IMG/VR virus record: IMGVR_UViG_3300017750_000043
Span: 1-35,124 of that record
Strand: one strand, 5' to 3'
Length of the DNA: 35,124 nt
DNA from: a virus
In this document: piece by piece, positions 1 to 35,124 of the stretch
Position numbering within the stretch: position 1 is the first letter of the stretch
Layout: each line of letters opens with the position of its first letter
The notes under the pieces: model-generated
Databases searched by the model: none
The model's input: only the letters and a program-made list of their open reading frames with translations
Told to the model about the DNA's origin: nothing
Program-made: the position numbers and the translations under genes

Positions 1-123
1 GAGCTGTCTATGTACATAGCAGTTGAATTGTTAGGTTTAAACTCGATAAAACTATCAGTGTCTATAATTAGACCTGTACTGCTTAATTGTAAAAATGCTC
101 TTAATGTTCCTGCTGTATTATGA
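1..123. repeat. Terminal direct repeat, left copy (contig overlap)
   Basis: These 123 bases are identical to 35002-35124. Both copies lie inside one reading frame of the tail-fibre gene, and joining them keeps that frame open. The simplest reading is an assembly overlap of a circular or circularly permuted genome of 35,001 bp. A true short terminal repeat of packaged DNA is possible but less likely, because it would split a gene. Confidence 0.95.
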
Positions 124-1265
124 AAATTTAATGAAGATGAATCTCCATAAGTTTTTATTACTCCATTATTAAATATTTCAAATACTTTATGTAAACTTCC
201 TCCATAAGTTCTTTTCATTACAAAAGCATCAGTAGAATTACTATCTGAGGCAGTTGTTATTTGCATACCATAAGGACTATTGCCTGTGTAGTTTAAACCC
301 CAATTATCAGTTGCATCAGAAATCCAAAGTCTATCTGTACCACTTATAGCAAATTTCAAATAATCACTAGCAGTATATAATATTTTATCTCCTATAGTTA
401 CATTACCTGAAAAAGTAGCATTTCCACCTTCAGACATATCAAGTGTAAGAGCAGTTATTCCTGAACCACCATCGTTACCTTTAAACAATATGTCTTTGTC
501 TTGTACTTTTGATTCTATTACAAAATTAGAACTACTATTTTCAAATACACCAATCTCAGTACCATCATCAAAAAATTGTATTTGTCCACCACCTGCATCT
601 AATTTAATTACTCCACCTGCATCAATGTCAAAAGCTCCTGCATCAGATATAGTAGAACCATTTAGTGTCATATCGTCTACAGTCAAAGTTGTAAGAGTAC
701 CTACTGATGTAATAGCAGATTGAGCTGCTCCAGTTACAGTTGCTGCGGTACCACTTACATTGCCTGTAACATTGCCTACAAGGTTTCCTGTAATATTGCC
801 ACTTGCATTTATTGTAGTAAACGCACCTGTGCTTGCAGACTCGCTACCAATAGCAGTACCATCGATCTCACCGCTTGATGCGTAGATAGCTATCGGATCA
901 GCATCAGTTCCAAGTTGGTCGATGTATCCGATGCCATTGACGTACAGGTCTTTCCATTGTTTACTGGCAGAACCGAGGTCAAAGGTATTGTCTGTGTTAG
1001 GTATGATATTGGAATTTACATCAGCGTTTATCGTGATATTATCGGAATCGCCATCACCGATCGTGGTGTCACCTGTGAGGTTTATCGTTGCAGCTTGTAG
1101 CTGTCCTGTAAGTGTTACGTTGCGAAATCCAGATATGTCCTTGTTGGCATCAACGACAACACCCTTACTAGCGGTAACTGTACCTGCGGTTACTGCGGTA
1201 TCTTTGACTCTGCCAATCGCAGAATCAATCTCTGCACCAGTATGACTTGAATTATAATTTGCCAA
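1..1265 (-). CDS. Tail fibre, N-terminal part (continues across contig ends to 34014)
   Basis: The frame is open on the minus strand from a TTG at 1265-1263 to the window edge. The start is supported by AGGAG six bases upstream of the TTG. The protein begins MANYNSSHTGAEIDSAIGRV, followed by repetitive beta-rich fibre sequence (GNITGNLVGNVTGNVSGTA, IDAGGVIKLDAGGGQIQFFD). On the 35,001-bp circle it joins 35001-34014 without a frame break: 1265+988 bases give 751 codons, a 750-aa protein. The first ~420 residues lie here and probably form the virion-proximal shaft. It follows the zinc-ribbon gene in the late operon. The TTG start and the edge truncation make the gene easy to miss. Confidence 0.9.
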   Translation of the reverse strand, partial: MANYNSSHTGAEIDSAIGRVKDTAVTAGTVTASKGVVVDANKDISGFRNVTLTGQLQAATINLTGDTTIGDGDSDNITINADVNSNIIPNTDNTFDLGSASKQWKDLYVNGIGYIDQLGTDADPIAIYASSGEIDGTAIGSESASTGAFTTINASGNITGNLVGNVTGNVSGTAATVTGAAQSAITSVGTLTTLTVDDMTLNGSTISDAGAFDIDAGGVIKLDAGGGQIQFFDDGTEIGVFENSSSNFVIESKVQDKDILFKGNDGGSGITALTLDMSEGGNATFSGNVTIGDKILYTASDYLKFAISGTDRLWISDATDNWGLNYTGNSPYGMQITTASDSNSTDAFVMKRTYGGSLHKVFEIFNNGVIKTYGDSSSLNFHNTAGTLRAFLQLSSTGLIIDTDSFIEFKPNNSTAMYIDS

Positions 1266-1304
1266 TGAAAACTCCTAATTGGTATTCATTTATACCGAGC
1301 TAGG

Positions 1305-1526
1305 TTACACCTTCTTTCCTGCAACCATATCTCTATTATCTTTAGCCATCTTAGAGTCGTTTGTTGGAAATCCAGAGCCTTTATAAATAACTCCAGGAAA
1401 GGCAGTAATTACTTTATCAATATCTTTATTACATTTTGGGCAAGTATCAGGTTCGTCATCACCTAATAAAATAAGCTCGTCAAATATATAATCACAAGCT
1501 TTACATTTATAACTAAAGGTAGGCAT
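1305..1526 (-). CDS. FmdB-like zinc-ribbon protein
   Basis: A protein of about 73 aa starting MPTFSYKCKACDYIFDE. Two CxxC pairs (CKAC and CPKC) about 20 residues apart, with the PTFSYKC/FDE context, are typical of the small FmdB/CxxC-CxxC zinc-ribbon family found in bacteria and phages. I start at the ATG at 1526; a TTG nine codons earlier (1553) lies in the loop of the hairpin at 1543-1572 and is unlikely. A GAGGG sits close upstream of the ATG. It lies between the capsid and tail-fibre genes in the late operon. Its role is unknown; zinc binding is inferred from the cysteines. Confidence 0.75.
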   Translation of the reverse strand: MPTFSYKCKACDYIFDELILLGDDEPDTCPKCNKDIDKVITAFPGVIYKGSGFPTNDSKMAKDNRDMVAGKKV

Positions 1527-1542
1527 AATCCCTCTTATATAG

Positions 1543-1572
1543 TATGAGGGCAATCATACGACTGCCCTCATA
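1543..1572 (-). terminator. Hairpin after the capsid gene
   Basis: Perfect 10-bp inverted repeat (TATGAGGGCA at 1543-1552, TGCCCTCATA at 1563-1572) with a 10-base loop, just downstream of the major capsid gene on the minus strand. There is no clear U-tract, so it may be a leaky terminator or an mRNA-stabilising 3' end that keeps capsid expression above that of the fibre gene. Confidence 0.65.
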
Positions 1573-1583
1573 GTTAATCACTG

Positions 1584-2423
1584 TTACGGATTTCTGAATT
1601 CGTGAATACGACCTTCAAAAGTAGTTACAGCTCCATAGACAACATCAGAAACAACTTTTGTTCCTAAGTCTTCTACTGAGTACTCTGATTGTACTCTTGG
1701 CTCAAGTTGTCTAGCAAAATTTACAGCCGAAGGATGCATAATATATCCAACCTCTACGCCTGTAGTTCCACTAGCACCCATGACAGTACTGGTGAATACT
1801 GGCATTCCATAAAGTCTACCAATATTTCCTGTAGCTGCAGGTGCGCCATCGCCATACTTAGAAGCATCTACAAAGTCAGCAATTCCTAGTAAGGAAGTGT
1901 ACAATGCAGGTGAGACAACTAAGTTACACTCATCAACAGGTACATCAGCTTCCATAAGAGTCTTCATTCCTGCTCTAAGTTCAGCAGCGGTGATAACATT
2001 GTCAGCAGCTAAAGCAGTACCATTTGTGGTAGCAGCTTCAACTTTACTTTCAATGAAAGCATCCATTGTCTTTGCAAGTGCATAACCCATAGTGCTTACT
2101 TCTTTTTCAAGCAAACCTGGGTTGGCTTGGATTGAAGCAAGGTCTTCTATAAGCTTGGCGGCGTAGCGATGCTGATCAACAGTAAGTTGTGCTTCGCCAT
2201 GTGTGTCCGCAGAGAAAGTTACCGCAGATCCACCTTTTGCAGCATCACTTGTTTCTGTTAGTTTAGGTATGTGAAAGACGTCTCCTCGACCTTTCACGAT
2301 TTCTGAATAACTTGAATCAACAAGCTGTTCAAAAACGAGCTTACGCTCTAAGTAGTTTTTGACTCCGTCAGACCATATTTCAGGGATGAAATTGGCTGCC
2401 GTTGTCGTGGTAATATTTGCCAT
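1584..2423 (-). CDS. Major capsid protein (HK97 fold)
   Basis: 279 aa, the expected size for a small HK97-fold shell protein. The N-terminus (MANITTTTAANFIPEIWSD) carries the FIPEIW segment common to P22-coat-like and related marine capsid proteins. The mid-section has the helix ALAKTMDAFIESKVEAA (E-loop/spine-helix region), followed by the A-domain-like stretch NLVVSPALYTSLLG, and the protein ends VYGAVTTFEGRIHEF. It follows the scaffold gene by four bases, the usual portal-MuF-scaffold-capsid order. No separate head protease is visible, which fits a P22-like unprocessed shell. Function rests on family pattern and order. Confidence 0.9.
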   Translation of the reverse strand: MANITTTTAANFIPEIWSDGVKNYLERKLVFEQLVDSSYSEIVKGRGDVFHIPKLTETSDAAKGGSAVTFSADTHGEAQLTVDQHRYAAKLIEDLASIQANPGLLEKEVSTMGYALAKTMDAFIESKVEAATTNGTALAADNVITAAELRAGMKTLMEADVPVDECNLVVSPALYTSLLGIADFVDASKYGDGAPAATGNIGRLYGMPVFTSTVMGASGTTGVEVGYIMHPSAVNFARQLEPRVQSEYSVEDLGTKVVSDVVYGAVTTFEGRIHEFRNP

Positions 2424-2427
2424 TTAA

Positions 2428-2952
2428 TTAGCTCCTATATCTATCAAGAATCGAACTCCACTTCTTCTTGCGTTCTTCAGTTGTCATTTCCGTAAATGGA
2501 TTAACATTAGAAGAAGGCATTTGACCTGGAGCGGATTCGTTAGTTACAACGTTCTTTTTAACACTTGACCGATTAACGAACTTGCGAAGCTTGTCCGTAG
2601 ACAAATCATCTGCAAATTCACGATCCTCTTCAGTAAGCTGACCCAAAAGGTCTTGACGAATGGACTCTTGTAATTTTTGTCCTTCTTCCGCCATGGCTGA
2701 TAATTGTTTATTTTCGTCCTCGTATTTCTCCGCAAGTTCTTTCCACTGCTCCTGATCTTTGAGCTTCGTCTCTTCAATAGACTTGAGTTGATTTTCGAGT
2801 TCTTTCGCTTTTATTTCAGCTTCCTGCGCACGAGAGCGATATTTCTTCGACTCTTGGATAAGTTTTCCGACTTCGTGCTGTTCATCGGTTGACTCTTGCG
2901 GTGCATCCACCACTACTTCTTGTTCGTTCTGAACAGTTTCTTGATTGCTCAT
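2428..2952 (-). CDS. Capsid scaffolding protein
   Basis: 174 aa, highly charged and almost entirely helical. An acidic Gln/Glu-rich N-terminus (MSNQETVQNEQEVVVDAPQE) is followed by a long coiled coil (residues ~25-100) and a basic C-terminus with EERKKKWSSILDRYRS. Immediately upstream of the capsid gene, this is the standard composition and position of a phage scaffold, which guides shell assembly and leaves before packaging. The start is an ATG preceded by AAAGGAG, overlapping the previous gene by four bases (ATGA). Confidence 0.88.
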   Translation of the reverse strand: MSNQETVQNEQEVVVDAPQESTDEQHEVGKLIQESKKYRSRAQEAEIKAKELENQLKSIEETKLKDQEQWKELAEKYEDENKQLSAMAEEGQKLQESIRQDLLGQLTEEDREFADDLSTDKLRKFVNRSSVKKNVVTNESAPGQMPSSNVNPFTEMTTEERKKKWSSILDRYRS

Positions 2953-3428
2953 AGAAACTCCTTTTTTGGTATTTTAGATATTGCCCTAAAAAGTCTATCT
3001 GAATAAACCCTTAGGAACTCCTTCTTTAACTTAGGATGGACTACATCATCCTTTGGTTGATCACCTATAATAGCTCTGACAGGAAGCCCTTTCGGCATCT
3101 TTATCTTGTTAGAATGCGCTAGTATCTTAACGCCTTCTTTTGTGTTACCTGTTGTAGCCTTCCAAGAATTATTGCTTGTCATTTTAGGTGCTTTAAAATA
3201 TGTTGAATCAAGAAGCTTTCCTGTCAACTTCATATCAGCTTTGCCAGTACCACCTTGCTTTCTCTTATACTTTCTGTATTTAGGAGTCAGGGGTGTAAAT
3301 CTTTGACCATGAACATCTTTACCACCACCGACTTCTTTTTTAACATCAGACATCAGCATTTTACCTAACTGTGCGTGAAACGTCTTAGGGACTCTAGCCG
3401 CTTTTTTAAGAGCTTTTTCTAGTTTCAT
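2949..3428 (-). CDS. Virion morphogenesis protein, gpG/tail-completion type
   Basis: 159 aa, strongly basic. The segment DVHGQRFTPLTPKYRKYKRK followed by DMKLTGKLLDSTYF resembles the phage virion-morphogenesis family (Mu gpG / P2 gpS-like), where the G-x-x-x-x-PL-x-x-x-Y motif and LT-x-L/G-L-L-x-S are typical. Such proteins act in head or tail completion. It overlaps the MuF-like gene by 23 bases and the scaffold by four. The start shows no clear SD, so it is probably translated by coupling. Confidence 0.7.
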   Translation of the reverse strand: MKLEKALKKAARVPKTFHAQLGKMLMSDVKKEVGGGKDVHGQRFTPLTPKYRKYKRKQGGTGKADMKLTGKLLDSTYFKAPKMTSNNSWKATTGNTKEGVKILAHSNKIKMPKGLPVRAIIGDQPKDDVVHPKLKKEFLRVYSDRLFRAISKIPKKEFL

Positions 3429-4173
3429 AGTATTGCTGTATTGTTAATGGTTTCTTTTTAAACTTATCTGTGAGCTTTTGTGCTTTACCTTGAACACCTT
3501 TATCTACCGACACTGCTTCCCACGACCCTCTACAGTTGATACCACCGCCATCTACCAAAGCTCCAGGAAAACGTCTTTCTACTTCCTCTGCTGTCATAGA
3601 CCCTGCAGCTAACATTGACTTACACACAGGTCTAGTCTTATCATCCAAAGGATTGACGTATACCAATCTGGTGTTCGGTGCAGTCTGTAGCATTGACACT
3701 GTGATAGCTCGTGAGAATGTAGCCATTGTAGTTGCTATGTGTCTTTCGGTAGCACTAGGCAGAAGCGACAAATTGCGCTTGACGAGGGATTTAAGTTCAG
3801 GCAACTTCAAACCTCTGCCTATGCCACTAGCGACAGTGTAGCGTATCTCATCACCAAGGGATATAATATAATTACTAATAGAGCTGTTAAACATATTGCG
3901 AAGTGCTAAGACCTCTGTTTGTGTCATTTGACCAAACAAGGCTTTTCCTTGAAAGATAGAATCAATACCTGCCATGTAGCGATTAATTGCACCTTGCATT
4001 CTTAGGTCTTGTAAAATATAGTCTGCTATCGATAAGACACCTAGAGCTGCTAATATTTGGTCATAAGATAGACCATCGTCTTGAAGCTCTTGCGCTTCTT
4101 CTGAGAATTGGTCTATTGCTTGTTCTAAGTCTGACTGAAAATCAGCTACGACACCATTAATGATATCATCCAT
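3406..4173 (-). CDS. MuF/SPP1 gp7-type minor head protein
   Basis: 255 aa. The C-terminal third carries the phage Mu F-like signature: NPLDDKTRPVCKSM followed by GGGINCRGSWEAVS, with the D-x-x-T-C-x-C metal-binding-like pattern of the family. The N-terminal two thirds are helical. MuF proteins sit with the portal inside the head and help assembly and early ejection. It lies directly downstream of the portal gene with an eight-base overlap, the canonical place. No toxin domain is fused to the C-terminus, unlike some MuF proteins. Confidence 0.85.
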   Translation of the reverse strand: MDDIINGVVADFQSDLEQAIDQFSEEAQELQDDGLSYDQILAALGVLSIADYILQDLRMQGAINRYMAGIDSIFQGKALFGQMTQTEVLALRNMFNSSISNYIISLGDEIRYTVASGIGRGLKLPELKSLVKRNLSLLPSATERHIATTMATFSRAITVSMLQTAPNTRLVYVNPLDDKTRPVCKSMLAAGSMTAEEVERRFPGALVDGGGINCRGSWEAVSVDKGVQGKAQKLTDKFKKKPLTIQQYYETRKSS

Positions 4174-5497
4174 TATTTAGCAGTCGTGTGACTAATGCAC
4201 TCCCTTGACTCATAGCTTCTTCTGACCTGCGAATCTTTTCTTCAGCCATCTCAGGTGTAAGATCTGGGTCTTTAGACATCAGATAGTTTGCTTTAGTATC
4301 TAAGCCATTCTTCCATAGCCAATCGTAATACATCATTTCATCTTTAGGGCTAAGTGGATAAGTGGGTTCAGTAAAATCTACAGTATAATCACCAGGTATA
4401 CTCTTACCTGTCTTTACCTCAATAATACGCTTGTCAATCTCAAAGCGTTGCTTTTCCCATGGTCTCCATGTGTCTTCAATCGCACCTACTCGCTCTTCAA
4501 CGTTCTCAAGCTCCTGTATCCTAAGTGCTTCACCTGATGGAGCGTTGCCATGCGAGTCAGCCCATTTGATACGAAGGTGATTGTTGTTAAGCGTTGCTGC
4601 TACCATAAACTTCACAGATTCGATGATTTCTGATAGTTTTCCTTCAGGTGCAGTAACGCCGAAGTTAGAGCCTTCAGGTAAATATAGTACCTTATCGACA
4701 CCAATCTCAATACGAGATGCATCATCAACACCTGTGATGAACTTGATACCGATAGCTCCAAAACGAATTGCCAACGCTAGTTCTGTCATTGCTACACTGA
4801 CCGACAAATCTGCTTTAACCACATCTTCGGCTCCGTTGGTGAACCAGTCTCTAACGACTGAACCACGATGGCAGAATGTAACAGGTAACAGTCCGTAAGG
4901 ATTCTCGTCATTTGCATTATAGTGAATGACTTCTCCGTCACCTTTTATTCCAAAGTGTTTGGCAGGTAAGCCTTCACGCTCCTCTGTCCAAACCACGAAT
5001 TCTTCTTCTTCTATTCTTGAGTCTCCCTGATTTTGCAAAGCGTATATTACGCCAAATGGCTTTTGCTCGCCCTTAATAAACATAGGCTCAAAGAATGGGA
5101 GCATATCGTACTGCACTCTTTGCTTTGACTCATCCCATTTTGATTTAAATGCCATTGTGCCTAATAAAAATGTCAACGCTTCTAAGTTTCTACGTTTTGA
5201 GTTAAGATCTGACAAATCAATCATATTCATATATGCGTCTGCAGCATTCATCTTGGGAGGTCGCTTGTATGCCATTGACCTGGCTTTTGCCACCCTGCGT
5301 GTGAGGTTTTGCTGAAACATCGGAACTTGTCTCAATGTATCATTACCAAAAAATTTACCAATATAATGTTCCATATTGATTCCTTCGTAGAAATCAAGAA
5401 ACATTTCTCTTTCTTGCATACGCTCTGTTTCTACTACTGCGAGATGATTCGATAATGCATCGATTACCGCAGTCCTAGATAAAGTATCTATAATCAC
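4166..5497 (-). CDS. Portal protein
   Basis: 443 aa, the normal portal length. The protein has a long N-terminal helical region, a beta-rich wing with EEEFVVWTEEREGLPAKHFG, a conserved NPYGLLPVTFCHRG stretch, the stem/clip helices (AMTELALAIRFGAIG), and a C-terminal helix-rich crown including LRIQELENVEERVGAIEDTW. It forms the dodecameric ring through which terminase pumps DNA. The start is GTG at 5497, forming a GTGA overlap with the large terminase stop. Position between terminase and MuF confirms the call. Confidence 0.92.
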   Translation of the reverse strand: MIIDTLSRTAVIDALSNHLAVVETERMQEREMFLDFYEGINMEHYIGKFFGNDTLRQVPMFQQNLTRRVAKARSMAYKRPPKMNAADAYMNMIDLSDLNSKRRNLEALTFLLGTMAFKSKWDESKQRVQYDMLPFFEPMFIKGEQKPFGVIYALQNQGDSRIEEEEFVVWTEEREGLPAKHFGIKGDGEVIHYNANDENPYGLLPVTFCHRGSVVRDWFTNGAEDVVKADLSVSVAMTELALAIRFGAIGIKFITGVDDASRIEIGVDKVLYLPEGSNFGVTAPEGKLSEIIESVKFMVAATLNNNHLRIKWADSHGNAPSGEALRIQELENVEERVGAIEDTWRPWEKQRFEIDKRIIEVKTGKSIPGDYTVDFTEPTYPLSPKDEMMYYDWLWKNGLDTKANYLMSKDPDLTPEMAEEKIRRSEEAMSQGSALVTRLLNNG

Positions 5498-6759
5498 CAG
5501 TCTATTACTCCTGCCTGTTTCTGTTTAATACCGAATAGGTTTACGAACATATACCTCATTTGGTCACAAAAGTGATCATACCGACCATCTTTTAGTGGTT
5601 CTTCTTTTAATCTTTGGTCTGCTTTTTTCTCAGGATATCTATAATTCTCAGTGCTTTCTATAGCTCCCTTGCAGTGCGATGCGAAGAATATGTGTGGGTC
5701 TCCATTTGCATCATTGAACCAAGACCTGAGAAGAGATACGCCGTTCGGTATATTGCGTGATATCCTATCGGTCTTATAACGAACTCTCATGCCATGCTGA
5801 CGAAATATCTCTATATCTCCGATACCTGACTGTGCCTGAGTACCTGCACCTGCAGGATCTCCATAGTACGTTAGTACTGGATATTGCTTTTCCTTTATCA
5901 TTCGCGCGAGTTCTTCAGTCCTTATGTTCTCTTCAAAACAAATTTCATCGATAACGTAGACCCTTGGCTTTTCATACTTAAAGTCGACCTGGTACCACCC
6001 CACTGAGGGCATACGATAGCCGAAGTCGATTGAGCAGTATGTGGGTAAGGAACTGTTATATTGTATGTCATCTCTGACATGGATATCTCGTTGTAAGTCG
6101 TACACTTTCCCACTAAACGTTGTAAACGCTGCCATATATTCTTGAGCAAATGTTTCATACGTTAATTCTTTCTTTAATTGTTCAACGTCATCCTTAAAAT
6201 ATGGTGAATCGGTTGACGGATGTTGCCATGATTGCCAATCTTTGTAATTCTTATCTTCTCCCCTAGCCCATAAATCATGAAGCCAATTGAATCCACGAGG
6301 GGTACTCGTAAATAACGCCCAACCTTCTCTATCGGACAACGTTGGTCTCAGGTATTGCTCCCAAGTAATCTTTTTGATACTGGCAGCCTCATCAATGACC
6401 ATATAGTCCAGACCTTCTCCCACTAGGGAATCCAGGTTGTCTGCCGAGCGTATCGCTATCTCCGATTCTAGTCCGCCAATCTTAGCGTAGTACAATTGTC
6501 CTGATATTTCCTTCTTTGCTACAACAGGAAGTCTCATCTTCATTATGATTGCTTCCTTGACAAGTCTGGCGATCTTATCGCACATATCGTAGTTCGGTGC
6601 TACAATCCAACCTCTAGTTTTAGGCGATAGTAGGTATGGCAGTATCTCCATAGCTGCACCAAAAGATTTACCTGATCGTCTCCCCTGTATATTTACACGA
6701 AAACGAGCTTTTGAATTATGTACTGCTAATTGATTGCTAGTAGGTTCATACCCTACCAA
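5494..6759 (-). CDS. terL: Terminase large subunit
   Basis: 421 aa with all packaging-motor motifs: Walker A QGRRSGKS (residues 25-32), Walker B DYMVIDEA (D123, E124), coupling motif TSTPRG (151-156), and the RNase-H-like nuclease acids in SIDFGYRMP (D245), VIDEICFE (D271/E272), GDPAG (D301) and a late RYDHFCDQMRY. It cuts concatemeric DNA and powers packaging through the portal. The start is a TTG at 6759 overlapping the small terminase end; no ATG exists in frame before the upstream stop. It overlaps the portal gene by four bases. Confidence 0.96.
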   Translation of the reverse strand: MVGYEPTSNQLAVHNSKARFRVNIQGRRSGKSFGAAMEILPYLLSPKTRGWIVAPNYDMCDKIARLVKEAIIMKMRLPVVAKKEISGQLYYAKIGGLESEIAIRSADNLDSLVGEGLDYMVIDEAASIKKITWEQYLRPTLSDREGWALFTSTPRGFNWLHDLWARGEDKNYKDWQSWQHPSTDSPYFKDDVEQLKKELTYETFAQEYMAAFTTFSGKVYDLQRDIHVRDDIQYNSSLPTYCSIDFGYRMPSVGWYQVDFKYEKPRVYVIDEICFEENIRTEELARMIKEKQYPVLTYYGDPAGAGTQAQSGIGDIEIFRQHGMRVRYKTDRISRNIPNGVSLLRSWFNDANGDPHIFFASHCKGAIESTENYRYPEKKADQRLKEEPLKDGRYDHFCDQMRYMFVNLFGIKQKQAGVIDW

Positions 6760-7159
6760 CTTCCAGAGCTTTTTTCGGTTGAGTATCTTGATTGCTCGTT
6801 ACCTCTTCGTATGCTTTTTCTATAGGGCTTTCCTCGTATCCGCATTCACGCAAGACTGCTTCCATGTTGCCGAACATTTCTACCTCGTTCTTCTCAGATT
6901 GTCCAAGGTATTGCTTTCCGAGGAATATCAATAGTGCGGTATTGCCATTCTCAGCGTGTTTCCATTGGAGCTGACGAAGCTTTATCTTCATCTGTTCCTT
7001 GCCTACCTGCAACTCATCCCTAAACTTATTGCGAATCGTTGATTCATCTACAGCGAAGAATCGTGCAATTTCAGTAATACTACAACCCATCGTAGATAGC
7101 ATTTGTACCTTGTCTGGGTCTATGTCTTTGGCTTTGTAGCCTGTCTTTTTTCTACTCAT
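6746..7159 (-). CDS. terS: Terminase small subunit
   Basis: 137 aa when started at the ATG at 7159 (a TTG one codon earlier is also possible). The N-terminal half holds a helix-turn-helix (VQMLSTMGCSITEIARFFAVDESTIRNKF) of the type used for DNA recognition by small terminases; the rest is helical (QMKIKLRQLQWKHAENGNTALLIFLGKQYLGQ), with the K-x-LG-K-x-x-L pattern common in these proteins. It overlaps both neighbours in the late operon directly before the large terminase. It probably recognises the pac/cos site and regulates cutting. Confidence 0.85.
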   Translation of the reverse strand: MSRKKTGYKAKDIDPDKVQMLSTMGCSITEIARFFAVDESTIRNKFRDELQVGKEQMKIKLRQLQWKHAENGNTALLIFLGKQYLGQSEKNEVEMFGNMEAVLRECGYEESPIEKAYEEVTSNQDTQPKKALEVGRV

Positions 7160-7481
7160 CAATAATATCCATAAAGGCTACATCCTGAAACAAGCCATTA
7201 CACTTGGATAGACAACGTCTCCAATAGGTTTTTGCAGATGATACGCTAACACCTATTTGAGATGCGATGAGTGGAAACGAATGATTTCTTAGTCTCATGA
7301 GAAACACTTCCTTCTCTCTGCTTGAGAACATATCGTATGCCTTGTGTGCAGCGAGTTGAAAGTTTCTAAGTTCAGGCTCAATGAGACCTGATCGAAACGC
7401 TTTCATCTTGTCGGTATACTCCGTTGCAAGCTCCATTGCTTCATTAAGTGATTCTACTGAGTCTTCTGATATCCAATCCAT
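7152..7481 (-). CDS. Sigma-region-4-like HTH protein, probable late regulator
   Basis: 109 aa. The C-terminal half (MFSSREKEVFLMRLRNHSFPLIASQIGVSVSSAKTYWRRCLSKC) has the layout of a sigma-70 region 4 / LuxR-type helix-turn-helix: a REKEVF helix, an IASQIGVS turn and an SAKTYWRR recognition helix. The N-terminus is helical. It is the first gene of the long minus-strand late operon, where ArpU/RinA-like late activators often sit. The ATG at 7481 is preceded by AAAGGA. A palindromic motif (7491-7504) lies just upstream. A role in late transcription is an inference from fold and place. Confidence 0.7.
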   Translation of the reverse strand: MDWISEDSVESLNEAMELATEYTDKMKAFRSGLIEPELRNFQLAAHKAYDMFSSREKEVFLMRLRNHSFPLIASQIGVSVSSAKTYWRRCLSKCNGLFQDVAFMDIIDE

Positions 7482-7490
7482 GCGTGTTCC

Positions 7491-7504
7491 TTTTGTTCAC
7501 AAAA
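7491..7504. promoter_or_regulatory. Candidate repressor operator, site A
   Basis: TTTTGT-TC-ACAAAA, a perfect palindrome with six-base arms, lies 10 bases before the first late gene's start codon and abuts its SD. Its core TTGTTCACA recurs at 16962-16970 (integrase/regulator region) and, inverted, at 7738-7746 (amidoligase promoter). All three copies are intergenic. A binding site for the phage's Cro/CI-like protein is inferred, not shown. Confidence 0.5.
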
Positions 7505-7608
7505 GTTGGGAAAATTTTTACAGGCGAGTAGCCAGAGCGGTTTGGGCTGTCCTTGGGTGTGCCTACCCTACCTATTTGATTTTCGAATTTAAATAATTTT
7601 ACCAACAA

Positions 7609-7627
7609 AAAGAATAAAGTATTCTTT
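7609..7627. terminator. AT-rich hairpin
   Basis: Perfect 8-bp inverted repeat AAAGAATA / TATTCTTT with a three-base loop. It could be a weak terminator or an operator insulating the divergent units. There is no good U-tract on either strand, so its role is open. Confidence 0.35.
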
Positions 7628-7703
7628 AGTTCTTTGAGTAAAAAGATTTATTAAAGTCTAAATAATTCTTTTTTTGGATTCCGTTTGGTTTCCTTTTGTT
7701 TGT

Positions 7704-7746
7704 TTGGATGTCGAATTTTTTTATTATATATATATAATGTGAACAA
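7704..7746 (+). promoter_or_regulatory. Probable promoter and operator of the amidoligase cassette (site C)
   Basis: A -35-like TTGGAT (7704-7709) and a -10-like TATATA (7727-7732) are 17 bases apart; an overlapping TATAAT is at 7733-7738. The motif TGTGAACAA (7738-7746), the inverse of TTGTTCACA, falls on the expected transcription start. The cassette would therefore have its own promoter, possibly controlled by the same repressor as integrase. Sequence is AT-rich, so chance promoter hexamers are a concern. Confidence 0.45.
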
Positions 7747-7814
7747 CTTGTAAACATCATTTATTTAATGTAATTTTATACTATATTATTTATCAATTAA
7801 CGAAAGGGAAAAGT

Positions 7815-9101
7815 ATGCAAATAAGAAAAGAGGGTTTTGATTGTTGTCACTGTGAGAATACAATCGAGCCAAATAAACTAGGGTTAGTGATTAGTAATAA
7901 CGAAATAATGTGCGAGGAATGTGCGTGCAATACTGAATGCTGTTATGATTGTGAGGAAAGGCATGAATCCGATGATATGTACGAAATTAACGATGAATGG
8001 TACTGCGATGTCTGTATTTGGGAACATTATATAATTTGTGATTCATGTGAGGATTATGTCGGTATCGACTATTATCACTACGACGAAGATAATGATGAAA
8101 GACTATGTAATGATTGTAAGCCTGAAAGATTTATCAAGAATTATTCTTTTAAACCAGAGCCGATATTCTTTTTTCAGCAAGACAAGGAAAAGCCCTACTT
8201 TGAAAAGGATAAAAGAATCGTTTTCGGGTTTGAGTTGGAAGTTGAGAATTACAGCGGTGCTTATAGTTCGGAAGATTTAGCGAGAGAATTAAAAGCACAA
8301 TTTGATGATTTTTTGTATTTCAAATGGGATTCAAGTCTAGAGGATGGATTTGAAATAGTTTCACATCCGATGACCTATTGCTACTTTAAAAGCAATATAA
8401 ATCGCTTTAAATCGATGTTACAAACGATAAGAAATTGCGGTTTTCGTTCTTATGATATGGACACATGCGGACTTCATATTACTTTGAGTAGAAAAACTTT
8501 TACTCATTCCCATTTTTTGAAGTTTGTTGATTTTTTTAACAATTCATCAAACCACGCTTTGCTGAAAGCTTTAAGTCAAAGAACGTCACGTTCTAGCCAT
8601 TGGGCAAAATTAAAAAAAGACTTTAATAAACGCACAATGATAGAATTTGCAAAAGACAAAAACAGCCATCAACCTACAGACAGACACAAAGCCTTAAATC
8701 TTACCAATACGAAAACCATTGAGATTAGGTTATTTAGAGGAACCCTAAAAGATGAAAGTTTTTTAAAAGCTTTTGAAAGTGTTTTGTCTATTTACGACTA
8801 CACTTATAAAATGACTTTTAACGCTTTGAAAATCAATGAACCTAAATTAGACAAGCAATCAAAAAACGTAAGGGATGAAATATTAAAAAATGCGAACCTT
8901 GACGGATTCGTGGCACCTATTACAAAGGGATTAATTAATAAAAATTATTACATTACATATATTGCAAGCCATAAAAAGCAATTTAGTAATTTAGATAATT
9001 TTCTTAAAAATATTCCTCAATCAAACTATAAAATTCATGGATCAAAAAACCGAATTTTTGAATTCAATAAATTAATAAATAATGAAAGGATGTACATTTA
9101 A
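7815..9101 (+). CDS. Amidoligase (GS-like COOH-NH2 ligase fold) with three N-terminal zinc ribbons
   Basis: 428 aa. Residues 1-105 hold three tandem CxxC...CxxC units (C10/C13-C33/C36, C43/C46-C64/C67, C75/C78-C98/C101), a LIM-like zinc-ribbon row. From ~135 comes an amidoligase (Amidoligase_2-like) domain of the glutamine-synthetase fold: FGFELEVE (E140, E142, E144; ATP/Mg strand), WDSSLEDGFEIVSHPM (171-186), CGLHITLSR (H221) and TKTIEIRLFRGTL (E303, R305, R308). These enzymes activate a carboxylate with ATP and couple it to an amine; the target is unknown. The ATG at 7815 follows TAACGAAAGGG. The stop overlaps the start of the GATase (TAATG), so the two are co-translated. AT-rich codon use and reversed strand suggest later acquisition. 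Confidence 0.85.
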   Translation: MQIRKEGFDCCHCENTIEPNKLGLVISNNEIMCEECACNTECCYDCEERHESDDMYEINDEWYCDVCIWEHYIICDSCEDYVGIDYYHYDEDNDERLCNDCKPERFIKNYSFKPEPIFFFQQDKEKPYFEKDKRIVFGFELEVENYSGAYSSEDLARELKAQFDDFLYFKWDSSLEDGFEIVSHPMTYCYFKSNINRFKSMLQTIRNCGFRSYDMDTCGLHITLSRKTFTHSHFLKFVDFFNNSSNHALLKALSQRTSRSSHWAKLKKDFNKRTMIEFAKDKNSHQPTDRHKALNLTNTKTIEIRLFRGTLKDESFLKAFESVLSIYDYTYKMTFNALKINEPKLDKQSKNVRDEILKNANLDGFVAPITKGLINKNYYITYIASHKKQFSNLDNFLKNIPQSNYKIHGSKNRIFEFNKLINNERMYI

Positions 9102-9799
9102 TGTGTATTGCGATTAATTCACCAAAGGGAACTGAACCGACAAAATCAGCATTAAAAGAATCATTTATAAATAATCCGCACGGCGGCGGCTTTGCTTATG
9201 CAAAAAAAAATAAGATAATAGTCAAAAAAGGCTTTGAGACCTTTAAAGACTTTTACGCTGAATATAAGAACGCAAATATTCAGGGATTGAATAAGTTGAT
9301 TCATTTTAGGATTAAAACAAGTGGCAAAATAAATTATGATAATTGCCATCCGTTTTATGTGACAGCTAATCTAGTGATGATTCACAACGGCATAATTCCA
9401 AACTTTGGAAACGATGAAGTGTCCGACACTAGGGAATTTATTTCAATGGTACTAAAGCCGATTATCTTAAAACATGGAATTAACATTCTAAACAATCCGA
9501 CATTTATCAACACGATTGAGGATATTATAGGCGGTTCTAAGCTTGTCTTTTTAGATAATCTTGGCAATACCTACTATGTAAATAAAGACCTCGGTCATGA
9601 TAATAATAAAATATGGTATTCAAACGATTCTTACATGAATTATACCCAATACTACATTGAAAGCGATAATTCTTACGAGTTTGATTCATGTAAGCTTTGT
9701 AATGATTGCGGTCAAATTATGGATAAATCGGTTGACTTAACGTATTGTGAAGAGTGTAATGAGTACGATAAAATATATAATCCGTACCATTTTAATTAA
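9101..9799 (+). CDS. Class II glutamine amidotransferase (Ntn hydrolase)
   Basis: 232 aa. All GATase-II hallmarks are visible: Cys2 becomes the N-terminal nucleophile after Met removal, NPHGGGFAY (25-33), HFRIKTSG (H68, R70, T73), NCHPF (81-85), the oxyanion HNG (95-97) and SDT (108-110, the substrate-carboxylate Asp). The C-terminal ~35 residues add a zinc ribbon (C197, C200, C203, C216, C219). The expected role is to release ammonia from glutamine. Coupling to the amidoligase by a TAATG overlap suggests ammonia or an amidated product is handed to, or trimmed from, the ligase. It lacks the synthase domain of asparagine synthetase or GlmS, so it must act with a partner. No transit sequence; cytoplasmic. 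Confidence 0.85.
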   Translation: MCIAINSPKGTEPTKSALKESFINNPHGGGFAYAKKNKIIVKKGFETFKDFYAEYKNANIQGLNKLIHFRIKTSGKINYDNCHPFYVTANLVMIHNGIIPNFGNDEVSDTREFISMVLKPIILKHGINILNNPTFINTIEDIIGGSKLVFLDNLGNTYYVNKDLGHDNNKIWYSNDSYMNYTQYYIESDNSYEFDSCKLCNDCGQIMDKSVDLTYCEECNEYDKIYNPYHFN

Positions 9800-9829
9800 C
9801 CGCTAAACTGAAGATTCCGTAAGGATGAA

Positions 9830-9855
9830 ATAAGGGCGGTATTTACTGCCCTTAT
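9830..9855 (+). terminator. Hairpin between GATase and membrane-peptide gene
   Basis: Ten-base stem (ATAAGGGCGG / CTGCCCTTAT, one G-T pair) with a six-base loop, 30 bases after the GATase stop. It has no U-run; an attenuator or mRNA-end stabiliser that lowers or separates expression of the following peptide is plausible. Confidence 0.55.
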
Positions 9856-9884
9856 ATTTAGCTAAATAAAGAAAGGTAAAAAAA

Positions 9885-10016
9885 ATGATTAAACATGAAT
9901 TAAGATATAAAAATAATTTGACTGGTAAAGCTTTTGTCATTATGCTTACCAGTATATATTTTTTAATCGCTGTATGTGGTGTCGCTTTTATGCTGTTTTC
10001 CCTTTTAGCTATTTAG
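9885..10016 (+). CDS. 43-aa single-span membrane peptide
   Basis: ATG at 9885 preceded by AGAAAGG; stop TAG at 10014. A charged N-terminus with Lys/Arg (MIKHELRYKNNLTGK) is followed by one long hydrophobic segment (residues ~16-43, AFVIMLTSIYFLIAVCGVAF onward) that runs to the end, so the basic end should face the cytoplasm. It is the third gene of the accessory cassette and is closed by a strong terminator. No family recognised. It could be a membrane anchor, a small toxin-like or immunity peptide, or the substrate of the amidoligase/GATase pair (it has a free C-terminal carboxylate and N-terminal lysines). Small size makes this less certain than its neighbours. Confidence 0.6.
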   Translation: MIKHELRYKNNLTGKAFVIMLTSIYFLIAVCGVAFMLFSLLAI

Positions 10017-10030
10017 CAACACCCAGCGTT

Positions 10031-10072
10031 GAAGGGGCTTGAATTTATCGTTCTTGCCCCTTCTTTTCATTT
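10031..10072 (+). terminator. Rho-independent terminator of the accessory cassette
   Basis: Stem GAAGGGGC (10031-10038) / GCCCCTTC (10056-10063) followed by TTTTCATTT. The GC-rich stem and T-run 15 bases after the membrane-peptide stop make a convincing terminator. Confidence 0.85.
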
Positions 10073-10110
10073 ATACTTTATAATTTATATTTTAATCAAT
10101 ACTAAGTAAG

Positions 10111-10136
10111 CCTTTTATAATAAAAGGTCTTTTTTA
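10111..10136 (+). terminator. Second, AT-rich terminator-like hairpin
   Basis: CCTTTTA-TAA-TAAAAGG stem-loop (10111-10127) followed by TCTTTTTT. In tandem with the terminator at 10031 it would isolate the iteron region from read-through. Confidence 0.6.
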
Positions 10137-10220
10137 CCCTGTTTTTAAGCTTTATTTTTTACTAAAAATTTAATTTTTGCTTAAATGATATCTTTTTATA
10201 TGATTTTAAATATTTTATTT

Positions 10221-10330
10221 ATTGATACAACTCGCAATATTTATTGATACAACTCGCAATAACTATTGAGATTTTTCGCAATAACTATTGAGATTTTTTG
10301 CAATAACTATTGAGATTTTTTGCAATAAAA
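10221..10330. repeat. Five tandem 22-bp iterons
   Basis: Five units of exactly 22 bp start at 10221, 10243, 10265, 10287 and 10309. All begin ATTGA and contain (C/T)GCAATA near the end. Units 1-2 share ATTGATACAACTCGCAATA; units 3-5 share ATTGAGATTTTT(C/T)GCAATA. Two helical turns per unit would put bound protein on one face. An AT-rich tract lies on the left. This is the architecture of an iteron origin or partition site; no plasmid-type Rep gene is adjacent. Confidence 0.85.
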
Positions 10331-10642
10331 AAGGCAAAAAAACAGCTAAAAACTCTAATAATATATGGTAAAGGGTTCTAATAATATGAGCAAAAGGGTG
10401 ATTTTCTCCTCGAGAAACTCTAATAATAACAATGGCAGGGTAATTTTTAAATTTAAGATCTCCTGGGCTGCTGGATCAGCCAGGCTTAAGTGATCTCAAA
10501 GGCCAGGCTTGCGAACTCCGCAAACTTTGGACTGTAGCGGATATCTTTATACCAGAGATTTGAAGCGATGGTAATGTTGGTTTCGGAACTACGGCACCTG
10601 TGACCAATGCCTGTCCAAACTCTATCTTATATATAGTGTCTA

Positions 10643-10672
10643 TTTGTCCATTTGAGTTGTGATATGGACAAA
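10643..10672. repeat. 9-bp inverted repeat, possible operator
   Basis: TTTGTCCAT (10643-10651) and ATGGACAAA (10664-10672) are perfect inverted copies with a 12-base spacer, upstream of the 25-bp repeats and the HNH gene. It could be an operator or an RNA hairpin. Confidence 0.5.
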
Positions 10673-10680
10673 AGGACAAC

Positions 10681-10755
10681 AATATCTGAGCCACAGGGTA
10701 ATTTTAATATCTGAGCCACAGGGTAATTTTAATATCTGAGCCACAGGGTAATTTT
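10681..10755. repeat. Three perfect 25-bp tandem repeats
   Basis: Units at 10681-10705, 10706-10730 and 10731-10755 are identical, with core CTGAGCCACAGGGTAATTTT. The AGGGTAATTTT part also appears singly at 10437 and as AGGGTGATTTT at 10395, and the HNH ribosome site (AGGGTAATTATG, 10819) is similar. Each unit contains stop codons in several frames, so it is not coding. A regulatory or protein-binding array in the HNH leader is likely. Confidence 0.85.
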
Positions 10756-10827
10756 TATTGTAATGTATCCAAATTGTAAACTATATTAACATTTAAATTC
10801 TTTAACATTAATAACGAAAGGGTAATT

Positions 10828-11226
10828 ATGTTAATTAAAGACATAAAGCCAATTAAGAAAGAATGCAAAGATTGTGGAAAAATGAAACTGCATGAACAAT
10901 TTGCTACTGCTTCGTGGCGTACACTATCAGATGGAACTAGAAAGCACTATAGAAGGAAGTCATGTTCTAAGTGTTACTATAAAAGCCTTAATGCAAAAAG
11001 AAGAGCTGAGTTAAGAGAATGGTACTTGAGCATAAAAAATAAACAAAAATGTGTTGATTGTGGGTATGATAGATATCCAAGAGCTTTAGAATACCACCAT
11101 ACTGAAGATAATAAATCTCACAATGTAAGCGATATGATCGGTGATATGTTTTCTAAAGCTGCGATTTTAAAAGAAATGAGCAAATGTATCGTATTATGTG
11201 TAAGATGCCACGCTGAAAGACACTAA
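10828..11226 (+). CDS. HNH homing-type endonuclease
   Basis: 132 aa. An N-terminal zinc site (C13, C16, C46, C49) precedes an HNH domain with KCVDCGY (C75, C78), the LEYHH motif (H90, H91), an Asn in SHNVSD (N99), and CVRCHAERH (C124, C127, H128). This is the compact phage HNH nuclease class that cuts DNA with one metal ion. The ATG at 10828 follows TAACGAAAGGG, as for the amidoligase. It stands alone on the plus strand after a repeat-rich leader and ends 13 bases before the convergent gene at 11240. No intron core was seen beside it. Confidence 0.82.
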   Translation: MLIKDIKPIKKECKDCGKMKLHEQFATASWRTLSDGTRKHYRRKSCSKCYYKSLNAKRRAELREWYLSIKNKQKCVDCGYDRYPRALEYHHTEDNKSHNVSDMIGDMFSKAAILKEMSKCIVLCVRCHAERH

Positions 11227-11239
11227 TAAGCTCTAATAT

Positions 11240-11578
11240 TTAAAACGACAGGGTATCTTCTTCTAAATCAGGAAACTTCTTACGCAATCTATTTCTAGCT
11301 GCAAGTTTATCCCTGTTATAATTATATTTTCCTTTAAAACACTTAGTCATTTCATCGACCGCAGTTACAGGGTGCCAAGTAATCGCCATCTTACAATGGA
11401 CTACATCCTGTTCATTTTGGTAAGCGTATGGACATTTCCCTGAATCTGCGTGTTTGCATGGGCTATCTTCTCTAATATTATGAAACACAGGGTCTATAAT
11501 ATCTTGAAACGAAGGGTCAATTAGCTCTTCAAAGGTTTTTTCGGTTTTCTCTTTATTTTCCACTTTGACTACACACAC
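11240..11578 (-). CDS. Small Cys/His-containing protein of unknown function
   Basis: 112 aa, not recognised. The N-terminus is acidic with two similar segments (ELIDPSFQDII, DPVFHNI). Residues ~43-90 contain spaced Cys and His (CKHADSGKCPYAY, VHCKM, TWHP, MTKCFKGKY) that could bind a metal, followed by a basic RDKLAARNRLRKKF. The first usable start is GTG at 11578, with no SD, directly beside the TGTCGTA box array; an internal GTG at 11563 is an alternative. It is the last gene of the early operon, downstream of the ATPase. It could bind the adjacent boxes, as many phage origin or operator proteins are encoded next to their sites, but that is a guess. Confidence 0.6.
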   Translation of the reverse strand: MCVVKVENKEKTEKTFEELIDPSFQDIIDPVFHNIREDSPCKHADSGKCPYAYQNEQDVVHCKMAITWHPVTAVDEMTKCFKGKYNYNRDKLAARNRLRKKFPDLEEDTLSF

Positions 11579-11582
11579 ACAG

Positions 11583-11655
11583 TGTCGTATCTGTCGTAAA
11601 CTACTAAAAAATGTCGTACGTGTCGTAAAGTACGACAGTTACGACAGTTACGACA
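11583..11655. repeat. Array of seven TGTCGTA boxes with central dyad
   Basis: TGTCGTA occurs at 11583, 11592, 11612 and 11621 and, inverted as TACGACA, at 11631, 11640 and 11649. Spacing is nine bases within groups, and the arrangement flips around AAG at 11628-11630. The region lies between the ATPase stop (11665) and the start of the 112-aa gene. Such phased boxes with a dyad are typical of multi-subunit DNA binding, either a replication origin or an operator. Confidence 0.9.
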
Positions 11656-11664
11656 TGGGGTGTG

Positions 11665-12771
11665 TTACGATTCATCTTTGATAATTTCTAGGTCTGTTTT
11701 CTTGAATAATCCCTGTTTTTCCTTCTTGATTAACCCTGCTGTAAGTAAATCAGCAATCCATCGATCTCCTGTCCTGCGTGTCAAATTGAACTGATTTTCG
11801 ACCACATTTAAGAACCTTGATGTATCAAATCTGTCATCCATTTCATCCAGAACCTCTTTATATTGACCTAGTTTGTTTACAGGCAAGAAGTGAACCGAAG
11901 GATTCTCAACGATACCTTTCTTGGTAAACAAATGCGTATCATTCGACCATTGCAGCAGAAAATGATGGTGCGATGCGTTGCTAATCCTACTCTTCACGAT
12001 ACGCATCAAGCGATACTCCGTATTTACCGAGCTTCTACCAAGCAATATCCCAAACTCAATCCAATTCTGCAAACTACTTGCACCTTGCATACGCTCTAGG
12101 CTTAACTCAGTCTCACCCATGCTCTTATTAAAGTGAGCAACGAGTATCAACGATATATCGTTCTCAGTTACCACATTATCAATCCTACGCAACAACTTCT
12201 TAATCTCATCATTTCTCGATAGATTTACATTCGTACTAGCATATAGATTGTCCACGATAAGTAGCTGTGGCTTTACCTTTTCTACTGTATTCCCTATCTT
12301 CTCCCACACATCATCGAATGTCTCATTATCGAATACATTGATGTGTAAATTCTGGAGTCCCTCATGCGTTACATGGAGATTCGATATAATCTTTTGTATC
12401 CTACGATTGACTTCATCGTTCGATATTTCCAGGTTCACATACAATACGCTATAGTCTTTCTTTATCGCATGACCCATGAATTCTCCAATACCACACGCTA
12501 TCCGTACAGCCATCTCCATCACAAAGTAGCTCTTGTTCGCACCTGTCATACCACCGATCACTGTCTTCACACCTTTAGCAACTAGGTCTTCTACTATCCA
12601 GTCCACAGGTTTCGGTGTTATCTTTAGTAAATCCGCAGCAGTGGTGACCTCAAATGATTTCTTGCCCTGACCAAGTATATCGTCAATGCGTACACCATTC
12701 TCTGCGTGGTCTGTTATATCTTGACCAATATCTGACCCATTAGGGTGTATGACTGTTTTCACTCTACCCAT
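11665..12771 (-). CDS. RecA-fold replicative ATPase (AAA_25/RepA-like helicase)
   Basis: 368 aa from the ATG at 12771, which overlaps the primase end as ATGGGTAG with GGAG upstream; starts at 12828 or 12804 would overlap the primase more. Walker A is GGMTGANKS (a Gly-to-Asn variant seen in this family), with Walker B LLIVDN, a LILVAHFNKS sensor strand and a GASSLQNWIEFGILL arginine-finger region. The C-terminal ~60 residues look like a winged helix (FNLTRRTGDRWIADLLTAGLIKKEKQ). It should act as the hexameric helicase or loader with the adjacent primase. The TGTCGTA array follows directly. Confidence 0.82.
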   Translation of the reverse strand: MGRVKTVIHPNGSDIGQDITDHAENGVRIDDILGQGKKSFEVTTAADLLKITPKPVDWIVEDLVAKGVKTVIGGMTGANKSYFVMEMAVRIACGIGEFMGHAIKKDYSVLYVNLEISNDEVNRRIQKIISNLHVTHEGLQNLHINVFDNETFDDVWEKIGNTVEKVKPQLLIVDNLYASTNVNLSRNDEIKKLLRRIDNVVTENDISLILVAHFNKSMGETELSLERMQGASSLQNWIEFGILLGRSSVNTEYRLMRIVKSRISNASHHHFLLQWSNDTHLFTKKGIVENPSVHFLPVNKLGQYKEVLDEMDDRFDTSRFLNVVENQFNLTRRTGDRWIADLLTAGLIKKEKQGLFKKTDLEIIKDES

Positions 12772-13507
12772 TGCGCAACTGCTCCACGAGACTAATTGAG
12801 CCATTGACCCCTGCCTCATCGTTATCATACATTACGCCAATCTCCTCAAACTTGCGTAATATATCAATATATTGCACAGGAATTTTACTCATACACCCTG
12901 CGGTCAAACATATTGCTTGATGTCCTTGTGAAATGCTTGTTATCACGTCTTTTTCTCCCTCTACGATTAATAATGGCTTACGAAGATCATATTTACCAAA
13001 TTTATACATCGGATATATAGTGTTGCTGTTATGACCTTTAATTCCATGTTTTTTATGCCATTTGATATTTACCAATCTACCTTTTAAATCGTGAATACCA
13101 AATACTAAACATTGCTTTTTAACATCAAATCCTACAATGCATTCACGAATCACATCCTTTTTCCATCCATATTTTTTCTCAGCAGCTTTCATAAACTTTG
13201 ACTCAAAGTAATCAATGTATGCAAACATAAGCACACCCCAACTCTCATCCAGAGCTTTAAATTGCTCTATTTTTTCAAATCGTGGCTTTGGTTCGTAAGT
13301 TTTTGTATCTACAATGCCCATCTTTTCCTTAAATGCTTTAATACCGCCCTGTCCACACCCTGTTCTGCAGATCCACGCACCTTTTTCGACATTAAATCCA
13401 AACGAAGGCTTGGTATCTTCATGAAAAGGACACTTTGCAACATACTCGTCTCCATAGGAATGCTTAATTCCTTCCAAATGACTACTAAAAAATTCCAAAT
13501 AATCCAA
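12764..13507 (-). CDS. DNA primase (CHC2 zinc finger plus Toprim)
   Basis: 247 aa. The N-terminal zinc-binding domain shows CPFHED, PSFGFN and WICRTGCGQGG (the CHC2/CHCC pattern), and the C-terminal Toprim domain has LLIVEGEKD (catalytic Glu) and GVMYDNDEAG (the D-x-D motif). It synthesises RNA primers and is short, like the primase half of T7 gp4; the helicase half is the following overlapping gene. The start is TTG at 13507 with GAGG upstream; no better start is in frame. The preceding nuclease gene ends 16 bases away. Confidence 0.85.
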   Translation of the reverse strand: MDYLEFFSSHLEGIKHSYGDEYVAKCPFHEDTKPSFGFNVEKGAWICRTGCGQGGIKAFKEKMGIVDTKTYEPKPRFEKIEQFKALDESWGVLMFAYIDYFESKFMKAAEKKYGWKKDVIRECIVGFDVKKQCLVFGIHDLKGRLVNIKWHKKHGIKGHNSNTIYPMYKFGKYDLRKPLLIVEGEKDVITSISQGHQAICLTAGCMSKIPVQYIDILRKFEEIGVMYDNDEAGVNGSISLVEQLRNG

Positions 13508-13523
13508 CTCTCCCTCACTTTCT

Positions 13524-14171
13524 TTATAGTTTTAGTTTATCTAGCTCCAAACAGCACAAAAATACCTTCCATCCCCAATCTAGCTGTTTGCGACTAATGT
13601 TATGATGCGTGAACGCACCTGTATTCTTATCAAGCCTCAGTACATACCCATATTCAATCTTAGCCTTCGGTTGCATCCTTTCGTACATATGGCAGTAGGC
13701 ACCAAGCTGTATAATATGGTCATCATACAGAAATTTGCTCGTTTTTATGTCTCCAATGACTACCTGACCACCAATTTTTGCTACTTGGTCGGCTGTACCG
13801 CCTACTTCTAACTCATCATCGACCAAAACTAGCTCTGTACCGATAAATTTTGGCTTATATGCTCTTCTCCATTGCTTAAAAGCTTCGAATCCGTTGTTTG
13901 CCTTCTCGATTTGCTCGGCAGAATAGCTAGAAGTCTTTGGAACTTCGTTCTTTATGTCGCATTCCACGAGATAATGGGTCAAAGTTCCAATATTCGCAGC
14001 CTCTTTCAGTACTAATTCGGGATCATGTCCTGATAATGCCTGTCTTCTAGCCCATCCTATCAATACTTGCTTGTTCCATCCAAGATTTCCACCTAAAATC
14101 GTGGTAACTGACCGACATTTCTTGCCTTTTGTTGTAATATAACTGCCACCATGTGCTTTAGTCCTCGCCAT
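13524..14171 (-). CDS. PD-(D/E)XK exonuclease, RecB-like
   Basis: 215 aa from the ATG at 14171, seven bases after AAAGGAG (an ATG two codons earlier is too close). The RecB-type nuclease motifs are in order: GTLTHYLVE (62-70), E113, GGTADQV (D128), GDIKTSK (D141, K143) and the QLGAY helix (Q155). It likely resects DNA ends for recombination and works with the single-strand binding protein and Hjc-like resolvase of the same operon. It overlaps the GIY-YIG gene by 14 bases. Confidence 0.85.
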   Translation of the reverse strand: MARTKAHGGSYITTKGKKCRSVTTILGGNLGWNKQVLIGWARRQALSGHDPELVLKEAANIGTLTHYLVECDIKNEVPKTSSYSAEQIEKANNGFEAFKQWRRAYKPKFIGTELVLVDDELEVGGTADQVAKIGGQVVIGDIKTSKFLYDDHIIQLGAYCHMYERMQPKAKIEYGYVLRLDKNTGAFTHHNISRKQLDWGWKVFLCCLELDKLKL

Positions 14172-14595
14172 TTTCATACTCCTTTACAAATTGTAGTTCT
14201 TGACTTAACTCTTGTCGCATAATCTCATAACACGCATTAGCCAAACTTAGGCTATGCATGGTTGCATATAACCTTAACGCCTTAATAAGGTCTTCTCTTA
14301 GCTCTAATCGTACCCTTGCGGTTACATATGAGACCTTAGACCCTTTCAGGTGTCTGTTTAGTTTAGGTTTAAGCCTTCTAATAAGCCTCTCTTCGAGGTT
14401 TATTCGCTCATCATAACTCTTTATATGCCTAACCTTAATTGATGCGTATTTGCTCCTTTTAGGGTGCTTACTAACACGATAATTAACATCCTTGGATTGC
14501 CCTATATATATAAGACGATTATCTGTATCATACATTGCGTAAATTCCAGGCTCTGGCTTGATGTTTTCAACTTTGATATGTGTGATCCAATTCAT
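14158..14595 (-). CDS. GIY-YIG endonuclease fused to a probable ribbon-helix-helix domain
   Basis: 145 aa. The nuclease domain (1-85) has PGIYAMYD (G17-I-Y19), LIYIGQSKDVNYR (Y30-I-G32, R40), the catalytic Glu in NLEERLI (E69) and an Asn at 80 (PKLN). Residues ~88-135 (VTARVRLELREDLIKALRLYA...SLANACYEIM) match the beta-strand-two-helix pattern of Arc/MetJ ribbon-helix-helix DNA-binding domains. Such a nuclease could be a homing endonuclease or a junction-processing enzyme. Start and upstream stop overlap as ATGA. It lies inside the replication operon. Confidence 0.8.
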   Translation of the reverse strand: MNWITHIKVENIKPEPGIYAMYDTDNRLIYIGQSKDVNYRVSKHPKRSKYASIKVRHIKSYDERINLEERLIRRLKPKLNRHLKGSKVSYVTARVRLELREDLIKALRLYATMHSLSLANACYEIMRQELSQELQFVKEYENGED

Positions 14596-14945
14596 TTTCC
14601 CCAGACTCCCTCATCAACAAGCTGTGCAATAATTCCATACACGCTTGCATCTTGAAAGGCATCGACATAGGTTTCGTTTTTTACTGCGTTCTTACCATCG
14701 TTCTTAAATAAGATGGTCATCAGTCTGTTTGCTTTATCATTCATGCGAATAACTAACGCTTTCAAGCTCATCCTACGATCTTCCTGAAGTCTCATATTGC
14801 CGCCGAGACTTATATTTGAGCTACCATAGTCGTGTTGCTTTCTACAGAATGTCTCGTATTGCGACTGCATGATTTCCTTGTACCTCTTGGTCATGTTTGG
14901 GTACTTTTTCTCCATCTTAGCGATATAGTTTTCTTCCACCATCAT
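14592..14945 (-). CDS. DUF1599 / Nmad1-like protein
   Basis: 117 aa, all helical. The signature KQHDYGSSNISLGGNMRLQ...RMNDKANRL...NETYVDAFQDASVYGII matches the DUF1599 family, also called nucleotide modification associated domain 1, which is distantly related to MazG-type NTP pyrophosphatases. In the family it is proposed to act in nucleotide metabolism linked to phage DNA modification; that role is predicted, not proven. The start (two ATGs in a row) follows AAAGGAG. It overlaps the GIY-YIG gene by four bases and the preceding tiny basic gene by 29. Confidence 0.75.
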   Translation of the reverse strand: MMVEENYIAKMEKKYPNMTKRYKEIMQSQYETFCRKQHDYGSSNISLGGNMRLQEDRRMSLKALVIRMNDKANRLMTILFKNDGKNAVKNETYVDAFQDASVYGIIAQLVDEGVWGK

Positions 14946-15063
14946 TCACTCCTTTCTTTTTGTTTTTTCGTTGTACTTGTTTCGCAGTTCTCCCATTAGA
15001 ATTTAACTGCTTGTTCAAAAGTATTCTTTTGCGCTTACGCTCTTTAGCCTTCTTGTTTGGCAT
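14917..15063 (-). CDS. 48-aa very basic protein
   Basis: ATG at 15063, stop TAA at 14917. The sequence MPNKKAKERKRKRILLNKQ with NGRTAKQVQRKNKKK is mostly Lys/Arg and recalls short basic proteins seen in other phages. It overlaps the 54-aa gene by 20 bases and the DUF1599 gene by 29, in the style of the rest of the operon. Nucleic-acid binding is likely from charge alone. Real coding status is probable, not certain, given the size. Confidence 0.5.
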   Translation of the reverse strand: MPNKKAKERKRKRILLNKQLNSNGRTAKQVQRKNKKKGVNDGGRKLYR

Positions 15064-15208
15064 TTGGTTCGTTAACCCCTTTCCAGTCTTTATATCCTAA
15101 GAAATACCACCATCCATTACCGCCTTCCTTAAAAAACTCTTTTTTCTCTTTAATATATAGTGGGTCAGAAATACTTTTGTACTTCCAATGTCTTTCTACT
15201 TTTGCCAT
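15044..15208 (-). CDS. 54-aa protein of unknown function
   Basis: ATG at 15208 preceded by ACGAAAGG at good spacing; stop TAA at 15044. The sequence begins MAKVERHWKYKSISDPLYIK and has an aromatic centre (GGNGWWYFLGYKDWKG). The strong ribosome site and overlap with the next basic gene support a real gene. No family recognised. It lies among small early genes before DUF1599. Confidence 0.6.
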   Translation of the reverse strand: MAKVERHWKYKSISDPLYIKEKKEFFKEGGNGWWYFLGYKDWKGVNEPNAKQEG

Positions 15209-15300
15209 GATTACCTTTCGTATGTTAATTTTTTTGGCAACAACTCGTATTTATAATACCCTAGTTAAAAATTTAATTATCAAAACGCCAATCCCAATAA

Positions 15301-15459
15301 TTACACTTTTTTTAAATGCTGTTGCCAAATCTTTTTCACAGGACACTTGGTCATGTGTTTAATTCTATTTTCACCTGTTTGAAAGCCACACATATAATTA
15401 CCTTTGTGCTTGGCTCCAAATGCGCAGGTTTTATTTATCAGCGGACAATAGCCGAACAT
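15301..15459 (-). CDS. 52-aa Cys/His-rich small protein
   Basis: ATG at 15459, stop TAA at 15301, overlapping the end of the Hjc-like gene by 29 bases. MFGYCPLINKTCAFGAKHK is followed by YMCGFQTG, IKHMTKCPVKKIW and QQHL; Cys 5, 12, 24 and 39 plus His 18, 35 and 48 could form a zinc knuckle. Short Cys-rich proteins of this CPL...C...C style are common in phage early operons, and the composition is unlikely for a random frame. No function assigned. Confidence 0.6.
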   Translation of the reverse strand: MFGYCPLINKTCAFGAKHKGNYMCGFQTGENRIKHMTKCPVKKIWQQHLKKV

Positions 15460-15730
15460 ATTCTTTAACAGGGATCACCGCAAAACTTTCACGATGATCC
15501 CCTCTGAACATAACTACATCACAGTTTCCAAGCTCAAGCCACTTCGGAATTGCTTTCCTACGCTTGGCTTGGATTTTAATGTCATCAGCAATTAAGTCAA
15601 CATCAGGTTCTACTCCCATCGAGCGACCATCACTACCCCACGCTCTTTGACATTTGAATCCCTCGTCAGTCAATTGTTCTAATAGTTCTCTCTCGTAGGC
15701 GTAGCCCTTGCGACTGCTCTTTGATGGCAT
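15431..15730 (-). CDS. Hjc-like Holliday junction resolvase (PD-(D/E)XK)
   Basis: 99 aa, short like archaeal Hjc. Motifs: RKGYAYERELLEQL (E13), CQRAWGSDGR, EPDVDLIAD (D43/D45) and IKIQAKRRK (Q54-x-K56, with Gln in the usual Glu position). The G-x-x-x-E...S-x-G/D...D...(E/Q)-x-K order is that of Hjc-type nucleases, which resolve four-way junctions in concatemers before packaging. AGGAG seven bases before the ATG supports the start at 15730. Confidence 0.8.
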   Translation of the reverse strand: MPSKSSRKGYAYERELLEQLTDEGFKCQRAWGSDGRSMGVEPDVDLIADDIKIQAKRRKAIPKWLELGNCDVVMFRGDHRESFAVIPVKEYVRLLSADK

Positions 15731-15812
15731 TATCTAACTCCTGTTGTAGTTTCTGTATTATGTGTTTAGGTTCGTTTCTGAGCTTAGAAAGGTAAATCTT
15801 CTTGCTCAACAT
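15666..15812 (-). CDS. Possible small helical protein overlapping its neighbours
   Basis: Started at the ATG at 15812 this frame gives 48 aa (MLSKKIYLSKLRNEPKHIIQ...), with a charged helix. It overlaps the SSB end by 29 bases and the Hjc-like start by 65 bases, and no SD is visible. The 53-base gap between SSB and Hjc needs no gene. The helical composition is plausible, but it may be a chance frame; low confidence is deliberate. Confidence 0.3.
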   Translation of the reverse strand: MLSKKIYLSKLRNEPKHIIQKLQQELDNAIKEQSQGLRLRERTIRTID

Positions 15813-16293
15813 CCGAATCCGATTCTGCGGTGAATCCATCGACTGGTACAAACCCTGTAGTTCTGCCCCCTGATTTAACGATTTGACATCCTGAAAGCCA
15901 TAAGCTCATAGAATTATCTCTATCATTCAATCTAGGTGCAATCATTAATTTGACAACGTCACCACCAAATGGCGTATCTTCTGTCTCTCTTGCTCCTGCA
16001 TCAAAACAAGGAAAGCTTGTCTTAGGGCTTTCACCTGATGTATAGAGCTTGGACTTAACCTTCAGGATATCGGTACCTTCTTCAGTCTTTGTTTGTCCAT
16101 TGATTTTGTTTGCTCCTGATTGCTTCATCCAAGAGTCCATCTCTTTTTTAAGCTCATCAGTTATAACAACGCTGATGTTATGGTCTCCTGGAGTTCCAAA
16201 AAACACATCAGGTTTATGTAGGTGTGACCACTTTACCTCAAGTTCGCCTGTAGTAAACGACTTAGGTATTGTAGTTTCTTTTTTCTTTGCCAT
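15784..16293 (-). CDS. ssb: Single-strand DNA-binding protein, phage type
   Basis: 169 aa. A beta-rich core (ELEVKWSHLHKPDVFFG, NISVVITDELKKEMDSW, GDVVKLMIAPRLNDRDNSMSLWLSGCQIV) is followed by a Ser/Gly linker and an acidic tail ending DVEQEDLPF, the C-terminal tip type used by SSBs to recruit partners. This resembles T7 gp2.5/DUF2815-like phage SSBs rather than the bacterial tetrameric type. ATG preceded by AAAGGAG. It sits with the RecB-like nuclease, resolvase, primase and ATPase in the replication operon. Confidence 0.8.
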   Translation of the reverse strand: MAKKKETTIPKSFTTGELEVKWSHLHKPDVFFGTPGDHNISVVITDELKKEMDSWMKQSGANKINGQTKTEEGTDILKVKSKLYTSGESPKTSFPCFDAGARETEDTPFGGDVVKLMIAPRLNDRDNSMSLWLSGCQIVKSGGRTTGFVPVDGFTAESDSDVEQEDLPF

Positions 16294-16303
16294 TTTATCT
16301 CCT

Positions 16304-16429
16304 TTAGCAATTAGTTATAACCAATAGCAATGCTAACACTACTATTAGTATGGTTTCTACGTTTTTCCATAACTCAAACACAACGAAATGTGCTAAGTCC
16401 ATAAGAAAATTAATCAACGAAGTTTTCAT
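16304..16429 (-). CDS. 41-aa single-span membrane protein
   Basis: ATG at 16429 preceded by GGAGAGG; stop TAA at 16304. The sequence starts MKTSLINFLMDLAHFVVFEL and ends in a strongly hydrophobic stretch (TILIVVLALLLVITNC), so one membrane span with a short tail. It overlaps the end of the 71-aa gene by 20 bases and ends 10 bases before the SSB start, filling the gap exactly. Function unknown; an early host-takeover or superinfection-related membrane peptide is possible. Confidence 0.6.
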   Translation of the reverse strand: MKTSLINFLMDLAHFVVFELWKNVETILIVVLALLLVITNC

Positions 16430-16625
16430 AGCCTCTCCTCTCAGCTTTTTTCATAATTTCTTCGAAAAGAAATATATCTGAACCTTCTTCAGTATCAACG
16501 ATATGAAGTTGATCTTTCTTTTTTACTGTGTAATTAATGTTTTTCTTATCCAAAATACGAACAATGTATTCTAACATAGACATCTTTTCGTCTTTGGAAT
16601 CAAATTTTATGATACCCTTACTCAT
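16410..16625 (-). CDS. 71-aa early protein of unknown function
   Basis: Begins MSKGIIKFDSKDEKMSMLEY and continues with VRILDKKNINYTVKKKDQLHIVDTEEG, a mixed alpha/beta composition with many charged residues. It follows the Cro/CI-like gene across an 84-base structured gap. No SD is seen before the ATG at 16625, whose upstream region is instead one arm of a long inverted repeat (16692-16701 / 16632-16641), so its translation may be controlled by that structure. No family recognised. Confidence 0.65.
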   Translation of the reverse strand: MSKGIIKFDSKDEKMSMLEYIVRILDKKNINYTVKKKDQLHIVDTEEGSDIFLFEEIMKKAERRGYENFVD

Positions 16626-16631
16626 GATATG

Positions 16632-16701
16632 TGGGGAGCTAATCGGTTTTCAACTAAGGGAGAGTTGTAGGTAATATAACGAAAGGGTGAATAGCTCCCC
16701 A
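16632..16701 (-). ncRNA. Structured intergenic RNA element after the regulator gene
   Basis: Perfect 10-bp arms TGGGGAGCTA (16632-16641) and TAGCTCCCCA (16692-16701) enclose 50 bases. Inside are a small hairpin (CAACT/AGTTG, 16651-16667) and, read on the minus strand, CCCTTTCGTTA (16687-16677). The latter is the exact complement of the TAACGAAAGGG ribosome site of the amidoligase (7798-7808) and HNH genes (10812-10822). It could be a leader hairpin that hides the start of the 71-aa gene, a terminator-like end, or an antisense RNA. An RNA role is inference. Confidence 0.4.
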
Positions 16702-16709
16702 TATTTAGA

Positions 16710-16904
16710 CTATACATTATACAAACTTTCTGGTTCTTCGCCAAGAACATTCGCAATGTCAATTCTAGTTTGACTATCCATAGTTCTTTGTCCCTTAAGC
16801 ATCATATGTATTAAACTATGGCTTTTGTTTAACTTTCGAGCCAACCATCTTTGGCTGCGCTCTTCATCTTTTAGTTTTTGTTTTATTCTCTCTAAATGGT
16901 TCAA
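16710..16904 (-). CDS. Cro/CI-like HTH regulator
   Basis: 64 aa, a bare XRE-family helix-turn-helix: LERIKQKLKDEERSQRWLARKLNKSHSLIHMMLKGQRTMDSQTRIDIANVLGEEP. The QRWLARKLNKSHSLIHMML segment is the HTH. There is no peptidase or dimerisation domain, so it is Cro-sized. TTG start at 16904, six bases after AAAGGA. Divergent from integrase; its promoter probably shares a -35 with the integrase promoter. It likely binds the TTGTTCACA palindromes in three control regions and so sets the lysis-lysogeny choice; that binding is inferred. Confidence 0.85.
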   Translation of the reverse strand: MNHLERIKQKLKDEERSQRWLARKLNKSHSLIHMMLKGQRTMDSQTRIDIANVLGEEPESLYNV

Positions 16905-17003
16905 AACAAGTCCTTTCCTTTTGTCAAGTATACAAAATGTAAAATATTACTTGCAATCAATTTGTTCACAATAATATATTAAAACAAACAATGGAGAGTT
17001 TTT
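16905..17003. promoter_or_regulatory. Divergent regulator/integrase promoters with operator site B
   Basis: The palindrome TTGCAA (16951-16956) can serve as -35 for both strands: leftward with TATACT (16932-16927, 18-base spacer) for the regulator, rightward with TATATT (16975-16980, 18-base spacer) for integrase. The motif TTGTTCACA (16962-16970) lies between the shared -35 and the integrase -10, and just upstream of the regulator -35. A protein bound there would block integrase and leave, or aid, the regulator. attP may also lie here but cannot be seen. Confidence 0.55.
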
Positions 17004-18005
17004 ATGTCTAAAATTATAAAATTACACAACGATAAATACCGCATTACCTACCAAGATCCTGACTTAGGTAAACAGGTAAAGCGAGTAATAACTGGAAAGT
17101 CTAGGGCAAAAAGTTACTTTGATCGTGTCAACAGTATTATAGATGCGAACAAATTGCAAATCGAGATTCCTCGTAAATTCAACAATAACTATACTTTACA
17201 GGAACTTAAAGATGAGTTTCTTGCGTTCATTATTAAGAATAGAAGTGAACATACATATAAAAGATATTGTACTTCTTTATGTAATCTTATAAAATGTTTC
17301 TCTAGTACTATTAAAGTTGAGAACATAGATATTGAGTTGTATAAAGATAGGAACAATCATCGAAAAGCAAATGGAGTCAATGGTGATCTTAGGGCAATAA
17401 AGAGTGCATTTTCTTGGGCAATCAGCCGTAAAAAGATTCAATCTGCACCTATAATAAGCTATTATAAAATCGCTAAGAAGAAAATCAATGTATTGTCTGA
17501 TGATGATATCAAGACTCTAATAAATACAGCCACAGGGGATACAAAAAATCTTGTACGATTTTATCTATTAACAGGCGCAAGAATATCTGAACCATTACAA
17601 AAGAACTTTACTTGGAGCGATGTAGACTTTATGAACAATCGCATCTCAATGACACGCAAGGGTAATAGAAAGTCTTGGGCAAGTGTATCGCAATCTGCTA
17701 TGGATATATTGTATAATTGGATGGACAGGGAAGCTCCTATACCTTACACTGATTCGTACGTCAGGAATAGATTTGAAACTCTAAGAGATGAGACTGACAT
17801 ACAATTTACAGCACACGACCTTAGAAAAGCTTCTGGAGCAATATTATTACGTCAAGGGGCTTCAATATTTCATGTGTCCAAGTTCTTAGACCATACAAGC
17901 GTAGATATTACTGTAAAGTATTATGTAGATCTTTTAAATGAAGAAAAGCGTGAACTGTATGAATCTGTAGCTACGCACTTAGACTCTATCGTTAGTCAAG
18001 TTTAG
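17004..18005 (+). CDS. int: Tyrosine-recombinase integrase
   Basis: 333 aa. An N-terminal arm-binding-like segment (1-55), a core-binding SAM-like domain (YTLQELKDEFLAFIIKN..., 62-150), and a catalytic domain with R193 (TGARISEP), K219 (TRKGN), H271-x-x-R274 (HDLRKASG), H297 (LDHTS) and the nucleophile Tyr in VKYYV (306/307). All catalytic residues are present, so it should integrate and excise the phage. ATG preceded by GGAGAG. It converges on, and overlaps by 27 bases, the last late gene. No excisionase is recognisable. Confidence 0.93.
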   Translation: MSKIIKLHNDKYRITYQDPDLGKQVKRVITGKSRAKSYFDRVNSIIDANKLQIEIPRKFNNNYTLQELKDEFLAFIIKNRSEHTYKRYCTSLCNLIKCFSSTIKVENIDIELYKDRNNHRKANGVNGDLRAIKSAFSWAISRKKIQSAPIISYYKIAKKKINVLSDDDIKTLINTATGDTKNLVRFYLLTGARISEPLQKNFTWSDVDFMNNRISMTRKGNRKSWASVSQSAMDILYNWMDREAPIPYTDSYVRNRFETLRDETDIQFTAHDLRKASGAILLRQGASIFHVSKFLDHTSVDITVKYYVDLLNEEKRELYESVATHLDSIVSQV

Positions 18006-18947
18006 CTGTATATCATATAATCCTGATGCAACCTCAGTTGCTACAAATGGATTATCTGATGAGAATGCGTATCGATATTCTGAACCATCTTCAATAAGTA
18101 TACGTTGATTCTTTCCTTGACTAATAATATTCTCTATAGAGTCTTTTACAGTTTCACTAGCCAAGCTGAATTGATACTGATAGAACTCTTCATCGTCATT
18201 TTCTTTGTTTGCATATTCAAACCCACTATAACTTTCAAGTACGCTTGTCCTGGGTTTGGCTCCAGTTCTAATTCCGATATCAAAGTTTCTAGGTAGCTCA
18301 TAACGCTCACCCATAAAGATTTCACTAAGCTCCACATCAAAACTACCTGATAACTGCAACAGTACAATATCTGTGGTTACAGGGCTAGAGCTTAAGTCTA
18401 TTATTGTCCATCCTGATGATGATATTGTGCTTTCTTTTATAAGACCTAAACTATCATTTGGGTTGTCTGCGGTTAAGAAGATATTGCCATTGCTAGTAAG
18501 AAATGTTTTACTTGCAGATGTCAGGAATACTACATTCTTATCCGTAGCGAATACTTTTACAGTTGCAGCAGTATTGACAGTAGGAGCATAAAATGCAATG
18601 AAATCGAATGTAGATGTATTAGTAAACTCGTAGCGAAGTCCAATGTCAGTACCTGTATCCGCAGTCTTAAATAGTTTATTGTTTGATGTATAAAATGTCT
18701 CACTTGCCGAAGTCTCAAATGTTTTTAGACTTGTAAAGTCTGTTTGTAGCGTGTCTTTATAATCATATAGAACGCTTGGTGTTTTTGTGGTATAGTCTGC
18801 TTGAAATGCTGAAGTAGCAATACTACCAAACTTGCGTGCTTCTAGTGAAAATAAAGTTGTGTTGTCTCCAAAGTCTATTGTAACCGATGAATTAATAAAT
18901 CCTTCTGTGGGTGGATTTAGATCTATAGTATCTGTATATAGAATCAT
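17979..18947 (-). CDS. Tail protein, paralogue of the 21895-22647 protein
   Basis: 322 aa. The C-terminal half (FDIGIRTGAKPRTSVLESYSGFEYANKENDDEEFYQYQF...) aligns by eye with the 250-aa protein at 21895 (FGVDVVESYGGNEYANKRHDGKRMWEISF...), and the N-terminal part has matching beta-rich modules. Internal near-repeats occur (SASETFYTSNNKLFKTAD and SASKTFLTSNGNIFLTAD). The two probably make related distal-tail or fibre-attachment pieces. It is the last late gene, overlapping the fibre gene by four bases (ATGA) and ending within the convergent integrase end. Confidence 0.7.
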   Translation of the reverse strand: MILYTDTIDLNPPTEGFINSSVTIDFGDNTTLFSLEARKFGSIATSAFQADYTTKTPSVLYDYKDTLQTDFTSLKTFETSASETFYTSNNKLFKTADTGTDIGLRYEFTNTSTFDFIAFYAPTVNTAATVKVFATDKNVVFLTSASKTFLTSNGNIFLTADNPNDSLGLIKESTISSSGWTIIDLSSSPVTTDIVLLQLSGSFDVELSEIFMGERYELPRNFDIGIRTGAKPRTSVLESYSGFEYANKENDDEEFYQYQFSLASETVKDSIENIISQGKNQRILIEDGSEYRYAFSSDNPFVATEVASGLYDIQLNLTNDRV

Positions 18948-21895
18948 ATCTGGCGCATAATAAACGTACCACTTGAGCCTGCTGTTCCATTAGTGCCTCC
19001 TGTTGAGCTTCCACCTGCGCCACCTGTTACATCTACATAACTTGAAGAAACACTAGTAGTCGATACGATTATAACACCACCGCCATTGCCACCACCACCG
19101 CCACCACCATCTCCATCTGCACCAGAACCTGTATATCCATTACCACCTGCACCGCCTTTAGCTTCAAACTTTGCGCCACTATTTAGTGTGATTGTCTTTG
19201 CACCTACGACAACGAAGCCACCTCCGCCTCCACCACCGCCTCCGCCATGACCTTCAGTAGCTTTACCACCGCCACCGCCACCGCCTCCACCTGCGCAAGA
19301 AGGTCTGATTGTTTTTGGTGTGTCATCAACTCCATACAAATCACGCATAGTGAATAATACGCTTGGATCGGTATGTGCAAAGTTTGTCTTTTTAACAGTC
19401 GCACCACCTGCTGTACCACCACTACCTGCTGATGTACCTCCAGATAAAGTTTGACCTGCACCGCCTGCTGAACCACTATTAGAGTTTATACAAGGATCAG
19501 CACTACCGCCAGTTCCACCATTAAAGTCGCTACTTCCACCAAGACCACCAAGCGCACCACCTCGTAAAGTTCCCTCAGATGCCTTTGCTCCCCTTGAGCC
19601 ACCATCTTCAACACCGCCATTACCACCTGCGCCACCATTGTTTGTAATTTTAGCATTAGTATTTAAAGTTAATGTGCCAGAAACAAATATTCTAAACCCT
19701 TGAGCATCAAGCGTGATTCCAGAGTTAATTGTAAGGTTTGTAAAATATTTATCTTCAGTGATTGTAGAATTACTACTTATTGTTGCAGAGCCATCTGAAC
19801 CATCGCCAAAAATCGTTGTGCCAATAAATGTATTGAGGTCTTGTCCTCCAAGTAAAATTCTTTCAGCAGACATAGTTCCTGCACTTACGCTCGATGCGTT
19901 TAGATTAGTTACCGATACTACTGAAGCATTTAAAGTTCCTGCTTGTATATTGTCTGCAGTAAGCAATCCTGTAATAATCTTACCACCAGATATAATGGTG
20001 CTATCTAAGCTACTTAAGCCTTGAGTTCCTGTGTGGTTAGCTCTGCTTTTTAAATCAGCATCAGAGCTATTAGCAGTAGCACCATTAGATACATTTAAAT
20101 CACTTCTAACAGATGAAGCATTTGCTACTGTAATATTACCATTAACACTTAAGGTAGTTCCATTCCACGATAATTTATCGCCTAAAGAAAAATTAGAACT
20201 ACTATCTATGTAGAACCCTGTATTAGAATTGTTATGAGCTCCTGTCCCTGTGTGTATCTTACTAGATGTTAAATTGATACCACCAATCTTGCCTGATGTT
20301 GCTACAATCTCACCTTTTAGATATATATTATCACTATATAGACCGAATCCTGAAAGTTCTGAACCACCATTAATATCACTGTCAGTAATACCACTTAGCT
20401 TACCAAGTCTGACCTTGGGCATAGATGTTGTCCACTCAGAATATGAATTGACACTTGACTTGATATCTATGAACGGAGCATTGCTATCATCAGATGTTAG
20501 ATAGATTATTCCATCTCGATTAGAAGTATCGCCATTATTTCCTATTCTTACAAACTCATCGCCTACGGATGGTGAAGTAGTATTATTAAACCCTGCATTG
20601 GTTACTGTTACTGTGTTATTTGAAACTGCTGTTACTTCATAAACCAACTTCTTAATGATATTAGTCGCATCACCTGCAGCACTAGGAGCAACCAAAGCAC
20701 CAGGATTTACTCTTTGCATCATAATAATATCACCATCAGCAAACGGACATATACTGTTACCTGATGCATCTTCAAATGTTATTGTTCCGTCATCATCCGA
20801 AGCACTTAATCCACTCACACTTTCTACTTTCGCTGCTGAAGTAATGAACACTGCACCATTAGTTGCTCGTAATTGCTGTATTAAAAGTTCAAAAACTGAC
20901 AGCGTACCTCTGATAGTTGCGGAAGATACTTCTAGGTCAGCAGTGTTACTGAGCTTCCATCCTGATCCTGCGAAACCTGAACTAAAACTACCTGACGTTA
21001 AATCACTGCCTGATACTATCGCATCTCCTGCTATAGTTACATCAGCACCAGAGAATGTCATTGCTGTAGTAGTGCCTGATTTTAAAATTAAATTACCTGA
21101 AGTATTGGTTGCAGACCCATAAGTAGTACCTGCATCTTTAAAGAATACATCGCCACCATCAGCATCTAGTACGATATCTGTTCCTGCATCTAAGGTAATT
21201 GTACTAGAATTATCTATTTCAGCGATTATTGGTGTAGTTAAAGTTTTATTTGTAAGTGTTTGTGAATCCGATGTTCCAACAATACTTCCTGTTACCCCAT
21301 GAACTCCTGATGAAGGGCTATCGACCTCACTGCCATGCGCTAGGTTGCTAATAGTATTGTTGTCCGCATCAATAGTCTTATTGGTTAATACTTGAGATCC
21401 TATCGTAGACACTACTGTTATTCCATCAAGCTGATTAAGTTCGCTTGTATTTGCAGTGATACCATCGAGTACATTAAGCTCTGTAACTGATAGTGTAGCT
21501 CCGTCTAATATGTTAAGCTCTACAGCAGTAGACGTAACTCCATCTAGTATGTTAAGTTCTGCGGTTGTCGATGTAACTCCATCAAGGATATTAAGTTCGG
21601 CTGTCGTACTTGTTACGCCATCCAGTATATTTAGCTCTGCATTTGTGCTAGTTACTCCTGTTAGTATATTTAGCTCTGCAGCGGTTGAAGTAATAGCGAC
21701 TCCACCTTGGAGTAATGATGTTCCTGACTTAGCTCCTACAGTTGCTCCGCTAATCTCTAACGCTGTTGTAGTACCATCTCCATCAAACACTACACGCTTT
21801 GTGGATGCGTGTACACCATCTGTGTCTCCTATATGAAGAAGTTGTGTATAACCTGCACTGATTGCAGTATCTGTAAGTGAAGTATTTGCTGACAT
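18944..21895 (-). CDS. Large tail fibre/adhesin with ELNILDG repeats and poly-Gly tip
   Basis: 983 aa. After a short head (1-65) come about seven 13-residue repeats of the type VTSTTAELNILDG (residues ~68-160), a common phage-fibre module. A shaft with SQTLTNKTL units follows, then a central region with IYLKGEIVATSGKIGGINL (~560) similar to minor tail/host-specificity proteins. From ~735 to the end the chain is extremely Gly-rich, with several runs of 7-10 Gly between short loops, ending GTFIMRQI. Glycine-rich tips of this type form the receptor-binding polyglycine sandwich in T-even gp38 adhesins; similarity is in composition. No S74 domain. Confidence 0.8.
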   Translation of the reverse strand: MSANTSLTDTAISAGYTQLLHIGDTDGVHASTKRVVFDGDGTTTALEISGATVGAKSGTSLLQGGVAITSTAAELNILTGVTSTNAELNILDGVTSTTAELNILDGVTSTTAELNILDGVTSTAVELNILDGATLSVTELNVLDGITANTSELNQLDGITVVSTIGSQVLTNKTIDADNNTISNLAHGSEVDSPSSGVHGVTGSIVGTSDSQTLTNKTLTTPIIAEIDNSSTITLDAGTDIVLDADGGDVFFKDAGTTYGSATNTSGNLILKSGTTTAMTFSGADVTIAGDAIVSGSDLTSGSFSSGFAGSGWKLSNTADLEVSSATIRGTLSVFELLIQQLRATNGAVFITSAAKVESVSGLSASDDDGTITFEDASGNSICPFADGDIIMMQRVNPGALVAPSAAGDATNIIKKLVYEVTAVSNNTVTVTNAGFNNTTSPSVGDEFVRIGNNGDTSNRDGIIYLTSDDSNAPFIDIKSSVNSYSEWTTSMPKVRLGKLSGITDSDINGGSELSGFGLYSDNIYLKGEIVATSGKIGGINLTSSKIHTGTGAHNNSNTGFYIDSSSNFSLGDKLSWNGTTLSVNGNITVANASSVRSDLNVSNGATANSSDADLKSRANHTGTQGLSSLDSTIISGGKIITGLLTADNIQAGTLNASVVSVTNLNASSVSAGTMSAERILLGGQDLNTFIGTTIFGDGSDGSATISSNSTITEDKYFTNLTINSGITLDAQGFRIFVSGTLTLNTNAKITNNGGAGGNGGVEDGGSRGAKASEGTLRGGALGGLGGSSDFNGGTGGSADPCINSNSGSAGGAGQTLSGGTSAGSGGTAGGATVKKTNFAHTDPSVLFTMRDLYGVDDTPKTIRPSCAGGGGGGGGGKATEGHGGGGGGGGGGFVVVGAKTITLNSGAKFEAKGGAGGNGYTGSGADGDGGGGGGGNGGGVIIVSTTSVSSSYVDVTGGAGGSSTGGTNGTAGSSGTFIMRQI
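21416..21694 (-). repeat. 39-bp coding repeats (ELNILDG units)
   Basis: About seven imperfect 39-bp repeats within the 983-aa fibre gene encode 13-residue units around AELNILDG. Synonymous differences between units (GTTACGCC, GTAACTCC, GTTACTCC at the V-T position on the plus strand) show the protein, not the DNA, is conserved. Confidence 0.85.
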
Positions 21896-22647
21896 TATGC
21901 TAATTGCTCTATCATTTTAACGTTCATGTTATATGCCTGGTATGCAACCTCAGTAAACTCAAAGCTACCACTTAATGCTCTTACCCAATGATAGCTACTA
22001 TCATCATAATATAAGAACTTCAGGAAGTTTGTACTGATTGCATCTCGCATAGATTCAAAGTTTGTTTTATCGGTCTCTGTTAGATTGCTGAAGGATATCT
22101 CCCACATACGCTTACCATCGTGTCTTTTGTTTGCGTATTCGTTACCACCATAGGATTCTACTACATCAACACCGAACTGCTTAGATTCTTTGCTGTTTAA
22201 ATTAGGATTGAATGGGAATGTCAAGGTCTTACCTAATATTACTTCAGACAGACTTGTAACTTCAGCGACAGTTGCTACCAAGAACCAATTATCATTACTT
22301 GCTTCTGTGATATCTATAATATTCCAACCTGCACCAAGCGATGCATCGTTACCTGCGGTTGAACCGAGGCTTGTTGCAGTACCACCATCAGGAAATATAT
22401 CAAGCCTTCCTGAACTTGCACCTTTAAAATACAATGCAACTGTATCGATAGTTTGCGCAGAAGAAAATCCAAAGCGTATTGCATCGTCTACATTGTACGA
22501 TGTTATAGCGTTAGATATGTTTTGATCGTTCGCAAATATCTCGTTAGTCATTGATGTTGACACGCTAAAAGTACTTCCTGATACTGTGCCATCGGTTAGT
22601 GTCGAGCTATATGTTCCTGCTGAATCGTATATAAATTTCTTTGCCAT
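21895..22647 (-). CDS. Tail protein, paralogue of the 17979-18947 protein
   Basis: 250 aa, beta-rich. The N-terminus MAKKFIYDSAGTYSST is followed by DDAIRFGFSSAQTIDTVALYFKG (a jelly-roll-like strand pattern) and a C-terminal domain VVESYGGNEYANKRHDGKRMWEISF...ALSGSFEFTEVAYQAYNM shared with the 322-aa protein. Start and upstream stop overlap as TAATG, and it is followed by the fibre gene with another TAATG. Probably part of the distal tail or fibre anchor; no exact family named. Confidence 0.7.
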   Translation of the reverse strand: MAKKFIYDSAGTYSSTLTDGTVSGSTFSVSTSMTNEIFANDQNISNAITSYNVDDAIRFGFSSAQTIDTVALYFKGASSGRLDIFPDGGTATSLGSTAGNDASLGAGWNIIDITEASNDNWFLVATVAEVTSLSEVILGKTLTFPFNPNLNSKESKQFGVDVVESYGGNEYANKRHDGKRMWEISFSNLTETDKTNFESMRDAISTNFLKFLYYDDSSYHWVRALSGSFEFTEVAYQAYNMNVKMIEQLA

Positions 22648-24884
22648 TATGAGACCTGTGTTAATTCCATTGAAACTTGATTTATTTTTCTTGATAATTT
22701 AGTTATCATAAAAAACTGTGAACTGATTGCAGTTCCAAAAAGTTTTATATCACTAGGAACGTTTGATATTTGCACTATGTCTCCAATCTCAGCTTTTAAA
22801 TATCCAGGCTTCAATGTGTTTAAGTTTATAATATTTTTACGCTCCTGATGTATGTCTTCGTACAAATCTAATATTGTAGATGGAACCGATTTAGCATTAG
22901 CCAGGCTTGTTCCTTCAACATTAAAACGAATTTTATTAGCATCCACAATCATATTTGTTTCATTATTCATATTAAAATCAGCTTTAGTGCTAGACGATGT
23001 TTGTACATTTAACCTATTTTTACTCGTAGAATAATCATGATCAAACTCAACCCTTATATTTGTCTTTACTTGATTTAAAGGTGTCTTAGAAATATTACTT
23101 AACTGAACCTCGTTAAAGTCAATTGTAAAGTCAGCAGAAGTATAAGAAGCTTTAAGTTTTAAGTTTTTGATAGTTGCCTTACCTTGACTATCAAAGAAAA
23201 AATAAAGACAGAATTGTTTACATATATCATCAATCAAATCCATCGCACTAATAAATTCATACTGACTAAAAGCTGTTTTATATGTTGTGGTAGCACTATA
23301 AATACTATCAAAATTTGAGGTATTGATATTTGTATCAGTTAAACCTAATTCTGTCCTTAAGATATTCTCAATAACAAATACAGGGTGTTCGATTAAATCG
23401 CTTGTTGTAAAGCTATGCGATCTGCTACTCGTCATTGCTGCAGTGAACTTTCTGCCTTTTCCTGATATGTATATTGTTTGGACTTGGTCAAATACATCGA
23501 CTCTTCTTGCAATTTTTTGAGTCTCAAAATTACCTTTATCTCCACTATAATAAGGGTCTTCTCTAAAAAATACCTCTTCAGTGTACACTGTCTTATTAAC
23601 AGTATCATCCGCATCGTATTCAATCTGTATCCATGCTTGGTCTACATTAATATCAGCATCACCACTTGTTAGTTCAACAAACATTTGTAATTTAGATTCT
23701 AAATCCCATCCAGACTCTTGCGTTGCAGTATACCCACCTGATATATCTACTCCATCAGAACCAATACCACCTAATAAAACTCTAGTTCCATTGCCAACAG
23801 CCTGATCCTGTGAACTGACCTCTGTAGCATCAACTTTATAATTAATGTCCACATCATCAGAACCTGAAACATTCTTACCAATAATAAATGCTTTTACAGG
23901 GTTGGTTACCATGGTTCCTAAGTTTGGAACCTTTGGAACTCCAAAAACAAAAAGCTCTTGATTCCCTACGTTTGCATTTTTTTCAAGAGTGGTTTCTACA
24001 AATTTATCTTTTGTATAGCTACTATTTGTAGCATTATCCATTATAAGACCCATCATCGCATAAGCTCTTGTGCCTGAAAAACTTATCTTTGCATCAGACG
24101 CTGATACTGTAACATTGCTTGGATTTAAAGCACTATACACACCATCTTTTCCAAAATACACTGTAACATTATTTAAGGTGTGTAATGCTTCTGTATCTGC
24201 TTTAGCGATAATTTTATCTGTACCTGTATCATATGAATTTACAACAATAGCAGGAACTTTCGACCTGGTAGCCCATCTCTCTATTCCATCGCTATTATTA
24301 AAAGATGTCTCATCGTAATCTGTTGTATGTGAATGGTCTCCAAATAACATTGGTATCGGCTTGTTAAAGTTTTCTTCAGGTGCGTAGTGAAAGTCATTAG
24401 TAGTATCGTCTTCTCTAATAACAGTTTTTGGAAGCGTAGTGTCAATTCCTTTGGAGAAATCATTTAGCTTTATATTGATTGACTTATGGTCGTAATCAAA
24501 GTTGCCACTAATAACGCCAACACCAATTAATTGCTTTGACATAGAGCCATCACTAGGTATAACGTACAGCTCCCACTTTCTATTGTCGTATGCATTCGTA
24601 CCTATTAAGTCAGAGAATCTTTTTTTATCTTCTAAGAAATCTGTGTTAGCAATTTTAACTGTAAGAAGATTAGTTCTCCCATTAAATCCAAAGAAGCTTA
24701 GACTTTGAGAGTAGTCACCTAAAGATACGATTGCTCCGTAGTAGATATCGCTTCCATCGGTGTAGTCAATAGTAGAGAATCCTGTAAAATTGGTCTCATT
24801 GCCATAATACAATCTGAGTAAGAATATGGCATTTGTTGAATCTTTACTTAATTTGTTTACAAGATCTGTGCTAAAACTAAGCAA
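22647..24884 (-). CDS. Tail hub-like minor tail protein
   Basis: 745 aa. The N-terminal ~170 residues (AIFLLRLYYGNETNFTGFSTIDYTDGSDIYYGAIVSLGDYSQSLSF...) resemble the first hub domain of tail-tip proteins in marine siphophages; PIPMLFGDHSHT occurs near 180. A later segment (LIDDICKQFCLYFFFDSQGKATIKNLKLK) fits a gp27/Dit-hub-like fold, and the last domain (LKPGYLKAEIGDIVQISN) is an OB-like part seen in hub proteins. TTG start at 24884, overlapping the tape measure end. Directly after the tape measure, the usual place for Dit/hub genes. Function by position and pattern. Confidence 0.65.
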   Translation of the reverse strand: MLSFSTDLVNKLSKDSTNAIFLLRLYYGNETNFTGFSTIDYTDGSDIYYGAIVSLGDYSQSLSFFGFNGRTNLLTVKIANTDFLEDKKRFSDLIGTNAYDNRKWELYVIPSDGSMSKQLIGVGVISGNFDYDHKSINIKLNDFSKGIDTTLPKTVIREDDTTNDFHYAPEENFNKPIPMLFGDHSHTTDYDETSFNNSDGIERWATRSKVPAIVVNSYDTGTDKIIAKADTEALHTLNNVTVYFGKDGVYSALNPSNVTVSASDAKISFSGTRAYAMMGLIMDNATNSSYTKDKFVETTLEKNANVGNQELFVFGVPKVPNLGTMVTNPVKAFIIGKNVSGSDDVDINYKVDATEVSSQDQAVGNGTRVLLGGIGSDGVDISGGYTATQESGWDLESKLQMFVELTSGDADINVDQAWIQIEYDADDTVNKTVYTEEVFFREDPYYSGDKGNFETQKIARRVDVFDQVQTIYISGKGRKFTAAMTSSRSHSFTTSDLIEHPVFVIENILRTELGLTDTNINTSNFDSIYSATTTYKTAFSQYEFISAMDLIDDICKQFCLYFFFDSQGKATIKNLKLKASYTSADFTIDFNEVQLSNISKTPLNQVKTNIRVEFDHDYSTSKNRLNVQTSSSTKADFNMNNETNMIVDANKIRFNVEGTSLANAKSVPSTILDLYEDIHQERKNIINLNTLKPGYLKAEIGDIVQISNVPSDIKLFGTAISSQFFMITKLSRKINQVSMELTQVS

Positions 24885-26769
24885 TACTTACACCTTCAGT
24901 AGATAGCGCAGGAAGCAATGTGTTTCTCACATAACCCTCATCAACGATACCGCCATTGATACTTACGTTTATCACATTACCAGACTGCCCTGTCTCATTC
25001 ATATTCGCAAGATTATTTAAGCCTATAGACTGCACTGCGCTTTTTTGCATTACAAACTCACCAGGTTGTGCTAAGATTGGAACATTGCTTCCATTACCGC
25101 CAATTAATCCGCCATCGTGAAATTTGCCTCGCAAAATACCTATACTTTCTAAAATATCAAGACCTGCTTCACCTGCTGTTACATTGGGAAAGAAAAATCT
25201 TAAAAGCATAAGAGTTGCTTGTTGTGCAATAATTTGAGCAGCGATTGCCTTTATAGAAGCCACTACCGCCTCACCTAAGTTCTCTCCATGAACTACGGCA
25301 TCGCTAATATTTTTTCCAAATTCTCTAAATATTGTTGCTGACTTCCTAATAGCATCCAAACGCTTTTTGTCTTTATCTTCAGGGTCTTCATCGTCACCTT
25401 CAGGTTTTGGTGGATCAGGAATTACAGGCGGTTTAGGGCGTGGCTTATCAGCTAATATATCTCTAATTTCTTCTATTTCTTTTAATTTAGCAAGTATAGA
25501 AGCAAGCTCTTCAACTTGGTCTCGACTCGCTTTAACATCATCTTTGTTGCTTTCAACTATTTCTTCAAGCTTTGAAGCTTTTCTAATCAAGTCTGCTCTT
25601 TCCCCTATAAGAGCCTTCTGCTTATTTGTAATAGAGAAAAATTCTTCCCTATTGTTTAAGAGTGTAACTCCCTTTTTTCTTTCTGCTAAATCAGCAATTT
25701 CTTTTTCAATTTCTTTCTGCTTTTCTGCTTTCTCAATAGATTTTACGACTAACTTTCCTTGTGTGATTGCTAAATTTTTTGATTCTTTTAAGGCAGTATT
25801 AAAAGCCTTCTGAGCTTCTTCTGTGGTTTTAAACTCAACATTATTCTCTTTTAAGGTTTTTTGCATATCTCTCAGCTCTATGTTCAGATTAAGTCTTTGA
25901 AGCTCTGCTATTTGCGTTGCTGTTCCTTCAAATTCTTTTAACTCTCTGATTGCTGTCTCAAGACTTGTCTCAGTTAAACCTCTAATAAATCTCTCAGCTC
26001 TTTCAGCTCCTGTTTTTAAACTTTCAAACAATGGTCGTATAACAGGCATAAGGCTATCACCAATAGAATCAGCTAATCTCGTAAAGGAGTCAATCATATT
26101 AGAGGTTAGTCCTGTAAAAGTTTTACTTAGCCTTTCGGATGATCCTGCAATCCCAACAACAGGATCTTGTATTGAAGTTATTAGAGCTTCTCTAAATTCA
26201 GGTAAGGTAGTCTTAGATAAATCTGCTAACCCTTGAGAGCTTTTTATAATATTAAGTATTCCACGCTCTCTTAAAATGTCAGCAGCGCCTGCGCCACCTG
26301 CAAAAGCACGGCCAAATGCATTAGCAGCTTCTACTGCGGTAGTACCCATAAATGCAGCTAAGTCTGTAATTGGAACAATTAAAGCATTAGCATCGGCTCC
26401 AAAAGCCTGAAGCTGCGCACCTGCATCCACAACGTCTTCAAGTGTAAATGGCGTAGTTGATGCTACTTTATTAAAATTATCAAAAGCTTTTTCTGCGTTT
26501 TCTACAGAACCTGTTAATCCCACTAGGCGTGTTTTTACAGCTTCAAATTTAGCAGAAACTCCAACAACCTTACCTATTGCAGCAGAAACACCTGCAAAAG
26601 CAAAACTTGCAAGTAAAAGATCGTTTCTAAGTCCACCAATCTCTCTACGAACACCCGATGCTTTTATTCTTAGGTTTCCAAGAGCTGAATTAGTTTTCTT
26701 TACATTTGTGTTGGCTTTTTGAGACTGAAACTTAAATTGTAATATCAGTTCATTTTTATCGACTGCCAT
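24877..26769 (-). CDS. Tail tape measure protein
   Basis: 630 aa. The N-terminal region (KKTNSALGNLRIKASGVRREIGGLRNDLL) and the following hydrophobic helices (LASFAFAGVSAAIGKVVGVSAKFEAVKTRL, GTTAVEAANAFGRAFAGGAGAADIL) are typical of phage tape-measure proteins; long coiled coils fill 270-450, then a Pro/Asp-rich linker, and the end has QPGEFVMQKSAV. At roughly 1.5 angstrom per residue the tail would be near 95 nm. ATG preceded by AAGGA. Overlaps the chaperone frame by 14 bases. Confidence 0.93.
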   Translation of the reverse strand: MAVDKNELILQFKFQSQKANTNVKKTNSALGNLRIKASGVRREIGGLRNDLLLASFAFAGVSAAIGKVVGVSAKFEAVKTRLVGLTGSVENAEKAFDNFNKVASTTPFTLEDVVDAGAQLQAFGADANALIVPITDLAAFMGTTAVEAANAFGRAFAGGAGAADILRERGILNIIKSSQGLADLSKTTLPEFREALITSIQDPVVGIAGSSERLSKTFTGLTSNMIDSFTRLADSIGDSLMPVIRPLFESLKTGAERAERFIRGLTETSLETAIRELKEFEGTATQIAELQRLNLNIELRDMQKTLKENNVEFKTTEEAQKAFNTALKESKNLAITQGKLVVKSIEKAEKQKEIEKEIADLAERKKGVTLLNNREEFFSITNKQKALIGERADLIRKASKLEEIVESNKDDVKASRDQVEELASILAKLKEIEEIRDILADKPRPKPPVIPDPPKPEGDDEDPEDKDKKRLDAIRKSATIFREFGKNISDAVVHGENLGEAVVASIKAIAAQIIAQQATLMLLRFFFPNVTAGEAGLDILESIGILRGKFHDGGLIGGNGSNVPILAQPGEFVMQKSAVQSIGLNNLANMNETGQSGNVINVSINGGIVDEGYVRNTLLPALSTEGVSIA

Positions 26770-27172
26770 TGTTCTTTTCCTTCATGCGTTTATCACAAGC
26801 GGTTAGTTCTTCATCTATAATCGAATAGACTACGAGACGATTCATGTCTGCCTCGTCTATGCATTTAGCAGGTGGGATATTAAACTTTTTTATGTAAGCA
26901 TATTCTTGAATATCAAACTCAACTTCCTGATCCTTGAAGAATAATGGATTAGCAAAGTGAGGTATATTGTAATATAGATTCTGCCCTGGAGTGAACTTGC
27001 GCTTTTCATCTTCAGCCACAACACGATATACCTCTTCCCAAATCGTGGAAGAAGTATATGTAATTGGCTTGTTTAAGGTTGGCGAGTGTGCTGTATATTC
27101 GCCTTTAGTAGGTAGAAGGGATTCGCTAAAACCAAAATAAGTATACCAAGTATTAACTCGGTAGGCTAACTC
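26756..27172 (-). CDS. Tail assembly chaperone, -1 frameshift extension (T domain)
   Basis: A 138-residue frame, open from the slippery site to 26756, without ATG, GTG or TTG in its first 51 codons. It begins ELAYRVNTWYTYFGFSESLL and ends KRMKEKNNGSR. A GTG at 27019 could give an 87-aa protein but would lose conserved-looking sequence, and no SD precedes it. A -1 slip at 27178-27172 fuses it to the upstream 86 codons, giving a 224-aa G-T-type chaperone. In lambda and most siphophages such a pair lies directly before the tape measure gene and coats it during tail assembly, as here. Confidence 0.85.
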   Translation of the reverse strand, partial: ELAYRVNTWYTYFGFSESLLPTKGEYTAHSPTLNKPITYTSSTIWEEVYRVVAEDEKRKFTPGQNLYYNIPHFANPLFFKDQEVEFDIQEYAYIKKFNIPPAKCIDEADMNRLVVYSIIDEELTACDKRMKEKNNGSR

Positions 27173-27429
27173 TTTTTTTTAGATACGCCTTTATACTCTT
27201 GGTAAATCGCAGCAAGAATTTCATCAGTTTCTTCGTCTTTAAACTTACCAAGAGCTTCTTCAGGGTTTTTGAACGCTTTGTTCATTACCCAATCAAGAAG
27301 CTCGTAGTAGGCATCGGTATCGAGCTTATTATCCCAATACACTTTAATCTCTTTGCGGTGAAGCTCACGCCTATCTTTAAAATTAATAGGCTCTACTTCA
27401 AATTCACCTTTTTTGGTTTTTACAATCAT
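27166..27429 (-). CDS. Tail assembly chaperone, zero-frame product (G-like)
   Basis: 87 aa, from ATG 27429 to TAG 27166. Acidic-helical sequence (NFKDRRELHRKEIKVYWDN, DAYYELLDWVMNKAFKN) ending in SKKKS at the slippery run. It would be made in excess; a minor fraction of ribosomes shift to give the 224-aa fusion. It starts immediately after the tail tube gene, the lambda V-G-GT-H order. The frameshift was deduced from the A8 run and the open -1 frame. Confidence 0.85.
   Translation of the reverse strand: MIVKTKKGEFEVEPINFKDRRELHRKEIKVYWDNKLDTDAYYELLDWVMNKAFKNPEEALGKFKDEETDEILAAIYQEYKGVSKKKS
27172..27178 (-). promoter_or_regulatory. Programmed -1 frameshift slippery site A AAA AAG
   Basis: The minus strand reads TCT AAA AAA AAG AGT TAG. 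The heptamer A AAA AAG, the best -1 slip sequence in E. coli, lies two codons before the zero-frame stop. After a -1 slip the ribosome continues GAG TTA GCC TAC for 138 codons. An AAAGG about seven bases upstream could act as an internal SD stimulator. Confidence 0.85.
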
Positions 27430-28673
27430 TAAGCAATTATTCTTATCATATCACCTGAACTAGGAGCAAGAACCTTCATACTAACATCCAACATCATCGC
27501 TGCAGCTTCATTGAAAGCTACTGATGTTATCTTGCAGTTACTTGCCTGTACTCCGAATGTGGTAGCACTAGCAAATGTTGCATTGTTAGAAAGCTCTGTT
27601 GCAACTGTGGTTCCCTGCAAGAGAGAATCATGCATATCTGCTGTATTGTCATCATATTTCACAGTAGCGTCAATCGTAACACCAAATTCAGGAATCGATC
27701 TTGCGATTGCCTGTGGATCAGCGTCACTGCCTTGATAGCCTAAGTATTCAGATGGATTTTCCATATTTATTGATAGAGATTGTAATACACTGTCCGCTTT
27801 ATTCGCAACAGTTTTCTTAGTATTCATTGTGGTAAGGTAGTAGTAAGTAGTGCCATAAGCTTTCTCTGCAGGTCTTGTACTGCCTACACTTGGCTTATAT
27901 CCTGACTTAAATGTTCCACTTATTTTCATTCTGCCATTCTCAGTTCCCATGTCTCCATTGATTGTTAGTGAGGTTAGAGTAGCTCCTTCTATAATAATCG
28001 AATGGTCATTGCCTTCTTCTGGAGAATAGATAGCGACTGATAAAGTTTTTTCAATATCACTTGTGGCGTTATGCTCTAACTCTTCAGGAGTGTAAGAACT
28101 TATCAAGTCATATGCATTTACAACAGGATTTGATGAAAGCTGTTCTTTGTCAACAACAAACATATGCTCTAAAAGCAATGGTAGAACTGTAGAATCTGCT
28201 GTGCCTGAGAAGCTGACCTCATGCTGTACAGCTTTTTGGCTTGTATAGGCATCACTAACTTTAGCAACCCTGGCATCGCTAGACCTTACATCAAATACCT
28301 GAGTAGGATTAAATGATGGCATTTCAATAGAATCGATATTGATAAGTTGGTATGCAGGTTGAATTGTTATAGTCTGTCCTGCGGACTCAACAGTAAAGGT
28401 CGCATCTCCACAAGTTATAGTACCTGCTACTACCGCAGTTATTTTAAAAGTTCCATTATTTGCAGCGTTAGTAGCTCCACTGACTGTAATAAACATATCA
28501 ACGCCATAATTTTTCGTTAAAAACGTAGCTGCAGCGTGTGTTATTGTCGTAGTAGTCGCAAACGCTATATCAGTTGCTGTTAGTGTTGTGGCTTTACCTG
28601 CTCCGATTTTACCCTCAGAACTAAAGCCTAATTTAAATTGTTTTGGGCTTAACGCCTGTCCATCGAGAGCCAT
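27429..28673 (-). CDS. Major tail tube protein
   Basis: 414 aa, beta-rich. Position before the chaperone pair and tape measure is that of the tube protein. The N-terminal QFKLGFSSEGKIG and the long C-terminal region (ISGTFKSGYKPSV..., SLSINMENPSEYLGYQGSDADPQA) look like tube-domain strands. Residues ~28-105 (TTTITHAAATFLTKNYGVDMFITVSGATNAANNGTFKITAVV) form a separate small beta domain, probably surface-exposed. The protein is longer than many tube proteins because of that insert. Confidence 0.8.
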   Translation of the reverse strand: MALDGQALSPKQFKLGFSSEGKIGAGKATTLTATDIAFATTTTITHAAATFLTKNYGVDMFITVSGATNAANNGTFKITAVVAGTITCGDATFTVESAGQTITIQPAYQLINIDSIEMPSFNPTQVFDVRSSDARVAKVSDAYTSQKAVQHEVSFSGTADSTVLPLLLEHMFVVDKEQLSSNPVVNAYDLISSYTPEELEHNATSDIEKTLSVAIYSPEEGNDHSIIIEGATLTSLTINGDMGTENGRMKISGTFKSGYKPSVGSTRPAEKAYGTTYYYLTTMNTKKTVANKADSVLQSLSINMENPSEYLGYQGSDADPQAIARSIPEFGVTIDATVKYDDNTADMHDSLLQGTTVATELSNNATFASATTFGVQASNCKITSVAFNEAAAMMLDVSMKVLAPSSGDMIRIIA

Positions 28674-28675
28674 AA

Positions 28676-28858
28676 TTATTTACCTTTCTCTTTCTTAACT
28701 TTTTTAGGTTCTTTAAATTTTTCTACATATTCTTTACCTTTTTTAGGTATAGAATCTACATCCACCACTAATCCTGCATTTAGGTTATTCCAATCTTCAA
28801 TGGAAAATCCCATAAATGAGCCATAGCTAGGTATTGGTTTTATCGCTTTTACTTTCAT
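28676..28858 (-). CDS. 60-aa basic protein between tail genes
   Basis: MKVKAIKPIPSYGSFMGFSIEDW followed by LNAGLVVDVDSIPKKGKEYVEK and a Lys-rich tail (EPKKVKKEKGK). The ATG at 28858 forms an ATGA overlap with the preceding stop, so I prefer it to a longer start at 28882. It looks like a small beta domain of the type often seen beside tail completion genes. No family assigned. Confidence 0.65.
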   Translation of the reverse strand: MKVKAIKPIPSYGSFMGFSIEDWNNLNAGLVVDVDSIPKKGKEYVEKFKEPKKVKKEKGK

Positions 28859-29301
28859 GATAATACTTCCTCTACTACACACGCAAAGGTTACATCTATG
28901 ATTTTGTATTCAGGTAATTCTTCATTATCTACCTGGTACTCAATATTGGTAATGCGACCATCGTGCCATTTATAAGTTGAACTTGGACTGTAATCCGAGT
29001 TGTTTGCAATTAATCTTTTAAGTCTTTCAATCGTCTTAGTGACTGGGTCAAGCTCCGTATGTTTCCTATGATCTCCTGATGACTTGCGGAGAAATCTAAT
29101 CAAAACAGTGTACTCTCTTACATCACTAGAGACTCTTTGTTCTAATAGTTCATCTGTCTGTGGTTGAAATACAAAAAAAGTATTTCCCCTAGCAATAACA
29201 TCTAGGTCATAAAAAACAGGAACATCCGTAAATTCATCACCAATAATCTTATCTAGCGAATCCAGTACATTCTCTTTTATCGTATTGTTGTACGATATCA
29301 T
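28855..29301 (-). CDS. Tail terminator/completion-like protein
   Basis: 148 aa. A helix (TIKENVLDSLDKIIGDEF) followed by strands (VPVFYDLDV, NTFFVFQPQTDE, EYTVLIRFLRK), a helix (VTKTIERLKRLIANN) and strands (GRITNIEYQVDNE, YKIIDVTFACVVEE) give the alpha-beta-beta-alpha-beta-beta order of lambda gpU-like tail terminators. It overlaps the connector gene by four bases and precedes the tube. Call by predicted fold and place. Confidence 0.65.
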   Translation of the reverse strand: MISYNNTIKENVLDSLDKIIGDEFTDVPVFYDLDVIARGNTFFVFQPQTDELLEQRVSSDVREYTVLIRFLRKSSGDHRKHTELDPVTKTIERLKRLIANNSDYSPSSTYKWHDGRITNIEYQVDNEELPEYKIIDVTFACVVEEVLS

Positions 29302-30272
29302 CTAACGACTTGACCGCTCTTTACTGTACCAGTTTCATTAGTGTGTCCACCCATAACGCTTATGCCCCATTCGTCTGCAGCCACATACACTCCTTCGCTA
29401 AATCTAATAGCTATACCATATGCAGCAGACTGAAACACGCCTGTTACCACTTCATTCTCTACAGTCTTTGTTCGCTTTAATCCAGTATCATCAGCAACAT
29501 ATACATCGTATTTTACAGGCGAAGAAGTGCCTGCAGCAAATGTACCACCTGTAGAAATAACCACACGAATATCATCGAACCTGGTCATTGGATGTGTAAC
29601 GTTAGTAACATCAATAATCCCACCTGTTGTAGAAGCATCTAAGGATATCTGCCTAACCACACCCTGATTCTTATCAGGGGATGTATCCGAGTCTAATACA
29701 AACTCACCACGCTTTACTCTATCAAGAAGCCCTGTGCCTTCATCGTTCATTGCCATTCCTTCTACCTCACGACCTCTTTCAGGATCATAAGGCATGATGA
29801 GCTGACTGCAAGCTAATATCGCATTAGCTCTAATAATAACGAATGGATAATTTCTACCGCTTGCACCTTGGGCGTTTGAGTTGTTCACACGCATTATAGG
29901 TTTGCCGATGTAACTGCGGATCATATCAGCAGTTTCTTTTATGGTCTTCGTCTTTAAGTCATCCCAGTCTGTTCCTGCTTCCATAACTAAATCTGATACA
30001 TCGGATGATGAAAATATATATACTACATCTTCTGATGAATCATAGAACCATTCTCCATCTGTATCCAAAGCTCCTAGGCTTGCTTGTTTATTACCTAGGT
30101 CTGCTCCACTTCTAAACAGTACATCAACGTAACCAGAATCATAAGCCTTGTAAACATTGGTTGCGTGTGTTACCCAATTACTAACCAAGAACTTTTGGTC
30201 ATATTTATTTATATCAGGTATTATCGCCTGAAGATCTCCTTGCGTATTGCAGTATGCTTCAAAATATGTCAT
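29298..30272 (-). CDS. Head-tail connector/adaptor-like protein with beta-rich extension
   Basis: 324 aa. Residues 1-185 are mostly helical with a small beta hairpin (DGEWFYDSSEDVVYIFSSSD), then KETADMIRSYIGKPIMRV and FVIIRANAILACSQLIM, as in head-tail adaptors that ring the portal. Residues ~190-324 (VLDSDTSPDKNQGVVRQISLD...SPVKYDVYVADDTG...GISVMGGH) are a beta domain not usual for small adaptors and may be surface-exposed. It starts the connector-tail block with ATGA overlaps on both sides. Confidence 0.6.
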   Translation of the reverse strand: MTYFEAYCNTQGDLQAIIPDINKYDQKFLVSNWVTHATNVYKAYDSGYVDVLFRSGADLGNKQASLGALDTDGEWFYDSSEDVVYIFSSSDVSDLVMEAGTDWDDLKTKTIKETADMIRSYIGKPIMRVNNSNAQGASGRNYPFVIIRANAILACSQLIMPYDPERGREVEGMAMNDEGTGLLDRVKRGEFVLDSDTSPDKNQGVVRQISLDASTTGGIIDVTNVTHPMTRFDDIRVVISTGGTFAAGTSSPVKYDVYVADDTGLKRTKTVENEVVTGVFQSAAYGIAIRFSEGVYVAADEWGISVMGGHTNETGTVKSGQVVR

Positions 30273-30493
30273 GCTTCTCCCATGTTCGGTGATTCAATTG
30301 CGTTTACATCTTCAAATATCAAATCAATTTCAGGTATATCAAGGTTATCAATAATAAGACAAAGCATTGCGAGTTTATCGGCATCCTCATTAGTTAACTT
30401 TCCTAAGAGATTTACCATTGATAAATCTTCATTAAGTTTCTTTATTGTTTTCGCATCTTGAAAAAACATCTTTAATTTTCTTGCTAAATCCAT
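30269..30493 (-). CDS. 74-aa helical protein of unknown function
   Basis: MDLARKLKMFFQDAKTIKKLNEDLSM is followed by LTNEDADKLAMLCLIIDNLDIPEIDLIFEDV. Wholly helical and acidic at the C-terminus. It overlaps the adaptor gene by four bases (ATGA) and has AAAGGA upstream. It lies between endolysin and adaptor genes. No family recognised; a small assembly factor is possible. Confidence 0.65.
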   Translation of the reverse strand: MDLARKLKMFFQDAKTIKKLNEDLSMVNLLGKLTNEDADKLAMLCLIIDNLDIPEIDLIFEDVNAIESPNMGEA

Positions 30494-30506
30494 TACTTAT
30501 TATCCT

Positions 30507-30965
30507 TTAGTCTACACCTACAGCACGTTTCCACCATCCAAAATAGAATCTTTCTTGAGATTCATCTTTGAATACGATTGCAGAATAAAAAAGGGTTCTA
30601 AATGCCTTAAAACGCTCTTTATTTATTCTTTTTGATTCTCTTATCGTATTCCTACCAATCTTGCCATCTACGGCTATTTTTGAGCCTCTAGTGGAGTTTA
30701 CTGCTTTTTGTAGTATCTTTACTGCGTTTCCCTGCCCATGATTGACTACAGCATCAAAATAATCATCTCTTAAGCCATCAGGAAGCTTTTCTACTCTTGA
30801 TGGATTCCAATAATCTTTTCTATATATTTCTAGTGCTTGGTCTAAGGTTAGGTTTTTTATATCCAACTGCGGATATGAGCGTTTAGAGATTCCGTACTTG
30901 GTCTCTCCACCCCTATCTGTAGGATCATCTACATATCCGCCTTCTCGCTTAAGAACATGAGGCAC
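30507..30965 (-). CDS. Endolysin, GH108-type muramidase
   Basis: 152 aa from the GTG at 30965. HVLKREGGYVDDPTDRGGETKYGIS is the glycoside hydrolase 108 signature with the catalytic Glu in EGGY; the C-terminal part (GSKIAVDGKIGRNTIRES) is the peptidoglycan-binding-3 domain found with it. It cuts cell-wall glycan at lysis. The start is odd: homologues usually have 8-10 residues before VL-x-x-EGGY, and the open frame extends upstream as KKVTFAQIVPHV, but without ATG, GTG or TTG. An ATC at 30992, seven bases after GGGGG, may be the real start. Confidence 0.85.
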   Translation of the reverse strand: MPHVLKREGGYVDDPTDRGGETKYGISKRSYPQLDIKNLTLDQALEIYRKDYWNPSRVEKLPDGLRDDYFDAVVNHGQGNAVKILQKAVNSTRGSKIAVDGKIGRNTIRESKRINKERFKAFRTLFYSAIVFKDESQERFYFGWWKRAVGVD

Positions 30966-30979
30966 AATTTGTGCAAATG

Positions 30980-31159
30980 TTACTTTTTTGATAGGACATC
31001 CCCCATCACGTTTTCAAAGACACCATAGATAGCTTCAAGTATCTTTTCTTCAGTTTCCTCGTTTATGATTGGAATATTGATGTTCTTATTAAGCTCATCA
31101 ATAATCTTCTCTTTGTTTTCACCATTGAAAAGATATTCCATTATCATTTTCTGTATCAT
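30980..31159 (-). CDS. 59-aa small helical protein
   Basis: ATG at 31159 forms an ATGA overlap with the stop of the previous gene and has GAGG six bases before; stop TAA at 30980. MIQKMIMEYLFNGENKEKII continues with DELNKNINIPIINEETEEKILEAIYGV. Amphipathic, acidic helix protein. In the lysis block between a membrane/coiled-coil protein and the endolysin. No family recognised. Length below 60 codons makes it easy to overlook. Confidence 0.75.
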   Translation of the reverse strand: MIQKMIMEYLFNGENKEKIIDELNKNINIPIINEETEEKILEAIYGVFENVMGDVLSKK

Positions 31160-31380
31160 ACGAACCTCATTATTAGATTGATTGTTATTGGGATTGCGAA
31201 AATTCCAACCATACCGATTGTCTTTATTCGCACTAAACTTGACTCATGATCTGCAACCTTACCATTTAATTTTTCTAAATGATTGTCTATTGCTTTTAGT
31301 CTATGAAATATTTCTTCTTGTCTCGTATCAACCTTAATTAAAAGGCTCATCATCTCATCCCTATAATCTGACACTTTCAC
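31156..31380 (-). CDS. XhlA-like coiled-coil membrane protein (lysis)
   Basis: 74 aa. An N-terminal coiled coil (KVDTRQEEIFHRLKAIDNHLEKLNGKVADHE) is followed by one C-terminal span (TIGMVGIFAIPITINLIMRFV). This topology is that of XhlA/haemolysin-type proteins that work with holins. GTG start overlapping the previous stop (GTGA). Next to the endolysin, so a lysis role is likely. Confidence 0.7.
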   Translation of the reverse strand: MKVSDYRDEMMSLLIKVDTRQEEIFHRLKAIDNHLEKLNGKVADHESSLVRIKTIGMVGIFAIPITINLIMRFV

Positions 31381-31646
31381 TTCTTCGCTCTTCTGCTCTG
31401 CTTTGAGCCTCTTCCATTACCAATTTTCGCCTCAATGTAATTTAACTGGTCTGTTACCTCATCATTGAGTTCTTGAAATTTATCTGTCATGACATTTTTA
31501 GCATCAATAAGCTTTACTATAATATCATGTAAATCATCAATCTTCTTATTCAATTCATTGGTCATCCACTTAAATGTCATCCAAAGGATACCTGCAGCTA
31601 ATCCTGCAAAACCAATTTCTGTCCAATTCTCTATTCCCATTACCAT
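31377..31646 (-). CDS. Holin-like membrane/coiled-coil protein
   Basis: 89 aa. One span near the N-terminus (IGFAGLAAGILWMTFKWM), then a long coiled coil (NELNKKIDDLHDIIVKLIDAK...LNYIEAKI) and a basic tail (SKQSRRAKK). This mirrors the next gene (span at the C-terminus) and suits a holin or holin partner. The start may be the ATG two codons later (31640), which makes a TAATG junction. A lysis role is inferred from topology and place. Confidence 0.65.
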   Translation of the reverse strand: MVMGIENWTEIGFAGLAAGILWMTFKWMTNELNKKIDDLHDIIVKLIDAKNVMTDKFQELNDEVTDQLNYIEAKIGNGRGSKQSRRAKK

Positions 31647-31912
31647 TTAACCTTATCTGCCCAATAGGCTGCTGACATTTTACCTTTTGCTATGTTCTTA
31701 GCGTGACGAGCCTTAAAAGATCTGCGTCTTGCCTTTTGTGATTTTGTCTTTGGCTTCTTACCTGCACCTGAGACACCTTGTTGTCCAAATCGTATAAGCT
31801 TTACCTTACCACCAACTTTAGCTAACACCGCATGACTTTTCTTTGGATGGCTAGTAGTCTTCTTAGGTTTATTGTAGCCTGAAAATCTTTCACCTCGGTA
31901 TGTGATTGCCAT
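31640..31912 (-). CDS. 90-aa basic protein, conserved in aquatic phages
   Basis: MAITYRGERFSGYNKPKKTT is followed by KSHAVLAKVGGKVKLIRFGQQGV and a Lys/Arg-rich KARRRSFKARHAKNIAKGKM ending SAAYWADKVKW. I recall near-identical small proteins from cyanophages and other marine phages, function unknown. It starts as TAATG with the preceding 58-aa gene. Probably binds nucleic acid or packs in the head; that is a guess from charge. Confidence 0.8.
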   Translation of the reverse strand: MAITYRGERFSGYNKPKKTTSHPKKSHAVLAKVGGKVKLIRFGQQGVSGAGKKPKTKSQKARRRSFKARHAKNIAKGKMSAAYWADKVKW

Positions 31913-32088
31913 TACTTAGACCTTCTTTTAAACAAACTCTTTGGGATACGCTTACCTGCCTTATATAGCTTAGATACTTTTTTAATAGCACTAGCACGTC
32001 CAGATCTTTTACGACCCTTAAGTCCACTCAAGTACTTTTTAGGTAAACCTGACTTCTTATCTTTTGGTGCTTTTCTTCGTTTTGGCAC
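31912..32088 (-). CDS. 58-aa very basic protein
   Basis: GTG at 32088 preceded by AAGGAG; stop TAA at 31912. MPKRRKAPKDKKSGLPKKYL is followed by SGLKGRKRSGRASAIKKVSK and LYKAGKRIPKSLFKRRSK. Such GLPKKYLSG proteins occur in marine phages beside the 90-aa neighbour. It overlaps the 87-aa gene by 32 bases. Highly basic; DNA-binding is probable. Easy to miss because of size and GTG start. Confidence 0.8.
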   Translation of the reverse strand: MPKRRKAPKDKKSGLPKKYLSGLKGRKRSGRASAIKKVSKLYKAGKRIPKSLFKRRSK

Positions 32089-32320
32089 GTTTTCTCCTTA
32101 AATCTGTATCATGCTTTCTACTACCCCTAAGAAAAGAGTTTACTCTACCCATAGCCCAGGATGCCATTGTTGTCTTTGGACGTGATCCTGCGGAAAGAAA
32201 AGCCCCTTGACCTCTTCTATAAACTTTAACCAATGTTCCATATGCTACTCTTTTTGCTCTCGCTTTTTTTTGCAAGTTTGCTTTTGTAGATGCACTTAGG
32301 GGCTTTCTCTTAATTGCCAT
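32057..32320 (-). CDS. 87-aa basic protein, conserved phage type
   Basis: MAIKRKPLSASTKANLQKKARA is followed by YGTLVKVYRRGQGAFLSAGSRP, TMASWAMGRVNSFLRG and HDTDLRRK. The VYRRGQGA, WAMGRVNSF and HD-x-DL motifs recur in hypothetical proteins of many aquatic phages, usually with its present neighbours. Starts as TAATG after the 27-aa gene. Function unknown; the conserved block may be a virion-associated factor. Confidence 0.8.
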   Translation of the reverse strand: MAIKRKPLSASTKANLQKKARAKRVAYGTLVKVYRRGQGAFLSAGSRPKTTMASWAMGRVNSFLRGSRKHDTDLRRKRAKTKKSTKR

Positions 32321-32403
32321 TACTTCTTCTTCTTTTTATTCATCTTCTTGCGTTTTGGCGGTCTTCCTACCTTACTTCCGTAAGTTCCTTTTCCTTTAGG
32401 CAT
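32320..32403 (-). CDS. 27-aa basic peptide (MPKGKGTYGSKVGRPPK type)
   Basis: ATG at 32403, stop TAA at 32320, between overlapping genes. MPKGKGTYGSKVGRPPKRKK ends in a Lys-rich tail. The PKGKGTYGS-x-VGRPPK sequence is a well-known tiny phage protein, often annotated only as hypothetical. AGGGAG lies eight bases upstream. Too short for most gene callers but well supported by its sequence. Confidence 0.8.
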   Translation of the reverse strand: MPKGKGTYGSKVGRPPKRKKMNKKKKK

Positions 32404-32734
32404 TCCATGGTCTCCCTGTTGCTTTTGTTGGTGTTTCTTGTTCTGTAATTTGTGCATCTAAACCTGCTTCAATCTCTGCGAGCCTATCTGCACCTATTTT
32501 AGCTTCTACCCATCCTTGTGCATCTTCTTCTGTAATATCGGCATAAGCTGTGAAGTTTTCAGAGTCTGGAGCATCTAAGCCTATAGTACCGATGCTTGAT
32601 GCAGAGTAGGTTTTAGCATCATCACCTTCGCCTACTGTTTTATTTTTAATAAACGAATAGTGAACTGTCTTACAAACGTCAGACAATCCATCTTCACTTA
32701 TCGCCCTATCAATAGTGTTAATCTTCGTTATCAT
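32396..32734 (-). CDS. 112-aa phage protein of unknown function
   Basis: A beta-rich first half (SDVCKTVHYSFIKNKTVGEGDDAKTYSASSIGTIGLD) is followed by a helical half (ADITEEDAQGWVEAKIGADRLAEIEAGLDAQITEQ). The Y-x-D-(I/L)-T-E-x-D-x-x-x-W-V-E pattern recurs in hypothetical proteins of many tailed phages near fibre genes. ATG with AAAGGA seven bases upstream. Role unknown, perhaps virion or fibre assembly. Confidence 0.75.
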   Translation of the reverse strand: MITKINTIDRAISEDGLSDVCKTVHYSFIKNKTVGEGDDAKTYSASSIGTIGLDAPDSENFTAYADITEEDAQGWVEAKIGADRLAEIEAGLDAQITEQETPTKATGRPWNA

Positions 32735-32942
32735 CTTTTAATCCTTTACTTAGCGCATCGATGAACGCCTGTCTGCCAAACTGAAGTTGTTGTACATTAA
32801 ACGATGCAGTTTCAATCTTTCTATTTAAGTCTGCAATGTGAGATACCACTACCTTCTGATCATCATCCATTGAGTCGATCTCGTACTCTTTACCATCAAG
32901 ATTTAAAACTGGCTTGTTTTCTCTATTTTGTTTTTTTGCCAT
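32718..32942 (-). CDS. 74-aa small phage protein
   Basis: MAKKQNRENKPVLNLDGKEYEI is followed by DSMDDDQKVVVSHIADLNRKIETASFNVQQLQFGRQAFIDAL. The LNLDGKEY start plus a single coiled-coil helix is a common small-protein layout beside phage fibre and lysis genes. AAGGAAATAAA precedes the ATG. No known function. Confidence 0.75.
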   Translation of the reverse strand: MAKKQNRENKPVLNLDGKEYEIDSMDDDQKVVVSHIADLNRKIETASFNVQQLQFGRQAFIDALSKGLKDDNED

Positions 32943-32951
32943 TTTATTTCC

Positions 32952-33215
32952 TTATCTTCTTTTTAATCCTAATTTTTCCATTAGGGTTTTGTTTTCTTCT
33001 TCAAGTTTCTGTATATGCTGCGATTCCATTCCTTCAACACTCGCACTTAACACAGTAACTTTATTTTGTAAATCTTCAATTTTTCTTTGATGCTCTGCAA
33101 ATTGCATTTGAGCTTGATACCAAGAGCCAGTAACTACCATAATTAAGAAACCTACTTTTATTAACATAGCTACACTTAAACTAATAGTGCTGTCTGTATT
33201 AATTGCGTTTGCCAC
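32952..33215 (-). CDS. Membrane-span/coiled-coil protein, paralogue of 33199-33483
   Basis: 87 aa. NTDSTISLSVAMLIKVGFLI begins the single span, followed by a coiled coil (HQRKIEDLQNKVTVLSASVEGMESQHIQKLEEENKTL). The first 45 residues resemble the 94-aa neighbour (GQDSSLNISLPMLFQAVGIIG). GTG start at 33215 overlapping it by 17 bases. Likely holin-like or an envelope-anchored coiled coil; no family named. Confidence 0.65.
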   Translation of the reverse strand: MANAINTDSTISLSVAMLIKVGFLIMVVTGSWYQAQMQFAEHQRKIEDLQNKVTVLSASVEGMESQHIQKLEEENKTLMEKLGLKRR

Positions 33216-33483
33216 TTCTTAATCTTTCTACTTCTCTTTCAAGAACTGTAATCTTTTCGTTCTGTCTTATATCAGCAGGGATCTCAGCGTTCTGACTTTC
33301 TTTAGCATCTTCTTCAATAGTTGCAATATGTTCTTCATTCATTTTAACTTGATACTCAAGAAAAGATATACGACCATTTAACTCACCATAACCCCATACC
33401 ATTGCACCAATTATTCCTACTGCTTGAAAAAGCATAGGCAAGCTAATATTAAGACTTGAATCTTGTCCTATTGGTTTAGTCAT
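33199..33483 (-). CDS. Membrane-span/coiled-coil protein, paralogue of 32952-33215
   Basis: 94 aa. SLNISLPMLFQAVGIIGAMVWGY is the span; residues 36-90 form a coiled coil (GRISFLEYQVKMNEEHIATIEED, KITVLEREVERLRSG). Same layout and similar N-terminus as the next gene, so a local duplication is likely. ATGA overlap with the preceding gene. It might act in lysis with the proteins at 31.1-31.6 kb, or in fibre/host surface functions. Confidence 0.65.
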   Translation of the reverse strand: MTKPIGQDSSLNISLPMLFQAVGIIGAMVWGYGELNGRISFLEYQVKMNEEHIATIEEDAKESQNAEIPADIRQNEKITVLEREVERLRSGKRN

Positions 33484-33764
33484 TCTTTATTCTCTGTTGG
33501 TTTTGGCTTTGGCTTTCTATTAACAACTATTCTTTTTCTATATACAGGCTTAATAAATTGGTCGTGATCCCAATACCTATAATCATTAGTATTCCAACCT
33601 ATAGCCAATGAATTAGGATAGTATCTATATCCTTGAAAATCTGACCTATACACTTTAACCACTTGTGTGCTATCAGTATATGTAATTATTTGTGAAGGTA
33701 CAGGTTCACCTACATCTCCACTAATGATGTATCCAAAGAAAAGACCTACAATAAATTCAATCAT
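33480..33764 (-). CDS. 94-aa protein with N-terminal membrane helix
   Basis: MIEFIVGLFFGYIISGDVGE looks like an inner-membrane anchor. An aromatic-rich exposed part follows (YRSDFQGYRYYPNSLAIGWN, DYRYWDHDQF), then a Lys/Pro tail (VVNRKPKPKPTENKE). No lipobox. TAATG overlap with the preceding gene. Topology (short anchor, periplasmic Pro-rich tail) is like an inner-membrane spanin, but no clear outer partner is seen, so this is only a suggestion. Confidence 0.6.
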   Translation of the reverse strand: MIEFIVGLFFGYIISGDVGEPVPSQIITYTDSTQVVKVYRSDFQGYRYYPNSLAIGWNTNDYRYWDHDQFIKPVYRKRIVVNRKPKPKPTENKE

Positions 33765-34021
33765 TAGTTACTACCATTGTTAATTCTTTGAGCGTCTATA
33801 TAAAGTTCATTATATATACCCAAGCTATCTGCTTTCCAAATTACTTTACGCATTAAGCTATCTATCTCAAACATTTCTTGTGATAGCTCTTCTCGTGTCT
33901 TACCTATATAGTAATCTTGACATCTAAAGATACTTACCATAAATGCTATTGCAAAACCAAGTATTACCATAGCGTTTAGTATCTTACTAGCATCTGCCCA
34001 TTGGTTTAGTTTTTTACGCAT
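33764..34021 (-). CDS. 85-aa membrane protein after the tail fibre
   Basis: One span (ILNAMVILGFAIAFMVSIFRCQ) after a short basic start (MRKKLNQWADASK), then an acidic helical tail (REELSQEMFEIDSLMRKVIWKADSLG). The ATG overlaps the fibre stop. With the three following genes it makes a row of single-span proteins between the fibre and the basic-protein cluster. Function unknown. Confidence 0.65.
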   Translation of the reverse strand: MRKKLNQWADASKILNAMVILGFAIAFMVSIFRCQDYYIGKTREELSQEMFEIDSLMRKVIWKADSLGIYNELYIDAQRINNGSN

Positions 34022-35124
34022 TTTCTAACGCTTCTACTTTTGCTGTTAGTTCTTGTACTGCTTTAACAAGCAATGGCACAAGTTTTGATTGGTCAATGCT
34101 TTGCGATACAATATTACCATCATCATCTACTGCATCTTTTTCTCCAATTATTGCTTCTGGTACTATATCTGAAACTTCGTGTGCAAAGAAACCATCAACA
34201 GTTGTGTCTTTATCTGCTTTAAAATTAAACCTGTAAGGCTTTAGTTGATTTAACCTTGTTAATCCATCAGATATTACAACTTCGTTTTCTTTTAGTCTGT
34301 AATCTGAAGAAGTAGTAAAAGATGTGCCACTTCCACTTGTAGTAATTGCACCTACTTGTCCATTCCCATTATAAAATCTTTGCAAATCGTATGAACTTGT
34401 ATATGCTCCACAATTTAAAGCTAAACCTATACTACCAAAAGCACCACCAAGTGACCAAAATAATTTATTACCTTGTGCAGATAAATCTTGAGATGCACTT
34501 AAACCTGAGTTATCTCCACCATTTAATTGACCATTTTGCACAAGCCTCATTTGTTCGACATCATTAATAGTCCATCTAAAATCTACTCCTGAACCACCAG
34601 TTGTGCCTGGGTCTACTCTAAAAATTAAACCATCGCCATTATTGCATATTTCATTATAATAAGAATATCCACTATTATTAAATCTTATACCATCTGTATT
34701 AGATGCCCCATTCAAATCAAGTATTCTTGCTGGACTTGAAGTTCCTATACCAACTTTTCCATCATTAGTAAAAGTTGCTACTGCTGTTGTAGTATCGGCA
34801 TTAAATATACCAAATTTACCACCAGCAAAACTTCCACCACTACCACCAGAAATTAAGTACCATTTATCACCATTAGTTGAAGTATTATCTAAAGATAATA
34901 TGGTTTCTCCACTACTTCCTGTAAATTGAGAAACAATAGCCTCTGAAGAAGCAAGGTCAAGTTTATATGCAGGACTTGTTGTACCAATACCTACGTTGCC
35001 AGAGCTGTCTATGTACATAGCAGTTGAATTGTTAGGTTTAAACTCGATAAAACTATCAGTGTCTATAATTAGACCTGTACTGCTTAATTGTAAAAATGCT
35101 CTTAATGTTCCTGCTGTATTATGA
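34014..35124 (-). CDS. Tail fibre, C-terminal part with S74 autocleaving chaperone domain
   Basis: C-terminal part of the 750-aa fibre begun at 1265. The shaft has the GNVGIGTTSPA motif twice in similar form (SGNVGIGTTSPAYKLDLA and DGKVGIGTSSPARILDLN). The last ~97 residues match the peptidase S74 intramolecular chaperone: SDYRLKENE gives the Ser-x4-Lys dyad (S654, K659 on the joined protein), followed by GFFAHEV, VPEAI and a C-terminal coiled coil (KLVPLLVKAVQELTAKVEALE). In characterised S74 proteins this domain trimerises the fibre and then cuts itself off just before the Asp. An in-frame ATG at 35018 is internal, not the real start. The stop overlaps the start of the next gene (34021). 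Confidence 0.92.
   Translation of the reverse strand, partial: HNTAGTLRAFLQLSSTGLIIDTDSFIEFKPNNSTAMYIDSSGNVGIGTTSPAYKLDLASSEAIVSQFTGSSGETILSLDNTSTNGDKWYLISGGSGGSFAGGKFGIFNADTTTAVATFTNDGKVGIGTSSPARILDLNGASNTDGIRFNNSGYSYYNEICNNGDGLIFRVDPGTTGGSGVDFRWTINDVEQMRLVQNGQLNGGDNSGLSASQDLSAQGNKLFWSLGGAFGSIGLALNCGAYTSSYDLQRFYNGNGQVGAITTSGSGTSFTTSSDYRLKENEVVISDGLTRLNQLKPYRFNFKADKDTTVDGFFAHEVSDIVPEAIIGEKDAVDDDGNIVSQSIDQSKLVPLLVKAVQELTAKVEALENA
35002..35124. repeat. Terminal direct repeat, right copy (contig overlap)
   Basis: Exact copy of bases 1-123. It carries codons of the tail-fibre gene around the peptide MYIDSSGNVGIG. Counted once, the genome is 35,001 bp. Confidence 0.95.

Follow-up and report, generated by a model that had tools for sequence, protein, structure and literature searches.

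The window, i.e., the whole stretch of 35,124 nucleotides analyzed here (IMG/VR virus record IMGVR_UViG_3300017750_000043), carries five head-to-tail 22-bp repeats at positions 10221–10330, which raises the question of what such an array does in a phage genome. A preliminary description of this locus had left three options: the array could be an origin of the iteron type, resemble a centromere or serve as a multi-copy operator. Based on the conserved, helically spaced 18-bp dyads in non-coding DNA described below, the multi-copy operator is supported, while the iteron origin and the centromere-like site are not.

The phage genome and its relatives

A direct repeat of 123 bp is present at both ends of the window (1–123 = 35002–35124), which fits a complete genome, circular or circularly permuted, with a unit of 35,001 bp. 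The gene products include capsid, portal, terminase and tape-measure proteins, an endolysin, a tyrosine integrase and a 64-aa HTH protein, together with replication-type proteins (a DnaB/AAA_25-type helicase, a primase, a PD-(D/E)XK exonuclease and an SSB-like protein). Considering these structural, lysis, replication, integrase and HTH proteins, the phage is a temperate siphophage. The HTH protein is encoded at 16710–16904, and a sigma-like protein at 7152–7481. Its nearest relatives are viral contigs from public metagenomes, and the searches for relatives detected no described phage close to it; the character of these relatives points to a marine origin. A search by helicase profile detected no prophage in ~1,060 genomes sampled from one class and two phyla, and Rfam gave zero matches in the window at gathering thresholds. 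Dyads of the TTGTTCACAA/TGTGAACA type were observed at 7493, 7738 and 16962, in the sigma/terminase, amidoligase and repressor-integrase promoter regions, and could be operators for the HTH repressor of the phage itself.

The array and its repeat unit

The repeat units start at 10221, 10243, 10265, 10287 and 10309, with a pitch of exactly 22 bp. Shifted by 22 bp, the best 88-bp stretch agrees with itself at 80 of its 88 positions, compared with a maximum of 45 among 500 Markov shuffles of the local region, and a chance origin of the repeat is thus excluded. The head-to-tail units reported in the preliminary description are therefore real, and its two subtypes correspond to ATTGATACAACTCGCAAT in units 1–2 and ATTGAGATTTTTYGCAAT in units 3–5. 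Its account of the surroundings also holds: no ORF of at least 60 aa overlaps 9800–10475; the 100 bp to the left of the array (10121–10220), between the cassette terminator and the first unit, are 85% A+T; the amidoligase cassette (7815–9799) lies on one side and an HNH gene (10828–11226) on the opposite one; and no plasmid-type Rep or ParAB gene was recognized, with no Rep or Par match among the proteins scanned.

Two dyads compete when the window is considered alone, i.e., CAATA-NN-TATTG across the linker and ATTGAGA-N4-TCKCAAT inside each unit. Two other close relatives with an array keep the pitch and differ in the spacer bases. In more distant relatives the sites are spaced by 23, 33 or 41–42 bp and the 18-bp dyad is retained, often nearly perfect (ATTGAGATTCATCTCATT). 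The linker-centred dyad is lost at all of these other spacings, and only the 18-bp ATTGAGA...TCTCAAT persists. We thus take the functional unit to be the 18-bp dyad ANTGAGANNNNTCKCANT, counted from each unit start and followed by a 4-bp linker. The predicted sites, all on the + strand, are located at 10221–10238 (ATTGATACAACTCGCAAT, 12/14 consensus positions matched), 10243–10260 (again ATTGATACAACTCGCAAT), 10265–10282 (ATTGAGATTTTTCGCAAT, 13/14), 10287–10304 and 10309–10326 (both ATTGAGATTTTTTGCAAT).

Eight positions (A1, T3, G4, A5, A7, C15, A16 and T18) are invariant over 32 sites from eight phages, and the spacings of 22, 23, 33 and 41–42 bp approximate two, three and four helical turns. 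Clusters of two sites did not occur in 60 Markov shuffles of the 35-kb window. The array thus presents conserved dyads within the 14–20 bp range in non-coding DNA at helical spacing, as is typical of a multi-site operator.

Some similar sequences were not retained. Trios of CAAT-N4-ATTG at 22 bp were detected in 80 stretches of bacterial genomes, many of which belong to dispersed arrays in two assemblies; these trios correspond to the linker-centred dyad rather than to the 18-bp site, and were treated as unrelated. Paired CAATACCTATTG-like sites between the terminase and portal genes of the unrelated phages L009, L011 and L012 are also of the linker-centred type and were set aside, and the perfect 18-bp matches in distant relatives are part of coding sequence, in portal and methylase genes. 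The dispersed arrays of CAAT-N4-ATTG dyads at exactly 22 bp were observed in one Verrucomicrobia assembly (DFGM01, locus L031 and others; 147 pairs) and in one Prevotellaceae assembly (FPIT01, locus L043 and others; 23 pairs, core CAATAACTATTG), with 0 in the reversed-pattern control.

Linkage of the array to the amidoligase–GATase cassette

The cassette comprises, on the + strand, an amidoligase gene at 7815–9101 (Pfam Amidoligase_2, E 2.5e-7), a class II glutamine amidotransferase-like gene (GATase) at 9101–9799 (Pfam GATase_4, E 1.2e-4, slightly below the curated cut-off) and, at its end, a predicted membrane microprotein of 43 aa at 9885–10016; similar ORFs of 37–43 aa are located 3' of GATase in the relatives. 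An intrinsic terminator on the + strand at 10031–10067, with a perfect 8-bp stem followed by a T run (-19.4 kcal/mol, z -6.6), closes the cassette ahead of the array. This separation of cassette and array supports the operator reading.

All eight non-redundant cassette-positive phages (the window; G005; G004; L129/L173; L143/L171; L167; L168/L169; L170) carry two to six sites, ~430–730 bp beyond the GATase stop. Cassette-positive status was scored by the neighboring GATase gene, and the amidoligase was seen in the five phages whose contigs reach it. Two further GATase loci have no site cluster: L174 ends inside the gene, and the GATase of L175 is only 30% identical. Among the 12 non-redundant cassette-negative relatives, with loci spanning helicase to sigma/TerS, no site cluster was found. 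The linkage (8/8 vs 0/12) gives P = 8e-6 when the phages are treated as independent, and shared ancestry lowers its true weight. The same pattern holds in two clades with helicases ~30% identical, and only the cassette genes are found in phages with an array and missing from those without one. Because related phages carry the sites only when they carry the cassette, the array looks like a switch or boundary element for the cassette, and not like a replication or partition site of the phage. It could also be passively inherited with the cassette.

The same site in unrelated phages

A motif-only scan of viral contigs detected the 22-bp unit of the array in two contigs (L179 and L185; 50–52% G+C) of an unrelated phage, where the asymmetric TCGCAAT half is also present and the linker is nearly identical. 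Protein similarity between this phage and the window proteins tested was restricted to TerL, i.e., 82 residues at 30%. The site pair in the unrelated phage is located ~200 bp upstream of an ORF cluster and adjoins GAGAATGAGAATCATTATC, which resembles a Fur box. A similar arrangement was observed at positions 1–420 of L189, from an unrelated phage, where two copies of the array unit adjoin two Fur-box-like sequences and a cluster of small genes lies downstream. A third phage has tandem TGAGACAAATCTCA sites near an S24-type repressor gene.

Since the site is common to unrelated phages and is conserved while the phage proteins diverge, a site for a host protein is the simplest reading. As a tentative extension, for which we see a lesser but real chance, unrelated marine phages may each have acquired tandem sites for one host regulator, tying the amidoligase cassette or early genes to the physiological state of the host, with cassette and array traveling as one module.

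Alternative explanations

An iteron-type replication origin, in which an initiator would bind the repeats and melt the adjoining A+T-rich tract, seems improbable. The array does consist of several direct repeats in the ~17–22 bp range at constant pitch, about two helical turns apart and next to an 85% A+T tract, and the replication genes are ~1.3 kb away. However, an origin is expected wherever the same replication proteins are used, and the array is missing from cassette-negative relatives whose helicase (96–99%), primase (83–87%), integrase (91–94%), HTH protein (98%), TerS (99%) and TerL (97%) are nearly identical to those of the window phage. These relatives argue against an obligate origin, an attP, a pac site and an immunity operator, and leave the plasmid-like origin or partition site of the preliminary description unsupported. 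Besides, the scanned proteins gave no match to a Rep family, none of the eight phages has a DnaA box (TTATNCACA, strict consensus only) less than 600 bp from the array, and the repeat unit was unmatched in 72,556 plasmid records when searched with a 63-base composite query built from the L185 copy, which is not a natural sequence; the same query retrieved nothing similar from phage records. GC skew, which had been suggested as a means of mapping the replication start, follows gene direction along the window and gives no origin signal. A different repeat block, of four TGTCGTA and then three TACGACA heptamers 9–20 bp apart, is located at 11583–11655 between the helicase gene and the next gene (112 aa). 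It is present in all close relatives read there, and distant relatives are organized in much the same way around a short repeat of their own (TGATAGT, TGTTAGT and others). Judged by position and layout only, this block would be a better origin candidate than the array, and it is likely an origin or a large inverted regulatory element. That a ParB- or ParR-like protein binds the array as the partition centromere of a prophage maintained outside the chromosome is the most doubtful proposal, even if tandem dyads at constant pitch resemble plasmid centromeres such as sopC: no ParA, ParM-type ATPase or ParB/ParR was recognized among the proteins scanned, relatives with an integrase 91–94% identical have no array, and the phage probably integrates, because it encodes a tyrosine integrase and an HTH repressor.

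Short tandem dyads are also common at integrase arm sites (attP), at terminase pac/cos sites and at repressor operators, and the integrase, the terminase and the 64-aa HTH repressor are all encoded in the window. We give little credence to such a site for a conserved phage protein, since the cassette-negative phage G003 lacks the array and has an integrase 94%, an HTH protein 98% and a TerS 99% identical, and, regarding the HTH repressor, sites scoring at least 11/14 are absent from the repressor-integrase promoter region at ~16.9–17.0 kb. On the other hand, the perfect linkage within the lineage could indicate that a cassette protein binds the array to autoregulate or mark the cassette, for example via the amidoligase N-terminus, which is Cys-rich, or the GATase tail, which is zinc-ribbon-like; both proteins contain Cys-pair motifs. 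This is unlikely considering that no DNA-binding domain was recognized in the cassette genes, that distant amidoligase loci of other phages have no paired CAAT-N4-ATTG dyads, and that the sites recur in an unrelated phage whose examined stretch shows no detectable cassette. Finally, the repeats might act as RNA, e.g., as hairpins of a 3' untranslated region or as a small RNA. The predicted fold of the array RNA is more stable than that of shuffles (-22.2 kcal/mol, z -4.2) and hammerhead ribozymes are found nearby, but good folding is expected of any palindrome array, and an intrinsic terminator on the + strand precedes this one. Substitutions in the dyad are mostly uncompensated over the 32 sites, with a common A5/G14 mismatch, so that they break pairing instead of preserving it; the dyad is thus best read as a DNA site rather than an RNA hairpin, and we regard a role as RNA as quite improbable.

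The operator reading and the possible binder

A DNA-binding protein almost certainly docks at the five 18-bp palindromes, and would bind the array as double-stranded DNA. On balance, we lean towards an operator-type array for a sequence-specific dimer. The binder is probably encoded by the host, as the motif is the same in two clades with strongly diverged core proteins and in an unrelated phage, and no recognizable DNA-binding gene accompanies the cassette. A perfect tandem version of the site was not found in 398 sampled genomes of one phylum.

We propose that a putative regulator dimer would occupy each of the five sites, with 4 bp between sites and on approximately one face of the helix, and that neighboring dimers probably cooperate, holding each other in place. 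The array would form part of the amidoligase–GATase accessory cassette, just beyond its terminator and ahead of a rightward small-gene leader. When bound, it could gate, silence or insulate transcription between the terminator (10031–10067) and this leader. The effect may be to repress, activate or block transcription at the 3' boundary of the cassette, coupling the region to host physiology. What speaks against this reading is that the array is placed 3' in the cassette and that no convincing promoter overlaps it; the flanking sequence most like a promoter, at 10758–10787, is ~430 bp away.

If a host regulator reads these sites, they would give direct access to the way in which a temperate phage senses its host, as well as a biochemical bait for a DNA-binding protein of uncultured marine bacteria. 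The strict link to the array defines the amidoligase–GATase cassette as a regulated module, which makes the function of the cassette testable. For annotation, the locus indicates that iteron-like arrays in phages are not necessarily origins.

Comparison with known systems

Tandem operators are of an already known kind; what is new here is the site itself, its strict linkage with the cassette within this lineage, its position at the 3' end of the cassette and the fact that an unrelated phage has it as well. The array resembles the lambdoid repressor operator clusters (lambda OL/OR, P22 c2) in having several tandem dyads of 17–18 bp a few bp apart, with about two helical turns between dyad centers. 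The P22 c2 consensus, ANTNAAGNNNNCTTNANT, presumably has the A-N-T...A-N-T frame in common with the array site. Unlike the lambdoid operators, the array comprises five sites with a GAGA/TCTC core. It is found at the 3' end of an accessory cassette, and neither separates divergent repressor and cro promoters nor adjoins the phage's own repressor gene.

The TGA-N8-TCA skeleton of the array site matches that of the ARG box consensus (ArgR/AhrC). The array differs from ARG boxes in its inner bases (GA/TC, not AT/AT), in its 4-bp gap and in having up to six sites, and arginine genes are absent near it. The ARG box arrangement, i.e., a TGAAT-N4-ATTCA core in 18-bp boxes 3 bp apart, was not found in the array, where the core is TGAGA-N4-TCKCA. 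ARG boxes are tandem 18-bp semi-palindromes with 3 bp between them and are bound by hexameric ArgR (PMC6640053).

Iteron plasmid origins likewise have 22-bp direct repeats adjoining an A+T-rich tract. Unlike these, the array has no Rep or DnaA boxes, is dispensable in close relatives, and every unit is itself a dyad. Plasmid centromeres such as F sopC are similar in their tandem units with a dyad in each. They differ in that no ParA/ParB was recognized for the array, in that an integrase is encoded by the phage, and in that the unit of the array is much shorter.

Other elements of the accessory region

A type I hammerhead ribozyme (GCTAAA|CTGAAGA|...|GAA|...|A|TTTAGC) was observed on the + strand at 9802–9862, between the GATase and the membrane microprotein. 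Nine distinct hammerhead sequences occur in relatives with or without the cassette, in which the core is kept and the stems differ and still pair. The pattern had zero matches in 1.05 Mb of shuffled sequence, and the window copy folds as expected (z -4.9). The window copy has no Rfam match at E 1, and the L005 copy matches RAGATH-1-hammerhead below threshold. Hammerheads in prophages are already known (PMC3088659).

The strand-specific motif TAATAATA-N6..14-AGGGT(AAT) occurs at 10354–10443, 10681–10755, 11234 and 16672 of the window, always on the + strand. It is often in tandem, as 25 bp x3 at 10681–10755 and as 33 bp x4 at 9215–9344 of L018, and in the window and G003 it is mostly restricted to the accessory region. 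Copies are often located ahead of rightward ORFs, resembling a promoter plus ribosome-binding site, and many have no ORF.

A non-coding snippet at 10565–10620, with the translation GNVGFGTTAP, resembles by eye the GNVGIGT motif of tail fibers. Snippets of this type recur near the array, in either orientation, in L014, L129, L143, L167, L169 and L170. To the right of the array, a hairpin TTTCTC-NNN-GAGAAA at ~10401–10416 is conserved in three related phages, in which the loop varies (ctc, gtc, gag) and the stem is unchanged.
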